Shown piece after piece: positions 1 through 64,000 of a stretch of 64,000 nucleotides of DNA. The translations under genes and the position numbers were made by a program. The stretch spans positions 62,001 through 126,000 of the forward strand of contig CAMZGO010000003.1 of assembly GCA_947306425.1 (NCBI GenBank), read 5' to 3'. The notes beneath the pieces are model-generated. The model saw nothing but the letters and a program-made list of their open reading frames with translations. It was not told the DNA's origin and did not search any database. Origin of the DNA: an uncultured Elusimicrobia bacterium. Lineage in GTDB: Bacteria > Elusimicrobiota > Elusimicrobia > Elusimicrobiales > Elusimicrobiaceae. The first letter of the stretch is position 1; the number at the start of each line of letters is the position of its first letter.

Positions 1-385
1 TAGTCCAAGCGATATAATTGGCAAACATATCTGTTCTAGTATCAATTTCTTTTCCTGTTAATTTGTGCCATACTAAATAAGAAGTAGACCAAAAAGCATC
101 ACTCATACGCTCTTTCATATTGTCGCCAATATATTCATTTTTCATTTTTTCAAGAGCATCTTGGGAAAATGTTTCCGCATTCTTTGTATTTAATTGCCCC
201 CATCCATTTGTGGATTTACCGATAATCAATAATTTTTTTACTTGTGTTTTATAATTTTTACCTCGCATTCCGGTAAAATGGCAAGATTTTTCTTTGTCTT
301 TAAACCAGTCCGTTAATTGACTATTATCAAAGACATTATAAAGTTCTTTATAATATTTCTTTATTTCTTCTTCTAATTCAGTCAT
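1..385 (-). CDS. Hypothetical protein, N-terminal part only (3' end outside window)
   Basis: An open frame starts at ATG 383-385 and runs off the left edge of the window, giving about 128 residues. The start reads MTELEEEIKKYYKEL. A short hydrophobic strand, KKLLIIGKSTNGWGQLN, lies at roughly residues 50-66, and there are several Trp residues. I do not recognise the family. The LLIIGKSTNGW strand-turn could be the first beta-strand of an alpha/beta fold, but this is only an impression. It lies about 30 bases downstream of the nuclease-like gene on the same strand, so the two may be co-transcribed. AT-rich codon use fits the accessory region around it. Confidence 0.6.
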   Translation of the reverse strand, partial: MTELEEEIKKYYKELYNVFDNSQLTDWFKDKEKSCHFTGMRGKNYKTQVKKLLIIGKSTNGWGQLNTKNAETFSQDALEKMKNEYIGDNMKERMSDAFWSTSYLVWHKLTGKEIDTRTDMFANYIAWT

Positions 386-415
386 AGTTTATCCTTTTTA
401 TATTTGATTAAAAAT

Positions 416-1699
416 TTATAACTTTATACCGTTGGATTTTAATTTTTCAGCGACGGTAAACAAATCGGTAATTTTTGTTTTATAATAATTGATTATTTCA
501 TCGGCATTATCAAATAGGGAAAGTATTATTTTAAAATCCCAAAATCGATAGGGTTCCTCTGTTTTATATATTAAAGGCCACCAAGGAGTTTGCAAATCTT
601 GTCTAAAATATTCATTATGTTGTTTTATAAATTCTGAAATTGTATCGTTATCGGCTTTTATATCTTCTTCACTTTTAAAACCTAGTCCGTAAATTCCGCC
701 CAATTCATAATTAAAACGCAAAATAATTTTCTTCCATGCCGGTACATTAATGTCAAACTCAGAAATTATACCATCCCTGGTTCTTGTTGTAAGTTTTATT
801 TCTGTGGAGTATTGTTTTTGTATAAAATCGGATAATGGGTTTAACAGTTTATCTGTCAAAACTTTATTTCTAGCCATTATTAAGCTATTACTTATATCTT
901 GTGCACTTAGTAAATTTTCTTTGTTTTGAATTAAAAGTTCACTTATTTGTTGTGTCATTTTTGGGCACCTCCCTTGTCCTGTTAAATCGCTGATTAGGTG
1001 TATATATTGTTGAACAGCAATATTTAAAAATAGATTTTCTTTATTTCCTGCAGTATATTTTTGGCATTCCATTAACCATTCTAAAATATGAGTATGATAA
1101 GAAATGCAAATATATTGTTCTTCTTGTAAATTGTTTGTGCTTTGTAAAGTGGGTGGTTTCCCATCTAAAGTAAGGTAAATAATTGTTGCTTTAGGATATT
1201 TTTTGTGATAACGTGATAATTGTTTTGGTTGGTCAGCAGCATAAATCTTATTTTCAATAATAATTTGTCTATTACCCTTTTCAATTAGAATATCAATACG
1301 GCCGCCTTCTTCATAATTTTCTATAATATGTCCGATAGATTTTTCTGTATAAATTTTTATAGGTCCGGTATAAAAAAGGGAAAAATCAGTTTGTTTATTA
1401 CTTACTTCATTTATTTTTTCTAAAAAGCGTTGTAAAAAAATATTTTCTTGTGTAATCTCATCTTTATATGCTAATAAAACAGACAAGAAATGAGAATGTA
1501 ATAATTCTTGTTCATAAAGGTTTTTACCGATTGCGTAAAATATATTCCAGTTACCACCATTTTGCCTTATTTCTTCTTCATATTTGCGGCGAATATTTGC
1601 AGTTTGCAGCAAAAGTTGTTGAATTTGCTTTGTGTTTTGCATATTAATTTTATATTTGTCTTTTTGAAATTTCTTTATTGCGTTAATTAAATTATACAT
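416..1699 (-). CDS. PD-(D/E)XK nuclease superfamily protein
   Basis: A protein of 427 residues. The best functional clue is the segment GGRIDILIEKGNRQIIIENK at about residues 130-150. It has the D-x(n)-E-x-K core of PD-(D/E)XK nucleases, with Asp in RIDIL and Glu/Lys in IENK, followed by a Gln-rich helix (AADQPKQLSRY) usual in this fold. The arrangement resembles the PDDEXK_4 group of small defence-associated nucleases, whose targets are mostly unknown. The C-terminal half has aromatic-rich strands with no motif I know. Translation may begin at Met1 or at the internal Met in KINMQNTK; neither has a clear Shine-Dalgarno. It sits next to hipBA in the accessory region, so a role in defence or mobile-element maintenance is plausible but inferred. 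Confidence 0.7.
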   Translation of the reverse strand: MYNLINAIKKFQKDKYKINMQNTKQIQQLLLQTANIRRKYEEEIRQNGGNWNIFYAIGKNLYEQELLHSHFLSVLLAYKDEITQENIFLQRFLEKINEVSNKQTDFSLFYTGPIKIYTEKSIGHIIENYEEGGRIDILIEKGNRQIIIENKIYAADQPKQLSRYHKKYPKATIIYLTLDGKPPTLQSTNNLQEEQYICISYHTHILEWLMECQKYTAGNKENLFLNIAVQQYIHLISDLTGQGRCPKMTQQISELLIQNKENLLSAQDISNSLIMARNKVLTDKLLNPLSDFIQKQYSTEIKLTTRTRDGIISEFDINVPAWKKIILRFNYELGGIYGLGFKSEEDIKADNDTISEFIKQHNEYFRQDLQTPWWPLIYKTEEPYRFWDFKIILSLFDNADEIINYYKTKITDLFTVAEKLKSNGIKL

Positions 1700-1760
1700 T
1701 AAATTACAAATTAATCTATGTTATTATCAAATGAAGATAATTTTTATAAAAACTTAATCA

Positions 1761-2846
1761 TTAAACCCTATTTTTTAACACATCCTTTATTTGTTCAATG
1801 ATTTGCTTGGCGTGTTTTTGGTCAAGCCCGGTTTGTTTGGCAAGGTCAAGCATATCATCTTCATTCGGTAAACCTTTGCCTAAAACAGTCGTCGTGTGTT
1901 GACCGTTAAAACCCTCGCAAGGAACTAAGTCATAAGCAGGGGAAACTTGCCACTTGCCCTCATCATAAATAAAGGAAAAGTTCTTTGCGTGGTCGTCTTT
2001 GTTACCTATAAGCACATTAAACACCATTAAACGGAACATCTTTTCCGCTTCGGTTATGTCATGCGTTAAAAATAATGTGGTTTCAATTAAAGTTTTATAA
2101 TCAAGTGAAGGTATACGGAAATCAGCGTTTAACAACCCCGCCGCAGTATGCATATGCACGCGTTTATTTCCTTTACAATCAAATCTTTTTACGCCGAAAT
2201 ATTTACCTTCAAACAAATGCGTTTCCGGTATAATTAAACCTGCTTTACGGGCAAGTTGTGAATATTTAAACTCTATTTCCCCGATATTTTCCGGATCTTG
2301 TGTATTTCTGAATTTGATAAGCCATTCTTCACCGTCAATAGTAAGCAAAACTTTAGGCCTTGCACCGCCGGAACTTCCGCCTTTTGCCGCAAGTAACGAT
2401 AATTCTTTGCTTGGCTCGTCGTGTAAAATTTTTTGTGTTTCCTGTTCCAAATAAGAAAGTGTTTTATTTTCGGTATCTTGCCCGATAGGTTGCGTGGGTT
2501 TATAAGTCAAAGCCCCCATTGTTTTAGGGCCTACAATGCACAGTAAATCAAGCGGGGATAATGTTGCCGGGTTTATTCCTTTTTGCCTTAATAATCTGTC
2601 AATAAGCAATCTGCCCCAACCGTCGGGTAAACTGTCATTAAACACACCGAATAAACCGTTAAAAGGTTCAAAAGTGCTTGTGAAAACACCGCTCTTTAAA
2701 GGGAGTATTACAGGGGAAATCGAAAACCCGTTTTCCAACCAATCTGCACTATATTCAAAAGCACATAAATTATCGGGCCTCAAAGCCAAAGTACCGACTA
2801 ACTTTTCATTATAAAACACTTGAAGGGAATTAACTTTTTTAATCAT
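1761..2846 (-). CDS. hipA: HipA-like serine/threonine kinase toxin
   Basis: A 361-residue protein with the full HipA layout. The N-terminal domain carries the FNGLFGVFNDSLPDGWGR signature (about residues 62-79). The glycine-rich loop GGSSGGARPK (about 156-165) contains the serines that are autophosphorylated in HipA. The kinase core has NVLIGNKDDHAKNFS (catalytic Asp and Asn, about 275-289) and the metal-binding SPAYDLVP. HipA kinases phosphorylate translation targets, classically glutamyl-tRNA synthetase, and cause growth arrest or persistence. The start overlaps the hipB-like gene by 8 bases, the usual antitoxin-first toxin-second coupling. All key residues are present, so the kinase is probably active; its target here is inferred from the family. 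Confidence 0.93.
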   Translation of the reverse strand: MIKKVNSLQVFYNEKLVGTLALRPDNLCAFEYSADWLENGFSISPVILPLKSGVFTSTFEPFNGLFGVFNDSLPDGWGRLLIDRLLRQKGINPATLSPLDLLCIVGPKTMGALTYKPTQPIGQDTENKTLSYLEQETQKILHDEPSKELSLLAAKGGSSGGARPKVLLTIDGEEWLIKFRNTQDPENIGEIEFKYSQLARKAGLIIPETHLFEGKYFGVKRFDCKGNKRVHMHTAAGLLNADFRIPSLDYKTLIETTLFLTHDITEAEKMFRLMVFNVLIGNKDDHAKNFSFIYDEGKWQVSPAYDLVPCEGFNGQHTTTVLGKGLPNEDDMLDLAKQTGLDQKHAKQIIEQIKDVLKNRV

Positions 2847-3195
2847 TTTTACGACCTCTTTGACGGGTTTTATTTTCTTGGTTTTTTATTACATCGCTAA
2901 TACTTTGATAGTTTACTTTTGAAAATAATTGTTTAAATTCTTCGGTAGCATTAAGGGCAACCGCAATTTTTAACAAAGATTTTAAAGAAATTTCAGACTG
3001 ATTTTCAAACCTTTGCAAAGAACCTAAACTGACCCCGGACCTTTTTGATAAAGCGGACTGTGTTAAATTAAGTTCAAGCCGCCTTGCCTTCACGCGTTTG
3101 GCAATACCTTTTGCCAATGCCTGAGGGTTATAATCTTCCATTAAATTAGAAACTAATATATTATGTTTTATATTGTTATTATTCATATAATACAT
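2839..3195 (-). CDS. hipB: HipB-like antitoxin, XRE-family HTH
   Basis: A 118-residue protein with an XRE/Cro helix-turn-helix at about residues 34-90 (RVKARRLELNLTQSALSKRS, then GVSLGSLQRFEN). This is the HipB signature: DNA-binding antitoxin that neutralises HipA and represses the operon. The C-terminus is Lys/Arg-rich (NKTRQRGRKND). Three possible starts exist (Met1, Met4 and Met19); Met19 (MEDYNPQ) would drop an Asn-rich tail. None has a strong ribosome-binding site. The upstream DNA at 3180-3235 is very AT-rich with several short palindromes built on ATAATATATTAT, plausible operators for autoregulation. It overlaps hipA by 8 bases. Confidence 0.9.
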   Translation of the reverse strand: MYYMNNNNIKHNILVSNLMEDYNPQALAKGIAKRVKARRLELNLTQSALSKRSGVSLGSLQRFENQSEISLKSLLKIAVALNATEEFKQLFSKVNYQSISDVIKNQENKTRQRGRKND

Positions 3196-3245
3196 AATAT
3201 ATTATTTATTGTAATTTGTCAATAGTAATAAATAATTAGAACTTT

Positions 3246-3396
3246 CGTTCCGAAAAGTGTTAAGTTAATACAATTATTCGTTCCAAAAAGTGTAATAAGT
3301 GTTATAGTTATTTTAAAAAATGTTAAGATTATTGTTTTAATTTCCCGAATACAAAAACGAAAAATGTTAAGATTAGACTTGAAAAATGTTAAGAAT
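3246..3396. repeat. Five degenerate direct repeats, core AAAAAkGTTAAG, helically phased
   Basis: Five copies share a core close to A4-6 (G/A)TGTTAAG. Their TG steps are at 3258, 3291, 3321, 3365 and 3387, giving spacings of 33, 30, 44 and 22, close to multiples of one 11-bp helical turn. The first two copies also share an upstream CGTTCC. Such arrays are found as iterons, transposon-end binding sites (for example the multiple terminal repeats of IS21-like elements) or regulator arrays; the sequence alone does not decide between them. No transposase lies next to it. Confidence 0.6.
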
Positions 3397-3781
3397 AAAT
3401 TCAGATTAATATAGTCTCATACTTCAAATTGAACAATATTTTATAGTTAATATGGTAATAAGTTTACCAATTAATATATACATAACTGAATATCTTTGCA
3501 AAATATAGAGTTAAATGCAAAGTTAACCGGTAAATTTGACAAAAATATCAAAAAATACCTGCTAACTCGCCAAATAACGCATATTTTGTATAGCTGGACG
3601 TTGTATTATAAATTTAGTGCAGTATGAAATAAAGACCAAATATTTAAAGAGTTAAAAAGAAGAAAGAAAGAAGTTACATTAAAAAAGTATTAAACAATTT
3701 TCTTGCAAATTTTGTGAACTAGTACCTAAAATCGATTTTGTATTTTTATTCACGCGTACGCAGAGTTATACTTCCATACCA

Positions 3782-3830
3782 TTGACAAATCATTTGTAAT
3801 TTAATAAAAAACTCATTAAAGTGTAACTAT
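3782..3830 (+). promoter_or_regulatory. Possible promoter/operator of the excisionase-like gene
   Basis: A TTGACA hexamer at 3782-3787 is overlapped by a palindrome, ACAAAT-C-ATTTGT (3785-3797), which could be an operator for the downstream HTH protein itself. The -10 is weak (TAATAA or TAAAAA downstream). This is a suggestion from layout only. Confidence 0.3.
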
Positions 3831-3889
3831 GAAAATTTAATTTTGTTATGCTCTTTTTTCATTTATATTTATATAAGTGAGGTAAAAGT

Positions 3890-4081
3890 ATGACAGATTT
3901 AAAAAGATTATTAACAGTAAAGGAATTAGCAAATTATTTAGGTTTAACTGTAAAAAGCGTCTACACCAGAAAGAGCAGAGGAACTATACCTGCAAATTGT
4001 GTAGTTAAATTAGGTGAATCGGTAAGGTTTGACATAACCGAAATAAACAAATGGATAGATAATTTAAAATTAAGCAAGTAA
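3890..4081 (+). CDS. Small HTH protein, excisionase/AlpA-like
   Basis: A 63-residue protein with a MerR-type winged helix typical of excisionases and phage AlpA-like regulators: LLTVKELANYLGLTVKSVYT (helix-turn-helix, about residues 7-26), a basic RKSRG wing and a C-terminal IRF-like strand ending FDITEINKWID. Such proteins bend DNA for excision of integrated elements or regulate the integrase gene. The start at 3890 has the Shine-Dalgarno GAGG six to nine bases upstream. It lies convergent with the zinc-ribbon nuclease, with only 4 bases between the stops. In an island bounded by a broken tRNA gene, an excisionase role is reasonable, but no integrase is in the window. Confidence 0.75.
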   Translation: MTDLKRLLTVKELANYLGLTVKSVYTRKSRGTIPANCVVKLGESVRFDITEINKWIDNLKLSK

Positions 4082-4085
4082 TAAC

Positions 4086-5543
4086 CTATTTTTTGTATCT
4101 CCATTTATAGCCACATGCTTTATTACGAATTCCTTTACAAACCATACATATATTGGAAGCCATAGTATTAAGAGTTCTAGCTGCTTCTTTTATTGAAGGA
4201 AATGTTTTAATTACATCGTTTGTTTTTATATCTAACATTTCTATTGGAGTTGAAGATTTATCTGCTCTTCTTTTTATGCTACATTTACGACAACCTTGTT
4301 TTCGCTGTGTTCTATGGTATATGGACATCATATATTCGTTTCCACATGTGGAACATTTCCACCAAAATTTTTTGTGAGATCCCGGAACAAACATTTCTGG
4401 GGTTAAATTGCCATTTTTAGTAGGATGCCACTCTTTTGCTATTTCATGAAATAAAGTACTAAGCGAATTCTTTTCATGTCTATTAAGTTTATATTTTTGA
4501 ATTTCAAATTGATCACGAGTAATGTTTATATCAAAGTTCTTTAGAAAATACTTTTGTGAAAAATCTAGTTTTGTTAATAATTGATAAATTATATATTCTA
4601 GATTTTTGTACCTATGCAAATTTTCAGAACTTAAAGACCAGTCCGCGACATCAGAACCTAGTGGCCTTAATTCTTCTGCAATACGTACTAGCTTAATTCC
4701 TTCATTATGACATAATAAATATTTCTTTTGGTCACGCTCTAATGCTCCCTTTTTCTTGTTATGCCACGGTTTTCCGTCGTATTCAATAGCATATTTGATA
4801 GACGGAATATATATATCTAATTCCATCTTGCCAAGAAAATCAGCATGATATTGATTGATTGCATCAGGGTATAATTTCCTTATATAAAAGAATATTGCTT
4901 GTTCAGCAAAAGATGTATGTTTGCCTGAATCACATATAGGACATTTTGTCCCATTTTTCCTATTTGCTATACTTGCTTGATATTCGTGTCCTAGTAGGCA
5001 TTTCCACCAAATTTTCTTATTTGTCCCAATAGATACATCTGATGGCTTTAGATTACCATTTTTTATCGGGTGCCATTCTTTAGCCAAACCAGGCATTAAA
5101 GTTCCTAAATCGTTATATCCTTTTTTTATAACTAAATTTGCACAAACGGGACAATTCGTTTTATGAATTGTTCGACATTCAATTCTTGCTTGCCATTCAT
5201 GACCACATTTTGAACAAATCCACCAAACTTTTTTTCCATTACCATATGTTACATCATAAGGGGTTAAGGGCAGATTTTTTGTTGGATGCCATTCTTTTGC
5301 AATTTTACGGTGAGTAGTTTGTAGATCATTATAACCTTTTAAAACGCGTTTATTGGAGCAATATGGACAATTTTGTCCATAAGTTCTTTGTTTAATAGAC
5401 ATTTTAAATATATGTCCTTTAGAACATTTCCACCATATTTTTTTATTACTACCGACAGTTAATTTATTGGGGTCAAGGTCTTTATTCTTTTCCCAATCCC
5501 ATTCTTTCATCAGTTCTTTATTTTCGCTAATATATTTCTTCAT
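4086..5543 (-). CDS. Zinc-ribbon repeat protein with Vsr-like (EDxHD) nuclease and NUMOD-like domain
   Basis: A 485-residue multidomain protein. Three treble-clef zinc-ribbon repeats (DUF4379 type) cover about residues 10-65, 80-137 and 150-205, each with a WW.C..GH...I..R....CP.C pattern and linked by KEWHPTKNG motifs. A Vsr/very-short-patch-like nuclease domain follows (about 210-290), with candidate catalytic residues E214, D243 (MELDIYIP), H261 (EYDGKPWH) and D271 (RDQKKY). That order matches the EDxHD homing nuclease family. A fourth zinc ribbon lies at about 380-425, and the C-terminus (about 430-485, PIEMLDIK...FPSIKEAARTLN) resembles a NUMOD/intron-nuclease DNA-binding repeat. Likely a site-specific DNA endonuclease of a mobile element. 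The domain order is clear; the activity and target are inferred. Confidence 0.75.
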   Translation of the reverse strand: MKKYISENKELMKEWDWEKNKDLDPNKLTVGSNKKIWWKCSKGHIFKMSIKQRTYGQNCPYCSNKRVLKGYNDLQTTHRKIAKEWHPTKNLPLTPYDVTYGNGKKVWWICSKCGHEWQARIECRTIHKTNCPVCANLVIKKGYNDLGTLMPGLAKEWHPIKNGNLKPSDVSIGTNKKIWWKCLLGHEYQASIANRKNGTKCPICDSGKHTSFAEQAIFFYIRKLYPDAINQYHADFLGKMELDIYIPSIKYAIEYDGKPWHNKKKGALERDQKKYLLCHNEGIKLVRIAEELRPLGSDVADWSLSSENLHRYKNLEYIIYQLLTKLDFSQKYFLKNFDINITRDQFEIQKYKLNRHEKNSLSTLFHEIAKEWHPTKNGNLTPEMFVPGSHKKFWWKCSTCGNEYMMSIYHRTQRKQGCRKCSIKRRADKSSTPIEMLDIKTNDVIKTFPSIKEAARTLNTMASNICMVCKGIRNKACGYKWRYKK

Positions 5544-5791
5544 ACTAATACTTGCTCAATAGAATCTATAATAATCAAGTTTATTATATCATATATATTT
5601 GACCAATCATTTTTTAGTTAAATTCCCTCTTAAAACAGGTGTCCAAAAAGTGACCATTTTAGGTAAAAAATCGTTAATTTACATCAAAAATGGTAAAAGT
5701 AAAAATGCCTTAAAATTTTTACAATTTGTATAGATAAAAAACAGTTTTCAGAGGGTAAAAAAGCGAAATTTTCAGAAGGTGTCAATACACA
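5544..5791. other. Non-coding end of the accessory region
   Basis: About 250 bases without a gene. A GGTGTCCAAAAAGTGACC stretch at about 5638-5655 resembles the CGTTCCAAAAAGTGT repeat at 3279. The pair ACCATTTTAGGTAAA and TCAAAAATGGTAAAA forms a weak inverted repeat. A second GGTGTCAA lies at about 5779 beside the tRNA fragment. These may be remnants of mobile-element ends. I see no coding frame. Confidence 0.5.
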
Positions 5792-5830
5792 TTGAGAGGG
5801 CGGCGTCCTGGACCACTAGACGAACGAGAC
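5792..5830 (-). pseudogene. 5' half of a tRNA-Glu(CUC) gene, truncated in the anticodon loop
   Basis: Read on the minus strand from 5830, the sequence is a clean bacterial tRNA-Glu 5' half: acceptor strand GTCTCGT, then TC, D-arm GTCT-AGTGGTCC-AGGAC, G, anticodon 5' strand CCGCC and loop CTCTCAA (anticodon CTC). After that the sequence should continue with GGCGG and a T-arm, but it becomes unrelated AT-rich DNA (TGTGTATTGACACC). No 3' half lies nearby. This is the expected remnant of integration into a tRNA gene with crossover in the anticodon loop, so it marks the right border of the accessory region. Confidence 0.8.
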
Positions 5831-5891
5831 ATTTTAAACTTTCTAACATATATTTTACCAAATATTAAGAAACTCTGCCAAACAAAACACT

Positions 5892-5921
5892 TGACTTGCA
5901 TTTTTTTTTTTTTTGTACAAT
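5892..5921 (+). promoter_or_regulatory. Pilin 1 promoter with T13 tract in the spacer
   Basis: The -35 TTGACT is at 5892-5897 and the -10 TACAAT at 5916-5921, with an 18-base spacer that contains 13 consecutive T (5902-5914). The start codon is about 50 bases downstream. The homopolymer lies exactly between the two hexamers, so gain or loss of a T changes promoter spacing. Among the five T-tract pilin promoters in the window, this one has a spacing closest to the 17-base optimum. Confidence 0.75.
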
Positions 5922-5972
5922 TTTAGTGTAAGTATATTTAAAAACGTTGTATAAAGCAAATTAGGAGAATTT

Positions 5973-6500
5973 ATGAAAGAAATAAAAAACGGTAAGCAAG
6001 GTTTCACTTTAATTGAGTTATTAGTAGTAGTTTTAATTATAGGCATACTTGCCGCTGTTGCCTTACCACAATATCAAATTGCAGTAGCAAAAGCAAAATT
6101 TTATACGCTTAAAAATATTACAAAAAGTTTGCAACAATCCACACAAAGATACTATTTAGCAAATGATGAATATCCAAAAAGTATGAGTGGATTAGATATT
6201 GGTTTTAATGTTAAAAGTGAAAGTTTGACAAATTATGGTTTCGAAATAACTACTCCTGACAATATTACTTGTACTATTTGGACAAGATCAGAGAATAATT
6301 TTATTGCTTGTTATAGACAAATTTTTGGGGATCAAGTTTCTTATTATATCTATAGGACCACAGGAAAACCTTATCTTTGTTTTGTTCGAAATACGAATGG
6401 TCTTAATCCAAAAGGTGCGGCTAACCGTTTGTGTGCAAAAGAAACAAACAAAACTGTTCGATCTACTTGTTCTAGCGGTGTGTGTAGCTACTCTTATTAA
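5973..6500 (+). CDS. Type IV pilin-like protein (pilin 1)
   Basis: A 175-residue prepilin. A short basic leader ends in Gly10, then FTLIELLVVVLIIGILAAVA: the prepilin peptidase site (G|F) with Glu at mature position 5 and the hydrophobic assembly helix. The globular part has the pattern KNITKSLQQSTQRYYLANDEYP that recurs in the other pilins of the window, and six or more Cys residues, several in the C-terminal third (CAKETNK...CSSGVCSYSY), which could form a disulfide-bounded loop. The Shine-Dalgarno AGGAG precedes ATG 5973. It is closely related to pilin 2 (11165). Tail to tail with def (8 bases between). Major pilin versus minor pilin or pseudopilin cannot be decided. Confidence 0.93.
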   Translation: MKEIKNGKQGFTLIELLVVVLIIGILAAVALPQYQIAVAKAKFYTLKNITKSLQQSTQRYYLANDEYPKSMSGLDIGFNVKSESLTNYGFEITTPDNITCTIWTRSENNFIACYRQIFGDQVSYYIYRTTGKPYLCFVRNTNGLNPKGAANRLCAKETNKTVRSTCSSGVCSYSY

Positions 6501-6508
6501 GAAATTAT

Positions 6509-7024
6509 CTACCACTCTTTAGAAAGTTCTTCAATTTGTTTTAAGGCTTTATCTTTGGCAACTTTAGGTAAGTTGTCAATAAATGTTTTACCGTTTAAAT
6601 GGTCAATTTCATGCTGCAAAATTATGGCTAAAAAGCCTTTTGCGGTAAGTTCAACAGGCAGGCCGCGCTCGTCCAAATATTTAACTTTAACTTCGGTTGC
6701 ACGTTCAAGTTGAACAGCAAGGCCGGGGAAAGATAAACAGCCTTCTTGGCTCAAAGTTTTACCCTTTTTAATGGTAATTTCGGGATTAATCAAGACATAA
6801 CGTTTATATTTGCCTTCCTCTTTTTGTGGAAGCATTACAATTACAAGCGCAATATCAAGCCCCACTTGCGGTGCTGCAAGGCCGACACCTTCCATCATCA
6901 AACAGGTTTGTGTCATATCTTCAATAATTTTAGGGAGTTTCTTTTCCAAAGAATTAAAATTAATTCTCTTTGTCTTTTGTGTTAAAATTTCTTCCCCGTA
7001 TTTATAGATTTTTAAGATTGACAT
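6509..7024 (-). CDS. def: Peptide deformylase
   Basis: A 171-residue enzyme that removes the formyl group from the N-terminal Met of new proteins. All three family motifs are present: GVGLAAPQVG (46-55), EGCLSFPG with metal ligand Cys96, and QHEIDHLNG with ligands His138 and His142 and catalytic Glu139. The length is normal for bacterial type 1 deformylase. It lies 8 bases downstream of the permease gene on the same strand (RNA order EIIA-like, permease, def), so probably co-transcribed. It converges with pilin 1. Confidence 0.97.
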   Translation of the reverse strand: MSILKIYKYGEEILTQKTKRINFNSLEKKLPKIIEDMTQTCLMMEGVGLAAPQVGLDIALVIVMLPQKEEGKYKRYVLINPEITIKKGKTLSQEGCLSFPGLAVQLERATEVKVKYLDERGLPVELTAKGFLAIILQHEIDHLNGKTFIDNLPKVAKDKALKQIEELSKEW

Positions 7025-7032
7025 AATAACTC

Positions 7033-9051
7033 CTAAAATTTAAACGATACTTCCCTGCCGGGCCATAAAATTTCCGCCGTAATTTGGTATCTTTCAGGTA
7101 TTGCTGCCCAAGCCATAACCATATATTCCATTTGTTCATTTGCACCATGAGTACCTGACACACCCATAACAATTTTTTCTGCTTTTGCGGCAAAAGCCGT
7201 TTGTGCGGCAGCAGTAAAGAAATTATTGCTGCTAACCATTATTGGGTGTACCTGACGGCCGAAATTTTCTGCTTTCAAAATTACTTGCGTGAATAATTCT
7301 TTATAATCAACACTTACCGCTTCCCTATTTTTGCCGGCATTCCAATTTTCAAGCGGGCGCGCATAAAGAACGATAATGTTGACTTCGGTATCTTTCAAAT
7401 CTGCCAAAACTTTTTCAAAGTGATACAGTTTATTGGCGTCTTTTACCGTTACTAAAACATTCTCTTTATAAGGCAGATTTTCTAGAGCCTTGCTTAATTC
7501 CGGCACTTGCGTTTCGTTTAACTTTTCGCGCGGGCCTTCTTCAAACATAATATTTGCTTTTTTTGCGTTTAAGCGGCTTGATATATAGAAAATCGTATAT
7601 AGCACAAGCCCGAAAGAGACACCAGAAATTGTTGCCACTTTTTTGGTAATCAAGTTAATGCCTGCCAAGGCCACGACCACCAAACCCACAAAAATTGCAC
7701 CGACAGGTATATAAAAATGGTCAAATTTGATATTGAAAGGCATCATAAATTCGCGTTTTTGTTCGCGGTTTTTAAAGCGCAGTATTACAATAGACACCAT
7801 TTCAAATACGAAACTCCAAAGCACACCGAAAGCATACGCTTGGCCGATTAAATACACTTTCCCTCGTGATAAGAAAATAACTATAAGTTGTGCTATACAT
7901 ATTGTGTTTATCATGTGGTAAGTTGTACCGTATTTCTTATGTATTTTGCGGAACCAATCTGTTAAAATACCTGATTCCGCTATACGGTTCATTGTACCGT
8001 TTGCGCCGATAATTGATGTGTTCACAGCACCGCAAAGCATTAAACCGCCGGCAAAAACCACCGCCGCTTGAAGTATAAGTTTCAAAATTGTAGGCCCGGT
8101 TAAAGACATAGCTAAACCGGAAAGCATATTATCGCTGTACTGCGGTAAATTTTTGGGCCCGATAATCAAGTAAGATAAAAAGGTTAAACCGCCGGTAAAC
8201 ACTACTGCGAAAACGAAAATTATCAAAGCGGTTTTTTTAAGGTTCTGTATTTTGGGATATTCCAGTTCTCTAAAAACCTGTGCTAGTGTTTCCAAACCGC
8301 TCAAAGCCAAAACGGAATGCCCGAGTGCTATCAAAACGCCGATATAGCCCACTTTCTGCATAAACGGTATATTGACAACCCAACCCATAGCCTCTTGCGT
8401 TAATTGCGGCTTTAAAGGCGGTAAAGTTACTGTGCCGCGCAAAGCCAAAGTAATGCCGGACCAAACAAATAAAATACCGCAAATTATTAAGGAAAGTTTA
8501 ATAATTTTTGCGCTCTTTTCGCTGGAATCTGCTATACCTTTAACATTTTGGTACCAAAAGTAAATAACAACTGCGGCGGCAAATATCATTGAAAACATTT
8601 CCGGATTAAGCGTAAAATTTATTTTAAAAATAGCCAAAGTTGAATTGATTAAACCGATTAAATAATTGCCGGCACTTAGTCCGCTGATAGGCCCTGTCAA
8701 AGCCATATCAAAGAGCAGGGCAGACGCCGCAAGTTGCGCGGCCTTTTCGCCAAGGCCTGCACTAACTACGGGGAAAACGCCGCTCCTGGTAAACATTGAG
8801 CAGGACTCAAGATACATCATCAGCAGTAAGCCTGAAAAGAATGATACTCCCAAAATGTACCATGGAAAAGCGGGACCGAAAGCATTGTAAGCAATACCGC
8901 CAGCATAAAAAGCACTTGAGCCGAAATCGCATAAAACAATAGCGGCTGCTTTCCAAAAGGTAATAAAAGTGAGCATAGCGGTAGATATTACCACCACGCT
9001 TTTTACTTTAGAATTCTTTTGCAGGCCTGTTTGAGTGTCTTCCGGGTTCAT
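7033..9051 (-). CDS. APC-family amino-acid permease with C-terminal USP-like domain
   Basis: A 672-residue membrane transporter. About twelve hydrophobic segments from residue 20 to about 490 follow the APC superfamily pattern, with the glycine-rich first helix region (FGSSAFYAGGIAYNAFGP) and an LSGLETLAQVFRELEYP loop typical of amino-acid/polyamine carriers. Residues 525-672 form a soluble domain (ENVLVTVKDANKLYHFEKVL ... EKIVMGVSGTHG) resembling a universal-stress-protein fold, as in other APC-USP fusions. The substrate cannot be read from sequence. The gene follows the EIIA-like gene by 2 bases, a tight pair that suggests regulation of uptake by phosphorylation. ATG 9049-9051 is a good start. 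Confidence 0.85.
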   Translation of the reverse strand: MNPEDTQTGLQKNSKVKSVVVISTAMLTFITFWKAAAIVLCDFGSSAFYAGGIAYNAFGPAFPWYILGVSFFSGLLLMMYLESCSMFTRSGVFPVVSAGLGEKAAQLAASALLFDMALTGPISGLSAGNYLIGLINSTLAIFKINFTLNPEMFSMIFAAAVVIYFWYQNVKGIADSSEKSAKIIKLSLIICGILFVWSGITLALRGTVTLPPLKPQLTQEAMGWVVNIPFMQKVGYIGVLIALGHSVLALSGLETLAQVFRELEYPKIQNLKKTALIIFVFAVVFTGGLTFLSYLIIGPKNLPQYSDNMLSGLAMSLTGPTILKLILQAAVVFAGGLMLCGAVNTSIIGANGTMNRIAESGILTDWFRKIHKKYGTTYHMINTICIAQLIVIFLSRGKVYLIGQAYAFGVLWSFVFEMVSIVILRFKNREQKREFMMPFNIKFDHFYIPVGAIFVGLVVVALAGINLITKKVATISGVSFGLVLYTIFYISSRLNAKKANIMFEEGPREKLNETQVPELSKALENLPYKENVLVTVKDANKLYHFEKVLADLKDTEVNIIVLYARPLENWNAGKNREAVSVDYKELFTQVILKAENFGRQVHPIMVSSNNFFTAAAQTAFAAKAEKIVMGVSGTHGANEQMEYMVMAWAAIPERYQITAEILWPGREVSFKF

Positions 9052-9053
9052 AT

Positions 9054-9497
9054 TTAAAAGGGTAATTTAGCAGCAATTTCTTCCACAGTCTTAAGTTTAG
9101 AAAGTTCTTCAATGAATTGGGGGGTAAAAGTTTCCGCCAACTTAGCAAGCAGTTTTAAATGCTCCGGGAAGAACTGTTCCCCGCTCGGTGAAAGAAATAA
9201 GAACATAACCTTGATTTGTAATCCAAAATCATCTTTGATGCCCTGCGGTATTATAGCAATTGCAGCCCTGAAAGCGGTTAAGCCATCCATGCGCGCATGC
9301 GGTATACTTAAACCTGTATCAAGTGTTGTACTTATACCCTGTTCACGTTTCATTACAGCCTTAAAGACTTCCTCTTGATTCAAAACAGTTCCGCTGCAAA
9401 CATTAGTTATCAAATACTTGACAAGTTCCTGTTTTGTTGAAGGATTCGTTATTAAAGAAATTTGCTGCGAGTTTATTTTTAAAGGATTTATCTCCAT
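9054..9497 (-). CDS. PTS EIIA-like (fructose/nitrogen type) regulatory protein
   Basis: A PtsN/EIIA-Fru fold protein of 147 residues from ATG 9495-9497. An upstream in-frame TTG at 9510-9512 would add five residues, but I see no ribosome-binding site for it. The phospho-acceptor His lies in the family motif TGLSIPHAR (His67 from the ATG), followed by a long alpha/beta core (MFLFLSPSGEQFFPEHLKLL). No sugar-specific EIIB/EIIC genes are nearby; it is instead directly upstream of the APC permease, so it probably acts as a phosphorylation-dependent regulator of that permease or of nitrogen metabolism. That role is inferred from context. Confidence 0.85.
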   Translation of the reverse strand: MEINPLKINSQQISLITNPSTKQELVKYLITNVCSGTVLNQEEVFKAVMKREQGISTTLDTGLSIPHARMDGLTAFRAAIAIIPQGIKDDFGLQIKVMFLFLSPSGEQFFPEHLKLLAKLAETFTPQFIEELSKLKTVEEIAAKLPF

Positions 9498-9680
9498 ATA
9501 TAAATAGTACAAAATGGCGGGCTTGTTTGCAAGCGGGAATATGTTAAAAATACTTTCCGTAATTGTACATTATACTTTTTGTTCTCGTTTGTTTTATTTC
9601 TAAAGCATTGATATAGGACTTTAGGGTAAGATTATTATAGGTCCAAATTCTTGTTAAAATTTCCCTTTTGGCCCTTTTAA

Positions 9681-9710
9681 ACTGTTTTTAAAAACGGTAA
9701 AATTTATATA
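9681..9710 (+). promoter_or_regulatory. Promoter with palindrome upstream of the 53-residue ORF
   Basis: A near-perfect palindrome, ACTGTTTTTAAAAACGGT (9681-9698), directly precedes a TAAAAT -10 candidate (9698-9703). A repressor site between -35 and -10 is possible. The expected leader to the small ORF would be very short. Confidence 0.35.
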
Positions 9711-9724
9711 GAAAGGAAGTATTT

Positions 9725-9886
9725 ATGAAACATACACTAAGGTTTTTATTATCAATCAGCAATACTAAAATGGTTGTCTTAAACAGCGAGGGCAAACAAA
9801 ATTATTTTGTCGGATACAAAGAAAGCCCCCTTGGTATACGGCACAATTTAAACAAATTAGCCAATTGCATAGCTGAATATGACTGA
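9725..9886 (+). CDS. Small hypothetical protein, 53 residues
   Basis: A short ORF beginning MKHTLRFLLSISNTKMVVLN and ending NKLANCIAEYD. It is supported by a strong Shine-Dalgarno (AAAGGAAG, six bases before ATG 9725), an upstream promoter-like region and an intrinsic terminator 35 bases after the stop. That makes a complete small transcription unit in the gap between the EIIA-like gene and lpxK. No family is recognised and there is no clear membrane segment. The unit layout is better evidence than the peptide sequence. Confidence 0.5.
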   Translation: MKHTLRFLLSISNTKMVVLNSEGKQNYFVGYKESPLGIRHNLNKLANCIAEYD

Positions 9887-9918
9887 TAAATAGCAGTTCT
9901 ATTTATATTCTCTCCTAT

Positions 9919-9947
9919 CCCACGCCATACCCCTAGGCGTGGGTTTT
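9919..9947 (+). terminator. Intrinsic terminator after the small ORF
   Basis: The hairpin CCCACGCC-ATACCCCTA-GGCGTGGG is followed by TTTTAATTTG. It is an 8-bp GC-rich stem with a T run, placed between the small ORF and lpxK. Confidence 0.8.
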
Positions 9948-9985
9948 AATTTGCAAGAAATCCTATAAAATAATACAATAAAAAT

Positions 9986-11056
9986 ATGGGGTTAGAAAAT
10001 TTACGTAAAAAAATTCTTAAATATAAGGCAGGCAAAATAACACTCAAGGTTTTTGCCTTTTTGTATTTGATTGGTATAAAAATAAATTTTCTTCTTTATA
10101 AATTAAAGATAAAGAAACAAAGGAGTGTTGATTCTTTCGTTCTTTGTATAGGTAATATAACTGCCGGCGGAACAGGCAAGACACCTACGGTGTTGCTTGC
10201 TGCCGGATTACTTTCGGAAACGGGTATAAGGACGGCGGTTATATCACGCGGATATAAACGCCCTAAAAAAGGGCAAGAGGTGGTGGTATTATACGACCAA
10301 GAAAATATAAATTGGCAAGATGCCGGTGATGAACCTTATATGATGAACTTGCTTTTAAAAGATAAACAAGTGCCTGTTATTGTAAGTAAGAGCCGGTATA
10401 AAGCAGCGAAATATGCTACGGAAGAATTTAAAAGCCAAGTGATTTTGCTTGATGACGGTTTTCAGCATCACAAATTAAAGAGGAATAGAAATATTATTTT
10501 GTTGGACGCCAAAAATCCTTTTGGCGGAGGTCTTTTACCCTATGGTAATTTAAGGGAACCGTTAACTGCTTTGCGCCGTGCGGATTTGGCTATATTGACG
10601 CACAGTGATTTAGTACCTAAGACTAAAATTGAAAATATCAAAAAGGAAATTAAAATTTATAATCCTTGTTTAAAAGTTTTACAAGCCAGCCACAAGCCAA
10701 AAAATTATTTTGATTTTATAAAAAGAGAGACTGTAGCCCTTGATATTTTAAAAGGCCCTGCTGCATGTTTCTGTGCTTTGGGGGACCCTGAATCTTTTGA
10801 AATTACTTTAAAAAATTTAGGTCTTAATATAAAGAAAAATTGGCGTTTCGCCGACCACAAAGAATATAAAATTTCGGACATTAAAAAAATAGCTGATATG
10901 CGCGGGAATTTGCCTCTGATTACCACTTTTAAGGATTATGTAAAGCTTCCTGCCGGCTGGCAGGATTATATCAAAGATAATTTCTATATGCTTGAAATTG
11001 AAATGTCTTTAAATGACACTGACCTTGAAATTTTTAAGCAAGTTATCAAACCGTAA
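9986..11056 (+). CDS. lpxK: Tetraacyldisaccharide 4'-kinase (lipid A synthesis)
   Basis: A 356-residue inner-membrane kinase that phosphorylates the 4' position of the lipid A precursor. Evidence: an N-terminal hydrophobic anchor (about residues 20-40), P-loop NITAGGTGKTPT (57-68), VISRGYKRP, and the LpxK signature LLDDGFQHHKLKR (about 155-167). The length is usual for the family. Its presence shows an outer membrane with lipid A, supporting a Gram-negative host. The start at ATG 9986 has only a weak Shine-Dalgarno. A T-tract pilin promoter starts just after its stop. Confidence 0.95.
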   Translation: MGLENLRKKILKYKAGKITLKVFAFLYLIGIKINFLLYKLKIKKQRSVDSFVLCIGNITAGGTGKTPTVLLAAGLLSETGIRTAVISRGYKRPKKGQEVVVLYDQENINWQDAGDEPYMMNLLLKDKQVPVIVSKSRYKAAKYATEEFKSQVILLDDGFQHHKLKRNRNIILLDAKNPFGGGLLPYGNLREPLTALRRADLAILTHSDLVPKTKIENIKKEIKIYNPCLKVLQASHKPKNYFDFIKRETVALDILKGPAACFCALGDPESFEITLKNLGLNIKKNWRFADHKEYKISDIKKIADMRGNLPLITTFKDYVKLPAGWQDYIKDNFYMLEIEMSLNDTDLEIFKQVIKP

Positions 11057-11104
11057 GAATTTTTCTTCTTATTTGTAAATATTTGCGTTTTTATCACTTT
11101 TCTG

Positions 11105-11131
11105 TTGACATTTTTTTTTTTTTTCTAAAAT
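11105..11131 (+). promoter_or_regulatory. Pilin 2 promoter with T14 tract in the spacer
   Basis: A consensus -35 TTGACA (11105-11110) is followed by 14 T (11111-11124), C and -10 TAAAAT (11126-11131). The spacer is only 15 bases, so as sequenced this promoter is probably weak; two extra T would bring it to 17. The layout is the same as at 54380. Confidence 0.75.
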
Positions 11132-11164
11132 ATTAATGTAGATTATATTTTAATGAGGTAATTT

Positions 11165-11692
11165 ATGTTAAAAAATTATAGAAAAAATTATAAAGGTTTT
11201 ACTTTGATAGAACTTTTAGTAGTAGTTTTAATTATAGGCATACTTGCCGCTGTTGCCTTGCCGCAATATCAAATGATAGTCGGTAAAGCAAAATTTTCTA
11301 CTTTGAAAAATATTACAAAAAGTTTACAACAATCTGCTCAAAGATATTATTTAATCAATAGTGAATACCCTAAAACAATGGCTGGAATTGACATTGATTT
11401 AAGTATTAAAAAGGAAAAAACAACAAGTCATACTTTAGAAATAACAACAAGAGATAATATTATTTGTGACGTTTGGTGCAATCATCCGGAGACAGAAGGA
11501 TATGTCGCTTGTTATAGAAAAATTTTTGGTAAAAATACACATTATTATGTGCGTCGTGAAACAGGAAAACCTTTGTATTGTTTAGTTTCAGAAAGTCCAA
11601 GCCCAACACATCCTGCAAGCCGTTTATGTGCAAAAGAAACCAATAGACCAATAGCGTCAAGTTGTACTACTATATGTGAATATAATTACTAA
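11165..11692 (+). CDS. Type IV pilin-like protein (pilin 2)
   Basis: A 175-residue prepilin with cleavage after Gly in NYKG|FTLIELLVVV and the shared helix ending ALPQYQM. The globular domain is a clear paralogue of pilin 1: both have KAKF.TLKNITKSLQQS.QRYYL, ACYRKIFG-like and RLCAKETN motifs and the same length, but they diverge in the exposed middle part (IKKEKTTSHT... versus VKSESLTNYG...). This looks like an antigen-like pattern of conserved frame and variable loops. The Shine-Dalgarno GAGG precedes ATG 11165. It converges with recG, with one base between the two stops. Confidence 0.93.
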   Translation: MLKNYRKNYKGFTLIELLVVVLIIGILAAVALPQYQMIVGKAKFSTLKNITKSLQQSAQRYYLINSEYPKTMAGIDIDLSIKKEKTTSHTLEITTRDNIICDVWCNHPETEGYVACYRKIFGKNTHYYVRRETGKPLYCLVSESPSPTHPASRLCAKETNRPIASSCTTICEYNY

Positions 11693-11693
11693 T

Positions 11694-13769
11694 CTACCCC
11701 AAGTCAATAAGCGGCCATTTCTTCTGATAAAGTTCAATTAGGCGGCGTTTTAGGGCGGCGTGTTCGGGTAAAGTTAAAAAGAAATCTTTATTTACTAAAT
11801 AATCGCGGTCCTCAACAGCCCATTTTAGGACATCTTTATCGCGTAAAATATCGCCAGCCTTAAATTCAAGTTCGCCGCTTTGGCGTGTACCGAGTATTTC
11901 ACCCGGGCCGCGTATTTCAAGGTCCTTTTCGCCGATTTTGAAACCGTCGCAAGTTTGGCAAATTATATTTATTCTTTCTTTTGAGATTGTGCTTAAATTT
12001 TTTGTTACAAGGTAGCAACTTGACGGCTTTTCCCCGCGGCCGATTCTGCCGCGCAGTTGATGTAAACTTGCCAAACCAAAACGCTCCGCATTTTCAATAA
12101 TCATAACAGTCGCGTTTTTAACGTCTATACCAACCTCAATAACAGGCGTGGCAAATAAAATATCAATTTTTTTGGCTAAAAAATCTTCCATTATTTTTTG
12201 CTTTTCTTTGGGTTTCATTGCACCATGTATCAAGCCTAAATTAAAGTTTGGAAATTTTTGTTTTGCCGCTTCAAATTCGGCAGTTACCGCTTTCAGTTCA
12301 AGTTTATCACTCTCGTCAATTAATGGGTAAACGATATAAACTTGCTCGCCGCGCAAAACCGCCTCTTGCGCTTTTAAAAATGCCTCGGTTTCTGAAGTTT
12401 GAAAAGTTTTAATTTCCTGCCTGCCTTTTGGGAGTTCGGAGATTGTTGACACGTCCAAGTCCCCGTAAAAAGCAAGGGCAAAAGTGCGCGGAATAGGTGT
12501 TGCGGTCATTGAAAGCATATCAACCTGCTCCGCTTTTTGGCGAAGTTTCGCGCGTTGTTTTACACCGAAGCGGTGCTGTTCGTCAATCACAATTAAACCG
12601 AGATTTTTAAATTCCACTTTATCTTCAATTAAAGCATGTGTGCCGATTAAAATTTGAATTTCCCCGTTTGCCAATTTGTTTAGCAAAGTTTGGCGTTCTT
12701 TTGCCGTTGTTTTTGAAGTAAGCAAAGCGGTATTCACGCCAAGCGGTTTTAAGTATTTATTTAGCGTAATAAAGTGTTGCGTTGCTAAAATTTCCGTCGG
12801 TGCCATAAATGCTCCCTGAAGTCCGCTTTCCACCGCAAGCAAAAGCGCTGAAATTGCCACCACAGTTTTACCGGAGCCCACGTCGCCTTGCACTAATCTT
12901 GTCATGGCTGTTGGTGTGAGCATATCTTTAAATATTTCGTTTATAACTTTTATTTGAGAGGGGGTAAAATTAAAACCTAAATTATTTTTGAAAGGTGTTA
13001 AATATTTTTTTGTTAAGGTGTATTTATGTTTTTTTTGTACCACAAATTTTTGGCGCGCTTTTAAGTTAAAAGCAAGCGTCATAAGCAAAAATTCTTCGTA
13101 GATTAAACGCCTTCTTGCATTTTCAAGTTCCGCAGTTGAAATAGGAAAATGTATTGCTTTTATTGCCTGTTTGGCCTGCAAAAGGCCGCGTTTTTTAAGT
13201 AAATCAAGAGGTAAAATTTCTTCTTCGTCAACTAAATAATTTTGCAAGGCATTTGCCTGTGCAGACCTCAAGGATTTTTGTGTTAAGCCCTTGGTAAGCG
13301 AATATAGTGGAATTAAGGCGTCTACATTATATTTTAAATCGTGGCTTTCAAGCGGATAATATTCTTCAACCAGAATTTTATTGCTTATGAAAGAATTTTT
13401 ATTTTCACGTTTACCGACAATCCAAAACCAGGCCCCTGTTTTAAAAGCCTGCCGCAAAGGCAGCAGAGTGTCAAATTTAAAAGTGCGTTTTTTGAACCAA
13501 ACGGCCTCATAAATTTGTTTATCTTCACCCTCAAGCATAACTTTAAAAATATCTAAAGTACGGGCTTTGATTGTTTGTACGTTTAAAACTTTAAAAGGGG
13601 CGCAAATATCTTCAATATGTTTAAAAGAACCTAAGGGCGCGTTTTTGCGCCTGTCGCTGTAAGTGCGGGGATAATAATGAAGTAAATCAGAAACCGTATC
13701 AATATCTAAAGCGGCAAAAAGTTTTGCTTTTGCCTCCCCGATACCTTTTAAGTTCCTGATATTTGCCAT
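11694..13769 (-). CDS. recG: ATP-dependent DNA helicase RecG
   Basis: A 691-residue branch-migrating helicase that remodels stalled forks and Holliday junctions. The N-terminal wedge domain (about residues 55-150) is followed by SF2 motifs: Walker A GDVGSGKT (295-302), the DEQH box in IVIDEQHRFGV (about 390-400), motif III TATPIPRT, and motif VI QLRGRIGRGEK with the RecG C-terminal TRQSGE region. The length is normal. The start ATG 13767-13769 lies immediately after the stop of the NfnA-like gene, so the genes form one operon (RNA order nfnB, nfnA, recG). Confidence 0.96.
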   Translation of the reverse strand: MANIRNLKGIGEAKAKLFAALDIDTVSDLLHYYPRTYSDRRKNAPLGSFKHIEDICAPFKVLNVQTIKARTLDIFKVMLEGEDKQIYEAVWFKKRTFKFDTLLPLRQAFKTGAWFWIVGKRENKNSFISNKILVEEYYPLESHDLKYNVDALIPLYSLTKGLTQKSLRSAQANALQNYLVDEEEILPLDLLKKRGLLQAKQAIKAIHFPISTAELENARRRLIYEEFLLMTLAFNLKARQKFVVQKKHKYTLTKKYLTPFKNNLGFNFTPSQIKVINEIFKDMLTPTAMTRLVQGDVGSGKTVVAISALLLAVESGLQGAFMAPTEILATQHFITLNKYLKPLGVNTALLTSKTTAKERQTLLNKLANGEIQILIGTHALIEDKVEFKNLGLIVIDEQHRFGVKQRAKLRQKAEQVDMLSMTATPIPRTFALAFYGDLDVSTISELPKGRQEIKTFQTSETEAFLKAQEAVLRGEQVYIVYPLIDESDKLELKAVTAEFEAAKQKFPNFNLGLIHGAMKPKEKQKIMEDFLAKKIDILFATPVIEVGIDVKNATVMIIENAERFGLASLHQLRGRIGRGEKPSSCYLVTKNLSTISKERINIICQTCDGFKIGEKDLEIRGPGEILGTRQSGELEFKAGDILRDKDVLKWAVEDRDYLVNKDFFLTLPEHAALKRRLIELYQKKWPLIDLG

Positions 13770-14624
13770 TTAATGCAGACCTATTTTACATTTATGATTT
13801 TTTTCAAAATCTTCAAGTTTTTGTTTTTGTTCTTGTGTATATTCGGAAGTACGTTTTATCAGATTATCAAAATTTATATTTTCCGCTTCAAACATCGGGC
13901 CGTCAACGCAGGCGAATTTTGTTTCGCCGTTTACTTCTACGCGGCAACATCCGCACATGCCTGTGCCGTCAAGCATAATCGGGTTTAAACTGGCATAAGG
14001 TTTTATGCCAAGCTGCACCATTAAGCGCGCGGTAAATTTCATCATCGGTATAGGCCCGATTATAAAACCGGCATTTATTTTTGTTCCGTTTTCATGCAAG
14101 GTTTTTAAAGCGTCCGTAACCATGCCTTTTTGGCCTTTACTGCCGTCATCAGTTGCAATTACAAAAGTGTCTGAAATTTCTTGCATTTCTTTTTCCAAAA
14201 TCAGCAAATTTGCGGTTCTTGCACCGAGTATTGAAACAATTTTGTTACCGGCTGCCTTTAATGCTTTTGCAATGGGCAGAATTTCAGCAATACCTACACC
14301 TCCGCCGACAACTGCAACAGTTCCGTAATTTTTAACAATAATTGCTTGCCCAAGCGGGCCGGCGACGCTGTCAAAACACTCCCCTGTGTTTAAGGTGTTG
14401 AATAAAATGGTGCTTTTGCCTATTGCCTGAATAATTACGGTTATGGTGCCTTTTTCTTTGTTCCAATCAACCAGGGTAACGGGCACGCGCTCACCATGTT
14501 CAGTATGACGCAAAATTACAAATTGCCCTGCTTTTGCCGAAGAAGCAATTAAGGGGGCATATATTTCAAATAGGGAAATTGTATCCGATAAATTTATTTT
14601 GTTTAAAACTTGATATTTATGCAT
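13770..14624 (-). CDS. NfnA-like FAD/NAD-binding ferredoxin-NADP reductase subunit
   Basis: A flavoprotein of 284 residues if started at ATG 14622-14624, which has AAAGGAG nine bases upstream; a start at 14648 lacks such support. Domains: an FAD-binding barrel (VLRHTEHGERVPVTL), an NAD(P)-binding domain with GGGVGIAEILPI, and a C-terminal [2Fe-2S] site, GMCGCCRVEVNG...FACVDGP. This is the pattern of NfnA/SudB (small subunit of NADH-dependent ferredoxin:NADP+ oxidoreductase) and of PyrK. It is next to the NfnB-like partner with one base between. Together they may bifurcate electrons between NADH, NADPH and ferredoxin. PyrK is less likely because no pyrD is nearby. Confidence 0.88.
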   Translation of the reverse strand: MHKYQVLNKINLSDTISLFEIYAPLIASSAKAGQFVILRHTEHGERVPVTLVDWNKEKGTITVIIQAIGKSTILFNTLNTGECFDSVAGPLGQAIIVKNYGTVAVVGGGVGIAEILPIAKALKAAGNKIVSILGARTANLLILEKEMQEISDTFVIATDDGSKGQKGMVTDALKTLHENGTKINAGFIIGPIPMMKFTARLMVQLGIKPYASLNPIMLDGTGMCGCCRVEVNGETKFACVDGPMFEAENINFDNLIKRTSEYTQEQKQKLEDFEKNHKCKIGLH

Positions 14625-14625
14625 T

Positions 14626-16020
14626 CTACTTTGCTCCTTTGGTTTCAAGATATTTATTTATTTCTACGGCGGCTGTTATACCGTCTTTCATAGCAAGTAA
14701 AACAGTTGCGCCGCCGCGTTTAATATCACCGCCGGCAAAAACACCGTTCATGGTGCTTTGTTGGTTTTCATCTAAGATTAAAGTACCCTTTTCCGTAGTT
14801 TTAAGCTGCGGGGTTGATTTCGGTATTATCGGGTTTGGTTTTTGGCCTATGGCAATAATTATACTGTCCGCTTCAATAATAAAATCAGAACCTTCAATTT
14901 CAATGGGGCGTCTGCGTCCTTTTTCATCAGGTTCGCCAAGTTTTGCGCGTGTACATTTTAAGGCATAAGCATGGCCGTTTTCATCAATTAAAACTTCTTT
15001 TTGAATAGTTAAGAAACTGAATTTTATGCCTTCTTCCATAGCATTTTCTACTTCTTCTTTACGGGCAGGCATTTCTGCTTGACTGCGGCGGTAGATAACG
15101 GTAACTTCGCCTTGCCCTAAACGGCGGGCACATCTGGCAGCATCCATGGCTGAATTACCGCCGCCCAGAACTAAAACTTTTTTGCCGATTTTGATAGGGG
15201 TATCGGATTTTTTGTCGTATGCCTTCATTAGATTTACACGTGTTAAAAATTCATTTGCGCTATAAACGCCGACTGCATTTTCCCCGGGAATACCGGCCAT
15301 CATGGGTAACCCTGCGCCGCTTCCTATGTATACCGCATCAAAATCTCTAAGAAGTTCCTCAATGCTTATTGAGGGCCCTATTAAAACATTTTCTTCAAAG
15401 TTAACGCCCATTGTTTTTAGCGTTTTAATTTCTGCTTCAATAACCTCGCGCGGTAAGCGGAAAGACGGTATACCGTAACTTAATACACCGCCTAGTTTAT
15501 GTAAAGCCTCAAAAACCGTAACTTTATGGCCTTTGCGCCTAAGTTCTGCCGCGCAGGCAAGGGATGAAGGCCCAGAACCTACACAAGCAACCTTGAAACC
15601 GCTTTCCTTTTGAGGCGAGGGCGGTATCGTTAAATTTTGTTTCCTTGCATAGTCGGCAGTATAACGCTCCAGCAAGCCTATAGAGACCGGGCCGAATTTT
15701 TCTTTTAAGGTACAAGCACCCTGGCAATATTTTTCCTGAGGGCAAACACGTCCGCAAATGGCAGGCAGTAAACTTGTTTCCATAATTTTTGAAATTGCGC
15801 CTTTTACATCATCTTTAAGCAAATATTGTATAAAAGCAGGTATCTGTACATTTACCGGACAGGCCTTTTGGCAAGGTTTATTTGGGCAGTTTAAACAACG
15901 GTTTGCTTCCTGTAAGGCCTGCTCTTTTGTCAGCCCTTGTGCGACTTCTTCAAAATTTTTAATTCTATCTTTCGGTTCTTGTCTTTGCCCGTGATTTGGG
16001 GGAACTGTTGGGTTCGGCAT
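14626..16020 (-). CDS. NfnB-like/glutamate synthase small-subunit-like flavoprotein
   Basis: A 464-residue protein of the GltD/NfnB family. The N-terminus has the Cys cluster CLNCPNKPCQKACPVNV (about 43-59) and CGRVCPQEKYCQGAC for [4Fe-4S] clusters. Two Rossmann dinucleotide folds follow: ACVGSGPSSLACA (about 144) and VLVLGGGNSAMDAA (about 286). The C-terminal VFAGGDIKRGGATVLLAMKDG binds FAD. The tight pairing with an NfnA-like gene favours an electron-bifurcating NADPH:ferredoxin enzyme, typical of anaerobes, over glutamate synthase, whose large subunit is absent here. ATG 16018-16020 has an AGGAG-type site just upstream. Confidence 0.9.
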   Translation of the reverse strand: MPNPTVPPNHGQRQEPKDRIKNFEEVAQGLTKEQALQEANRCLNCPNKPCQKACPVNVQIPAFIQYLLKDDVKGAISKIMETSLLPAICGRVCPQEKYCQGACTLKEKFGPVSIGLLERYTADYARKQNLTIPPSPQKESGFKVACVGSGPSSLACAAELRRKGHKVTVFEALHKLGGVLSYGIPSFRLPREVIEAEIKTLKTMGVNFEENVLIGPSISIEELLRDFDAVYIGSGAGLPMMAGIPGENAVGVYSANEFLTRVNLMKAYDKKSDTPIKIGKKVLVLGGGNSAMDAARCARRLGQGEVTVIYRRSQAEMPARKEEVENAMEEGIKFSFLTIQKEVLIDENGHAYALKCTRAKLGEPDEKGRRRPIEIEGSDFIIEADSIIIAIGQKPNPIIPKSTPQLKTTEKGTLILDENQQSTMNGVFAGGDIKRGGATVLLAMKDGITAAVEINKYLETKGAK

Positions 16021-16028
16021 AAAATCTC

Positions 16029-18383
16029 CTATTTTAGGTTTAAATTTAACTTATTTAAAAGTATATTTACAAGTTCGCTTTCGCTCAATAATCCGTCTTT
16101 TATCATACGAAAAACGCTGTTTTGCGTACAATATAAATCAAGCGGCAAAGCAAACATTTCCGCAAAAGTTAAAAGTTCAATAATCTTGTTTACTCTATGT
16201 AAATCCTGCGGGTCTTGTTCAAGCATTTTTGTCAGACTTATTAACTTCTTGGTCAATATATGTTTTATTTCCCCTGTATCAAGTTGGGCTGATGTTTGTT
16301 TTAAATCTGTTATAAGTTGGGCTATTTTTGTTGTATCTAAATTATCTTTTGTTAATTCCTCTTTTAGTTCAAAATTAAGAACAAACTCAGCCAAATCTAA
16401 GAACAAGCGCGGCATAGGTAAATTTATATTTTTGATATGTTCTAACACGGTTCTTTCCTGCCGGAATAAATTAATATAATTGGTTTTTATGCGTTTTTTC
16501 GCTTTATCAATTATATTAGCAAGCAGACGGATTTGTTTATCTTTTGGCAGGTTAGATATGCCAATTTTTTCCACGAAGGACCCTTTAATCAAAGCAACAC
16601 ATTGGTTGTATTCACCGTAGGAAAAAAGTTCTTTAAGCTGTTCCAAATTATCTGTTTGTCCGTAAATTGCGCCGGCCACTATATCAGGCCCGCCTTGATG
16701 CAAAACTGCGAAACTTACAAGGCGCCTCTCCGTAGTCAAGCGGTTTACAAAAACCGCGCTTCCGCAAATTAATTTTACATGTTCTTGGCGCAAAACGTCA
16801 ATTTTATTTTCCTCAATATTATAAACGTATATTTTATCTTCAAATAAAATTTCGTCAAGTAAATAGGAAACAGCATAGTCAATGGCGGCTTTTCTGAGCC
16901 CCCTTGATATCGGCATAACTAAATCTTTGTACACTTTTGCCCCGTCTTTAAAATTGGGAATATTACTTGGTGCGAGGGTAAGTTGTTCCATGAAAGCGTT
17001 TTGTAAATCCTCCCCGGTTAAACTTTTATTATAACCGATAGCACGCTTAGCATAAGCCAGAATTTGTACTGTTTCAATACCGGAAATTTCATCAAAGAAC
17101 CAACCGCAGCTTGTGTACATTAATAGGGCATTTCTTTGCATCTCCATAAGTTTTAAAGCGGCTGGTTTATTCTCAAGGGCTTTTGTTGTTCCGTACGTTT
17201 GCAGAAATTTAACCATTTTAGAGTGGTCTAATAAAACAGAAATATAAGCATTTCTTGCCGCGTACATATCTTTGAAATATTCTTTTCCAAGTTTTTCAAA
17301 AGTAATTAATAGTTTGTCCCTTACAAAATCCAATGCTTTACGAAGCGGTGCGCGCCATGCTTGCTGCCATTCCCTGTGCATGCCGGAATTGCATCCGCAA
17401 TTTGAGCGCCAACGTTCAACACCGTGTGCACAACTCCAAGAAGTATTTTCCCTTATTTGTGCTTCAAATACAGGGGGGAACATTTCCAAATATTGCCCGT
17501 AAACGGTTAAGGTTGCAAGGTTGTTTCTCTCAACATAATTTAAACAATATGCTAAGGCCATGTCGGCAAATTTTTGGTGATGTCCGTAAGTTTCGCCGTC
17601 TGTCGCAATATGTACGAGCTGTTGGTCTTGTCTTGCATCAAAAGCGGAAAGCAGGCGTGCAGCAAAACGTTCTCCGCTTTTTAATGTATCTCCAAAAGCA
17701 ATACCTTGTGAAATCGGCCCGTCATAAAAAAACAAAGCAATTTTATTTCCTGAAGGCAGGTTACATAAATATGGTTTTTTGGGGTCTACTATGGCATTAC
17801 TTTCATCTTGCCACATTTGTGTTCCTATCTTTCGGGTTCTTGCGCATTGGCTTGGTGCCAAAATGGTAAATTTAATACCGTGTTTTGCAAGCAGTTCAAG
17901 GGTTTTTGTGTCTACAGCGGTTTCTGCAAGCCACATACCTTCAGGGCGGCGTTTAAAGCGTTTTTCAAAATCGGCAATGCCCCAAAGAATTTGTGTTTCT
18001 TTATCATTATCATTTGCCAAAGGCAAAATAATATGATTGTAAACTTGTGCTATTGCACTTCCATGCCCGCCGAAAAGTTGTTGGCTTTTTTTGTCTGCTT
18101 CTAAAAGGGCATTATAGGTTTCATTATCGTACTTTTCAAGCCAAGAAAGCAAAGTCGGCCCGAAGTTAAAACTTATTTTACTGTAATTGTTAACTATGTT
18201 AATAATCTGCTTTTGCGGGTTTAATATTCTGGCAAAAGCATTCGCGCGATAGCATTCTGCGTCTATGCGCTCATTCCAATTTCTATGAGGTCGTGCGGTT
18301 TCCTGTATTTCAATTTCATCTAACCAAGGATTTTCGCGGGGGGGCTGGTAGAAATGCCCATGTATGCATAAATATCTTTCCAT
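16029..18383 (-). CDS. Glycoside hydrolase family 57 / DUF3536 protein
   Basis: A large cytoplasmic protein (784 residues, no signal peptide). The N-terminal GH57 barrel begins YLCIHGHFYQPPRENPW, the His-x-His motif typical of the family. The nucleophile candidate is Glu154 in EGMWLAETAVD, and the acid motif is IATDGETYGHH (about residue 258). GYF-type loops (CAHGVERWRSNCGCNSG) and a long helical C-terminal domain match DUF3536. GH57 enzymes act on alpha-glucans such as glycogen (amylase, branching or transglucosylase activity). The specific activity cannot be assigned. It is probably the first gene of the operon with nfnB; a divergent promoter region faces phoH. Confidence 0.85.
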   Translation of the reverse strand: MERYLCIHGHFYQPPRENPWLDEIEIQETARPHRNWNERIDAECYRANAFARILNPQKQIINIVNNYSKISFNFGPTLLSWLEKYDNETYNALLEADKKSQQLFGGHGSAIAQVYNHIILPLANDNDKETQILWGIADFEKRFKRRPEGMWLAETAVDTKTLELLAKHGIKFTILAPSQCARTRKIGTQMWQDESNAIVDPKKPYLCNLPSGNKIALFFYDGPISQGIAFGDTLKSGERFAARLLSAFDARQDQQLVHIATDGETYGHHQKFADMALAYCLNYVERNNLATLTVYGQYLEMFPPVFEAQIRENTSWSCAHGVERWRSNCGCNSGMHREWQQAWRAPLRKALDFVRDKLLITFEKLGKEYFKDMYAARNAYISVLLDHSKMVKFLQTYGTTKALENKPAALKLMEMQRNALLMYTSCGWFFDEISGIETVQILAYAKRAIGYNKSLTGEDLQNAFMEQLTLAPSNIPNFKDGAKVYKDLVMPISRGLRKAAIDYAVSYLLDEILFEDKIYVYNIEENKIDVLRQEHVKLICGSAVFVNRLTTERRLVSFAVLHQGGPDIVAGAIYGQTDNLEQLKELFSYGEYNQCVALIKGSFVEKIGISNLPKDKQIRLLANIIDKAKKRIKTNYINLFRQERTVLEHIKNINLPMPRLFLDLAEFVLNFELKEELTKDNLDTTKIAQLITDLKQTSAQLDTGEIKHILTKKLISLTKMLEQDPQDLHRVNKIIELLTFAEMFALPLDLYCTQNSVFRMIKDGLLSESELVNILLNKLNLNLK

Positions 18384-18441
18384 ACTAATATGCTACAATA
18401 TGTTTAGGTCTTAAGCAAGTAAAATTTATTTTGGAGGCATT

Positions 18442-19758
18442 ATGAAAAAGTATTATATTCTGGACACCAATGTTTTATTGCATGATCCCCATGCTATTGA
18501 ACAGTTTGGTGATAACGATATCATCATTCCCATGGTAGTAATTGAGGAACTTGATAATTTTAAAACATCCTCTGATGAAAGAGGTAAAAATGCACGTTTA
18601 GTTTCAAGGGAACTTGATGCTTTGAGGCAGAAAGGGAAACTCGGCAAAGGAATAAAACTTGAAAACGGCGGTGTGCTGAAAGTAGAATTTCCTAAGGAAA
18701 ACAAGCTTCCTTCGCAAATCTCTTTCCATAAAGCAGATAATGAAATTTTGAATGTGGCTTATTCCTACTTTAGAGAACAGGAAAATAAGACTGCAAAAAA
18801 GCCGGTAATAATTGTTTCAAAAGATACCAATCTTCGTATTAAAGCGGAAGCAATAGGTGTTGAAGCGCAGGATTATAATGCTGATAAAATTAAATATAAT
18901 GAACTCTATCTTGGTACGGAAGAAATTGAGGTTCCTTCAACTAAAATAGATGAGTTTTATGCAAAAAAAGAACTTTCACTAAAAGGGAAATACTATCCCA
19001 ATGAATTTTTAATTTTAAAAAGTGATGACGGCACCAAAAAATCTGCGGTAGGGCGTGTAACACTTGATTCTAAACTATTGAAACCTCTCTCAGTACAAGA
19101 GCCTATGGCTTGGGGTATAAAACCACTGAACAAGGAACAACGCTTTGCTATGGAACTATTGCTTGATGACAGAATTGACCTTGTTACTTTGGTTGGTTCA
19201 GCCGGAACAGGCAAGACTTTGATTACGCTAGCTACCGGTTTAAAAAGAACTTTTGATGATGAAAATTACCGCCGTTTACTTGTGTGCAGGCCTATTGTTC
19301 CCGTTGGGCGTGACCTTGGTTTTTTACCGGGTACTATGGAAGAAAAACTTGATGCCTGGATGGGCGCAATTTATGATAATTTAAGTTTTCTTGCCGGTAA
19401 AAAGAATCCTGAGGAAGGGGAAGAAGAAGTTAGATACCTCACAAGCAGCGGTAAACTTGAAATTGCCTCCGTATCTCATATTCGCGGGCGCACTTTGCCA
19501 AAGCAATATATGATTGTAGATGATGCACAAAATTTAACCCCGCATGAAATTAAGACAATCTTATCGCGTGCCGGTGAAGGTACAAAAGTTGTTGTTACGG
19601 GGGACCCTTACCAAATAGATACACCTTATTTGGACAGCGAATCAAACGGTTTAACTTACTTAGTTGAACGTTTTAAGGGTCAAAAAAATTACGGGCATAT
19701 AACTTTCACTAAAACAGAAAGGAGTGCCTTGGCTGATTTGGCGGGAAAACTCCTCTAA
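18442..19758 (+). CDS. PIN-PhoH family ATPase (PhoH2-like)
   Basis: A 438-residue fusion of an N-terminal PIN ribonuclease domain (YYILDTNVLLHDP, acidic residues D8 and later VSKDTNLR) and a C-terminal PhoH ATPase with Walker A GSAGTGKT (about residues 251-258), Walker B IVDDAQN and the VVTGDPYQID motif. PhoH2-type proteins unwind and cleave RNA. The start ATG 18442 has TGGAGG seven bases upstream. It is divergent from the GH57 gene and followed by a strong terminator, so monocistronic. Confidence 0.92.
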   Translation: MKKYYILDTNVLLHDPHAIEQFGDNDIIIPMVVIEELDNFKTSSDERGKNARLVSRELDALRQKGKLGKGIKLENGGVLKVEFPKENKLPSQISFHKADNEILNVAYSYFREQENKTAKKPVIIVSKDTNLRIKAEAIGVEAQDYNADKIKYNELYLGTEEIEVPSTKIDEFYAKKELSLKGKYYPNEFLILKSDDGTKKSAVGRVTLDSKLLKPLSVQEPMAWGIKPLNKEQRFAMELLLDDRIDLVTLVGSAGTGKTLITLATGLKRTFDDENYRRLLVCRPIVPVGRDLGFLPGTMEEKLDAWMGAIYDNLSFLAGKKNPEEGEEEVRYLTSSGKLEIASVSHIRGRTLPKQYMIVDDAQNLTPHEIKTILSRAGEGTKVVVTGDPYQIDTPYLDSESNGLTYLVERFKGQKNYGHITFTKTERSALADLAGKLL

Positions 19759-19798
19759 AACCGCTAAATTTAAACTACAAATTAACAAGCAGTACACA

Positions 19799-19836
19799 AC
19801 CTGTCCACAGTTTAATAACTGTGGACAGGTCTTTTA
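19799..19836 (+). terminator. Intrinsic terminator after the PIN-PhoH gene
   Basis: A perfect 13-bp stem, CCTGTCCACAGTT-TAAT-AACTGTGGACAGG, is followed by TCTTTTATC. It closes the phoH transcription unit. Confidence 0.85.
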
Positions 19837-19895
19837 TCTACCGACGATAAAATGACTTGTTAATAACTTTGTCAATAGCAATTTATCCTCGTGAT

Positions 19896-19988
19896 TTTAC
19901 ATTTTGCCAAAAGTTATGCTACAATTTACTTACTTACACAAGAAGCAGTGTTAAAATTGCCCTAATTCCTGGGGCAAAATGCCGCTTC
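19896..19988 (+). promoter_or_regulatory. nrdD promoter and structured leader
   Basis: Promoter TTTACA (19896-19901), 18-base spacer, TACAAT (19920-19925). The short leader can fold: an outer GAAGC (19942-19946) with GCTTC (19984-19988), and an inner TTGCCC (19957-19962) with GGGCAA (19972-19977). There is no T run, so it is not a terminator. I see no clear NrdR-box pair. It may be a leader that affects translation of nrdD. Confidence 0.45.
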
Positions 19989-20013
19989 AAAAATTAAAAC
20001 AGAGGCACAAATT

Positions 20014-22074
20014 ATGCAAAACAATGAAATTGTTCTTAAAGTTGTAAAGCGCGATGGTTCTACGCAGCCGTTTGAGTCAAAAAAGATTACCAATGCCATT
20101 TTGAAAGCCGGTCAAAGTACCGGGGAATTTGATGCGGAAACCGCAAAAAAACTAACTATTCGCGCAATTAATATAATCCAGCAACTTTATTCCGAAGTTA
20201 CCCCGAGTGTTGAAAATATTCAGGATATAGTTGAAGATGTTTTGCTTACTTCAAGTTTCCATAAAACTGCTAAAGCCTATATTTTGTACAGGGATCAAAG
20301 GGCAAAAGTTAGGGAAATTTCATCAAAGTTTAATGTGGAACTTGTGGATCAATATTTGCAGCGTCTGGACTGGCAAGTTAACGAAAACAGTAATATGGGT
20401 TATTCTTTGCAGGGGTTAAATAACTATGTTTCATCGGAAATAACCAAAATTTATTGGCTTAATAAAATTTATCCGGAAAAGGTAAAAAATATGCATTTGT
20501 CCGGTGATTTTCATTTGCATGATTTGGGTTTGTTGGGCGCTTATTGTGTCGGTTGGGATTTGCAGGATTTGCTTATCAGCGGTTTTAAAGGGGTTGTAGG
20601 TAAAGCGGAATCCCGCCCTGCAAAGCATTTCAGAACTGCATTAGGGCAGGTAGTAAACTTTTTCTACACTTTACAAGGGGAAAGTGCCGGTGCCCAGGCT
20701 TTCTCAAATTTTGATACTTTGCTTGCCCCGTTTATTGCTTATGATGATTTGAGTTATGCTGAAGTTAAACAAGCCTTGCAGGAGTTTTTATTTAATGTAA
20801 ATGTGCCTACTAGGGTTGGTTTCCAAACACCTTTTACAAATGTTACGCTTGACTTAAACGTTCCTTCTTATTATAAAAATCAGGGGGTAATTATCGGGGG
20901 GAAAATTCAAGACAGAAAGTATGGCGAGTTTCAAAAAGAAATGGATATGTTCAACAAAGCATTTTTGGAACTGATGCTTGATGGCGATGCAAAGGGCAGG
21001 GTATTTACTTTTCCTATACCCACCTATAATATAACTAAAGATTTTGATTGGGATAATCCCTCTTATCAACCTCTTTGGGATATTACGGCAAAATATGGTA
21101 TTCCTTACTTTGCAAACTTTGTTAATTCCGATATGAACCCTGAAGATGCACGTTCCATGTGCTGCCGTTTGCGCATAGATAACAGGGAACTTAACAGAAG
21201 GGGGGGCGGTTTGTTCGGTTCAGCTCCTTTGACGGGTTCTATCGGCGTGGTAACCATAAATATGCCGCGTCTTGGTTATATATCTTCTAACGAAGAAGAA
21301 TTTTTTAAGAATTTAACTGATCGTATGGAAACGGCCAAACTCAGTTTAGAAATCAAACGCAAGGTAATTGAAAGGTTTACCGCTGCGAATTTGTACCCGT
21401 ACATGAGTTTTTACTTAAGAAGTGTAAAACAACGTTTTAACGAATATTGGAAGAATCATTTTTCCACCATCGGTATTGTAGGATTAAATGAATGTTGCTT
21501 GAACTTGTTTGGGGAAAATATCGGCACTGAAAAAGGCAGGGCCTTTGGCGTAAAAGTTATGAACTTTATGCGCGCAAAACTTATTGAATTCCAAAAAGAA
21601 ACCGGTAATAATTATAATTTAGAAGCAACACCGGCGGAAGGAACTTCTTACCGTTTAGCAAAACTTGATAGAGAACAATATCCTAATATCATTGTTTCCG
21701 ATAATGATCAAGCCAATGCCGGCCGCCCTCCTTTTTATACAAATTCCAGCCAATTGCCTGTTAATTTTACGGATGATATCTTTGAGTTGCTTGATTTACA
21801 GGACGAAATACAATCAAAATATACCGGAGGAACGGTACTTCACATTTTTATGGGCGAAAGGATTAAAGATACCGAAGCCCTTAAAAAATTCATTCGGAAA
21901 GTTTGCGAAGGTTATCAACTTCCGTACTTTTCCATCACGCCTACTTTCAGCGTATGCCCCAAGTGCGGGTATATAGAAGGGGAACATTTTGAGTGCCCCA
22001 AATGTAAGGCGGAAAAAATAGAAGCAATAGAAAAACAAATTGCTTTGTTAGAGGAGCAGTTGTACAGTAAATAA
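20014..22074 (+). CDS. nrdD: Anaerobic ribonucleoside-triphosphate reductase, large part without the glycyl-radical site
   Basis: A 686-residue class III reductase that makes deoxynucleotides without oxygen. The N-terminal ATP-cone (VVKRDGSTQPFESKKITNAI, about residues 8-90) is the allosteric domain. The barrel contains NVPTRVGFQTPFTNVT, SMCCRLRIDNREL and GLNECCLN with the active-site cysteines. Near the end is the Cys4 zinc site CPKCGY...CPKC. A normal NrdD continues from there to RVxGY, which holds the glycyl radical. Here the protein ends in a helical tail (EKQIALLEEQLYSK) and the radical motif is on the next, separate gene. Start ATG 20014; the preceding GAGGC is a modest site. Confidence 0.95.
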   Translation: MQNNEIVLKVVKRDGSTQPFESKKITNAILKAGQSTGEFDAETAKKLTIRAINIIQQLYSEVTPSVENIQDIVEDVLLTSSFHKTAKAYILYRDQRAKVREISSKFNVELVDQYLQRLDWQVNENSNMGYSLQGLNNYVSSEITKIYWLNKIYPEKVKNMHLSGDFHLHDLGLLGAYCVGWDLQDLLISGFKGVVGKAESRPAKHFRTALGQVVNFFYTLQGESAGAQAFSNFDTLLAPFIAYDDLSYAEVKQALQEFLFNVNVPTRVGFQTPFTNVTLDLNVPSYYKNQGVIIGGKIQDRKYGEFQKEMDMFNKAFLELMLDGDAKGRVFTFPIPTYNITKDFDWDNPSYQPLWDITAKYGIPYFANFVNSDMNPEDARSMCCRLRIDNRELNRRGGGLFGSAPLTGSIGVVTINMPRLGYISSNEEEFFKNLTDRMETAKLSLEIKRKVIERFTAANLYPYMSFYLRSVKQRFNEYWKNHFSTIGIVGLNECCLNLFGENIGTEKGRAFGVKVMNFMRAKLIEFQKETGNNYNLEATPAEGTSYRLAKLDREQYPNIIVSDNDQANAGRPPFYTNSSQLPVNFTDDIFELLDLQDEIQSKYTGGTVLHIFMGERIKDTEALKKFIRKVCEGYQLPYFSITPTFSVCPKCGYIEGEHFECPKCKAEKIEAIEKQIALLEEQLYSK

Positions 22075-22182
22075 TTTTTCTATCGTTTTGTCAATAGGAA
22101 AAAGGACCTATTTTAAATTGGGTCTTGAACAATGCAAAATAATTTGCGAAAATAAAAGTAAATAAACAATTTGGAGGTTGCT

Positions 22183-22407
22183 ATGACAGCACAAGAAAGA
22201 ACAAATATTGAAAACAAAATCACGGAACTTAAAAATGCCAAGGAAAATACAAAAGGTACTAACTGTGAAGTTTACTCAAGAGTAGTCGGTTATTTAAGAC
22301 CGGTTCAAAATTGGAATAAAGGCAAAAAAGAAGAATTTGCCATGCGCAAAAATATTAAAATGGCCGGAACTTGCAATTGCGGTTGCGAATGCGAAAGCGA
22401 TAAATAA
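22183..22407 (+). CDS. Separate glycyl-radical domain of class III ribonucleotide reductase
   Basis: A 74-residue protein. After about 27 residues it reads CEVYSRVVGYLRPVQNWNKG, the C-terminal glycyl-radical segment of NrdD; the radical Gly is residue 36 in RVVGY, followed by KKEEFAMR. It ends in a Cys-rich tail (CNCGCECE). GGAGG lies just upstream of ATG 22183; an in-frame TTG at 22171 is part of that Shine-Dalgarno and is not the start. The gene is 108 bases after nrdD and 30 bases before nrdG, so nrdD, radical domain and activase are adjacent. It presumably docks onto the large protein as YfiD does for pyruvate formate-lyase. The docking is inference; the motif split is seen. Confidence 0.9.
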   Translation: MTAQERTNIENKITELKNAKENTKGTNCEVYSRVVGYLRPVQNWNKGKKEEFAMRKNIKMAGTCNCGCECESDK

Positions 22408-22437
22408 TTTCTGTAGTAAAAAAGAAGGCGTTTTGTA

Positions 22438-23055
22438 GTGAAAATAGGCGGACTTTTAAAGTTTTCCATGATAGATTTTCCGGGTTATATTTCGGCAATT
22501 GTCTTTACCCAGGGATGTAACATTAGGTGTAGGTATTGCCATAACCCGGAACTTTTACCTGTGCAGACAGAAACTGATTATAGCACAGAGGAGATATTAT
22601 TCTATTTGGAAAAACGTAAAAATTGTTTAGAAGGGCTTGTAATTACCGGAGGGGAGCCGACCTTGCAACCGGATCTTAAAGATTTTATTATTAAGGTCAA
22701 GGCCTTGGGATACAAAATCAAAATTGATACTAATGGTACTAATCCCGGAGTAATAAAGGAATTATTAGACAATAGATTGGCAGATTTTATCGCTATGGAT
22801 ATTAAGGCCCCGTTTGAAAAATATTCTATGATATGCGGCCCTGTAAATATTGATAAAATTAAGGAATCAATGTCCCTAATTATCAACAGCGGTATTCCAT
22901 ATCAATTTAGGACTACTTATGATAAAGAAATCCTAAATGACGCAGATATTGAGGCCATTAAAGCAATGTGCCCTGATATAAGCAAATTTAAACTTCAAGA
23001 GTGCTTACCTGTAAAAGAAATAAAACCGGCTTTAAAATTGGAGCATGCAATTTAA
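22438..23055 (+). CDS. nrdG: Anaerobic ribonucleotide reductase activating protein (radical SAM)
   Basis: A 205-residue radical-SAM activase. The [4Fe-4S] motif is CNIRCRYC (Cys27, Cys31, Cys34), preceded by VFTQG. The glycine-rich SAM-binding TGGEPTLQPDL follows at about residue 67, with KIDTNGTNP further on. It generates the glycyl radical on the reductase, here on the separate 74-residue protein. GTG 22438 is the start, with AAGAAGG about ten bases upstream. Its stop overlaps the ATG of the next gene (TAATG), so translation of lpd is probably coupled. Confidence 0.92.
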   Translation: MKIGGLLKFSMIDFPGYISAIVFTQGCNIRCRYCHNPELLPVQTETDYSTEEILFYLEKRKNCLEGLVITGGEPTLQPDLKDFIIKVKALGYKIKIDTNGTNPGVIKELLDNRLADFIAMDIKAPFEKYSMICGPVNIDKIKESMSLIINSGIPYQFRTTYDKEILNDADIEAIKAMCPDISKFKLQECLPVKEIKPALKLEHAI

Positions 23056-24404
23056 TGAAAAATATTGCAATAATCGGTGCTGGTCCCGCAGGGTTTCCTT
23101 GCGCTTTAAAAGCAGCACGGCTTGGCGCTAATGTTACTTTAATTGAAAGAGGGGAATTAGGCGGTGTATGCCTAAATTGCGGTTGTATACCTTCTAAGGC
23201 CCTACTTGCAGGGGCACATAGTTTCGCAAAAGTAAAGGAACTTAAAGAATATTCTTTAAACCCGGCATTAGGGGACGAGTATTTTAGCAGTCTGTCTTTT
23301 GCTAAACTTCAAGAACACAGGCAAGCAACAATTTTAAAATTACGTTCAGGCATTTTGAAAATGCTTGAAGCCGCAAAAGTAAACTTAATTAAGGGGCAGG
23401 CAAAGTTTTTTTCCCCTAATACTCTTGATGTCAATGGCCAAAGTTTAACTTTTGATGATATTATTATTGCCACCGGTTCTCGGGCTTTTTTACCGAAACA
23501 ATTTGAAAGTATAAAAGAAAAAATTTACGATAATTCTACTATTTTTAATCTGGAAAATTTGCCTTCAACTTTGGCAATTCTTGGCGGGGGGGTTATTGCT
23601 TGTGAGTTCGCTTGTTTAATGCAGGCACTTGGAGTGCAGGTAACAATCATTGAAATGCAACAGGATATTTTGCCTAGAGAGGAAGAAACCATACGCCGAA
23701 CTTTAAAACAAATACTTGTAAAGCGCGGAGTTCAAATTTTCGTGGGAACAGCGGCAAAAGAAATAAAAATAAGTGATAATCAAAAAACTATTTTACTTGA
23801 TAACGGCAAAGAGATTGTTTGTCAGGAAATTTTAGCGGCTTTGGGCCGTAGTCCCAATGTAGAAAATCTTAATTTAGAAGCTGCCGGTATTACTTTGCCA
23901 TTAAAAGTAAATCCCGGGACGCTAGAAATAGCACCCCACATTTATGCTATAGGGGATGTAAATAATATATGCCAGCTTGCCCACGCAGCAACTGCACAAG
24001 GGGAAGTTGTTGCCGGCCGTATTATGGGGCAAGAAAAAATCTATGATAACGATTTGATACCCTCTGTTATTTATACCTGGCCGGAAGCAGCCAATATCGG
24101 CTTAAGTATAACCGAAGCGCGTTCAAAAGGGTTTGAAGCAGTATTAAAAAAGACCTTTCTTTTGGGAAACGGACGCGCCCTTGCGCAAAAGGATAGTGAG
24201 GGTTTTACTCAACTTGTTGAGGACTCAAAAACCGGGAAATTACTTGGTGCACAAATAATTGCACCAAATGCAGGCGAGATAATACATATCGCCTTGCTTG
24301 CAATCAAAACCGGTTTAACGGTTAAAGAACTTGAAGAAACAGTTTTCGCCCATCCTACAATTTCAGAAACAATAAAAGAGGCCGCCCAAAAGAGCGGCCG
24401 CTGA
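23055..24404 (+). CDS. lpdA: Dihydrolipoamide dehydrogenase-like flavoprotein disulfide reductase
   Basis: A 449-residue enzyme from ATG 23055, which overlaps the nrdG stop as TAATG; a longer frame from 23001 would sit inside nrdG and is rejected. N-terminal FAD fold IAIIGAGPAGFPCA, redox-active disulfide GGVCLNCGCIPSK (Cys39 and Cys44, with an extra Cys42 where Val is usual), NAD fold ILGGGVIACEFA, second FAD motif IYAIGDVN, and the C-terminal His-Glu active site FAHPTISETIKEA. The family oxidises dihydrolipoyl groups; no 2-oxoacid or glycine-cleavage genes are next to it. Coupling to nrdG suggests a possible reductant role, which is only inference. Confidence 0.9.
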   Translation: MKNIAIIGAGPAGFPCALKAARLGANVTLIERGELGGVCLNCGCIPSKALLAGAHSFAKVKELKEYSLNPALGDEYFSSLSFAKLQEHRQATILKLRSGILKMLEAAKVNLIKGQAKFFSPNTLDVNGQSLTFDDIIIATGSRAFLPKQFESIKEKIYDNSTIFNLENLPSTLAILGGGVIACEFACLMQALGVQVTIIEMQQDILPREEETIRRTLKQILVKRGVQIFVGTAAKEIKISDNQKTILLDNGKEIVCQEILAALGRSPNVENLNLEAAGITLPLKVNPGTLEIAPHIYAIGDVNNICQLAHAATAQGEVVAGRIMGQEKIYDNDLIPSVIYTWPEAANIGLSITEARSKGFEAVLKKTFLLGNGRALAQKDSEGFTQLVEDSKTGKLLGAQIIAPNAGEIIHIALLAIKTGLTVKELEETVFAHPTISETIKEAAQKSGR

Positions 24405-24444
24405 TATATATTCATTCAATACTTTTTCTAGAATTTTTACATAA

Positions 24445-25125
24445 TTATTGCTGTGTTACGGTATTACAGGCCAATGCGATATACTCTGTTGATCCTACCT
24501 TGACTTTTTGCCAGTAATAATTATTGGGGCATTTTGGAACTTGCATACCAAATATATATAAGTCATTTACTTGTAAAGAATTGTTCGCATAAATGGAGTA
24601 CATATCCCGCACTTTGATATTCAGAGTGGGGCTTTTAGAAGCAGACATAAAGTTAAGATTTTGTACCTGTATTTGCGAAGAAGTATCCGCATTTATCGTT
24701 TTTGTTAGAGACAAACTGCCGCCGGACATATTCACTGTATGGTAGGTAAGAGAATTAGTTTGTGGAGAGGGCGGAGGCTCAGGGGTGGATCTGTTATTTG
24801 GCGGGTTACTTGGAGTAGTTACAGAGGCATTATAACTAGATTCGTCTTGATTGGATAATAAAGCGGCCGAAGCATTTTGGTGCATAACTTTTAAAGTATT
24901 AATAAGTAAACGCGAATCGGCTGCTACATTGATATCTAAAATAGAACCGTAACTTTGAACATTAAAAGTGTCCGTTTTTAACTTATTTATTTTTACATTA
25001 TCTTTGACAATCAAATTGTTGTAGTAACCGGAAGCAGAAGGAATATAAGCGACTTCTTCTACTGTTACCTGAGAATTTAAAACAATTGCCGAAAATAAAA
25101 AAACGACAAATACAAAATATTTCAT
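24445..25125 (-). CDS. Hypothetical secreted protein with proline-rich linker
   Basis: A 226-residue protein with an N-terminal signal peptide (MKYFVFVVFLFSAIVLNSQV). The remainder is rich in Asn, Ser and Val strands in a repetitive NLIVKDNVKINKLK / INTLKVMHQN / QVQNLNFMSA style suggestive of a beta-helix or fibre. A Pro/Ser linker lies at about residues 112-128. It ends YWQKVKVGSTEYIALACNTV, which recalls the C-terminal tails of some surface proteins. I do not recognise the family. It sits downstream of the GH3 gene with about 30 bases between, and has its own GGAGG ribosome-binding site. Confidence 0.6.
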   Translation of the reverse strand: MKYFVFVVFLFSAIVLNSQVTVEEVAYIPSASGYYNNLIVKDNVKINKLKTDTFNVQSYGSILDINVAADSRLLINTLKVMHQNASAALLSNQDESSYNASVTTPSNPPNNRSTPEPPPSPQTNSLTYHTVNMSGGSLSLTKTINADTSSQIQVQNLNFMSASKSPTLNIKVRDMYSIYANNSLQVNDLYIFGMQVPKCPNNYYWQKVKVGSTEYIALACNTVTQQ

Positions 25126-25155
25126 AATACCTCCGTATCATATTATTATAACTAT

Positions 25156-26760
25156 TTAAAGGGAAATAGGCAAATTTCCTTGCGGTTTTATTTGACCTAA
25201 AATAATTTTGGCTGCTGTCTCAGCAGACAGTTTATTTACTCCGTATAATGCTAAAACAGTTTTGGAATACGGATAATGCTTGATGTCATAAGGGCTCATT
25301 AAAGAAAGCAAAATCGTTTTATCATTTAATCTCATAAGGTTTTCTATTGCTTGTTTTTGTGCCGGTATTTCTTTATTTGCCCATTGTAGACTTCCTATAA
25401 CAGATATATCTGCGCTTTGCAGACACTTTTTTGCTCTTTCAATATCTTTCTTTTTTGGGTTTAAAGGGGCATTGTAGTAGTTTACCTCAAAATTTTCTGA
25501 CATAAAAGGCTGTATAAAATGAGTAAGTTGATTCGCAAAACGTGACGGAGCAAAAAATATTGTACATAATTTTGTTTTTTTGTCTTTTTTCTTGTAAGGT
25601 ATTAGATTTTCCTCGTTCCTTACTAAAGTTACTGCTTTTTCGGTTATCTGTTTCGCAAATATTTCAATGGCTTTATCTGCTTCGTTATTTGATTGTTGAT
25701 TATTACTGTTAAATAAATTTAAATCCTTTTTAAGAATATATATTTTCCTTGAAGCTTCTTCTATCCTCTCCGGGGATACTTTGGCTTGAATTTTTTTAAC
25801 TGCTTGCTCCGGTTGTGTTTTTGCTATCAAGGCGACATCTGCACCTGCTCTTATTGCCAAAGCTGCTGCTTTTGGAGTGTCTTTAAGTAAAGCACCTTTC
25901 ATATCTAAACTGTCAGTAAAGATAATGCCTTTAAAGTCTAGTTGTTTTTTTAATAAATCCGTCAAAATTTTTGGGGAATAGGTAGCAAGTTTATTATCTA
26001 AAAAGGGGTATCTTATATGGGAACTCATAATTCCTTTAACACCCTCTTTAATTGCTTCTTTAAAAGGATATAAATGAGTATTATAAAATTCTTCTTCGCT
26101 TCCTTCAAAGACGGTCAAACTTTTGTGAGTATCAAGGTTGCTGTCTCCATGTCCGGGGAAATGTTTTGCCACAGCCATTATACCGCCTTGTTGTAAGCCG
26201 GCTATAACGGCTTTTCCCATATTGGCAACAGTTTGTTTTTTGCTTCCAAAAGAGCGTATGCCTATAATAGGATTATTTGGGTTTGAATTTACGTCTAAAA
26301 CCGGTGCAAAATTTATGTGTATACCGATACTTTTAAGTTCTTGTGCGATTATATAAAAAATAGTTTGCGTATCTGTGTAATTATTTGCTGCTGCTATAAG
26401 CATATTGGAAAGTAAAAACGGCAGGCCCAAAGTAGCAGGACTGTAAACTGTGCCCCCTTCATAATCAATAGCAATCAGTAGAGGAATCTTAGCAGGGCTG
26501 TTTTGTGCCCAACTCTGAAGTGTTGAGATAAGTTCTTTTGTTTCTTTTCTAGAATAATTTCCCCATTGTATTAATACTCCGCCCACAAACCCTTGTTCTA
26601 TTGCCTGCTTAAATTGTTGGGCATTATTGGTGTCAACCGATACAAATAAAGTTTGTCCTATTTTTTCTTGTAAAGACAAGTCCTCAAAATTTTTTTGTGC
26701 ATATAATGATTGTACTATTATAGTTAAAAAAGCGAATAAAAAAATATTTTTCATTTTCAT
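25156..26760 (-). CDS. Glycoside hydrolase family 3, beta-N-acetylhexosaminidase-like
   Basis: A 534-residue exported protein: signal peptide MKMKNIFLFAFLTIIVQSLYAQ, then a GH3 barrel. Family marks are IDYEGG, the NagZ-type KHFPGHGDSNLDTHKSL (about residues 197-213) whose His-Asp pair takes part in catalysis, and the nucleophile Asp in IIFTDSLDMKG (about 282). A second alpha/beta domain follows (residues about 370-534). NagZ-like enzymes release GlcNAc from peptidoglycan or glycans; the extra C-terminal domain and export suggest a role outside the cytoplasm. Its ATG overlaps the end of the phosphoesterase gene by four bases. Confidence 0.88.
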   Translation of the reverse strand: MKMKNIFLFAFLTIIVQSLYAQKNFEDLSLQEKIGQTLFVSVDTNNAQQFKQAIEQGFVGGVLIQWGNYSRKETKELISTLQSWAQNSPAKIPLLIAIDYEGGTVYSPATLGLPFLLSNMLIAAANNYTDTQTIFYIIAQELKSIGIHINFAPVLDVNSNPNNPIIGIRSFGSKKQTVANMGKAVIAGLQQGGIMAVAKHFPGHGDSNLDTHKSLTVFEGSEEEFYNTHLYPFKEAIKEGVKGIMSSHIRYPFLDNKLATYSPKILTDLLKKQLDFKGIIFTDSLDMKGALLKDTPKAAALAIRAGADVALIAKTQPEQAVKKIQAKVSPERIEEASRKIYILKKDLNLFNSNNQQSNNEADKAIEIFAKQITEKAVTLVRNEENLIPYKKKDKKTKLCTIFFAPSRFANQLTHFIQPFMSENFEVNYYNAPLNPKKKDIERAKKCLQSADISVIGSLQWANKEIPAQKQAIENLMRLNDKTILLSLMSPYDIKHYPYSKTVLALYGVNKLSAETAAKIILGQIKPQGNLPISL

Positions 26761-27854
26761 TTTTCAGTTCCTTTTAAGTTTATTAATGTTATCTCGTTAT
26801 TTGTTAGGAAACGCAAAGGCGGTCCCCAAAAAAATGTACCGGATGTAACAAACAAATTTGCTTTTTCATAACTAAAAAGACCATATAAGTAAGGGTTTGA
26901 CATTTTTACCATAAAGTTAAAGGGCCATATTTGCCCGTTATGATTATGCCCGCTCAACATTAAATGTATGCCAAGGTTTGCGGCTTCTTCAAAATAAAGG
27001 GGAGTATGTGTTAAAAGTAAATTAAAATTATTTGGTTTTATATTTTGTTTTAAAATATTTTCAAATTCTTGTTTCGTAATCCTGGCGGTTCTTATATCAT
27101 TTATTCCTATAATGTTTATATTCTCAAAAAAATCACTTTTATTTTCAAGCAAATTGATACCGGCTAGTTTGAAAGATGCTCTTTCATTATCAAGCCCCTG
27201 ATAATATTCGTGATTACCAAAAACTCCAAATTTCTTATTTGGCACTTTTGCTAAAATTTCAGCAAACGGTATACTGCGTTCAAAATCACTTTCAAAAACA
27301 TCTCCTCCGAACAAAATAAGTGCGGGTTCTTGTTCTTCTAAAATTTTCTTTAGATTTTCTGCCCTTTTTATACCCACGGTAGCACCAAAATGGGTATCGG
27401 AAACAAATGCAATTTTGACATCCCTTTTCAAGTGAGGGGCATCAAAAGTAATTTCAGTAATTTTTGGGTTTTTTGCGGCGGTATACAAACTTATCAACAA
27501 TATTATACCCCAAATTCCGAGAGCAATAAACCCTAAATTGAAAGGCAAAATAACTTTAAATAATTTCAAAATCAGAGTTAGAGTTATTAGGGCAAAAGTA
27601 AGGCAAAAAGCCAAAAATAAAGCCCCAAGATAAGTTAATAAAAAATTCTCCAAAGGCCAAATATTTGCTTTTCTTGAAAATGCATAAAGACAGAAATATA
27701 ACACAGTTAAAATAAACGGCAAAAACTTTGTTGCTGCAGTTAGAGCAACCCCGGCAGTATTTTGGCAAAACCAAAAAATTACTACAGTATGCATTAATAA
27801 AAAAACAAGAAAAGTAACAAGCAAGAACATATTATTTTTTATTTTCAAAAACAC
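26757..27854 (-). CDS. Membrane-anchored metallophosphoesterase (YkuE/calcineurin-like)
   Basis: A 365-residue protein with four hydrophobic segments in the first 145 residues, then a calcineurin-like phosphoesterase: VSDTHFG (about residue 153), GGDVFESD, GNHEYY, LLLTHTPL and LMLSGHNHNGQIWPF, which provide the two-metal site. Related YkuE/LpxG-type proteins hydrolyse phosphodiester or pyrophosphate bonds of lipids, but the substrate here is unknown. It overlaps the asparaginase-domain gene by 23 bases at its start and the GH3 gene by 4 at its end: an operon of three. Confidence 0.87.
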   Translation of the reverse strand: MFLKIKNNMFLLVTFLVFLLMHTVVIFWFCQNTAGVALTAATKFLPFILTVLYFCLYAFSRKANIWPLENFLLTYLGALFLAFCLTFALITLTLILKLFKVILPFNLGFIALGIWGIILLISLYTAAKNPKITEITFDAPHLKRDVKIAFVSDTHFGATVGIKRAENLKKILEEQEPALILFGGDVFESDFERSIPFAEILAKVPNKKFGVFGNHEYYQGLDNERASFKLAGINLLENKSDFFENINIIGINDIRTARITKQEFENILKQNIKPNNFNLLLTHTPLYFEEAANLGIHLMLSGHNHNGQIWPFNFMVKMSNPYLYGLFSYEKANLFVTSGTFFWGPPLRFLTNNEITLINLKGTEK

Positions 27855-28320
27855 CTATTTTTTTGTTTTTTGTAACATTGTTGAAATTAAATAATTTTCC
27901 GTTCATGGCCACATATACGCCGCAGGGTAGGGCTTGTGCGAAAGAAAGAGCGCTTGCGAGGTTAAAAATGCCGTCTGATGACCCGAATTTATAAGGTATC
28001 ATAGCACCTGTTAATACGATGGTTTTATCCTTGATTTTCGGGCCAAGGAACAGGGCCGTCTTTTCCATAGTATCTGTACCGTGTGTTATGACTAAGGATT
28101 TTTCTTTAACTTGGCGGCATGTTTTAAGGATTTCCTGTCTGTCTTTTTCGGTCATAAACAAACTGTCCTTCATCATTAAGGTTGTTATTTTAACCGGCAA
28201 ACGGCAACGCCCCATTTTTAAGATTTCCGGCAAATGTGTTTTTCTGAAGAACAGTTCGCCTGTCAATTCGTTATACTCTTTATCAAAAGTTCCGCCCGTG
28301 GCAATAATTCTTACCTGCAT
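27832..28320 (-). CDS. Stand-alone asparaginase N-terminal domain protein
   Basis: A 162-residue protein that matches only the N-terminal domain of L-asparaginase. IIATGGTFDK holds the first catalytic Thr (Thr11), and THGTDTM holds the second Thr/Asp pair (Thr82, Asp83); Lys in VLTGAMIPYKFGSSDG is also conserved. Full-length asparaginases are about 330 residues with a C-terminal domain that completes the active site from the partner subunit. Short versions like this exist in other bacteria. The frame ends by overlapping the phosphoesterase start, with no sign of a downstream half. Activity is uncertain. Confidence 0.82.
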   Translation of the reverse strand: MQVRIIATGGTFDKEYNELTGELFFRKTHLPEILKMGRCRLPVKITTLMMKDSLFMTEKDRQEILKTCRQVKEKSLVITHGTDTMEKTALFLGPKIKDKTIVLTGAMIPYKFGSSDGIFNLASALSFAQALPCGVYVAMNGKLFNFNNVTKNKKIGVFENKK

Positions 28321-28396
28321 AAGGCCTCCATAAAAAATATGTCTCTTAATAAAGTATAATATATTTATAGACCAAATGTACAGAGGTTTTACTTAT

Positions 28397-29854
28397 ATGA
28401 AAACAAGAGTTCGTTTTGCACCCTCGCCAACAGGGTATTTACATATCGGCGGTTTAAGAACTGCGTTATTTAATTATTTATTTGCCAAGAAAACAGGCGG
28501 CACTTTTATTTTAAGAATAGAAGATACCGATGAAGAACGTTCCACACAAGAATCAGTAAAAGCGATTTTTGAGGGTTTAACTTGGGCCGGTCTTAAATGG
28601 GATGAAGGGCCTTTCCAAGACGGTACTTTTAAGGGTGAACATTCTCCGTATTTTCAAGCAGAGCGTGCAGACCAAGGTCTGTACAAGAAATATATTGATT
28701 ATCTCTTAGATAAGGGCCTTGCATATAAATGCTATTGCACGCCTGAAGAACTTGAAGAAATGCGTCAGCAGGCAGCAAAAGAACACCGCCCGCCGCGCTA
28801 TCCCGGCAAATGCCGTAACTTGACAAAAGAACAACAAGCAGAATTAGAAGCACAAGGTAAAAAATATGTTATTCGCTTTAAAATGCCTACGGAAGGAGAA
28901 ACGGTTTTTAACGATTTAATCCGCGGGGAAGTCCGTTTTGCAAATAAGGATTTATATGACCTTGTTATACAAAAAACCAGTGGATACCCGACCTATAATT
29001 TCGCTTGTGTTATTGACGACCATTTAATGGGTATGACGCATGTCATAAGGGGGGATGACCATATTTCCAACACACCTGCCCAAATTCAAATTTACAAAGC
29101 ACTTGGTTGGGAACACCCCATAATGGCACACCTTTCAATGATTCACGGTCCCGATGGTACTAAACTTTCAAAACGCCATGGGGATACAAGTGTATTGGAA
29201 TATAAAAAACAGGGTTTTCTGCCCCAAGCCCTTATAAATTATTTGGCTTTGCTTGGATGGAGTACTTCCGATTCCCAACAAATTTTTGCAAAAGGGGAAT
29301 TGGAACAAAAATTTGATATTGCCGGTTGTCAAAAAAGTCCGGCTGTTTTTGATACCGTTAAACTTACTTGGATGAACGGTGACTATATACGTCAGCTTTC
29401 ACCTAAGGAATTATATGAGGCAGCCAAGCCGTTTATTGATGAAGCTGGTATTGCTAAGGGAGTTGATGAAGATACTTTAACCAAAGTAATATTGCTTGAA
29501 CAGGAAAAATATAAGACCTTGAAAGAAATACCGGGGTTAATTGAATTTTTCTTTAATCCGGTTAAGTATGACGAGGAAGCAATAAACAAAGTATTTAAAA
29601 CCCCTACGGCTAAACAGGCTATAGAACTTATGTATGAGCGCTATAAAGATTTACCTGCTTTTGAAGCCACCGTTTTAGAAACAACTGCCCGCCAGGCCGC
29701 TAAGGAAAATGCTTTAAAGACAGGGCAGGTATTTCATCCACTCCGTGTTGCGGTTTCAGGCAGAACAAATGGGCCGACTTTGTTTAAAATGCTTGAATAT
29801 CTTGGTAAAGATTTGGTTTTAAAACGCTTGCAAGATGTGCTAAAATATTGTTAG
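28397..29854 (+). CDS. gltX: Glutamyl-tRNA synthetase
   Basis: A 485-residue class I synthetase. The start ATG 28397 has AGAGG 11 bases upstream; an upstream ATG at 28376 would put that site inside the gene. Motifs: FAPSPTGYLHIGGLRTALFN (HIGH motif), a Cys-x-Cys region CYCTPEELEEMR, VIRGDDHISNTPAQI and the KMSKS equivalent KLSKRHGD (about residue 250). The C-terminal anticodon-binding domain is present and length is normal. It charges tRNA-Glu for translation. Glutamyl-tRNA synthetase is the classical target of HipA, and a hipBA pair lies in this window. Confidence 0.97.
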   Translation: MKTRVRFAPSPTGYLHIGGLRTALFNYLFAKKTGGTFILRIEDTDEERSTQESVKAIFEGLTWAGLKWDEGPFQDGTFKGEHSPYFQAERADQGLYKKYIDYLLDKGLAYKCYCTPEELEEMRQQAAKEHRPPRYPGKCRNLTKEQQAELEAQGKKYVIRFKMPTEGETVFNDLIRGEVRFANKDLYDLVIQKTSGYPTYNFACVIDDHLMGMTHVIRGDDHISNTPAQIQIYKALGWEHPIMAHLSMIHGPDGTKLSKRHGDTSVLEYKKQGFLPQALINYLALLGWSTSDSQQIFAKGELEQKFDIAGCQKSPAVFDTVKLTWMNGDYIRQLSPKELYEAAKPFIDEAGIAKGVDEDTLTKVILLEQEKYKTLKEIPGLIEFFFNPVKYDEEAINKVFKTPTAKQAIELMYERYKDLPAFEATVLETTARQAAKENALKTGQVFHPLRVAVSGRTNGPTLFKMLEYLGKDLVLKRLQDVLKYC

Positions 29855-29873
29855 AATGATTGTTAGGGAAAAT

Positions 29874-31070
29874 ATGAAGTTTTTATATTTAAAAGGAACA
29901 GATGTATTTGGTCCGCTAAAGGCAGAGGAATTGATAAGGGAGGTTTTTTTCTCCGATGACTTATTGGTTTGCCCTGAAAATAATGCGAATGACCAAAACT
30001 TTTGGAAACCTGCTAAAGATTATCCTGAATTTAAAATAGTTTTAGGGCAGGCAGTTTTAACTTCTGAAAAAGAAGAAAATGCCTCTAATCATCATAATTT
30101 CCCTGCACAAGAACTTACCCAAACAAACCAAAACCAGTCGCAGGACTTACCTCCTTTGGAAGATACTAAAACGGAATCATCCACTGATTTTAGAAAGCCT
30201 GATTTTAATATGAATAACGGGGGGGGTATTAATGCCGCCTCCGGAACTGTTAACGGACAAAACGGTAATAACCAGCAAGATAATGCTTTTGATACATCAA
30301 AAAAAGGAGATAATTTACTTGAGGAATTACCTTCGGAAAATTTACTTGGAAACGGTGAACAAAACAAAAAGACATCCCAAATAGTTGTTGGGCAAACGGC
30401 GGTAGATATGCCTTCAGACAAAGAACACTCCGTACCAATACCGGAAGAGCCTTTACCTGTTCAGGAAACGGATAATTTTATTTTAGGTAAAAATAATTTT
30501 TTGGAGATTTCAAATAATAAAATTATCAGTTCAAGTGACGGGCGTGTTACCGGTAAGAAGAAGAATGATTTAATTTTTATCTTATCTTTTATTGCAATAA
30601 CAATTGTTGCCCTTGCTCTTTGTATGGCCTTTTTGAATATGGCAAAAGAAGGTAAAATGCAAAGTTCGCCTACAATGGAACAAGAACAAAAAGATATAGC
30701 AGAAGAAACAGTTCCGGTTTCTCAAAATTTATTACAAGGGGGCGGGGAACTTGCCCCTCAAATATCTGTTCAAGAATCAGCCCCTTTGGAGCAGAAACCA
30801 ATTACTTTGGAAGATCAAGCAATAAATATAGTAAAAAATACGGTTCTTTCAAGTAAAGGTAAAACTATAGAAAGTTATTTTAAGGAGGCTTACGGTACAG
30901 AATATAAATATTCCTGGTCTGCCAAACCGTTTACAGATAAGACGTATATTGTTGAATTTTTTGCTTCTCAAGTTAGAAGCGAGCCCTTTGTTTATCTTTT
31001 CCGCGTTGATTTAGGGGAACAAAAGATTACGGGTGCTTTAAATAATATTACTTTGGATTTACTTGCATAA
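29874..31070 (+). CDS. GYF_2-like domain membrane protein, hypothetical
   Basis: A protein of about 398 residues from ATG 29874 (AGGGA just upstream); ATG 29856 is also in frame. The first 55 residues (MKFLYLKGTDVFGPLKAEEL... NFWKPAKDYPEF) resemble a GYF_2 domain, a small module found at the start of bacterial membrane proteins. A long low-complexity Asn/Gln/Glu linker follows to about residue 225. One membrane segment (DLIFILSFIAITIVALALCM) and a C-terminal domain of about 85 residues (VKNTVLSSKGKTIESYFKEA...) complete it. Placed between gltX and pilT and co-directional with them. It may be an envelope partner of the pilus system, inferred from position. Confidence 0.65.
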   Translation: MKFLYLKGTDVFGPLKAEELIREVFFSDDLLVCPENNANDQNFWKPAKDYPEFKIVLGQAVLTSEKEENASNHHNFPAQELTQTNQNQSQDLPPLEDTKTESSTDFRKPDFNMNNGGGINAASGTVNGQNGNNQQDNAFDTSKKGDNLLEELPSENLLGNGEQNKKTSQIVVGQTAVDMPSDKEHSVPIPEEPLPVQETDNFILGKNNFLEISNNKIISSSDGRVTGKKKNDLIFILSFIAITIVALALCMAFLNMAKEGKMQSSPTMEQEQKDIAEETVPVSQNLLQGGGELAPQISVQESAPLEQKPITLEDQAINIVKNTVLSSKGKTIESYFKEAYGTEYKYSWSAKPFTDKTYIVEFFASQVRSEPFVYLFRVDLGEQKITGALNNITLDLLA

Positions 31071-31086
31071 ATGGAGGTTTGTTTTT

Positions 31087-32145
31087 ATGGTATCAATGGA
31101 AGAGTTGTTTAGTTTGATGAAAGATAAGGGTGCTTCTGATTTGCACTTGACTGTAGGTGTTCCGCCTGTTCTTCGTATAGAAGGTGATTTGTATGCTACA
31201 CCTTTTGAGACTTTAACCCATGATGCAGTACAACAGTTGATTTATTCTTTCATGAGTGAAGATCAAAAACGCCGATATGAAGCGACCAATGAACTTGATT
31301 TTGCTATTGCTATGAAAGGTTTTGGGCGTATGAGGGTAAACGTTTTTAGGCAAATGGGACATGTGGCCGTAGTAATCAGGCAGATTCCGCAGGGTTTTAG
31401 AAAATTTGAAGAATTAAATTTACCTCCAGCAATAAGTAAACTTGTACATCTTTCAAAAGGTTTAATTTTGGTAACAGGGCCGACTGGCTCCGGTAAATCT
31501 ACAACGCTTGCAAGCATGATTAACTATATAAATGAAACTTACAGTTACCACATAATTACCATGGAAGATCCGGTGGAATATGTACATCCTCATAAAAAAA
31601 GTATTGTAAACCAAAGGGAAGTGGGGCAAGATACAAGCAGTTTCGCTTCCGCTTTAAAATATGCTTTAAGGCAAGACCCGGATGTTATTCTAATCGGTGA
31701 AATCCGCGATATTGAAACAGCACAACAGGCAATGAATGCTGCAGAAACAGGGCACTTAGTTTTCGGTACTCTTCACACGAGTGATGCCGTACAAACAATT
31801 AACCGTGTTATTGATATGTTCCCTCCGGAGCAGCAAGAGCAAGCCCGTTCTCAGTTATCTTTCGTGTTAGAGGCTGTCATTTCACAACAACTTTTAAAAA
31901 GTTCTTTAAGCGCGCACCGCCATCTTGTAACTGAAATTTTGCTTGCAACACCTGCGGCAAGAACGGTTATCCGCGATAAAAAAGTGGAACAACTTATTCA
32001 TACAATGCAAACAAGTGTTAAACTTGGTATGCATACAATGAACCAATGTTTGTTTGATTTATATAAAGCAAATAAAATTACTTATGATGAGGCTTTAATT
32101 AGTTCTACCGACCCCGGTGATTTTAAGGTCTTAGCAGGTAAATAA
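31087..32145 (+). CDS. pilT: Type IV pilus retraction ATPase PilT
   Basis: A 352-residue hexameric ATPase that retracts type IV pili (twitching motility). ATG 31087 has GGAGG upstream, which rejects a longer frame from 31063. Evidence: MKDKGASDLHLTVGVPP N-terminal domain, Walker A GPTGSGKST (about 130-138), Asp box TMEDPVEYVH, Walker B DVILIGEIRD, His box TGHLVFGTLHT, and AARTVIRDKK near the position of the AIRNLIRE motif that is characteristic of PilT. It indicates that the scattered pilins assemble into working, retractile pili. Confidence 0.95.
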   Translation: MVSMEELFSLMKDKGASDLHLTVGVPPVLRIEGDLYATPFETLTHDAVQQLIYSFMSEDQKRRYEATNELDFAIAMKGFGRMRVNVFRQMGHVAVVIRQIPQGFRKFEELNLPPAISKLVHLSKGLILVTGPTGSGKSTTLASMINYINETYSYHIITMEDPVEYVHPHKKSIVNQREVGQDTSSFASALKYALRQDPDVILIGEIRDIETAQQAMNAAETGHLVFGTLHTSDAVQTINRVIDMFPPEQQEQARSQLSFVLEAVISQQLLKSSLSAHRHLVTEILLATPAARTVIRDKKVEQLIHTMQTSVKLGMHTMNQCLFDLYKANKITYDEALISSTDPGDFKVLAGK

Positions 32146-32146
32146 T

Positions 32147-33469
32147 TTGCAAGAAAGTAAATTAAATTTATCAATACTGCCCTCTGCTGCCGGAGTCTAT
32201 TTGATGAAGGATAAGCAGGGGGCAGTTTTGTACATCGGTAAGGCCATAAATATCAGGAAACGTGTAAGCCAATATTTCACCGGGCATGAGGAGCAAACCC
32301 GCGGTTGGAAAATTTCCGCCTTAATGCCTTTAGTTTCGCGAATTGATTTTGTCGTCTGCGCAAGCGAACGCGATGCCTTACTTCTTGAAAATAAATTAAT
32401 CAAACAATATCAACCGTTTTTTAACAGTATGTTGAAAGACGATAAAAGTTATTCTTACCTTAAATTAACCGTAGGGGAAGATTATCCGCGTTTGCTTTTG
32501 ACTAGGAAAAAAATAAAAGATAAGTCCATTTATTTCGGGCCTTACCCCAAAATTTATAATATCAAGCAACTTTTGCATTTTTTACGTCGTTCCGGGTTTG
32601 CGCCTTTAAGGCAATGCAGTTACAGTTTTAGCCGTCAAAAACCATTGGCGGAAAATAAAATTCAGGGTTGTATTTATTATCATACCGGTCAATGCAGCGC
32701 CCCTTGTTCAAAAATTTCGTACGATGGGTATAGGAAAATTGTTAACCGCGTTGCTTTGTTTTTGGACGGTAATTTTAAACAGGCTAAACACGAACTTGAA
32801 ACTGCCATGAAAGATGCGGCAAAAAAAATGAATTATGAGGAAGCCGCCAAATTTCGTGATTTAATTTCCGCCTTAGACCAAATGGGCGAACGCATAAAAG
32901 TAAGCAAATATAACGCGGAAAAACTTGAGCATAAACTTGCTGTTTCGGAAAAACTAAAGGAACTTACGCGCGTTTTGAAATCTCCTGTTTTAATTAATCA
33001 TATAGAGGCTTTTGATAATTCCCATTTATTTGGGAAAGAGGCGGTTGGTGCAATGGTCTGTTTTGTGGATGGGGAAAAGTATAAAGCGCATTACCGCCGT
33101 TTTAAAATAAAATCGCAAATGAAAGATACCGGTGCTGACGATTTTCTGATGATGAAAGAGTGTGTTTTAAGGCGCTTAAACCAGCTTAAAAATCTTGTAC
33201 CGGAAAAACACCCTCAATTATTTTTAATTGACGGCGGTAAAGGCCAGCTTAATTTTGCCGCGCAGGCTATAAAAGAGGCAGGGTTTAATATTCAGGTAAT
33301 TTCGCTTGCCAAAAAAGAAGAGGAAGTATTTTTACCGAACCGTTCAAACAGTTTACGCTTACCCAAGAACTCACCCGCCTTGCGTTTGTTGCAGGAAATT
33401 CGCGACGAAGTTCACAGGTTCGTTATAACTTACCATCGTTTACTTCGCAATAAGGCTCTTTACAAGTAA
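32147..33469 (+). CDS. uvrC: Excinuclease ABC subunit C, short form lacking the (HhH)2 domain
   Basis: A 440-residue protein starting at TTG 32147, just after the pilT stop. The GIY-YIG nuclease (GVYLMKDKQGAVLYIGKAIN, about 16-35), the Cys region (CIYYHTGQCSAPC), the UVR motif (MKDAAKKMNYEEAAKFRD) and the RNase H-like second nuclease (EAFDNSHLFG, LIDGGKGQL, RDEVHRFVI) are present. Normal UvrC proteins are about 600 residues and continue with a helix-hairpin-helix pair. Here the stop comes right after VITYHRLLRNKALYK, and the next base begins the stop codon of the convergent pilin gene. It makes incisions in nucleotide excision repair; 5' incision or DNA binding may be affected. Confidence 0.9.
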   Translation: MQESKLNLSILPSAAGVYLMKDKQGAVLYIGKAINIRKRVSQYFTGHEEQTRGWKISALMPLVSRIDFVVCASERDALLLENKLIKQYQPFFNSMLKDDKSYSYLKLTVGEDYPRLLLTRKKIKDKSIYFGPYPKIYNIKQLLHFLRRSGFAPLRQCSYSFSRQKPLAENKIQGCIYYHTGQCSAPCSKISYDGYRKIVNRVALFLDGNFKQAKHELETAMKDAAKKMNYEEAAKFRDLISALDQMGERIKVSKYNAEKLEHKLAVSEKLKELTRVLKSPVLINHIEAFDNSHLFGKEAVGAMVCFVDGEKYKAHYRRFKIKSQMKDTGADDFLMMKECVLRRLNQLKNLVPEKHPQLFLIDGGKGQLNFAAQAIKEAGFNIQVISLAKKEEEVFLPNRSNSLRLPKNSPALRLLQEIRDEVHRFVITYHRLLRNKALYK

Positions 33470-33967
33470 TTAATAAGCATACCAAGTGTAATTATCAGTT
33501 TTATAAGAATATTCTGTTTTGCCGGTTTCTTGTTGGCATAGTTTATTAATCATATCAGCAATATCGGCGTGAAATCCTGTACCATCGTATGCTATGCAGT
33601 AATAAGTATTGGAGTTAATATTTTCATTGTGGTTACTTTCATTAAGTATAATATAGTAATTTAATACTACTTTACCATTTTTCCATATTTGACCGCCGAC
33701 ATCGCCTTTCTTATTACTTGTGTAATAATTTTCATCATCTTTATTTTTAACTTCTATGTCTAAATTTTTTAAAGTATAAGAAGGATATTCATTATTAACA
33801 AGATAATATCTTTGCATTGCGCCGGCCAGTACTTGAACATTTGATTTTACTTTTGCAAATTTACTTTTTAATACTGCCATCCGATACTGCGGTAAAGCAA
33901 TTGCCGCTAAAATACCTATGATTACAACCACTACCAACAACTCAATTAAAGTGAAACCCTTTTTCAT
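33470..33967 (-). CDS. Type IV pilin-like protein (pilin 3), leader-controlled
   Basis: A 165-residue prepilin: very short leader MKKG|FTLIELLVVVVIIGIL, shared ALPQYRM helix end, then VLAGAMQRYYLVNNEYP as in the other pilins. The C-terminus carries Cys in YYCIAYDG and NKLCQQE. AGAGG precedes ATG 33965-33967. In contrast to five other pilins it has no T-tract promoter; a structured leader with a terminator-like hairpin lies between promoter and start (34026-34219). The stop codon directly abuts the uvrC stop on the other strand. Confidence 0.92.
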   Translation of the reverse strand: MKKGFTLIELLVVVVIIGILAAIALPQYRMAVLKSKFAKVKSNVQVLAGAMQRYYLVNNEYPSYTLKNLDIEVKNKDDENYYTSNKKGDVGGQIWKNGKVVLNYYIILNESNHNENINSNTYYCIAYDGTGFHADIADMINKLCQQETGKTEYSYKTDNYTWYAY

Positions 33968-34025
33968 AAAACCTCTTTTAATATGTCGGGCTTAAGCGGT
34001 AAACCTGAAGAAAGGGCAAAGAAAA

Positions 34026-34191
34026 AAGCAGCGGTTTAATTGCCTAAGCCATCTCACTAACCTAAGCAACAACCGCCGCTTATGTACACAAAAAATTGCA
34101 TACATAAAGCATACGGTTATTATCGGAGTGAGATGTGCCTTATGTTCCCATAAAGCGCAACGCAAGCCGAACTTGCGTTTCCTAAATAACC
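34026..34191 (-). ncRNA. Candidate riboswitch-like leader of pilin 3
   Basis: Read on the minus strand. P1 pairs 34185-34191 (GGTTATT) with 34115-34121 (AATAACC). Inside is a three-way junction with P2, a perfect 8-bp hairpin (34159-34166 with 34172-34179, arms AACGCAAG and CTTGCGTT), and P3 (34139-34144 with 34149-34155). A further hairpin pairs 34079-34086 with 34101-34109. Last comes a terminator-like stem, 34071-34080 with 34027-34036 (10 bp), followed by TTTTTTC. The AACCG just after P1 can pair with CGGTT of the terminator arm, and 8 bases of the junction (ATCTCACT) pair with the terminator loop, giving alternative folds. No match to a riboswitch class I know. Confidence 0.6.
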
Positions 34192-34213
34192 TGTACTTTA
34201 AGTACTTATTAGA

Positions 34214-34240
34214 ATTATACCTTATTTTAAAATTACGTGC
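34214..34240 (-). promoter_or_regulatory. Promoter of the pilin 3 leader
   Basis: On the minus strand a consensus -10 TATAAT sits at 34214-34219 in GGTATAATTC, just inside the gap after the terminase stop. The -35 is weak. It would start transcription near 34207, about 240 bases before the pilin start codon. Confidence 0.55.
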
Positions 34241-34241
34241 A

Positions 34242-35435
34242 TTAAATAAAATTTATGTCGGCAACGCTGTTTTTGCTTAACTCGTTTTTGTAAGTGTAAA
34301 TGGCATAACGTAAAGCATCAAGTAAGTGGTCGTTGAATTTTACCGGCTCTTCCAAAATATTGCCGTTTGCGTCGGATTTCCAGGAATATGTTTGCAATTC
34401 TTTTATTAAATTTGTTGATGATTTAGTAACAAAAAAATTATCACTTTTAACACTCATTATTCCGTTTAAAACATTTTTTTGTGCAGGTTTTATATTTAGC
34501 CCGGTTGAGGCAATTTCAGATATGCGGTTTGGTTCGGCGGCATCTGCATAAATTGTTTTTGATTCTTGTCCTTTCAATAAAATTTGCAATTTTTCAATTA
34601 AGGCTGTATTCGTTAAACCGCTTTGATATAAAATTTCACGCGCGTAAAATTTACCGTCGTAAACTGTTACTTGTACCAATGCGGTAGGGTTATTAAAACC
34701 GAAGTCCAAACCATAAAAAATTTCACTTGGATTTTGCGGTAACTCATCAACCAAAGACCAATTTTTATAAATAATTTTTTCACTTGCCCCCCATTCACCC
34801 AGCGCAAAAACTTTATAGGCATTATTATCGTAATTTTTTAAAGAAAGTAAAGTTTCAATATAACTTTTTTGTAAAAAATTATTGTCTTTATAAGTGCTTT
34901 TTATGACGGTGATATCCTTTTGTGTTAAAAGTTTTTTGTATATCCAACTGTTTATATCGGTAGGGTTTAAAGTTAAAAAAATTTGGTTCTGTTTACCGTT
35001 TATTATTGGTGCACTCAAGCGGGTTAAGAGGACGGAATAATCATTATAATTAAACTCGGTTGCTTCCTCAAGCCAAATATAATTAAATTCCGAAGACTTT
35101 ATTTTTTCCGGGTCATCCAAAGAAAAGAATTGAAACATTGACCGTCCCATTTTATAAGTATTTTCCGTCTTATTTAAACAGGCCGGTACAAATAAATTAT
35201 ATTCTTTAAGCAAATTTAAAATCAGGCGCATGGCGGTCATTTTTAGGGCTGGCATTGTTTTACGCGTTACTGCTATTTGGCAAATCTCGTTGACGGCTTT
35301 ATAAATTAGAAGTTGTGCCATAGCATAACTTTTACCGCTGCGCGCCCCGCCTATATTTATGATGGTGGTAGTATTTGCTTGAAAAGTTTTTTTAAATATT
35401 TTATTTACTTTAATTTTCCTCGTTTTGCTCGTCAT
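34242..35435 (-). CDS. Phage terminase large subunit (orphan)
   Basis: A 397-residue packaging motor protein. ATPase: Walker A variant GGARSGKSYA (about 29-38), an aromatic/adenine region, Walker B YIWLEEATEF (about 117-126) and coupling motif SRLSAP/LTLNPTDIN. Nuclease domain: GLDFGFNNPTAL (about 230-241) with metal-binding Asp, YADAAEPNRI and a C-terminal DHLLDALRYA, giving the three acidic sites of the RNase H-like fold. PBSX/Terminase_3-like. It overlaps the small upstream gene by 26 bases. No portal, capsid or tail gene follows; beyond lies a pilin. All motifs look intact, unusual for a decaying prophage. Confidence 0.88.
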   Translation of the reverse strand: MTSKTRKIKVNKIFKKTFQANTTTIINIGGARSGKSYAMAQLLIYKAVNEICQIAVTRKTMPALKMTAMRLILNLLKEYNLFVPACLNKTENTYKMGRSMFQFFSLDDPEKIKSSEFNYIWLEEATEFNYNDYSVLLTRLSAPIINGKQNQIFLTLNPTDINSWIYKKLLTQKDITVIKSTYKDNNFLQKSYIETLLSLKNYDNNAYKVFALGEWGASEKIIYKNWSLVDELPQNPSEIFYGLDFGFNNPTALVQVTVYDGKFYAREILYQSGLTNTALIEKLQILLKGQESKTIYADAAEPNRISEIASTGLNIKPAQKNVLNGIMSVKSDNFFVTKSSTNLIKELQTYSWKSDANGNILEEPVKFNDHLLDALRYAIYTYKNELSKNSVADINFI

Positions 35436-35790
35436 AAATAATTTTTGTGATTTGGTTTTCTTTTAAATTTTGTTGTGTTTCCTTTTTGTTTTTATTATAT
35501 TTGTTAGGAAGACGGCTCATCAGGGAAAAAGATAAAATATTTGCCGCTTTTGCTTTAAGGGCAGTTTCAAGCAAAGCAATTTCAAGTTTTAAGTTTACGA
35601 TTTTATCAAATTGTTTTAAAAAGTTTTTGTCATCAAACAAAAAAGTAAAAAGTAAATTTTTGGGAAGTGTGGAATTTTCCAAGGCTTCAGTTAAAGTGTC
35701 CGCTTCAAGTAAAGCAGAAAGGAAATTTTGTTTTTCCTGTTTAAATTTATCGTCGGTTTTTATTTTTTTAGTAGCAAGGGTTTCTTTCAT
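35410..35790 (-). CDS. Putative terminase small subunit
   Basis: A 126-residue, Lys/Asn/Leu-rich, mainly helical protein (MKETLATKKIKTDDKFKQEK ... ETALKAKAANILSFSLMSRL). I recognise no motif beyond predicted helices. Its position directly upstream of, and overlapping by 26 bases, a terminase large subunit is the usual place of the DNA-recognising small subunit. The assignment rests on that context only. Transcription would be divergent from the tRNA-Asn gene, whose promoter lies in the gap. Confidence 0.55.
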   Translation of the reverse strand: MKETLATKKIKTDDKFKQEKQNFLSALLEADTLTEALENSTLPKNLLFTFLFDDKNFLKQFDKIVNLKLEIALLETALKAKAANILSFSLMSRLPNKYNKNKKETQQNLKENQITKIIYDEQNEEN

Positions 35791-35855
35791 AAATTATATA
35801 ATATAATTGTTTTATGACGGAAATCCCAAGATAAATATAGCAAATAAAAAAGGTA

Positions 35856-35884
35856 TTTACAACTTGCTTTTTTTGTTATATAAT
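35856..35884 (+). promoter_or_regulatory. tRNA-Asn promoter
   Basis: TTTACA (35856-35861), 17-base spacer, TATAAT (35879-35884), with the tRNA starting 15 bases downstream. A good sigma-70-type promoter. Confidence 0.7.
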
Positions 35885-35898
35885 ATAGTTAGAAAAAT

Positions 35899-35970
35899 TC
35901 CTCGGTAGCTCAATGGTGGAGCGATCGGCTGTTAACCGATAGGTTACAGGTTCGAGTCCTGTCCGAGGAG
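35899..35970 (+). tRNA. tRNA-Asn(GUU)
   Basis: A complete cloverleaf: acceptor TCCTCGG / CCGAGGA with discriminator G, D-arm with AGCTCAATGGTGGAGC, anticodon stem ATCGG/CCGAT with loop CTGTTAA (anticodon GTT at 35931-35933), and T-arm ACAGG-TTCGAGT-CCTGT. CCA is not encoded (GCAA follows). A strong terminator hairpin begins five bases later. Confidence 0.97.
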
Positions 35971-35975
35971 CAATT

Positions 35976-36008
35976 TAAAAACCCCCGACGAAAGCCGGGG
36001 GTTTTTAA
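35976..36008 (+). terminator. Terminator after tRNA-Asn, also repeated downstream
   Basis: AAAAACCCCCG-ACGAAAG-CCGGGGGTTTTT: a GC-rich stem flanked by complementary A and T runs, so it can work in both directions. The right half (AAGCCGGGGGTTTTTAAAT) recurs at the end of both tandem repeat units downstream. Confidence 0.85.
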
Positions 36009-36365
36009 ATCGCTCCTCTGGAGAGAGCCAACTTCTTGGCTCTCGTCAGGACTCGAAGGGCGGAGCGATGTACGAGTTTTGCCGAAGGCAAAGGCGAGTA
36101 CCGCGAGCCCCGGGGTGGAGGAAAATTCCGTCAGGAATTTTACCGAAACCCGAGTTCTGTCCGAAAGCCGGGGGTTTTTAAATCGCTCCTCTGGAGAGAG
36201 CCAACTTCTTGGCTCTCGTCAGGACTCGAAGGGCGGAGCGATGTACGAGTTTTGCCGAAGGCAAAGGCGAGTACCGCGAGCCCCGGGGTGGAGGAAAATT
36301 CCGTCAGGAATTTTACCGAAACCCGAGTTCTGTCCGAAAGCCGGGGGTTTTTAAATTGCTCCTCT
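35990..36365. repeat. 173-bp tandem repeat (about 2.2 copies) beside tRNA-Asn
   Basis: The sequence from GCCGGGGGTTTTTAAAT through CGCTCCTCTGGAGAGAGCC, GTCAGGACTCGAAGGGCGG and GAGGAAAATTCCGTCAGG is repeated with a 173-base period: CGCTCCTCTGG starts at 36011 and 36184, with a partial third (TGCTCCTCTGG) at 36357. The copies are almost identical, implying recent duplication. Inside, GCTCCTC...CAGGACTCGAA is the reverse complement of the tRNA-Asn 3' end with an insertion, and CCGAGTTCTGTCCG resembles its direct copy. Open frames across it are repeat artefacts, not genes. Confidence 0.85.
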
Positions 36366-36476
36366 GGAGGAAGCAAACTGTGATGGCACAGCGCCCCGCT
36401 GCTTTGCTTATGTCAGGATACGAAAAAGGATATTATAGCATCTCACTGATTTTCTTTCATCAGTAGTTAAGCAAAT

Positions 36477-37427
36477 CTAGTTTTTATAAGTTTCTTTTAA
36501 ACCTTCGTCTAGGGAAAGGAATTTTTGGCCGGTTAAAGAAACCCATTTTTTTGAAGAACAAGCCCAATGGCCGGGGGCTAAAGCCTCTGCAACTTTATCA
36601 TAATTTAAGGCCGGAACGGTGTGTGTAATTTTTGCAACAACCCCATAGCAATAACCCGCACATTTCAAAAGTATAGGCGGTAAATTTAAGATAATCGGCT
36701 TTTTTACTTCCATTGCTAAAGCAAGTTTGTTTATAAAATCTTCCCAAGTATAAATTGCATTTTCTGTTATAAAAAAAGTTTCGTTTTTGGTTTTATCATT
36801 TGTGGCAGACAAAATTAAAGCGTTTACCAAATCGCCCACATAAACAAAACTAAAAAACATATCTTTTTTTGAGGGGTTTACCATAAGCCCGCGTTTAACC
36901 CAAGCGGAAATTTTAGATACACCGGCTTCTGCTCCGCCATAAACAGTGGGTGCACGTAAAATGGTATAAGTAATTTGAGGGGGGAGTTTTTTTACCTCAT
37001 TTTCTCCCATAAGTTTTGTTCTTCCATAGTCGGAAACCGGTAGGCAAGGGTAATTTTCGTTAATTAAATTTTCAATATTTTTTGAAGGGCCTGCCGCCGC
37101 AAGAGAGGATTGATAAACAAAGTGTTTTATAGTTTGAGCCCTTTTTACAGCCTCAATTAAATTAGCGGTTAAAACGGCATTTCCCTTTTCAAATTCTTGC
37201 TTGTTATTTGCAAATAAAACAGCAGCAAGGTGGAAAACGATATCAGCCCCAACAAGATTTTTAGTTAAATCCGCTATATCGGAATAATTTACTTTTACGG
37301 TTTGAATACCACCTGAATTCTTTGACGTACCTCTTGAAAAAACAATCACTTCCCAACCCTTGTTTAAAAGGGCCTTAGCCAAGCGTTTGCCTACAAAACC
37401 GTTACCGCCGGTAATAACTGCTTTCAT
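36477..37427 (-). CDS. NAD-dependent epimerase/dehydratase (extended SDR)
   Basis: A 316-residue sugar-nucleotide-type epimerase fold. Rossmann motif TGGNGFVGKRL (about 7-17), the active-site YGRTK (Tyr and Lys, about 133-137), and RAPTVYGG following it. The C-terminal third has a hydrophobic segment (LNLPPILLKCAGYCYGVV), as in 3-beta-HSD or hopanoid-associated SDRs. The substrate is not known. It is the last gene of a long leftward operon; the ATG overlaps the stop of the membrane protein (ATGA). Confidence 0.85.
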   Translation of the reverse strand: MKAVITGGNGFVGKRLAKALLNKGWEVIVFSRGTSKNSGGIQTVKVNYSDIADLTKNLVGADIVFHLAAVLFANNKQEFEKGNAVLTANLIEAVKRAQTIKHFVYQSSLAAAGPSKNIENLINENYPCLPVSDYGRTKLMGENEVKKLPPQITYTILRAPTVYGGAEAGVSKISAWVKRGLMVNPSKKDMFFSFVYVGDLVNALILSATNDKTKNETFFITENAIYTWEDFINKLALAMEVKKPIILNLPPILLKCAGYCYGVVAKITHTVPALNYDKVAEALAPGHWACSSKKWVSLTGQKFLSLDEGLKETYKN

Positions 37428-37870
37428 CAGTCATTATGCTCCTTTAAAATCAGAGTTTTTACTTCGTTTACATTTCCTTTAATTTCATCAAAATTGTTCT
37501 GCAGTTCTTTAATGGTTTCCTTTCTTGTTGTAAAACCAAAGTTAGCAAGGCCGACATCAATTTCTTGTAAAGTAGGATATCTGCCTTTTTTGAGGCGTTT
37601 ATAAGGGGTTTGCCCGTCGAGCTGCGGGAAAATATTAAGCAAAACATATAAAAAACCAATTATTATTGCCATATCAAAAATAGTATTGAAAATATGGCTT
37701 TTGCCAACTACAAGTATTTTGCTTAACCAAGTTAAAAAGATTACAATCACGAAAGCCATACCAGCCCAAGTGTACATTATCGTCAAAGCCTTATCAGTGC
37801 AATATGGATAACAAATCATAACAGCAATACAACATAAAAATATTAAGCATGCACGCCATAAAATTAACAT
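37427..37870 (-). CDS. Hypothetical membrane protein, 147 residues
   Basis: Three hydrophobic segments (about residues 1-20, 28-50 and 62-82: LWRACLIFLCCIAVMI, GMAFVIVIFLTWLSKIL, IIGFLYVLLNIF), then a soluble tail of about 60 residues with a Glu/Asn-rich coiled-coil-like end (TIKELQNNFDEIKGNVNEVK). Not recognised. The start has GGAGG close upstream. Located between tonB and the epimerase gene, three bases after tonB. Confidence 0.6.
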   Translation of the reverse strand: MLILWRACLIFLCCIAVMICYPYCTDKALTIMYTWAGMAFVIVIFLTWLSKILVVGKSHIFNTIFDMAIIIGFLYVLLNIFPQLDGQTPYKRLKKGRYPTLQEIDVGLANFGFTTRKETIKELQNNFDEIKGNVNEVKTLILKEHND

Positions 37871-37873
37871 AAA

Positions 37874-38629
37874 TTATACCTCCTGTTTAAACTCCACTGT
37901 TACAGTTAAAATTTCTTTCTTAAAATCTTCCGGTAAAGGCGGGTAAGGGGCAGAATTACGCGCTGCATTTAAAGCGGCATAATCATAGGCCTCGTCGCCT
38001 GAAGAGCGTTCAAGCTGTGCTTCAAAGACAGCACCGTTACGGTCAATATTAAAAGAAATCAAAGCAGTCAACCCCTGCCCGTTTTTCGGCTTGCTTTTCT
38101 GCCAGGCAGTCCATAAGGCATTACGTACTTGCGTTATATACCAAGGGTATGGGAAATTAGTAAAACTTGCCTGCACAGTATTTTGTGCACCGCCGCTGCC
38201 GGCAGTAGTTAAAGCGTGTAAGGCGGAAACATCTAAATTATCTGTTTCCACTTGTTCTAAAACGCTTGGTTTTGAAAGAACAATTTTTTTCTTATTCTCT
38301 TTTTTCTTTTTTGTTTTTGTTGAAATTTGCTCTTTTGAATTATAAACTTTGCCTTTTGTTTTTTGCTCGGTTTTTATTTCCGATTTTATTTCTTTTTGAA
38401 CTTCCTGTTTAGGGGTTTCTTTTATTTCCTCTTTAATTTCGCTTTTTGCACTTTGGGCAGGCGGTTGCTCCGGCGCGCCATAGCGCATAACTTCTGCACT
38501 TTGGCCTATAAAATCAATCGTATACATAGCCCTGTCTTTTTGTTTAATAGGGTGTGAGGCCAAACAAAACATGAGCATACAAAAAAGTACAAAGTGTATG
38601 GCAAAAGAATAAAAAAGTGCTAAATTCAT
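37874..38629 (-). CDS. tonB: TonB family energy transducer
   Basis: A 251-residue protein: an N-terminal membrane anchor (LALFYSFAIHFVLFCMLMFCL), a periplasm-spanning spacer rich in Lys, Glu and Pro (about 60-140, KEEIKETPKQEVQKEIKSEI), and a C-terminal TonB/TolA-type domain (ALISFNIDRNGAVFEAQLER...YPPLPEDFK). It transmits proton-motive energy from ExbB/ExbD to outer-membrane receptors. TolA is a possible alternative since exbB/exbD and tolQ/tolR cannot be separated by sequence alone. No receptor gene is in the window. Confidence 0.85.
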   Translation of the reverse strand: MNLALFYSFAIHFVLFCMLMFCLASHPIKQKDRAMYTIDFIGQSAEVMRYGAPEQPPAQSAKSEIKEEIKETPKQEVQKEIKSEIKTEQKTKGKVYNSKEQISTKTKKKKENKKKIVLSKPSVLEQVETDNLDVSALHALTTAGSGGAQNTVQASFTNFPYPWYITQVRNALWTAWQKSKPKNGQGLTALISFNIDRNGAVFEAQLERSSGDEAYDYAALNAARNSAPYPPLPEDFKKEILTVTVEFKQEV

Positions 38630-38648
38630 TTAACCTCTCTTTATTTAT

Positions 38649-39056
38649 TTACTTATTTACAACGCCAATACCAAGTTTTGCCGCGCCAAGTTTTTTTGCT
38701 GTATCAAATACCTTTACTACTTGTTCTATGGGGACTGTCTTATCTGCTTGTACCAAAATAGTTTTCTCTTGTGCTCTGCCAAGGTGTAAAATTAGTTCTT
38801 CCTCAAGTTTATTCGGCGCGGTTTGGCGGCTTTGAACCATAATTTGTCCGTTTTTTAAAATTTCTACTTTAATCAAATTATCTTCACTTACGGTATTTAC
38901 TGCTTTTGCCGAAGGCAAGTCCACGTTAAGCTGTGACTGTACTATGAACGGTGTCATAACCATAAAGATAATTAATAGAATTAAGGTTATGTCAATAAAA
39001 GGGACCATATTTATTTCGCCCATCAGGCCCCTTGTTTGAAGGCGGTATTTCCTCAT
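38649..39056 (-). CDS. exbD: ExbD/TolR biopolymer transport protein
   Basis: 135 residues. One membrane helix (NMVPFIDITLILLIIFMVMT) with the conserved Asp in PFIDI (about residue 22) that carries protons, then a periplasmic domain with the ILVQADKTVPIEQVVKV pattern of the family. It overlaps exbB by four bases (ATGA) and lies 19 bases upstream of tonB in the same operon. Confidence 0.92.
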   Translation of the reverse strand: MRKYRLQTRGLMGEINMVPFIDITLILLIIFMVMTPFIVQSQLNVDLPSAKAVNTVSEDNLIKVEILKNGQIMVQSRQTAPNKLEEELILHLGRAQEKTILVQADKTVPIEQVVKVFDTAKKLGAAKLGIGVVNK

Positions 39057-39745
39057 TTGATAACCTCAAAAAAATTCTTTTGTACAGCTGGTTGTACCGG
39101 TTTTTTTGCATTTTCTATTTTAGCGGAAATCAGTTCCTGGGCAAGATATTCCATATCTTTTGTAAAGAAGTTTACTTTACTTAAAAAGTAATTGTATGCA
39201 ATCAAGGCCGGTACGGCAACAAATAAACCGGCGGCAGTGTTAATAAGTGCCTCCGAGATACCTTTTGCTACGGCTGAGGCACCCGTTCCGCTTGCAGCGG
39301 ATAAATCCGCAAAAGCGCGCATCACACCAAGTACTGTACCGAATAAACCTATAAAAGGTGTCGTGCTTGCTAATGTCGCCAAGGCAGAAAGTTTACGGGA
39401 AAGTTGTGCCGCTTCCCAATCAATAATAGTATCGGCCAGGTCATTAAGTTCTGCCAAATTTGTTTTGTCTGATTTAAGTAAATTTAAAGTTAGTTTTGCA
39501 GCCGGTGTTGTAGCATAGCCTTTAACACGGCAAGCATCAAAGATTTTCGGTCCAAGGCCCTCAGTAGCAAGGGAATGTCTCAAAAACGACATAAGTTTCC
39601 TTGATTTATTTATGGTTTTTCTATATTTAAAGAACCGCTCAATCATTAAAGATAAAGAGTAAATTGATAAACACAGCAACAGTATTAAAACAATACCTCC
39701 TGCTTTGAGAAGTTCTTGTACACTGCCGATTTGTGAAAAGTCCAT
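39053..39745 (-). CDS. exbB: ExbB/TolQ/MotA-family proton channel protein
   Basis: 230 residues with three membrane helices: VLILLLCLSIYSLSLMIERF near the N-terminus, and LATLASTTPFIGLFGTVLGVM plus ISEALINTAAGLFVAVPALI in the second half. GLFGTVLGVMRAF and LINTAAGLFVAVPA are the family signatures. It forms the proton channel with ExbD. AGGAGG precedes ATG 39743-39745. Confidence 0.92.
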   Translation of the reverse strand: MDFSQIGSVQELLKAGGIVLILLLCLSIYSLSLMIERFFKYRKTINKSRKLMSFLRHSLATEGLGPKIFDACRVKGYATTPAAKLTLNLLKSDKTNLAELNDLADTIIDWEAAQLSRKLSALATLASTTPFIGLFGTVLGVMRAFADLSAASGTGASAVAKGISEALINTAAGLFVAVPALIAYNYFLSKVNFFTKDMEYLAQELISAKIENAKKPVQPAVQKNFFEVIK

Positions 39746-39753
39746 AAGACCTC

Positions 39754-40272
39754 CTATAAAAATTTAAAATAAATTAAAATCCACAAAATTAAATTTGAAA
39801 ATAATCCTGCCAAGACATCATCTAAAACGATTTGCACTCCCTTAAGGCAATATTTATTGTACGTTTTTTGGGGTATGTTGACAGCAAAATTTTCTGCCCT
39901 CTTGATGAAAAATATTTTAGTGGTATCAAATATACGGAACAAAATTAAAGCAAATATCGCCGTTTTTAAGGAATAAGGCAAAAAGGCTGCAGCCGTAAAG
40001 AAACCTGCAATTTCATCAATAATGATTTTAGGGTCATCCTCTACTCCGTTAAATTCAGTTTTTTGAGATACATATATAGCAAATAAAATTATCCCCAGCA
40101 GTAAAAATAAATAAGCCCAAAAAGTAAGAGGACCTAAAAACAAGTAAATTAGAAATGCTTCCACAGAACCAAGTAAACCGGCGCCCGTGTTTTTTTTGTT
40201 TTTTAATATTGCAGTCGGTAGATAACTTATAAAAGCCCCGCTTGCAAAAAATCTTAGTACTTTTTGGTTCAT
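39754..40272 (-). CDS. pgpA: Phosphatidylglycerophosphatase A
   Basis: A 172-residue membrane enzyme that dephosphorylates phosphatidylglycerol phosphate. The family motif EDDPKIIIDEIAGFF (about 79-93) with acidic active-site residues, LFRIFDTTK, and the C-terminal QIVLDDVLAGLFSN are present. Several hydrophobic helices. It follows pgsA by one base, so two consecutive steps of phosphatidylglycerol synthesis are encoded together. Confidence 0.92.
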   Translation of the reverse strand: MNQKVLRFFASGAFISYLPTAILKNKKNTGAGLLGSVEAFLIYLFLGPLTFWAYLFLLLGIILFAIYVSQKTEFNGVEDDPKIIIDEIAGFFTAAAFLPYSLKTAIFALILFRIFDTTKIFFIKRAENFAVNIPQKTYNKYCLKGVQIVLDDVLAGLFSNLILWILIYFKFL

Positions 40273-40273
40273 A

Positions 40274-40903
40274 TTATTTTTTTATCGGTAAACTCCATGA
40301 TTCTTTAAGAAGTGCCCAATTGTTTTTTAGATATGTAATAGCACTCAAACAGGTAACGGCGGCCGCAATTACGGTTATGGGATAAGGAAATGCCTCCAAG
40401 AAACAATTTAAGAAAAATAAATTATCTTGCAAAGCACCTTTTGCCAAAGGTACATAAAGGTAAATATCCGCGATAACAAAGATAATTCCTATTGCTATAA
40501 GTTGTACCGTTGTTTTAAATTTTCCCCAGCGTTCTGCCGCAAGCACTTTATTGTTTAATGCCGCCAACACGCGCAAAGTAGATACCATAAGTTCCCTTAA
40601 AATAATCAAAAATACAGCCCAAACAGGTACGTTTAGGAAATGTAAATCAGTAAAAGCAAAGAAAGCCGCACCAACCAATATTTTATCAACAAAAGGGTCA
40701 ACAATTGCCCCGAATGGTGTAGAGGTTTTTGTAGCACGTGCAATACGCCCGTCTACCCAGTCCGTACAAGCGGCAATACCGAAAATTAAAGAAGCCGTAA
40801 TAACAGCCCAAGGGTTTTCCGTTATCATTAAAAAAAACATTACTATCGCAAGCAAAGCACGTGTTAAAGTTATTTTATTTGCAAGTGTCATAGTTCTTTT
40901 CAT
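40274..40903 (-). CDS. pgsA: CDP-diacylglycerol-glycerol-3-phosphate 3-phosphatidyltransferase
   Basis: A 209-residue membrane enzyme. The CDP-alcohol phosphotransferase motif DWVDGRIARATK...GAIVDPFVDK (about residues 47-72) has all the conserved Asp, Gly, Ala and Arg residues. Five or six membrane helices. It makes phosphatidylglycerol phosphate, the substrate of PgpA next door. The ATG overlaps the lolA stop by four bases. Confidence 0.94.
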   Translation of the reverse strand: MKRTMTLANKITLTRALLAIVMFFLMITENPWAVITASLIFGIAACTDWVDGRIARATKTSTPFGAIVDPFVDKILVGAAFFAFTDLHFLNVPVWAVFLIILRELMVSTLRVLAALNNKVLAAERWGKFKTTVQLIAIGIIFVIADIYLYVPLAKGALQDNLFFLNCFLEAFPYPITVIAAAVTCLSAITYLKNNWALLKESWSLPIKK

Positions 40904-41529
40904 TTAAAAATCTCCTTTGAAACATTTTTATTAATTTTTGTTTTTTGTAAGGTGGTTTTAGAGGTAACCCCTTCGTTAGATAAATTTATTTCTTTCGGGA
41001 AAAAATTATGTTTATTGAGTAAGAAAGAAAGAGTATAAATTTCACCTTCTTTAGGTGTTAATACAAGCAAGTAACCATTTTCCGAAATTTCAAAATTTTC
41101 TATTTTATGGTTTTCTAAAATTTTTTCATAATTACCGAAATCAAATAATGCCTTATTTTGTTGGCTTTTTTGCCAACTTTCCCAAGGCATTTGCATAATC
41201 ATATTTCCTTTTTCGCTAAAGATATGTATTATTTCTTTATCGGTTAAAGCATATTGGGTTATTTTTCCTTCTTCCAAGGTTTCAAGGCGTATATTTTGCC
41301 CAAGTTTGATCAAATGCCCGAAAGTCTTTGAAATTAAAGTACCCTCAAAGGATGTTTCTTGTTCGTAGAAAGTGTCTAAGGTATTTAGTTGTTTATCCCA
41401 CTCAATAAATTTTTTTACCGCTGTTTCCTTCGTAATTTGCGGTTTTGATTTATTTTCATTTGCAAAAACGGTAATGCTCAAAAGCATAACTATTAAGTAA
41501 GTAAGAATATGTCTTGATTTCTTTAACAT
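40900..41529 (-). CDS. lolA: Outer-membrane lipoprotein carrier LolA-like protein
   Basis: A 209-residue periplasmic protein with signal peptide (LTYLIVMLLSITVFANE). The body follows the LolA beta-sheet pattern: KKFIEWDKQLNTLDTFYEQE, then LIKLGQNIRLETLEEG and a strand-rich C-terminal half. LolA carries lipoproteins from the inner to the outer membrane. The start overlaps the ftsK stop (TAATG). Sequence similarity in this family is low, so the call rests on pattern, length and the ftsK-lolA order that is common in Gram-negatives. Confidence 0.8.
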   Translation of the reverse strand: MLKKSRHILTYLIVMLLSITVFANENKSKPQITKETAVKKFIEWDKQLNTLDTFYEQETSFEGTLISKTFGHLIKLGQNIRLETLEEGKITQYALTDKEIIHIFSEKGNMIMQMPWESWQKSQQNKALFDFGNYEKILENHKIENFEISENGYLLVLTPKEGEIYTLSFLLNKHNFFPKEINLSNEGVTSKTTLQKTKINKNVSKEIFK

Positions 41530-43775
41530 TAAAGATTCTCCTTATTTTGTATTTGTTTTTGCTTAAGTTCATTTAATTGGGCTTCAATCAAGTCAAAGTG
41601 TATTTCCCATCTGTTTGAGCCCTCCGGTTTTGTTATAAATCCTTTCATCTCAAGAACACTTAAAATATTCGTTGCGCGGGCAGAAGAACCAAAATGTGCT
41701 TTAAGCAAGTCCTGCGAAACGCGCCTTCTTTCCAAAATCAAAGTAAGGGCCGAAATAATTTCTTCCGCAGAAGAACCAAGCCCTTCCGTTCCTTGATTTG
41801 GGTTTTGTTCCGGTTTTATTTGTATAGGATAATCGGGCCCACCCTGTGCGCGCCAAAAATCTGTTAATTTTGATATTTCTTCTTCGGATATATATGAACC
41901 TTGTATGCGTTTAGGTTTAGGGTCCGAAATACCTAAATAAAGCATATCACCTTTACCGAGTAAAGCATCTGCACCGTTAGAATCAAGTACAACGCGGGAA
42001 TCAATTTTTGAAGCAACCTGCAAAGCAATTCTTGACGGTAAATTGGCCTTAATAACACCTGTTATAACATTTGTTGAAGGACGCTGAGTGCATAAGATTA
42101 AGTGTATACCTAAAGCGCGGCCCATTTGCGTAAGGCGCTGAACAGAGTCCTCAATAGCGGCTTTGGTTTGTAGCATTAAATCAGCCATTTCGTCAATTAT
42201 TACCACTATATAGAACATCTTTTCTTCGTTATGTGTTAATGCCCACTTATTATATCCCTCAATATTTTTTACTTTTGCGATTTCAAAAATCTTCATACGC
42301 TTTTCCATGACTTTAACAAGCGCTTGTAAAGATTTAACTGCCCCGTTTGCATCTTTAATAATATCGGCATCTTCGCAAGGCACTTTGGGGTCATATAAAT
42401 GCGGTATGCCTTCATAAAAAGTTAGTTCCACGCGTTTTGGGTCTACCAACATTAATTTGATTTCGTCCGGTTTAGCCCGGTATAATAAGGATGCAATCAT
42501 TGTATGCACACAAATACTTTTACCGGAATTAGTTGCACCGGCTACAAGCAAATGCGGCATTTTTTCAATTACGGAAGTTGCCGGTGCGCCGTCGGCATAT
42601 CTTCCCAAAACGACGGTTGTTTTATATTTGGAATTTATAAAAGAGGGGTCTTGCAAAATTTCTCGCACTGTAACCATAATCGGTTTTTCATTAGGTATTT
42701 CAAAACCTATGGCATCTTTGCCCGGTATAGGTGCTTCAACACGTATACCGCGTGCTTTCATTGCCAAGGCAATATCATTTGAAATTGAAACTATAGAACT
42801 TATTTTAACCCCGGCATCGGGTTTAATTTCATAGCGTGTGATAACCGGCCCCGGTGCAACACCGGTAACGCTGGCATGAATATCAAAATTCTTTAAAGTA
42901 GTTTCAAGCAAATTTGTTGCTTTTGCAATTTCCGCATCACTTGGCCCGCATAAATTATTTTCTTCCGGTGCGCGCAATAAATCAAGGGGGGGTAAAGTAT
43001 ACTCGGTTGTTTTTTTATTTTCGCATTCTTCTTCCTGATTTTTCTTTGGTTTTGGTGTTTCTTCTTGTTGTATTCGCGGAGGATTTTTTACCATTTCTGC
43101 CGTTGCACGCATAATTTTCGGCGGTGCTTTTTTAGCAGGTTCTTCTTGTTTTTGTTGATGTTCCTGAACGTCTGACAGGTCTTGTTTTTCTTCCTCTTTA
43201 CGTTCTGCTATTTTTTGTTTAAGGTCTGCACGGGCTTGCATCCAAACGGTAAAATCTTCTTTAATTAAAGTCCAGCATTTTATTAAAGTTTCTTTCCAAG
43301 GTATTGCAAACAATATGTGGACGCCTAAAAAAGAGGAAGCTAAGGCAATAATTATTGCACCGCTTTTTCCTGCAACACCGCTTAAATGGCTAAATAAAAA
43401 GGCCCCGATATAACCGCCGTTTAAGGAACTTTTAGGGAAAATTAAAAGCAAATCCGCAATTAAAATAGACAAGCCCGTTAAAGCCAAAGACATTCCGAAC
43501 AAGAGAGTAAATATTGCTAATGTCCTGTACCTTATTGCGCGGTACAGCCAATAAAGCAACAACAGGGGCATTAATAAAGCAGATGTTCCAAAAAATGCAA
43601 TTAAACCGTTCCGTACTGCTTTGCCTGCCGGACCGCCTATATCGGCACCACCCCATAAAATCCAAGCAAGCCAAAGAAAGAAAGCCCCGCAAAACACCCA
43701 AACCAAACTCTTTAAAAAGGTGTTTTGGCTTTCTTTCTTTTTACTTTTTGATTTTTTATAAAGTGTATGCCTCAT
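41529..43775 (-). CDS. ftsK: DNA translocase FtsK
   Basis: A 748-residue protein. Four N-terminal membrane helices (about 25-165), a short Lys/Glu/Pro linker, then the motor: a beta-sheet region (GPVITRYEIKPDAGVKIS), Walker A VAGATNSGKS (about 410-419), Walker B VVIIDEMADLM, and a C-terminal winged-helix gamma domain (RRVSQDLLKAHFGSSARA) that reads polar DNA motifs. It moves chromosome ends at the division septum. The linker is short compared with E. coli. Start at ATG 43773-43775. Confidence 0.95.
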   Translation of the reverse strand: MRHTLYKKSKSKKKESQNTFLKSLVWVFCGAFFLWLAWILWGGADIGGPAGKAVRNGLIAFFGTSALLMPLLLLYWLYRAIRYRTLAIFTLLFGMSLALTGLSILIADLLLIFPKSSLNGGYIGAFLFSHLSGVAGKSGAIIIALASSFLGVHILFAIPWKETLIKCWTLIKEDFTVWMQARADLKQKIAERKEEEKQDLSDVQEHQQKQEEPAKKAPPKIMRATAEMVKNPPRIQQEETPKPKKNQEEECENKKTTEYTLPPLDLLRAPEENNLCGPSDAEIAKATNLLETTLKNFDIHASVTGVAPGPVITRYEIKPDAGVKISSIVSISNDIALAMKARGIRVEAPIPGKDAIGFEIPNEKPIMVTVREILQDPSFINSKYKTTVVLGRYADGAPATSVIEKMPHLLVAGATNSGKSICVHTMIASLLYRAKPDEIKLMLVDPKRVELTFYEGIPHLYDPKVPCEDADIIKDANGAVKSLQALVKVMEKRMKIFEIAKVKNIEGYNKWALTHNEEKMFYIVVIIDEMADLMLQTKAAIEDSVQRLTQMGRALGIHLILCTQRPSTNVITGVIKANLPSRIALQVASKIDSRVVLDSNGADALLGKGDMLYLGISDPKPKRIQGSYISEEEISKLTDFWRAQGGPDYPIQIKPEQNPNQGTEGLGSSAEEIISALTLILERRRVSQDLLKAHFGSSARATNILSVLEMKGFITKPEGSNRWEIHFDLIEAQLNELKQKQIQNKENL

Positions 43776-43799
43776 TTCCTTATCGGCCAGGGATAAACC

Positions 43800-44009
43800 C
43801 TAGTTATTTGTTTTCGTTACCTTATAATTAAGGCCGTCAGGCTCAATGTTTATCTTATTTTGATTTTCCAAAGCACCCAATGCCAAATACAAAAGTGAAC
43901 TTGAAATATTTAGGGAAATCTTAATCTGCCAAGAAGTAATATTTTCCTTATCTTTTAACAGTTCAAGAATTTTTGAAGATGTTGCTGTAATATTTTCTTT
44001 AAAAGGCAT
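43800..44009 (-). CDS. Small winged-helix protein (DUF2582/PF10771-like)
   Basis: A 69-residue protein beginning MPFKENITATSSKILELLKD. The centre, TSWQIKISLNISSSLLYLAL, matches the DUF2582-type winged helix-turn-helix: helix, turn, recognition helix, then a strand pair (INIEPDGLNYKV). Probably DNA-binding, target unknown. GGAGG precedes ATG 44007-44009. It lies between accB and ftsK, in the same direction. Confidence 0.75.
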   Translation of the reverse strand: MPFKENITATSSKILELLKDKENITSWQIKISLNISSSLLYLALGALENQNKINIEPDGLNYKVTKTNN

Positions 44010-44017
44010 AAATCCTC

Positions 44018-44497
44018 CTATATTTTTTCAACTCCGAAGAGCATATCGCCCGGTTTTACGGGTTGGCCGTTATCAACAAGAACTTTGGTAATAACACAGT
44101 CAAAAGGTGCTTTTACCTCATTAAAAACTTTCATTGCTTCTATTAAACAAATGGGGGTACCGGCTTTAACCTTATCGCCTTCCCTTATAAAAGGCGGCGC
44201 GCTTGGGGAAGCACCCCTGAAGAATATTCCTTGTAACGGGGATTTTACTGTTGCTCCGTATACAGGTATTTCTTTCTTTGTTTCTTCTTTTGTCTGAAAG
44301 GAAAAATTGTTTAGAGTACCCTCTACACTTTGTGACATACCGGCGCGTACTAATTTAACATGCGTGCCTTTGTTCGCATAGTCTAGGGAAGAAAGTTTAT
44401 TGTCTTCCATAAACTTGTATAGCTGTTTGACTTCCTCAAGCACGCCCAAATCTTTTTTTGAGGGCTTATTTTTGGATGTAACTTTCTTTGTTTTCAT
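44018..44497 (-). CDS. accB: Biotin carboxyl carrier protein of acetyl-CoA carboxylase
   Basis: 159 residues. The biotinylation motif CLIEAMKVFNEVKA holds the acceptor Lys123, with the beta-barrel lipoyl/biotinyl fold around it (VKSPLQGIFFRGASP, then REGDKVKAGTPI, and QPVKPGDMLFGVE at the end). The N-terminal part is helical and Lys-rich, as in BCCP. It carries CO2 for malonyl-CoA synthesis. accC is not in the window next to it. Probably the first gene of the leftward operon. Confidence 0.93.
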   Translation of the reverse strand: MKTKKVTSKNKPSKKDLGVLEEVKQLYKFMEDNKLSSLDYANKGTHVKLVRAGMSQSVEGTLNNFSFQTKEETKKEIPVYGATVKSPLQGIFFRGASPSAPPFIREGDKVKAGTPICLIEAMKVFNEVKAPFDCVITKVLVDNGQPVKPGDMLFGVEKI

Positions 44498-44661
44498 ATA
44501 AACCTCTTAGAACCTTATAAAAACATTTTAGCAAATTAAATGGCGGTTTTGTAGGTTTGAATAGGAAATCTGCAGTTATTGTTTTTTGCCGGGTAATGCT
44601 TACAGTTTGTCTTTATTAAATCAAAATTTGATATTTTTATTTTTGCAAATATCGTCGTGAT

Positions 44662-44693
44662 TTGCTTTTTTTTTTTTTTTTTTTCTGTACAAT
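44662..44693 (+). promoter_or_regulatory. Pilin 4 promoter region with T19 tract
   Basis: A -10 TACAAT at 44688-44693 is preceded by CTG and 19 consecutive T (44666-44684). The nearest -35-like hexamer (TTGCTT, 44662-44667) leaves a spacer of 20 bases, too long for strong activity. Losing about three T would restore 17. It is the longest of the five tracts, so it is the most likely to slip. Confidence 0.65.
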
Positions 44694-44743
44694 ATATTTG
44701 TACGTGATGCAAAAAATCTGTATAAATTAATTTAGGAGTGTTT

Positions 44744-45259
44744 ATGAATAAAATAAAAAATCATAGTTTAGGTTTCACTTTGCTTGAACTTTTAGTAGTT
44801 GTGTTAATTATTGGCATACTTGCCGCTATCGCCTTACCGCAATTTCAGATGTCGGTTGGTAAATCAAAACTTATTGAATTAAAAAGTTTGATAAAGAATA
44901 TTTTTGAAGCAGAACAACGTTATCGTTTAGTGAATAACAAGTATCCTACAAGTACTGATGAACTTGACATTAATTTTAATATAAAAGGTGGATCTACTTT
45001 TGAAGGCGGTTATAATTTTACTACTTCAAACGGAATATCTTGCTCTGTATGGACTGGGCACATTTCATGTACCAAAAATATTTTTGGGCAACGTGTAACA
45101 ATTTATGCGTACCGTGATAGACTAAAATATAGATTGTGCGGAGTGGAAGGGGGACCTGATCAAACTGATCCTACAACAAAAGCAGTCCGCCTTTGTAAAT
45201 TAGATAGTGGTAAAAGAACAGAAGCAGATTGTCAGGGATACTGCAAATATCAATACTAA
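44744..45259 (+). CDS. Type IV pilin-like protein (pilin 4)
   Basis: A prepilin of 171 residues from ATG 44744 (AGGAG just upstream; the GTG at 44738 is too close to that site). Leader MNKIKNHSLG|FTLLELLVVV, then IIGILAAIALPQFQM. The globular part keeps IKNIFEAEQRYRLVNNKYP, CTKNIFG and AVRLCKLD, which align with RLCAKETN of pilins 1 and 2, and ends CQGYCKYQY with paired Cys. It stands alone between the accB operon (divergent) and ssrA. Confidence 0.92.
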   Translation: MNKIKNHSLGFTLLELLVVVLIIGILAAIALPQFQMSVGKSKLIELKSLIKNIFEAEQRYRLVNNKYPTSTDELDINFNIKGGSTFEGGYNFTTSNGISCSVWTGHISCTKNIFGQRVTIYAYRDRLKYRLCGVEGGPDQTDPTTKAVRLCKLDSGKRTEADCQGYCKYQY

Positions 45260-45309
45260 CCAATATTTCAATTAAGTTTCCTATTTTAAAAACCCCTTGA
45301 AAGATATGC

Positions 45310-45315
45310 TATAAT
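45310..45315 (+). promoter_or_regulatory. ssrA -10 element
   Basis: A consensus TATAAT lies about 18 bases before the mature tmRNA 5' end. No good -35 at the ideal distance is seen. Confidence 0.5.
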
Positions 45316-45332
45316 AATATAAGTGTAATTTC

Positions 45333-45673
45333 GGGGGCGACTAGTTTCGACAGATACCTCTGAGGTTTAAACGCAGGTAGCGGTTGGCCAGGCCGCTTTA
45401 AATAGGGCTAAAACAAATAGTTGGCAATACCAACAATACAGTTTGGGCAGCTGCCTAAACCCGTTAGTTTAGTATTTACGGCGTATTAAACTTACGGTCA
45501 ATCAGCCGTATGCTGCAAGGAAGGTTAGTTTGGCCTCCCCTTGCATAAGACAAATTAAACAAGTAAAAGCGCAGCAGCTTCGGGCAAGCACTTTTACTAT
45601 AAAACCGGAGCTAAACCTGTAGTGCTTAAATTGTATGAGTATTTGGACGCGGGTGCGAATCCCGCCGCCTCCA
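45333..45673 (+). ncRNA. ssrA: Transfer-messenger RNA
   Basis: tmRNA for rescue of stalled ribosomes. The 5' end GGGGGCGACTAGTTTCGACA pairs with CGCCTCC at 45666-45672 to form the acceptor stem; the T-arm is CGGGTGCGAATCCCG. The discriminator A is followed by CTTT, so CCA is not fully encoded. The tag frame is preceded by the UAGU(U/C) context known from other tmRNAs, so the resume codon should be GGC at 45423. The predicted tag is GNTNNTVWAAA, ending with TAA 45456-45458. The final AAA of the tag fits degron function. The alternative frame starting AKTNSW ends in LV and fits less well. Confidence 0.95.
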
Positions 45674-45690
45674 CTTTTTAAGGAGTTTTT

Positions 45691-47097
45691 ATGGCAAATA
45701 TCAAATTCGGAACAGACGGTTGGCGCGGCATTATTGCTTGGGATTTTACTTTTGAGAATGTCAAGCGTATGGCACAAGCCCTTGCTACCTTTATAAATAT
45801 AAATATGCCTTCAAATTTGGAAGATAAAACGGGCGGCGTGGTCGTAGGTTTTGACAGGCGCTTTATGGCCGATAGGGTTGCCGCTGATGTCGCAAGCATT
45901 TTAAAACTTAATAAACTTGATGTTACTTTACTTAAGGACCCTGTCAGCACGCCAATGATAAGTTGCCTCTCTTTTACAAAATTTTGGTTTGCTATTATGA
46001 TTACCGCAAGCCATAATGAAGCCCAATATTTGGGTGTTAAAATTAAAATGAACGGCGGCAGCGTTCCTTTAAGATTTACTAAAGAAATAGAAGAACTTAT
46101 TGACCAACGTCCGGCCCTCTATATAGCCGGCCATAATGTAGAGCCGAAACAAGGGCTTGAAAAAATTTATTTTAAATATGTATCATCAAAAGCAAATTTA
46201 AAAAAGGCCTTAACGCTGAAAGGTAAGGTGGCAGTTGACTATATGTACGGCAGCGCTTGCGGATATTTGGAAAGTCTGCTTCCGCCAAAACAAGTTATTG
46301 CCTTACATACGGAAAAGGACCCGACTTTCGGCGGCATTAAACCTGAACCTAAGGAAAATGCCCTCAGCGAACTTAAAAAGACAGTTGTAGATAAGAAATG
46401 CCTTTTCGGTGTTGCTTTTGACGGTGACGGTGATAGAAGTGCCCTGATTGATGAAAAGGGTAAATATATTACCCCAATGCAGGTTTCCGCGGTGCTTTTG
46501 CACCATTTGATTAAATATAAAAAACTTAAAGGCAAGGTATTACAATGCCTTTCCATGGGATATTTAACAAAAAGGATTGCGAGGGAAAACAGCCTTGAAT
46601 TTGAAGAACTACCCGTCGGCTTTAAACATATTGCCGAGCGCACTTATTTAGAAGATGTTTTATTTGGAACGGAAGAATCCGGCGGATATTGCTGGAAAGG
46701 CACTATGCCGGAGCGCGATGGCCTTTTGCTTACAATATTCATAATGGAAATTATGGCTGTACGTAAGATGAAACTCAGCGAACTTGTGAAGGAAACAGAA
46801 ACCCTTTACGGTAAAAGTTATTATGAACGCCAAGATTTGGAAGTTAAAAAGATATTTGATATAAATACCTTTGCTGATAAATTGAGGAAGAAATTCCCCA
46901 AAAAAATATTAGGCAAAGAAATATCTGAAGTTTTGGATATAGACGGTGTAAAATTGATTTTCCCTGATGACAGTTGGCTTCTTGCCCGCCCGTCAGGTAC
47001 GGAACCAATAGTCCGCCTCTATGCCGAAACACCGGATAAAAAACAAACACAACAGTTGCTTGAATTCGCTGTTAAGACTTTGAGCACTTTGAAATAA
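45691..47097 (+). CDS. Phosphoglucomutase/phosphomannomutase family protein
   Basis: A 468-residue alpha-D-phosphohexomutase. IKFGTDGWRGII at the N-terminus, the catalytic phosphoserine loop ITASHNEA (Ser107), the Mg-binding DGDGDRS (about 244-250), the sugar-binding loop GTEESGG and the phosphate-binding RPSGTEP near the end. It interconverts sugar 1- and 6-phosphates; glucose, mannose or glucosamine specificity is uncertain. AGGAG precedes ATG 45691, directly after ssrA. Confidence 0.92.
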   Translation: MANIKFGTDGWRGIIAWDFTFENVKRMAQALATFININMPSNLEDKTGGVVVGFDRRFMADRVAADVASILKLNKLDVTLLKDPVSTPMISCLSFTKFWFAIMITASHNEAQYLGVKIKMNGGSVPLRFTKEIEELIDQRPALYIAGHNVEPKQGLEKIYFKYVSSKANLKKALTLKGKVAVDYMYGSACGYLESLLPPKQVIALHTEKDPTFGGIKPEPKENALSELKKTVVDKKCLFGVAFDGDGDRSALIDEKGKYITPMQVSAVLLHHLIKYKKLKGKVLQCLSMGYLTKRIARENSLEFEELPVGFKHIAERTYLEDVLFGTEESGGYCWKGTMPERDGLLLTIFIMEIMAVRKMKLSELVKETETLYGKSYYERQDLEVKKIFDINTFADKLRKKFPKKILGKEISEVLDIDGVKLIFPDDSWLLARPSGTEPIVRLYAETPDKKQTQQLLEFAVKTLSTLK

Positions 47098-47098
47098 T

Positions 47099-47461
47099 AT
47101 GAGAACGATTATTGTTGTTGATGATTCTGCGGTCCTCAGGACCACAATAGAAAATGCTCTTGACAGTGCCGGTTATGAGGTGTTGTCTACTGCAGACGGA
47201 TCGCCTGCTTTATTTCGTGTTTTAGAAGAAGGAAAAGTGCCTGATGCTATTTTGCTTGATATGTTTTTCCCTGAAGAAAGCGGGCTTGATATATTGCGTT
47301 CTTTGAAGGCGAAATATCCAAACGTTAAAGTTCTTGTAATAACAGGTATGAATAATCAAGATTTAAATAAAGAAATTCTTGAAAGCGGTGCAAGTAATAT
47401 TCTTCATAAACCATTTGATATGGAAGATTTAACCCTTGCTTTACAAAAACTTTCAAAATAA
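47099..47461 (+). CDS. Single-domain response regulator (CheY-like)
   Basis: 120 residues, only a receiver domain. The acidic pair VVDDS (Asp8, Asp9), phospho-acceptor Asp54 in ILLDMFFPEE, Thr in VITGMN and Lys in LHKPFD complete the phosphorylation site. No output domain, so it acts by protein-protein contact. No kinase is adjacent. It begins one base after the phosphohexomutase stop, so expression is likely coupled. Confidence 0.92.
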   Translation: MRTIIVVDDSAVLRTTIENALDSAGYEVLSTADGSPALFRVLEEGKVPDAILLDMFFPEESGLDILRSLKAKYPNVKVLVITGMNNQDLNKEILESGASNILHKPFDMEDLTLALQKLSK

Positions 47462-47479
47462 AATTGCACAGGAGGATTT

Positions 47480-47950
47480 ATGAGCGAAATTTTTTATCTA
47501 AGCCGTAAAAATTATGAAAAGATGAGGACCGAACTTGAAGATTTAAAAAAAGTAAAAGCGGCCTTGTCGGAAGAAATCGGTGAAGCCGCCCGCCAAGGCG
47601 ACCTTAAGGAAAATGCCGAATATACCGCCGCTAAAGAAAAACAGGCGGAAACTTTAGCCAAAATAAATGAACTTGAAATCCGTTTAAGAAATTGCGAAAT
47701 TACTGACGATATTAATGTTGACAGGTCCGAAATCCGCATAGGTGCTACCGTAACCTTGCAAGATGAGAAGGGGAAACAAATAACTTATACCTTAGTAGGT
47801 TCTATGGAAAGTAATCCCGAACAGGGGCTTCTTTCCGTTAAAGCCCCGATGGCAAGTGCCATGCTCGGTAAAAAGGCAGGGGAGAGTTTTGACCTTATTT
47901 TACCCAGGGCAAAACGTAAATTTAAAGTCGTAAAATTAGAATATAAATAG
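47480..47950 (+). CDS. greA: Transcription elongation factor GreA
   Basis: 156 residues: N-terminal coiled coil with the basic/acidic tip (GEAARQGDLKENAEYTAAKE, about 36-55) that reaches into RNA polymerase, and a C-terminal FKBP-like domain (IGATVTLQDEKGK ... AMLGKKAGESFDL). It rescues backtracked RNA polymerase by transcript cleavage. AGGAGG precedes ATG 47480. Confidence 0.97.
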   Translation: MSEIFYLSRKNYEKMRTELEDLKKVKAALSEEIGEAARQGDLKENAEYTAAKEKQAETLAKINELEIRLRNCEITDDINVDRSEIRIGATVTLQDEKGKQITYTLVGSMESNPEQGLLSVKAPMASAMLGKKAGESFDLILPRAKRKFKVVKLEYK

Positions 47951-47961
47951 GAGGATAATCT

Positions 47962-48663
47962 ATGGAAATTACTAACTTGGCAAACAAAACGTTGGAACCG
48001 TTTGTTGTGCTTTTTAACAAATCGGTAGAATTATTACCGGGCATAATTGTTGCCTTGGTGATGTTGTTTTTGGGTTTATTTTTATCACGCTGGACAAGTA
48101 CTTTAACCAAAAAACTTTTTAATGTGATTAAACTTGACCAAAGAACAGAAAAAATCGGTGTCAATGAAATACTTTCCCGTGTCGGTTTTGGTAAGTCCCC
48201 GACTTATGTCTTGGCCTTTGTCCTTTCTTGGGCGGTGATGATTATTTTCATTATGCTTGCTGCGGATTCTTTACATTTATCTGTTATAAGTTTGATTTTG
48301 GAGAAATTTTTATTATTTATTCCTAAACTTATTGCCTGTGTCATTATTTTATTTGCAGGTGCTTTATTTGGCAAATTTGTGGAACGTCTTGTTTTAAATT
48401 CTGCGAGAGCAAATAAAATTCGCGGCGGAATATTTATTGCAAAAGTTGTTAATGCAGCAGTCTTGGTTTTTGCTATTTTGCTTGCTTTACAGCAAATAAA
48501 TATCAATTTTGTTTTGATTAACCACGTAATTGTTATTGTTCTTGCATCTCTTGGCCTTGGTTTTGGTTTGGCTGTAGGCCTTGGTGCAAAAGGTGTAGTT
48601 GAAGACTATTTACGTCAAATGGTTAAAGAAAACGAAACCGAAGAAGAGAAAGAAATAAAATAG
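47962..48663 (+). CDS. Conserved TM-helix membrane protein, small-MscS-like
   Basis: 233 residues with four to five membrane helices. The LPGIIVALVMLFLGLFLSRW start, the repeated FGKSPTYVLAFVLSWAVMI and the glycine-rich LASLGLGFGLAVGLGAKGVV near the end match the conserved TM helix repeats (PF05552) seen beside MscS channels. The beta domain of MscS is missing. A pore function is inferred from the Gly/Ala-rich last helix. AGGAGG precedes the start. It is followed by a terminator. Confidence 0.78.
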   Translation: MEITNLANKTLEPFVVLFNKSVELLPGIIVALVMLFLGLFLSRWTSTLTKKLFNVIKLDQRTEKIGVNEILSRVGFGKSPTYVLAFVLSWAVMIIFIMLAADSLHLSVISLILEKFLLFIPKLIACVIILFAGALFGKFVERLVLNSARANKIRGGIFIAKVVNAAVLVFAILLALQQININFVLINHVIVIVLASLGLGFGLAVGLGAKGVVEDYLRQMVKENETEEEKEIK

Positions 48664-48683
48664 TTCTATTTCATTTTTAATAA

Positions 48684-48714
48684 ATATCCCCCGGTAAAGC
48701 CGGGGGATATTTGT
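48684..48714. terminator. Terminator between the TM-helix gene and pilin 5
   Basis: AAATATCCCCCGG-TAAAG-CCGGGGGATATTT: a long perfect stem at the meeting point of two convergent genes, probably serving both directions. T runs are short. Confidence 0.7.
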
Positions 48715-48720
48715 GTGAAA

Positions 48721-49248
48721 TTATTGTTTTATCAGACATCCTTTATGGTTTGCAAAAACCTCATTTATGTCAGGTCCGCCATTGCATACTTTTTTACAAA
48801 TCTTTTCTTTAGTTGCTATAGTTAGTTTACTTCCGTTAAAGTAATCTCGGTCATAATAATAACAGTAAAAACTTTTCGCTGGTATTGTATCAAATTTTTC
48901 TAGTGAATATCCTAAACGTATGTCTGTATTTACATTTCTAGTCATGAAATTTCTTCGGCTTGTTAAATCAATTATAGTGTCTTTCATGTTTGGGATATTG
49001 ATATCAAAAATCTGTACGTTTTCAATACTAGTCGGTTGATTAAGGGTTACATATTTTTCATTGATTATGTAATAGCGTTCTTGTGCTTCAGCGAAATTTT
49101 TTACAATAGATAATTGTGATTTAACTTTTACTGCATTGATTAAATAATAGTATTGCGGCATAGCAATTGCAGCAAGTATACCGATAATTAAAACAACAAC
49201 TAATAATTCCAATAAAGTAAAACCTTTTGCACTACTTTTTATTTTCAT
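48721..49248 (-). CDS. Type IV pilin-like protein (pilin 5)
   Basis: A 175-residue prepilin: MKIKSSAKG|FTLLELLVVV with IIGILAAIAMPQYYY, then VKNFAEAQERYYIINEKYVT. The C-terminal half is different from the other pilins (FDINIPNMKDTIIDLTSRRN...) but still has the pattern FYCYYYDRDYF and C..VCNGG near the end. AGGAG precedes the ATG at 49246-49248. It is convergent with the TM-helix gene across a bidirectional terminator, and has its own T-tract promoter. Confidence 0.92.
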   Translation of the reverse strand: MKIKSSAKGFTLLELLVVVLIIGILAAIAMPQYYYLINAVKVKSQLSIVKNFAEAQERYYIINEKYVTLNQPTSIENVQIFDINIPNMKDTIIDLTSRRNFMTRNVNTDIRLGYSLEKFDTIPAKSFYCYYYDRDYFNGSKLTIATKEKICKKVCNGGPDINEVFANHKGCLIKQ

Positions 49249-49301
49249 TTTAAATGCTCCTAAATTGATTTATACGGCGTTTTTGTTTAACGCCTATATA
49301 T

Positions 49302-49332
49302 ATTGTAGAAAAAAAAAAAAAAACGTTGTCAA
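49302..49332 (-). promoter_or_regulatory. Pilin 5 promoter with T15 tract in the spacer
   Basis: On the minus strand: -35 TTGACA (49327-49332), ACG, 15 T (A run at 49309-49323 of the plus strand), C, then -10 TACAAT (49302-49307). The spacer is 19 bases, two more than optimal. It is the only one of the five on the minus strand, which shows the motif belongs to the gene and not to strand composition. Confidence 0.75.
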
Positions 49333-49525
49333 GAGGTAATTAAGCCCCACGACGAAGAAAATAAAAAAATATTCCAATTATTCCCCGCCCCTTTGCTTGC
49401 AAAGGCGGAGGGGTTAGGGGTGGGGTATGAATTAAAGTTTGCGCTTTTTATTTTCACCCCACACTTTTCTTATTTATTAAAAAAAGTGTGGAGCAAATGA
49501 AATAGAGAGAAAAATAAAGTAAAAA

Positions 49526-50341
49526 TTAAATAAGTAAACTTATATCTGCCGATTTAACTGAGTGCGTTAAACAACCCATTGATATTACATCAACACCCGT
49601 TTTGGCATAAGTTTCCAAATTGCCGGGGTTTATTCCGCCGGATGCTTCTAAAATCGCACGGCCTTCTACAAAAGCAACTATTTTTTCAATTTCTTTAGGT
49701 GTCATATTGTCAAGCATAATAATATCTGCTTTTGCTTTTAGTGCTTCTTTAACTTCCGCTAAATTTTTTGTTTCAACTTCAATTTTATTTGTATGCCCGA
49801 TATTTTGCCTTATTTTTTGTACCGCTTTTGTTATTGAACCTGCCGCGGCAATATGATTATCTTTGATTAAAACTGCATCAGATAAACTCATACGGTGATT
49901 CTTTGCACCGCCTGTTTTAACGGCGTATTTATCAAATTTTCTTAAGGCCGGTAAAGTTTTGCGTGTGTCAACAAGCATAACGCCGTATTTTTTGCAAATT
50001 TTATTTAATTCTGCTGCTTGTGTTGCAATACCGGACATTCTTTGCATAAAGTTCAGGGCTGTTCTTTCTGCTTTCAAGATGCTTAAAGTCGCGCCGGAAA
50101 CTGCGGCAATAACAGTGCCTTTTTTTATTTTATCACCATCGTTAAATTTAGTTTTGAAAACTAGTGAACGGTCAACATATTCAAAAATTTCTTTGGCTAA
50201 GTTTACTCCGCATAAAATCAAATCTTGTTTTGCCACAAGGCGTGCGGTCGTTTTATCTTTAGGGGTAAAAATATTTTCCGAAGTTATATCGCCAAGGGCG
50301 GTATCTTCTTCTAAAGCAAGGGTTACAATTTTATCTATCAT
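49526..50341 (-). CDS. nadC: Nicotinate-nucleotide pyrophosphorylase (carboxylating)
   Basis: 271 residues. EDTALGDITSE, ERTALNFMQRMSGIAT, DTRKTLPALRKFDKYAVKTGGAKNHR (substrate-binding Arg, Lys and His residues in about 128-153), and IMLDNM...LEASGGI near the end are family marks. It converts quinolinate and PRPP to nicotinate mononucleotide, using the product of the adjacent NadA. It overlaps nadA by four bases. nadB is not in the window. Confidence 0.95.
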   Translation of the reverse strand: MIDKIVTLALEEDTALGDITSENIFTPKDKTTARLVAKQDLILCGVNLAKEIFEYVDRSLVFKTKFNDGDKIKKGTVIAAVSGATLSILKAERTALNFMQRMSGIATQAAELNKICKKYGVMLVDTRKTLPALRKFDKYAVKTGGAKNHRMSLSDAVLIKDNHIAAAGSITKAVQKIRQNIGHTNKIEVETKNLAEVKEALKAKADIIMLDNMTPKEIEKIVAFVEGRAILEASGGINPGNLETYAKTGVDVISMGCLTHSVKSADISLLI

Positions 50342-51378
50342 TTTTCTGCCTCTTTAAACATATTATTTATTGTCTGTTCTGCTCTTTCTGCTAACTGTTT
50401 ATCAACAGTTATGCCTGCTAAACTTTCCAGATTTTCCAAGACATTTTCAATATTATCTAAATTATTTCTTTTCATACTTGCACATATTCTGCCGCAAGGT
50501 AAGAAAGTTTTTTTAGGGTTTTGTGCTTCAAGCATATTTATTAAACCCCACTCGCTGAAAACAGCAAATATTTTTGACTGGTTTTCTTTAACAAATTTCA
50601 GCATACCGGCTGTGCTGCCGACAAAATCTGAATTCTTACAAATCTCCGGCAGACACTCGGGGTGTGAAATTATTTTTGCTTCCGGATATTTTGTTTTAAT
50701 TTCTTTTAATTGTGTTAATGTAAATTTATCATGTACGCAACAGGTTGCGCCTGCGGCGATAATTTCTTTTTTTATGCCCTTATTTTTTAAATATGCTTCA
50801 ATATTTTTTGCCATATATAAGTCGGGCACAAAAATTATTTGGTCTTGCTTTGTTCTTTCCGCAATCTTGAAAACATTACTTGAAGTTACACAAGTATCAC
50901 TTACGGCTTTAACTTCCGCAGAAGAATTTATATAGCAAAGCACTTTTGCATTTGGATATTTTTTGCGTAATGCCAAAACCTCATCAGCGGTTATTCCGTT
51001 TGCCAGAGAACAACCTGCTGTAATTGGGGGGAGAATAACTTTTTTTGTCGGATTCAAGATTTTTGCTGTTTCCGCCATAAAGGTAACGCCGCAGAAAATT
51101 ATATTTTGTTGTTTTGCTTCCCTGGCTTTTTTTGCTAAGGCATAAGAATCCCCGCAAAAATCAGCTACACCGAATAGAATTTTAGGGGAACAATAATAAT
51201 GTGCTAAAATTAAAGCATCCTTTTCTTTCTTGAGTTTGTTTATCTTTTGGATTTGAGGAATTATTTTATTTATTTCTTCGTTAGTAAACCTAGTGCCTGT
51301 TTTAATATTTGTAACTTTGGAAAGTTCTTTAAACAGGCACTCAGTTTCTTGATTCGCAAAAGGATTGTTTTGTTGCAT
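50338..51378 (-). CDS. nadA: Quinolinate synthase A
   Basis: 346 residues. LILAHYYCSP at the start of domain 1, and the three cluster-binding cysteines in domains 1-3: ITAGCSLAN, SHPECLPEI with SDFVGSTAGM, and LPCGRICASMKRN. It makes quinolinate from iminoaspartate and dihydroxyacetone phosphate with an oxygen-sensitive [4Fe-4S] cluster, as fits an anaerobe. RNA order lipoprotein, nadA, nadC. Confidence 0.95.
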   Translation of the reverse strand: MQQNNPFANQETECLFKELSKVTNIKTGTRFTNEEINKIIPQIQKINKLKKEKDALILAHYYCSPKILFGVADFCGDSYALAKKAREAKQQNIIFCGVTFMAETAKILNPTKKVILPPITAGCSLANGITADEVLALRKKYPNAKVLCYINSSAEVKAVSDTCVTSSNVFKIAERTKQDQIIFVPDLYMAKNIEAYLKNKGIKKEIIAAGATCCVHDKFTLTQLKEIKTKYPEAKIISHPECLPEICKNSDFVGSTAGMLKFVKENQSKIFAVFSEWGLINMLEAQNPKKTFLPCGRICASMKRNNLDNIENVLENLESLAGITVDKQLAERAEQTINNMFKEAEK

Positions 51379-51386
51379 TATTTTAA

Positions 51387-51647
51387 TTAACGGGTAACAG
51401 GTTGCTTCTGCGGCTTTGCTTGAGGTTTATTTGACGGTTTAACGGTATTTCTCTTGCCGGTATTTTGTATTTGCTGCTCATAAGGAATATCTTGTTCATA
51501 ATCCATAGCAGGCGCGACAAGCAGGTCAAATTCTTCTTCAAGTACACCGTTTGCCTTATAGGAATAATATCCTTCATCTGCTTTCTCAGCGGAAGAACAT
51601 GCACAAAATAATATACTAATTGCTAAAATTACTAAACAGTGTTTCAT
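51387..51647 (-). CDS. Small hypothetical lipoprotein
   Basis: 86 residues from ATG 51645-51647, chosen because AGGAGG lies five bases upstream; the longer frame to 51674 has none. The lipoprotein signal peptide MKHCLVILAISILFCAC ends in a lipobox (LFC or FCAC). The mature part is Glu/Tyr-rich, then Lys/Pro/Gln-rich (NKPQAKPQKQPVTR). No family recognised. It is upstream of nadA by eight bases, possibly only sharing the transcript. Confidence 0.65.
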   Translation of the reverse strand: MKHCLVILAISILFCACSSAEKADEGYYSYKANGVLEEEFDLLVAPAMDYEQDIPYEQQIQNTGKRNTVKPSNKPQAKPQKQPVTR

Positions 51648-51722
51648 AAAACACCTCCTATTAAATTGTAACAAATTTTAAATAAATGTACATAAGGTTT
51701 TAAAAAAAAGTATAATCAAATT

Positions 51723-53057
51723 ATGAGAATATTTTTGATAATTGCTTTTTGTTTGGCGTTCACTGCTTGTGCAGGAACCAGAACTTTAGACGGAGAAACG
51801 ACCAAAGATTGGGTTAAAATTGTTTCTTCCAGGGTGGATAATTCGGGTACTGTCAGAGATGTTTGTTTTCTGTTGAATGTATCTTTTTCCCCGGATTCCG
51901 CTTATGACAGAATAAAAAATAATCCTGCTAATTGTATTGAAAAATGCTGCTGGTATTCCGAAAATAAAAATGTTGATTTCTATTTTAATGACGGATTTGC
52001 TAAGGATTTAGAGGAATTTGGTGTCTCCCGCCGCTACTATCCGGAACACATAAGAATTAAAATGACTTATGCCCCTTTCATAAACCGTCTTTCTGCCCGA
52101 GCAAGTTTAGGGGATGCTATTTCCAAAAACGGTGTTATAACACTTCAATTTGAAGATTTGGAAAAGGTAGATAGAATATTAAATAAAAATCTTGATAAAG
52201 TGCAAGAAAAAGTTTTTACGGAGGAAGATTCTTCCCGTCTAAGTAAAGGTACTAAGCAACCTAAAGAACCAATTTCTTATAAGACGGTAAGTATTAGCGG
52301 TGTTAATCGTACTGAACTTTTAGCCCAAGCCCAAGCTGAAGAGGAAAAGGGACGTGCGCATGCCCAAAATATTGCTGCAATATATAGCACCGTATCTGAT
52401 GGGAAAACCATAGAACAAAACCCCGCTTTGGAAATGCAGATATCAACATTTGAAAGTCAAAATATAAGTAAAAATATTTCCAAACCGGCAAAGCAGGCAA
52501 AGCCGTTGGAAACTGAGGTTTCCCCCGAACCGAAAAAATTGCCGGAACCGGTAAAATCGTCAAAACCGGCTAAAGTTGCGCCCGTAATAGTTGCTGCCAA
52601 TAAACCTGCTGAGGCAGAGCCTGAAGTGCTGTATGATGTTCAAAAACCTGCTTCACAAGACAATACAGTTGATTATGTGGAGCCAAAGCCGCAGGAATTA
52701 AGCGGAATAACTTTAGCACAAAAACTTGCTTATGAAAGAAAGCAGGCGGTCAGTTTGCTTAAACGTTTTTATGGGGAAGAAATTGATGCTTATCTGCGCT
52801 TTTTAGATAAAGCTAAAAAACAAGACGGACAAGTGTTACTTACAAATGATAAAGTATGGCAAGCCAAAAAAATAGGAACGCCTATATATAGTATAAATTG
52901 TAAAGTAAACGGTAAAATTGCTTTGCTTGGCACAGATGCTAATACGGTAACAACGAATTACCCTATTGCTTGCGGCAATTATATCGTAAATTTAGATGAA
53001 AAGACTGTTGAAGCCAAAGATGAACTTGCCCAAAAAATAGCCAAAAAGAAATATTAA
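51723..53057 (+). CDS. Hypothetical lipoprotein with Pro/Lys-rich linker
   Basis: 444 residues. Signal peptide and lipobox MRIFLIIAFCLAFTAC (Cys16). The first domain (about 20-180) has mixed strands with a CCWYSENKNVDFYFNDGF patch; a Lys/Pro/Ala-rich low-complexity linker spans about 255-330 (SKPAKQAKPLETEVSPEPKK); the C-terminal domain (about 340-444) has a helix (AYERKQAVSLLKRFYGEEID) and strands with two Cys. The Pro/Lys linker suggests a protein that spans peptidoglycan. Function unknown. Transcribed divergently from the small lipoprotein gene. Confidence 0.65.
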   Translation: MRIFLIIAFCLAFTACAGTRTLDGETTKDWVKIVSSRVDNSGTVRDVCFLLNVSFSPDSAYDRIKNNPANCIEKCCWYSENKNVDFYFNDGFAKDLEEFGVSRRYYPEHIRIKMTYAPFINRLSARASLGDAISKNGVITLQFEDLEKVDRILNKNLDKVQEKVFTEEDSSRLSKGTKQPKEPISYKTVSISGVNRTELLAQAQAEEEKGRAHAQNIAAIYSTVSDGKTIEQNPALEMQISTFESQNISKNISKPAKQAKPLETEVSPEPKKLPEPVKSSKPAKVAPVIVAANKPAEAEPEVLYDVQKPASQDNTVDYVEPKPQELSGITLAQKLAYERKQAVSLLKRFYGEEIDAYLRFLDKAKKQDGQVLLTNDKVWQAKKIGTPIYSINCKVNGKIALLGTDANTVTTNYPIACGNYIVNLDEKTVEAKDELAQKIAKKKY

Positions 53058-53066
53058 TATTTCGGT

Positions 53067-53403
53067 CTAATGGTCAAAAATGTTGCTGATTAAGTATCTT
53101 TTCCTTAAAATTGTTGCTCTTTTATTTTCCTCCCCCTTTGCCGTTTTATTTTTGCCTTAGCAAAAATAAGAAAGGGCGGAGGGGTTAGGGGTGGGGGTTG
53201 CCCATTAATACATTTTACGTCTCTGAAGTTTACTAATAAGGTACCCCCCTCTTGCCTCGCAAATAAAATTTGCTCGGCTTTCTCCCGCCCATTTTTTACA
53301 TAGATAAAGACCGTAAAAAATGGGTGGCGAAAATAAAAGAGAAAGCAAAAAAATAACATTCCATCATTTTTGATACGGTATTAGCAACATTTTTGACCAT
53401 TAG
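53067..53403. mobile_element. Possible MITE-like element with perfect 21-bp terminal inverted repeats
   Basis: The left end (53067-53087, containing AATGGTCAAAAATGTTGC) is exactly the reverse complement of the right end (53383-53403). Between them, 295 bases carry more imperfect inverted pairing (CCCATTTTTTAC with GTAAAAAATGGG near 53290-53330; GAAAATAAAAGAG with its complement near 53120) and no ORF. No target duplication is visible. A non-autonomous transposon remnant is the simplest reading; a large structured RNA is the alternative. Confidence 0.55.
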
Positions 53404-53463
53404 GCCAATATTTATTATTTCCGGTAATCTTGGAAATGTTTACCTTTATAATAAAGAATTTAA

Positions 53464-53490
53464 AAAGCACCCAAAAGGGTGCTTTTTAAA
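53464..53490. terminator. Bidirectional terminator-like hairpin
   Basis: AAAAAGCACCC-AAAA-GGGTGCTTTTT: perfect 11-bp stem with A and T runs. No gene ends close by; perhaps left from a lost tRNA or gene. Confidence 0.6.
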
Positions 53491-53509
53491 TTTTCGGAGA
53501 GAGAGGGAG

Positions 53510-53840
53510 TGATTCGGGTTACGGTAAAATTCCTGACGGAATTTTCCTCCACCCCGGCCCTCGCCATCCTCGCCTTTCGCGTTCGCCTAAAAGGCTCTCG
53601 CTCAAACTCGGATATGGCTCCGGGCTTCGAATCCCTGCGCAATGCCAAGCAGTTGGCATTGCTCTACTCTCTCAAAAAATTAACCCTCCATAAAGGAGGG
53701 TAAATTTTTCTAGAGGGGGAATTCGCCCTTCCGTCATTTTCCTGACGGAAAATGCTACAGGGCCTGGGCTCGCGGTTTTTGCCTTTCGGTACTCGGCCTG
53801 TGCGGCCTCGCACCTCAAACAAAAACATCGCTCCGCCCTA
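53510..53840. repeat. Dispersed tRNA-spacer repeat, inverted relative to the copy at 36040-36160
   Basis: CGGTAAAATTCCTGACGG with the following AATTTTCCTCCACCCC (53524-53557) is the exact reverse complement of a segment in the 173-bp repeat next to tRNA-Asn (about 36115-36150). A second part, GGGCTCGCGG ... CGGTACTCG ... ACATCGCTCCGCCCT (about 53766-53839), matches the reverse complement of 36051-36115. GGAGAGAGAGGGA at about 53496 resembles the tRNA-Ser 3' end. Confidence 0.65.
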
Positions 53841-54108
53841 GGGTTGGCAAGCGGTTCTATTTTGTGTTGCGTCGCTATTTTTTTGAGGTAAATGCGTAGT
53901 TTTTTTGAGAGTTAATAGCGGGACTATTGACGAGCAAAAAAATATAGCAGTTGCCCAAAAAAATGCGACCCAAAGGGTTTAGCGTTTTTGTGGGAAGCTT
54001 TGTTAAAAAATCTTGCCAACTGTCCTAGTTGCCTGCGATTTTTTGCCTTGCTTCCTAATCACAAAACCGCTAAACGCAACTAGAAACTAGAGCCACTTGC
54101 CAATCCTA
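53839..54108. repeat. 270-bp imperfect palindrome (MITE-like or structured RNA)
   Basis: The outer arms 53839-53871 and 54075-54108 are reverse complements with a few changes (GGTTGGCAAGCGGTTCTA against TAGAGCCACTTGCCAATC). The inner arms 53977-54012 and 54037-54075 also pair (GTTTAGCGTTTTTGTG against CACAAAACCGCTAAAC). Several mismatches would be G-U pairs in RNA. No ORF. Confidence 0.6.
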
Positions 54109-54156
54109 AATCCCTAGCGACATAAAGCAGTTTATGTCGCTAAATCTCCGCCATTA

Positions 54157-54186
54157 AAAAACCCCACGCTTTGCGTAGGGGTTTTC
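54157..54186 (-). terminator. Terminator of tRNA-Ser
   Basis: On the minus strand: AAAACCCCTACG-CAAAG-CGTGGGGTTTTT, directly after the tRNA 3' end. GC-rich stem with a T run. Confidence 0.85.
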
Positions 54187-54189
54187 AAA

Positions 54190-54283
54190 TGGCGGAGAGA
54201 GAGGGATTCGAACCCTCGATACAAGGAATACCTCGTATGACGGTTTAGCAAACCGTTGCCTTCAACCACTCGGCCATCTCTCC
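54190..54283 (-). tRNA. tRNA-Ser(GCU)
   Basis: 94 bases with long variable arm. Acceptor GGAGAGA/TCTCTCC, discriminator G and encoded CCA; D-arm GGCCGAGTGGTTGAAGGC; anticodon loop TTTGCTAAA (GCT); variable arm TACGAGGTATTCCTTGTA; T-arm GAGGG-TTCGAAT-CCCTC. A complete, normal serine tRNA for AGC/AGU codons. CCA is encoded here but not in tRNA-Asn. Confidence 0.97.
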
Positions 54284-54379
54284 AACAAATTGTAAATCTA
54301 GGAAACACACTTTCCTAAGACCATAATATTATAACAAATATTGAGATAAAAATAAAATTTTGAGTTATAAAAATTTCTG

Positions 54380-54406
54380 TTGACATTTTTTTTTTTTTTC
54401 TAAAAT
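54380..54406 (+). promoter_or_regulatory. Pilin 6 promoter with T14 tract in the spacer
   Basis: TTGACA (54380-54385), 14 T (54386-54399), C, TAAAAT (54401-54406). The spacer is 15 bases. It is nearly identical to the pilin 2 promoter (TCTGTTGACA, T14, CTAAAAT), although the coding parts differ, which suggests that promoter and N-terminus travel together. Confidence 0.75.
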
Positions 54407-54454
54407 AATATATATAAAGATAAAAACATCTTTTTAAATAAATTAGGAGAGTTT

Positions 54455-54985
54455 ATGAACAAAACAAAAAATAATAGTCAAGGTTTTACCTTAATTGAGT
54501 TACTGGTCGTTGTTTTAATTATTGGCCTACTTGCCGCTATTGCCCTGCCGCAATATAAAAGAGCACTTTGGAAAAGCCGAAATGCACAACTCAAAGCTGC
54601 GGCAAGGGCTATATTTGGGGCAGAAGAAAGATATTATCTCATAAACGGAAGATATACGGGAAATTTTAATGAATTAGATTTAGATTTTCCTTATGAAGTA
54701 GGAGAAAAGACATGTAAAGCTTACACTACAGCCGGTGGAAATAATGCCCTAAAAGGCAGTAATTTTGAAGTTTTAATTACTAGTGGAAATTTGCAAACAG
54801 AAGCCAATATAACAGTAGTTTATACAGAAGGTCCGTATAAGTGTGATGGATTTATCTTATCATCATCTAGTAGAAAATTATATTGTAGAGAGAATTATTA
54901 TGGAAACAAAAATTTTTGTATACCTATAGAAAATGGAACTTTTGTTCCTTCAGGACCGAAAGTATTTATATATTCTTTGCCATAA
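54455..54985 (+). CDS. Type IV pilin-like protein (pilin 6)
   Basis: A 176-residue prepilin: MNKTKNNSQG|FTLIELLVVV with IIGLLAAIALPQYKR, then RAIFGAEERYYLINGRYTGNFNELDLDFP, similar in plan to pilin 4. The Cys positions (KTCKAYT, YKCDGF, LYCREN, NFCIP) differ from pilins 1 and 2. AGGAG precedes ATG 54455. It is followed by a terminator and faces ppdK tail to tail. Confidence 0.92.
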   Translation: MNKTKNNSQGFTLIELLVVVLIIGLLAAIALPQYKRALWKSRNAQLKAAARAIFGAEERYYLINGRYTGNFNELDLDFPYEVGEKTCKAYTTAGGNNALKGSNFEVLITSGNLQTEANITVVYTEGPYKCDGFILSSSSRKLYCRENYYGNKNFCIPIENGTFVPSGPKVFIYSLP

Positions 54986-55012
54986 ACAAATTTTTAACAA
55001 GCTAGACCAACA

Positions 55013-55047
55013 AATCCCCCGCGTTAATAAACGCGGGGGAAATTTTA
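55013..55047. terminator. Terminator between pilin 6 and ppdK
   Basis: AAATCCCCCGCGTT-AATA-AACGCGGGGGAAATTTT: long GC-rich stem between two convergent genes, likely acting in both directions. Confidence 0.8.
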
Positions 55048-55075
55048 CTTAACTTTTTACCAAATCAAACTAAAA

Positions 55076-57814
55076 TTATTTAGTTTTTTTGGCTGCTGCT
55101 TGTGCTGCCGCTAAGCGTGCTATTGGCACTCTGAACGGAGAGCAGGAAACATAGTTGAAACCTTGTTTGTGGCAGAATTCCACGCTTGAAGGTTCGCCGC
55201 CGTGTTCGCCGCAGATACCGATTTTGAGTTTCGGTTTAACCGCTCTTCCTGCTTTGACAGCGTGTTTGATTAAGAACCCGACACCTTCTTGGTCCAAGAT
55301 TTGGAACGGGTCATTTTTCAAAACACCTTGTTCAATGTAGGACGGAACAAATGCGCCGATATCGTCGCGTGAGAAGCCGAAAGTCATTTGAGTCAAGTCA
55401 TTAGTACCGAAAGAGTAGAAATCCGCAACTTGGGCAATTTTTTCAGAAGTAATTGCTGCTCTGGGGATTTCAATCATTGTACCAACGTGGTACTCAAATT
55501 TCTTACCGTATTTTTTGCTGACTTCTTTATAAGCTTCTTCAATTAACGGTTTTTGAGAGATAATTTCTTTATCTATACAAACAACAGGAATCATGATTTC
55601 CGGTTTAATTTTCAAACCTTCTTTCATAAGTTCTGCCGCTGCTTCAAAAATCGCGCGCGCTTGCATAGAAGTAATTTCGGGGTATGTTACACCTAAGCGG
55701 ATACCGCGGTGCCCCATCATCGGGTTAACTTCAGCTAAAGCGTCTGCACGTTTATAGAATTCTGTTTCGCTGATTTTTAAGGCCTTGCAAATTGCGGCAA
55801 CGGCGTCTTTGCTATGCGGAATAAATTCGTGTAAAGGCGGGTCCATTAAACGAATTGTAACAGGATAGCCTGCCATTGCTTTTAAGGTTGCCTTAATATC
55901 GTTCTTCATGTACGGGAAAATTTCATTTAAGGCTTTAACGCGTTCTTCGGTGGTGGTTGATAAAACCATTTTGCGCAGGGCAAACAACGGTTTTTCTGAA
56001 TTTGCACCATAAAACATGTGTTCAATTCTGAATAAGCCGATACCTTCTGCGCCGAAGTCGCGTGCTTTTTGAGCATCAGCCGGGTTATCGGCATTGGCGC
56101 GAACGCCTAAAGTTCTTACAGAATCGCAGATTTTTAAGAAAGCAGCCAAGTTTTTATTTGCTGTGCCGCCGTCTAACATTGCAAGTTTACCGCCGTAAAC
56201 TAAACCGCGTGTACCGTTTAAGGTCAAGAAGTCGCCTTCCTTGAAAGTTTTACCGGCAACGGTCATAGTGCGTTTTGTAAGGTTTACGGAAATATCACTG
56301 CAACCGACGATGCAGCATTTGCCCCAACCGCGTGCAACGAGTGCAGCATGTGAAGTCATACCGCCGCGGGCAGTTAAAATTGCCTCTGCTGCGCGCATAC
56401 CTTCAACGTCTTCGGGGTTTGTTTCTTCGCGAACCAAAATTGCCGCTTTGCCTTCTTTGCGGGCTTTGATTGCAGCTTCTGTATCAAAGACGATAAAACC
56501 GCAGGCACCGCCAGGGCCGGCAGGCAAACCTTTTGCTAAAGGTTTAGCGGTTTTTTCTGCTTTCGGGTCTACGATAGGGTGTAAAAGTTCGTCAAGTTGT
56601 GCAGGGCTTACGCGGAGTACGGCTTCGGTTTTGTTGATGAGTTTTTCTTTAACCATATCCAAAGCCATTTGCACTGCTGCAATACCGTTGCGTTTACCGA
56701 CGCGGCATTGTAAAAGATACAATTTGCCGTCTTCAATGGTAAACTCAATATCAAGCATGTCTTTAAAGTGTTTTTCAAGACGTTTTTGTATGTCGTCAAG
56801 TTGTTTGTATGCTTTCGGCATTACGGTTTCTAAGAATTTATCATCATTACCATGGCCGGAAACGGACCATTTGTTAATCGGGCTCGGTGTGCGGATACCT
56901 GCAACAACGTCTTCCCCTTGGGCATTAATAAGATATTCGCCGTAGAAATGGCTGTCACCGTTACCGGGGTTTCTTGTAAAAGCAACACCGGTTGCGCTTG
57001 TCGGGCCCATATTACCGAAGGCCATTGATTGTACGTTTACTGCTGTACCCCAATCATGCGGAATTTTTTCAATATTTCTGTATGCTACTGCGCGTTTACC
57101 GTTCCAAGAGGCAAACACAGCGCCGATTGCGCCCCAAAGTTGGTCCATAGCATTATCAGGGAATTCTTTGCCCAAAACTTTTTTAACTTTTGCTTTAAAT
57201 GCTTTGCAAAGTTCTTTAAGTTCTGCGGCGGATAAATCTGTATCGGATTTATAACCTTTTTTGGCTTTGACGTCTGCAAGCATACCGTCTAAAATTTTGC
57301 GGATGCCTTGGTCGTCTTTCGGTTCAATGCCGGCGGCCTTTTCCATAACGACGTCGGAGTACATCATAATTAAACGGCGGTAAGCGTCATAAACAAAGCG
57401 TTCATCGCCTGTTCTTTTAATCATACCGGGGATTGTTTCTAAAGTTAAACCGACGTTTAAAATTGTTTCCATCATACCGGGCATTGAACTTCTTGCACCG
57501 GAGCGGACGGAAACCAAAAGCGGATTAGTTTTTGAACCGAATATTTTGCCTGTTTCTTTTTCAACTTTTTTCAAATTTGCGGTAACTTCGGCTTTTAAAG
57601 TTTTAGGGTAAGTTCTGTTATTTTTCCAGTAATATGTGCACACTTCGGTAGAGATTGTAAAACCGGGCGGCACCGGAAGTTTAAGTTTTGGGTGGCCGGC
57701 CATTTCAGCAAGATTGGCACCTTTTCCACCAAGAAGCTCTTTCATAGAGCCGTTTCCGTCAGCGCGGCCTGCGCCGAAAGAATAGACATATCCTTTATGT
57801 TTTTTTACTGCCAT
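55076..57814 (-). CDS. ppdK: Pyruvate, phosphate dikinase
   Basis: A 912-residue enzyme that interconverts PEP and pyruvate with ATP/PPi. N-terminal nucleotide-binding domain (GGKGANLAEMAGHPKLKLPV, then VRSGARSSMPGMMETILNVG), central phospho-His domain GGMTSHAALVARGWGK (about residue 485) with the catalytic His, and C-terminal PEP barrel (GLFRIEHMF, DPPLHEF, YSFGTNDLTQ, GICGEHGGEP, SCSPFRVPIAR with the catalytic Cys). Length is typical. In anaerobes it often runs in the glycolytic direction to make ATP from PPi. Monocistronic, start at ATG 57812-57814 with GGAGG upstream. Confidence 0.97.
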   Translation of the reverse strand: MAVKKHKGYVYSFGAGRADGNGSMKELLGGKGANLAEMAGHPKLKLPVPPGFTISTEVCTYYWKNNRTYPKTLKAEVTANLKKVEKETGKIFGSKTNPLLVSVRSGARSSMPGMMETILNVGLTLETIPGMIKRTGDERFVYDAYRRLIMMYSDVVMEKAAGIEPKDDQGIRKILDGMLADVKAKKGYKSDTDLSAAELKELCKAFKAKVKKVLGKEFPDNAMDQLWGAIGAVFASWNGKRAVAYRNIEKIPHDWGTAVNVQSMAFGNMGPTSATGVAFTRNPGNGDSHFYGEYLINAQGEDVVAGIRTPSPINKWSVSGHGNDDKFLETVMPKAYKQLDDIQKRLEKHFKDMLDIEFTIEDGKLYLLQCRVGKRNGIAAVQMALDMVKEKLINKTEAVLRVSPAQLDELLHPIVDPKAEKTAKPLAKGLPAGPGGACGFIVFDTEAAIKARKEGKAAILVREETNPEDVEGMRAAEAILTARGGMTSHAALVARGWGKCCIVGCSDISVNLTKRTMTVAGKTFKEGDFLTLNGTRGLVYGGKLAMLDGGTANKNLAAFLKICDSVRTLGVRANADNPADAQKARDFGAEGIGLFRIEHMFYGANSEKPLFALRKMVLSTTTEERVKALNEIFPYMKNDIKATLKAMAGYPVTIRLMDPPLHEFIPHSKDAVAAICKALKISETEFYKRADALAEVNPMMGHRGIRLGVTYPEITSMQARAIFEAAAELMKEGLKIKPEIMIPVVCIDKEIISQKPLIEEAYKEVSKKYGKKFEYHVGTMIEIPRAAITSEKIAQVADFYSFGTNDLTQMTFGFSRDDIGAFVPSYIEQGVLKNDPFQILDQEGVGFLIKHAVKAGRAVKPKLKIGICGEHGGEPSSVEFCHKQGFNYVSCSPFRVPIARLAAAQAAAKKTK

Positions 57815-58344
57815 GATTCCTCCATAAATTGCGGGTTGTCCCGACTAAATATATTACAATAAATTATACCATTTTTTAAGGGGGTGGAAATATTTTACGC
57901 GTTGTGTTTCCGCATTAAATTCTCAAACGCATATAACGCGCTTGTACATTTAAGTAATTTTTAATTTTTCCTCTCCTAGAATACCGAAAATCGCTTCGCT
58001 CCTATACTTCTGGGTATTCGTCGTCAAGGCAAAAATTAAAAATTCCATTAAATCTACTGCGCGATGCGTTGCTGTTCACATACGCTTTAGATCTGAACTT
58101 TGTCGTTGCAGTAAAATCAAAATTTACCTAAAAATACTTGTCGGGTGTTGCGCACGGTTTGGTTTTATTAAATTTTCTGCGCGGCGCGAAATTATTCTTG
58201 TGCGCTATGGTTTCACGCTCGTAAATCGTCGCGGTAAAATCATAAATTTCCTTATTGCCGCCACCCGCGTGCTTTGTCACGCGGGCGGGAGGTGCCGAAC
58301 GATAGTGAGGCAGAGGGGGGATTCATTTGATATTTAACAAAAAA
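57815..58344. other. 530-bp non-coding spacer with palindromes
   Basis: No gene seen. TAATTTTTAATTTTTCCT (57955-57972) pairs with AGGCAAAAATTAAAAATT (about 58028-58045) around an inner GAATACC/GGGTATTC stem. The perfect hairpin CCCGCGTG-CTTTGT-CACGCGGG lies at 58264-58285. The stretch GGTGCCGAACGATAGTGAGGCAGAGGGGGG follows, of a kind seen in dispersed intergenic repeats. The left 25 bases carry the ppdK ribosome-binding site. Confidence 0.6.
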
Positions 58345-58899
58345 TTAATTCAATTTGTAAACGGTAGAAAGATTATAACCGCTAACACCTTCCAATAATT
58401 CGCCACCTAATGCTTTACAAACTTTTTCGCCTTCTGTTCCGCTGGGTTCACAAGTCATCATTCCTGCTACATCAGGATAAAGATCATCATCAGGTTGGTA
58501 CATTAAAATATAAAAATCGTTGTCACTATCTAAACTGTGATAACAATATACATAACATGACGGTTCTTCACAAGCGAAACATGTCCAATAGTCATTTCCA
58601 CATTCGGGATTATCTCCACAATTACCATCATCCCAATCACTCGGCCATTTAACATTTAAATATGAAGCATTTGGGCAACCTATATCATTAGGGCAATAAT
58701 CACCATATCGTAATTTGAATTCTTGTAAAGCATCTTTCCAAGCACGCATAATTGGTAAAATACTCGCTACCTTTGCTTTCGTCACGGCCATTTGATATTG
58801 CGGCAGGGCAATAGCGGCAAGTATACCAATAATCAAAACGACTACCAGCAGTTCAAGTAAGGTAAAACCTAACTTGTGATTTTTATTGTTTTCTTTCAT
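58345..58899 (-). CDS. Type IV pilin-like protein (pilin 7), leader-controlled
   Basis: A 184-residue prepilin: MKENNKNHKLG|FTLLELLVVV, IIGILAAIALPQYQM, then a quite different, acidic globular domain rich in Asp, Tyr and Cys (GDYCPNDIGCPNASY, DGNCGDNPECGNDYWTCFAC). About twelve Cys could give several disulfides. It ends EGVSGYNLSTVYKLN. AAGGAGAA precedes the ATG at 58897-58899. Its upstream region contains no T tract but a highly structured leader with a terminator (58930-59082). Confidence 0.92.
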   Translation of the reverse strand: MKENNKNHKLGFTLLELLVVVLIIGILAAIALPQYQMAVTKAKVASILPIMRAWKDALQEFKLRYGDYCPNDIGCPNASYLNVKWPSDWDDGNCGDNPECGNDYWTCFACEEPSCYVYCYHSLDSDNDFYILMYQPDDDLYPDVAGMMTCEPSGTEGEKVCKALGGELLEGVSGYNLSTVYKLN

Positions 58900-58929
58900 T
58901 TTATTCTCCTTTTAAACTGTTTTTTGGCA

Positions 58930-59082
58930 AACAAAAACGGCTACTATACCCGGACCATAGTACCTAATCCAAACATAACAGCCGTGGTTTAACATAAAAA
59001 ATGTTAAACACTCGGCACGGAACTAGCGGTTTATAACTCCGCAAATTCCGTGCCTGCTACAGCTGTTTTTAGAGGTACTATG
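58930..59082 (-). ncRNA. Candidate riboswitch-like leader of pilin 7
   Basis: Minus-strand RNA. P1: 59073-59082 (CATAGTACCT) pairs perfectly with 58956-58965 (AGGTACTATG). P2: 59062-59067 with 58977-58982 (AACAGC/GCTGTT). P3: 59046-59054 with 59014-59022 (GGCACGGAA/TTCCGTGCC), with an inner GCGG/CCGC. P4: 58987-58995 with 59001-59009 (GTTTAACAT/ATGTTAAAC). Terminator: 58957-58964 (GGTACTAT) pairs with 58939-58947 (ATAGTAGCC, one bulge), followed by GTTTTTGTTT. The 3' strand of P1 is the 5' strand of the terminator, so the two folds exclude each other. A P1-stabilising ligand would turn the gene on. No known class recognised. Confidence 0.7.
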
Positions 59083-59189
59083 AACTTTTTTCAAAGTCAT
59101 CCTTATTCTGAAATAAGGTTCCAAAAACAGATTCAAATTTTTTTAAACCCTAATTTTCGGGGCTTACATTTTTTTAACCTCTCAAGCTT

Positions 59190-59195
59190 ATTATA
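59190..59195 (-). promoter_or_regulatory. -10 element of the pilin 7 leader
   Basis: TATAAT on the minus strand, in the gap just below the nucleosidase gene (stop at 59203). Transcription would begin near 59183 and give a leader of about 285 bases. An extra hairpin, CCTTATT-TCAG-AATAAGG (59101-59118), precedes P1. The -35 is unclear. Confidence 0.5.
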
Positions 59196-59202
59196 TCAAA
59201 AA

Positions 59203-59694
59203 TTACTTGCAAAGTTTTGCAAGCATTTTATTAGCTTCAATCCAAGCATTCTCAACGGATACTGCATGATATTGTTTCATGCTTAAACTGTCCGAAACTA
59301 TTTTTATTGACTTAACTTTTGGGAAAATATTGGCAATAGTATAAAGTTCCATATCAAAAATGCCTTTATTTTTTGTCTCCGTCACAAAATTATTTGACGA
59401 ATAACATTTTGCGCCGTTTTTCCCAAGTTTAATTTCTTTATAATCTACAAAGTTAGATTTAATTTCACTTGCAGATACTGCCACTTTATGTACGGTTCCT
59501 ACCGGCGATATATTGGAGCCACAATAACCAATGTTAAACACCTTATCTTTGTTTGTAATTTTTTTGTTTAAAAGCAATTTTGAGACAGTATTGATAACAT
59601 TAAATTCGCCCATACCGGTAATGACAATCTTACTGTTAGGCAATTTTTTTACTTGTTTTGCTTCATCTTTTGTAGCGACAATAATTATGTTCAT
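59203..59694 (-). CDS. Nucleoside phosphorylase/MTA-SAH nucleosidase-like protein
   Basis: A 163-residue protein, short for the PNP/UDP family (usually 220-250). The start MNIIIVATKDEAKQV, the GYCGSNISPVGTVHKV segment and the FDMELYTIANIF motif (catalytic Glu contact with ribose), then IVSDSLS near the end are family features. Possible activities: methylthioadenosine/S-adenosylhomocysteine nucleosidase or futalosine hydrolase. The small size suggests a reduced or degenerate member. It begins seven bases after the pgeF-like gene. Confidence 0.72.
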   Translation of the reverse strand: MNIIIVATKDEAKQVKKLPNSKIVITGMGEFNVINTVSKLLLNKKITNKDKVFNIGYCGSNISPVGTVHKVAVSASEIKSNFVDYKEIKLGKNGAKCYSSNNFVTETKNKGIFDMELYTIANIFPKVKSIKIVSDSLSMKQYHAVSVENAWIEANKMLAKLCK

Positions 59695-59701
59695 ATTTCA
59701 A

Positions 59702-60397
59702 TTATACCTTATAAATAAAAGAAAGTAATGCGTCTTTTGTACCGTCGCGACGATATGAGAAAAAGTCCTTTTTATTACAACAAGTACATTGGCAATGGCA
59801 GCCGGTTTGGATTTCTTTTGCATCAACTCCGGCAGCGGTAAGCTGCAAAATTATTGCTTTATCAAGGTCCACAAAAATTTTGTTTTCGCGTTGTATAACC
59901 ACTTCTTTTGGGAATTTACTTGCAACATCTTCTTTAACTTCAAAGCAGCAATCTTTAATATGCGGGCCGATATACGCTTGTAATTTTTCCGTTGTCTTTG
60001 TTTTAATCATTTCCGCCGCTTTTTTGGGCAGTTCTTGCACCACACCTCGCCAACCGCAATGCGTTAAAGATACATATTTGCCGTCGGCAGACCATAAATA
60101 AAGCGGCACACAATCGGCAGTTAAAATCATCACTCCTGTTTGGGGTAAAGATAGAAGCCAACCGTCCGCTTCATGAATTTCCTTTGCCTGATAATCTTCT
60201 AAATCTTTAGCGGAATTTATACAGATAATTTTATCCCCGTGTACCTGCTTTAAACCAAGTATTTTAGAGGGGGGAATGCCCAAACTTTCAAAAATTTTAT
60301 GTGCAATTTTTGTGTCGCGCGCAGAACCGAAATCCCGCCCAACAGTGCCGGAAATTATGCCTAAGTTTATTAATCTCTCATCGGAATAAATGTTCAT
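59702..60397 (-). CDS. PgeF/YfiH/LACC1-family purine nucleoside phosphorylase-like enzyme
   Basis: 231 residues. The family motifs are GVMILTADCVPLYLW (about 93-107), SLTHCGWRGVVQ (zinc His and Cys), IGPHIKDCCFEV and GCHCQCTCCNKKDFFSYRRDG near the end. Members in E. coli (PgeF) edit cell-wall precursors containing Ser or Gly; others cleave purine nucleosides. Being directly after murI, with a four-base overlap, favours a wall-related or nucleoside salvage role; not decided. Confidence 0.88.
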   Translation of the reverse strand: MNIYSDERLINLGIISGTVGRDFGSARDTKIAHKIFESLGIPPSKILGLKQVHGDKIICINSAKDLEDYQAKEIHEADGWLLSLPQTGVMILTADCVPLYLWSADGKYVSLTHCGWRGVVQELPKKAAEMIKTKTTEKLQAYIGPHIKDCCFEVKEDVASKFPKEVVIQRENKIFVDLDKAIILQLTAAGVDAKEIQTGCHCQCTCCNKKDFFSYRRDGTKDALLSFIYKV

Positions 60398-61203
60398 TTT
60401 GCTAGACTCGCTTTAATAGATTTTTGGTTTAATATTGCTTTTGCAAGAACTTCAAAATGTTTTGGTGCATCACTTGTATATGCTTTAATTTTGCCTTTTT
60501 TTGTATAAGTATTAAGCAAGTTTTTTTGTGCTAAAATATTTTTTGTTTCAAGCGCAGTATTATGCGCGGAATCAATAAGTTTTACGCCGGCCCCGAGCAT
60601 CTTTGCAATTTGATTTTTAATTATCGGATAATGCGTGCATCCTAAAATTAAAGTATCTGCCCCGCATTTTTTTACGGGTGCAAGATAATGTTCAAGTGTT
60701 TTAGGCAGCAAAGTTTTAAGCAATTTTTTATCTTCAATCAAAGGCACTAAAAGCGGGCAGGCAAATTGATAAACTTTTAAATTTTTGTTTAATTTTAAAA
60801 TGGTATTTTTATAACTGTTACTGTTAACAGTTGCCTGTGTTGCTATGACGGCAATTTTGCCGTTTTTTGTGGTTTTTACTGCCTCTTTTGCAGCAGGCAT
60901 TAAAACGCCCAGCAAATCAACTTTTGCTATTTTTTTGATGCTCGGTAAAGCCAAAGCGGAGGCAGTATTACACCCAATGATGATAAACTTAACTTTTTTA
61001 TTTTCTAAAAATTTTACTATTTCGGTTGAATATTTTGTAACGGCATTTTTTGATTTGTTACCATAGGGAACATGTGCTGTATCGCCGAAATAAATGATAT
61101 TTTCGGAGGGTAGAACTTGTTGCAGGGCCTTTAAAATAGTAAGCCCGCCGACGCCCGAATCAAATAAACCGATAGGTGCTTCGGCAGTTATAATTTTCCT
61201 CAT
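60394..61203 (-). CDS. murI: Glutamate racemase
   Basis: 269 residues. FDSGVGGLTILKAL (about 14-27), YFGDTAHVPYGNKS, IIGCNTASALAL with the first catalytic Cys (about 78) and LILGCTHYPIIKNQI with the second Cys (about 185) are all present. It supplies D-glutamate for peptidoglycan. RNA order OMP, murI, pgeF-like, nucleosidase. Confidence 0.96.
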   Translation of the reverse strand: MRKIITAEAPIGLFDSGVGGLTILKALQQVLPSENIIYFGDTAHVPYGNKSKNAVTKYSTEIVKFLENKKVKFIIIGCNTASALALPSIKKIAKVDLLGVLMPAAKEAVKTTKNGKIAVIATQATVNSNSYKNTILKLNKNLKVYQFACPLLVPLIEDKKLLKTLLPKTLEHYLAPVKKCGADTLILGCTHYPIIKNQIAKMLGAGVKLIDSAHNTALETKNILAQKNLLNTYTKKGKIKAYTSDAPKHFEVLAKAILNQKSIKASLAK

Positions 61204-61205
61204 AA

Positions 61206-61937
61206 TTAAAACCTTACACCTAAGTTTGCTTCATAACCAACGCCGTAAGAAGCAAAGTTTGCGGCTAAACTCATATCCATATACATGGGCAATTTTATAT
61301 TAATGCCTGCCGTTCCGCGCGGTGTTGTTGTGTAAGATTTTTTATTTTGCAAAGCGGCGGTTTTTGCGCCTTCAACGGTCAAAACCATATAATCAACACC
61401 GCCGCCGATATACGGCGTAACATAAGGTGTTTTAAAAGAGATAACTAAGTTCCCGCTGTAATGGGTTAAAGAAAAATCACGGTGAACGCCTGCTTGGGCC
61501 ATGGCAACAAGCATAGTTTGGAAAGTATAATTCTCGTCCCGAGGGCGGGTTATGCCCCATTTAAGACCGCCGCCGGCAAGGGTTAAGCCGTCATAAGAAA
61601 TAGCACGTATAAAACCGTCTAAGCGGAAAGGCAAGCCTATTTCCCCTTGAATAAGCGGCATAAATAAATTTTTATTTTCATTACGCGGGCCAAGGGCCGT
61701 ATCATTTTTGTTCAGGCGCTGAACATAAACACCGTGTGCGGAAAGCTGAAAACCGCCCCATCCTAAAATGCGCCCTGTGCTATAAGAAGAAGCACCAAGC
61801 ATACCTGCTAAATCTTTGGCAAAATAGGGCAAATTTTCTTTTGAAATATTATTATAAAACCCGTCAAACGATGACGCCATCGTCAAGACAGGAGTAAAAA
61901 TAAAAAGCAGGAGTAAAATTTTTTTAAAAAAGTTCAT
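61206..61937 (-). CDS. Outer-membrane beta-barrel-like protein, hypothetical
   Basis: 243 residues with a signal peptide (FFKKILLLLFIFTPVLTMASS). The rest alternates hydrophobic and polar residues with many Gly and aromatic residues (YDGLTLAGGGLKWGITRPRD, TPYIGGGVDYMVLTVEG) and ends MSLAANFASYGVGYEANLGVRF with terminal Phe, the classic C-terminal beta-strand recognised by the BAM machinery. Probably an 8-12-stranded barrel. Function unknown. Two bases before murI. Confidence 0.75.
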   Translation of the reverse strand: MNFFKKILLLLFIFTPVLTMASSFDGFYNNISKENLPYFAKDLAGMLGASSYSTGRILGWGGFQLSAHGVYVQRLNKNDTALGPRNENKNLFMPLIQGEIGLPFRLDGFIRAISYDGLTLAGGGLKWGITRPRDENYTFQTMLVAMAQAGVHRDFSLTHYSGNLVISFKTPYVTPYIGGGVDYMVLTVEGAKTAALQNKKSYTTTPRGTAGINIKLPMYMDMSLAANFASYGVGYEANLGVRF

Positions 61938-61966
61938 AGATAATCCTCAAAATAATTATATAAAAA

Positions 61967-62308
61967 CTAAGGCTTAAGTGCCAAAATTTCGCCGGTTTTA
62001 ATTTTTCCCTTTAAAGTACCTGCGGGCAATTCAACAGTATAACGTGCCTTTAAAAACAAAGGGCTTATTTTCCAAGGGGGCATGTTTTCAATTATATGTA
62101 AAACCTTGAAATCCTTATCCATAAAAATAACATCTATATTAAACCGCATAAAGCAAGTATGAATCTGGGTACAAGGTTTTAAAATAATACCGGTTCCTTT
62201 AGGTAAATTTTTTTTAAACATAAGCCCGATAAGCCGGCTGAAGAAAGTATTATTCAGCGTTAAATTATCGGCAATAATTTCCTGTGTTTTTGGGTTTAGA
62301 CATTTCAT
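61967..62308 (-). CDS. DUF192 family protein
   Basis: 113 residues matching DUF192: FFSRLIGLMFKKNLPKGTGI, then IHTCFMRFNIDVIFMDKDFKVLHI and a final strand ARYTVELPAGTLKGKIKTGEILAL. The family is widespread and of uncertain role. Its ATG overlaps the stop of the upstream hypothetical gene (ATGA). Confidence 0.88.
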   Translation of the reverse strand: MKCLNPKTQEIIADNLTLNNTFFSRLIGLMFKKNLPKGTGIILKPCTQIHTCFMRFNIDVIFMDKDFKVLHIIENMPPWKISPLFLKARYTVELPAGTLKGKIKTGEILALKP

Positions 62309-62838
62309 AATAAGTTTTTAACTTTTGCTACAAGCCAGATTCTAAATTTATTTTTATATTTTCTGCTTAAAAAATTAAAATCTTGCGGTATTTTTACACG
62401 GTATAGTGTCTTGTTTTTCTTTTTATAAGTTGATACTAAGAAAGTTGCACTCATATCTTTATCAAAAGAAACTTTTGCTACAACCAAATTTTTATCTTTT
62501 ACTTTTCTTGCACTGATTAAAGAGTAATCCGCCTTTTTACAGGAATTTTGAACTTCTCCGACACCTTCAAAAAAAGCAATTATTTTTGTTGTAATTGCAG
62601 GATTTAAAAGTGTTAAATTTTCATAGATATCATCTTCTTTTGGCAGTATGACCGTAGGTGCAACCAAATTGTTATCCAAAGCAACATTTTTTATTGTAAA
62701 TGTTTGGCAGAAAGTTATGGTTGCTTCCCCATCTGTTTCCTTTTCAAATTTGGAAATCTCAAGCGCATTTAGCGGTAAAATTCCTGCAAAGAAAAGGAAA
62801 CAAACCGTAAAAAAACTAATCGTTAACCCTTTCAACAT
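62305..62838 (-). CDS. Hypothetical exported protein
   Basis: 177 residues if started at Met in MLKGLTISFFTVCFLFFAGI (62836-62838), which gives a proper signal peptide; the longer frame to 62880 puts 14 charged residues ahead of it. The mature part begins near LNALEISKFEKE and is rich in strands and Lys (SARKVKDKNLVVAKVSFDKD). Not recognised. It overlaps the efp 3' end by 23 bases, so it is translated in a coupled way. Confidence 0.65.
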   Translation of the reverse strand: MLKGLTISFFTVCFLFFAGILPLNALEISKFEKETDGEATITFCQTFTIKNVALDNNLVAPTVILPKEDDIYENLTLLNPAITTKIIAFFEGVGEVQNSCKKADYSLISARKVKDKNLVVAKVSFDKDMSATFLVSTYKKKNKTLYRVKIPQDFNFLSRKYKNKFRIWLVAKVKNLL

Positions 62839-63382
62839 AAGTATCTGTTCTTGTATCAATTCTGATTTTGTCGCCCTCATTTATGAAGAGCGGAACTTTT
62901 ATTTCAATACCGCTTTCAAGGGTTGCGGGCTTTGTCATATTTGAAACGGTATCGCCTTTTACGCCCGGCACTGTGGAAACCACCTTTAAGTCAACTTTAA
63001 TCGGTAATTGAATATTAAAAAGCACACCGTCAATAAATAGTCCGATAACTTCCATATTATCAACTAAATATTTGTCTTGCCCGCCCATTTTTGCAAGAGG
63101 TACACCAATTTGTTCAAAAGTCGTATTATCCATAAAATAAGCCATATCGCCTTCTTTGTAAAGGAAGTTATGCGGGCGCTTTTCAATGGTGACTTCTTCA
63201 AATTTATCTTCCGGGCGGTAGCTGGTTTCGATTAAAGAGCCCGTATTTAAATTTTTAAGTTTAACGCGAACTACTGCGCGCGCCTGTGATTTGCGGTGAT
63301 GTTGATATTCCAAAATTTCCACAAGTTCGCCGTTTTCGTTTTTAAAAATTAAACCTTCCTTAAATTGCGGTGTTCCTATCAT
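62816..63382 (-). CDS. efp: Translation elongation factor P
   Basis: 188 residues. KOW-like domain I (MIGTPQFKEGLIFKNENGEL), loop YQHHRKSQARAVVRVKLKNL with Lys31 at the place of the modified Lys/Arg of EF-P, the NLNTGSLIETSYRPEDKFEEV motif, domain II/III ending TLESGIEIKVPLFINEGDKI and TYVERV. It relieves ribosome stalling at proline runs. The modified residue appears to be Lys; no epmA/epmB-like gene is in the window. Confidence 0.95.
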   Translation of the reverse strand: MIGTPQFKEGLIFKNENGELVEILEYQHHRKSQARAVVRVKLKNLNTGSLIETSYRPEDKFEEVTIEKRPHNFLYKEGDMAYFMDNTTFEQIGVPLAKMGGQDKYLVDNMEVIGLFIDGVLFNIQLPIKVDLKVVSTVPGVKGDTVSNMTKPATLESGIEIKVPLFINEGDKIRIDTRTDTYVERVND

Positions 63383-63391
63383 AAATAACTC

Positions 63392-64000
63392 CTATTTTTT
63401 AATTTTTACTGCTGTTAAGTTTATACTGCCTGTTTTTGTTATTAAAAAGGTATCTTCATACCTAATACCAAATTTGTTTTTGAAATAAAGCCCGGGTTCT
63501 ATTGTGGTTAAAGCATTTTCTTTTAAGGTATCCTCACTTCTTTGGGACAAAATAGGTCTTTCATGTATTTCAAGCCCCAAGTTATGCCCAAGGGAGTGTA
63601 TAAAATATTTTGATGCCTCAAAATTATCTTCAAAATAATTACGGGCTAAAGTATCAAGTTCTTTTGCGCTTTTGCCTGCTTTTAATGCATTGGCAGCTAC
63701 GGTATAAGCCTCAAAAACTGTTTCAAAATAATGCTGAAATTCCTGTGTCGGTTTTTTGCCGAACCAAAAAGTACGGGTAATATCTGAGCAATAGCCTTTA
63801 TATCGGCAGCCGAAATCTACCAAAACCGGCATCTCTTTTTTTAGTTTCATATTTGAATTGGCATGGTGTGGGTTTGCGGTATTTTTACCGAAGGCCATAA
63901 TAGTATCAAAAGCAAGCCCGTTTCCACCGAGTTTAGCCATAATACCCTCAAGCAATTTTGCAGCCTCAAGTTCTGTCATACCGGCTTTTAACTGCTTTTT
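63392..64000 (-). CDS. pepP: Xaa-Pro aminopeptidase (M24), C-terminal part; 5' end outside window
   Basis: The frame stays open to the right edge (...KKQLKAGMTELEAAKLLEG), so Met at 63977-63979 is internal and only about 202 residues are seen. Pita-bread metallopeptidase signs: LVDFGCRYKGYCSDITRTF (metal-binding Asp pair), YFIHSLGHNLGLEIHE (His), TIEPGLYF (Glu) and GIRYEDTFLIT (Glu). All five ligands of the dinuclear site are visible. Cleaves N-terminal Xaa-Pro bonds. It is next to efp, a pairing found in many bacteria. Confidence 0.92.
   Translation of the reverse strand, partial: KKQLKAGMTELEAAKLLEGIMAKLGGNGLAFDTIMAFGKNTANPHHANSNMKLKKEMPVLVDFGCRYKGYCSDITRTFWFGKKPTQEFQHYFETVFEAYTVAANALKAGKSAKELDTLARNYFEDNFEASKYFIHSLGHNLGLEIHERPILSQRSEDTLKENALTTIEPGLYFKNKFGIRYEDTFLITKTGSINLTAVKIKK

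Follow-up and report, generated by a model that had tools for sequence, protein, structure and literature searches.

A candidate transcription attenuator upstream of a type IV pilin gene points to an uncatalogued leader-RNA family in gut Elusimicrobiota

Introduction

The DNA analyzed here (the window, 64,000 nucleotides of an uncultured Elusimicrobia genome) encodes on its minus strand a type IV pilin of 184 amino acids (58345-58899), recognized by its ORF and GFTLLELLVVVLIIG prepilin motif and preceded by the SD motif AGGAG (58910-58906). What is the long structured leader in front of this gene, and what might it do? An initial annotation made from the letters alone described it as an undescribed riboswitch-like RNA with a multibranch fold. 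We consider the leader to be a cis-acting transcription attenuator that belongs to a new family of leader RNAs in gut Elusimicrobiota, and assign this reading a probability of about 0.87.

Architecture and covariation of the leader

All leader features lie on the minus strand. An extended -10 promoter (TGATATAAT, 59190-59198; hexamer TATAAT, 59195-59190) is predicted from the sequence directly upstream, and the pattern TGnTAnnnT occurs within 140 nt upstream of 40 of the 47 leader copies in the window's own genome, against 14.9 expected from shuffling. The 5′ segment (59144-59183) carries a purine box (GAGAGG, 59183-59178), an ATG-TAA (59169-59164) and an optional hairpin, H0 (59166-59160 with 59150-59144). 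Next come strand A (CTGTTTTTGG, 59121-59130) and two hairpins, HA (59101-59118; 59118-59112 with 59107-59101) and HB (59084-59097; 59097-59093 with 59088-59084); among the loops read, that of HB is a GAAA tetraloop in the window copy and GNRA-like in many copies. The 5′ strand of helix P1 (59073-59082) is followed by strand B (CTAAAAACAG, 59072-59063, within 59059-59072), the partner of A, which overlaps the P2 5′ strand (59067-59059), the partner of strand C. The P3 stem (59014-59054; 59054-59046 with 59022-59014 and 59042-59039 with 59029-59026) ends in a 9-nt loop, AGUUAUAAA (59038-59030), that contains the palindrome UUAUAA (59036-59031), and P4 (58986-59011) pairs 59009-59001 with 58995-58987, plus 59011 with 58986 across a bulged U. 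Strand C (58984-58968, within 58968-58985), assigned from B:C and C:D pair counts, overlaps the P2 3′ strand (58985-58977). The leader closes with the P1 3′ strand (58956-58965), strand D (58954-58938) and a run of five T (58937-58933).

The perfect 10-bp P1 noted in the initial annotation (59082-59073 with 58965-58956) is exact, and the multibranch fold is borne out by a minimum free energy of -87.3 kcal/mol (z = -7.0; of 200 dinucleotide shuffles, not one folded as well). That description is extended here by strand A, by the extended -10 promoter and by 46 further copies. Covariation in homologues, which the annotation had proposed as a check, is present in both predicted states. For the ON structure (P1, P2, P3 and P4), evaluated on 22 copies that MAFFT had aligned without structural information, two-sided change was found in 32 of 42 pairs, with 175 two-sided cells against 57 in shuffles; for the OFF structure (A:B, HA, HB, P3, P4, C:D and P1 as a pseudoknot), evaluated on a second alignment, it was found in 53 of 71 pairs, with 231 cells against 71. 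No shuffle of 500 matched the ON structure in any of five measures, and none of 500 matched the OFF structure, a significance that is overstated by the common ancestry of the aligned paralogues; this bias is countered by the slid controls and by the hits in other genomes. Sliding the partners by 1-3 columns reduced ON pairing from 90% to 37-45%, and the corresponding OFF controls fell from 90% to about 40%. Two-sided changes affect 6 of 7 pairs in HA, 5 of 5 in HB, 8 of 9 outer and 4 of 4 inner pairs in P3, and 8 of 10 in P4. P2-P3-P4 is the best conserved part of the leader, which is a conserved structured RNA domain backed by covariation.

Pairing specificity is most pronounced in P1, a perfect helix of 8-13 bp (G-U allowed) in all 24 leaders examined. 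At least 8 of the 10 modeled base pairs form in 109 of 114 copies, compared with 1% when partners are swapped, and the advantage is visible in the energies (-11.7 kcal/mol with the own partner, -1.6 with a swapped one); the 114 copies contain 98 different P1 5′ strands, which pair with their own 3′ strands. The C:D duplex likewise favors its own partner (-23.8 versus -17.9 kcal/mol). Because A and B are nearly constant between copies, own and swapped energies are inseparable for A:B and B:C, and the evidence for these helices consists of pair counts rather than duplex energies: 96.8% of A:B cells are paired in 22 copies, with compensatory changes, and A has a complementary partner in nearly all 114 copies. 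In four copies (L106, L117, L149 and L150), A and B are both replaced by a partly complementary pair, CUGGCUUAG with CUNANAAGGCCAA; this sub-class precedes GmrSD and McrB-like restriction genes.

Predicted terminator and antiterminator helices that exclude each other

The initial annotation had reused the P1 3′ strand as the 5′ strand of a terminator (58957-58964 with 58939-58947). That pairing reaches only -6.3 kcal/mol, versus -19.8 for C:D, and the P1 3′ strand instead sits inside the loop of the terminator hairpin. The exclusion itself survives this correction: terminator and antiterminator are mutually exclusive, and the strand they share is the 3′ strand of P2, not that of P1. Strand B can pair with A or C, and C with B or D; A:B, B:C and C:D thus compete for shared strands, and all three are retained in the copies. 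With UUUUU directly 3′ of D, C and D make up an intrinsic terminator. Its hairpin measures 17-20 bp and covaries across copies, GCCGTTTT is invariant in the 22 aligned copies, GCCGUUUU is conserved, and the GC-containing hairpin runs directly into the U-run, as expected of an intrinsic terminator. A pattern scan for terminators selected 58984-58938; it found 3, against 0.5 expected in shuffles.

Predicted energies of the two states in the window copy are close (ON -85.7, OFF -83.1 kcal/mol), and across 112 copies ON minus OFF has a median of +3.5 kcal/mol (middle half 0.5 to 6.1), although at energies near -80 kcal/mol the error is as large as the difference used. In the predicted fold of the growing transcript, A:B forms first, B:C after C emerges and P1 once its 3′ strand is available. 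The modeled leader has the layout of a regulated attenuator.

These elements suggest the following switch. Transcription would begin just upstream, at the extended -10 promoter, and strand A would pair first with B as an anti-antiterminator. As C and the P1 3′ strand emerge, P1 would zip and C would take B from A, so that B:C and P1 act as antiterminator in a P1-P2 column bearing the P3/P4 three-way junction. This state would leave D single-stranded, and RNA polymerase would read into the gene (ON). If A:B is retained, C would pair with D, and the 17-20-bp terminator would free a leader of about 250 nt (OFF). The helices, their covariation and exclusion, the near-equal energies and the position before genes are established by computation; the presence of both states in the cell, and the trigger, are our inference.

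One conceivable trigger is the ribosome, acting through the AUG-UAA start-stop (59169-59164) and the purine box. An ATG joined to a stop (ATG-TAR; TAA or TAG) follows the purine box in 19 of the 47 own-genome copies, and the purine box itself is present in 34. However, comparison of the copies showed that the start-stop is missing from many, both in the own genome and in others, so that there is no universal leader ORF and no conserved translated one was found; it also overlaps H0, which some copies lack. We consider ribosome-mediated attenuation highly unlikely and dropped the start-stop as a driver because it is not conserved. In the window and the other copies that carry it, the ATG-stop may be a start-stop mini-ORF or merely the foot of hairpin H0.

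Distribution and exchange of leader copies

When the window's own genome was searched at the DNA level, dozens of related stretches came up, most of them pointing at a gene start. A covariance model built from this genome alone (R1) finds 47 leader copies in its 1.44 Mb (E < 1e-5) and matches 79 of 90 genomes of the window's family (best E about 1e-30, covariance-model E-values being rough). R1 matches 90 of 341 Elusimicrobiota genomes, including a second family, and a broader model (R2) matches 92 of 341. All positive genomes fall in two gut families, the window's own and a distant second; within the former, copies occur in two of six genera, and the family search found between 1 and at least 33 copies per genome. 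R1 also finds the leader in Endomicrobium. A pattern scan of named genomes gave, among the matches listed, uncultured Elusimicrobiota, Elusimicrobiaceae, Candidatus Avelusimicrobium and Endomicrobium, together with one record labeled only "uncultured bacterium".

The initial annotation's view of the leader as undescribed held up. At gathering score, neither the window nor 16 homologous loci matched any Rfam family, including c-di-GMP-I/II, TPP, cobalamin, SAM and T-box, and raising the limit to E = 10 yielded only hits below threshold to unrelated small-RNA models. Literature searches, outside the 2017 Nucleic Acids Research motif catalogue (gkx699), turned up no account of an Elusimicrobiota leader RNA or pilin attenuator. 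The leader-RNA family thus appears, from these sequence comparisons, to have been previously uncatalogued.

Leaders and genes seem to have been reassorted. The genes at L070 and L132 are 98.8% identical under unrelated leaders, and L069 and L120 are near-identical from mid-leader through the gene and clearly diverged upstream. Together with L063 and L071, these pairs point to gene conversion or module swapping between leader-gene units, with breakpoints at or within the leader. Through such exchange of parts P1 can become mismatched, as appears to be the case in L120. Beside the window copy, an empty-site search in the nearest relative found the neighborhood rearranged. A GC-rich, MITE-like repeat (such as TATACTCCCCGCCCCTTTGC...GGCGGAGGGG) lies between terminator and gene at L010, L014, L018, L027 and L028 and also occurs elsewhere in the window, upstream of the pilin at 49224.

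Many dispersed copies, a patchy distribution and part exchange at or in the leader would also befit, in place of a regulatory RNA, a mobile element or a site of recombination in the DNA (an integron attC-like site, a MITE or the hairpin end of a transposon), and attC and REP-like repeats share with the leader many imperfect inverted repeats beside accessory genes. The leader differs from these in its promoter, its U-run and its orientation, position 5′ of genes and distance to start codons; G-U pairs of the RNA type are freely used on one strand, and the three exclusive helices are all kept. Viral contigs gave no match to two leader patterns. A mobile element or recombination site is very improbable, and we retain the attenuator reading.

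Genes that follow the leader

A pilin follows 82 of the 196 leaders and some other ORF follows 81; for the remaining 33, the next 330 nt hold no clear ORF. Start codons lie at a median distance of 42 nt downstream of the U-run. The non-pilin genes include those for family 2 and family 8 glycosyltransferases, LicD, outer-membrane barrels, TPR proteins, zinc-ribbon proteins and nucleases. Restriction or defense genes are represented by a type I R N-terminus, GmrSD, an McrB-like AAA protein, D12 and type III methylases, type IIG and a PLD-SNF2 helicase. To judge from these predicted products, pilins are the largest class, and the common denominator appears to be variable surface and defense genes. 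The suggestion that a pilus-related second messenger such as c-di-GMP is the ligand fares poorly here, as pilins account for only about half of the genes identified behind leaders. A pilus-specific signal is further opposed by the own genome, where 108 N_methyl pilin matches contrast with 24 leader-pilin pairs, leaving most pilins without a leader.

Leaderless pilins have another promoter type, TTGACA followed by 13-15 T and then CTAAAAT or CTACAAT, near the gene. Such promoters occur in the window at 11194+, 54481+, 5999+, 44770+ and 49224-, the last three being looser. The own genome contains 18 exact TTGACnnT12 sites (loci L275-L292), against none in a reversed control, and all 16 readable sites precede a pilin; these promoters resemble phase variation by slippage of a homopolymer spacer. 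The large pilin expansion is limited to some genomes of the genus, such as the window's own (G000) and G078, the latter with 114 N_methyl pilin matches; many other members of the genus have 12-39.

A self-complementary P3 loop and candidate triggers

Of 110 P3 loops, 78 contain a 6-nt palindrome, against 7.5 expected when each loop is shuffled, and 96 contain one of at least 4 nt (43 expected); P4 loops of the same RNAs serve as a control and contain a 6-nt palindrome in 0 of 114. At least five different 6-nt palindromes occur (UAAUUA, UUAUAA, UCAUGA, UUGCAA and UCUAGA), as well as the 4-nt GAUC and AGCU. Loop sequence changes wholesale between copies with self-complementarity kept, so that the apical loop is conserved as a palindrome, in the manner of DIS-like hairpins. 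Many P3 loops comprise nine bases arranged 2+6+1. The retroviral dimerization hairpin likewise has a nine-base loop with a central 6-nt palindrome in a 2+6+1 arrangement. Guanidine-II riboswitch loops belong to the same group of hairpin-tip elements, which have either such a loop or a GACG tetraloop. In another subfamily, P3 ends in a GACG tetraloop, a known homodimer kissing loop (PMC7357161). P3 departs from these examples in lying within a bacterial attenuator leader and in using several alternative palindromes across copies, and its dimer is a prediction. We rejected intramolecular pairing of the palindrome, since only 5 of 77 leaders contain it a second time.

The loop pattern suggests RNA dimerization: a kissing dimer would leave conserved self-complementarity rather than conserved sequence, as is seen. 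Leaders may dimerize through P3, and this may affect the switch. The self-complementary loop makes kissing, in a leader dimer or by a released leader on one still being transcribed, a candidate for the whole input or a share of it; a protein or small molecule could also serve. The signal is most likely read at P2-P3-P4, given that this part is the best conserved. Metabolite, leader-to-leader and protein readings are alternative triggers inside the attenuator explanation.

In the first of these, a small molecule would bind the P2-P3-P4 junction and stabilize the antiterminator as in a classical metabolite riboswitch, with the P3 loop as a tertiary or dimer contact. An aptamer-like conserved domain joined to terminator/antiterminator logic, in many copies within a single genome, fits this well enough to make it a tentative possibility, weighed against a chemically incoherent regulon (pilins, restriction-modification, glycosyltransferases, outer-membrane proteins and TPR proteins) and the lack of an Rfam relative. 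Few unpaired bases are invariant, and there is consequently no obvious ligand pocket.

An RNA-binding antiterminator or terminator protein that recognizes P3/P4 or HA/HB is a somewhat unlikely trigger; the hairpin-rich leader, its antiterminator logic and the often GNRA-like HB loop would accommodate one, whereas the P3 loop swaps sequence wholesale and keeps its self-complementarity. A direct leader-to-leader switch, in which P3 kissing dimerizes leaders and accumulated terminated ones feed back on growing transcripts that share their loop class, draws on the palindrome excess, the absence of palindromes from P4 and the variety of loops, GACG included. We nevertheless regard it as rather unlikely: most genomes with one detected leader retain the palindrome, so a cross-locus network is not required, and P3 is present in both predicted states, which leaves its coupling to the switch unexplained. 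That terminated leaders sense or silence nascent ones by palindromic P3 kissing, coordinating dozens of pilin, surface and defense genes in one cell without a metabolite, is more doubtful still.

Discussion

The attenuator proposed here looks, in layout, like a transcriptional riboswitch or attenuator. With transcriptional and orphan riboswitches (GEMM-I/II c-di-GMP, SAM and TPP), it would share a 5′ multihelix domain, the exclusion of antiterminator and terminator, and a terminator just before the gene; it differs in having no Rfam match, a private P1 in most copies, and a mixture of pilin, defense and surface genes downstream. T-box and leader-peptide attenuators similarly set terminator against antiterminator by exclusive pairing, but the leader has no T-box match and no conserved leader peptide, and the genes it precedes are not amino-acid genes.

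With 47 copies in a 1.4-Mb genome, the leaders would constitute one of the densest cis-regulatory RNA regulons known to us, in a phylum whose regulation is little known. If P3 dimerizes, this would be a rare instance of a leader RNA that controls bacterial transcription and associates with itself. The natural leader copies are a ready-made, testable mutational series, and the leader may help to explain how the choice among more than 100 pilins and a variable set of defense and surface genes is made in gut Elusimicrobiota.
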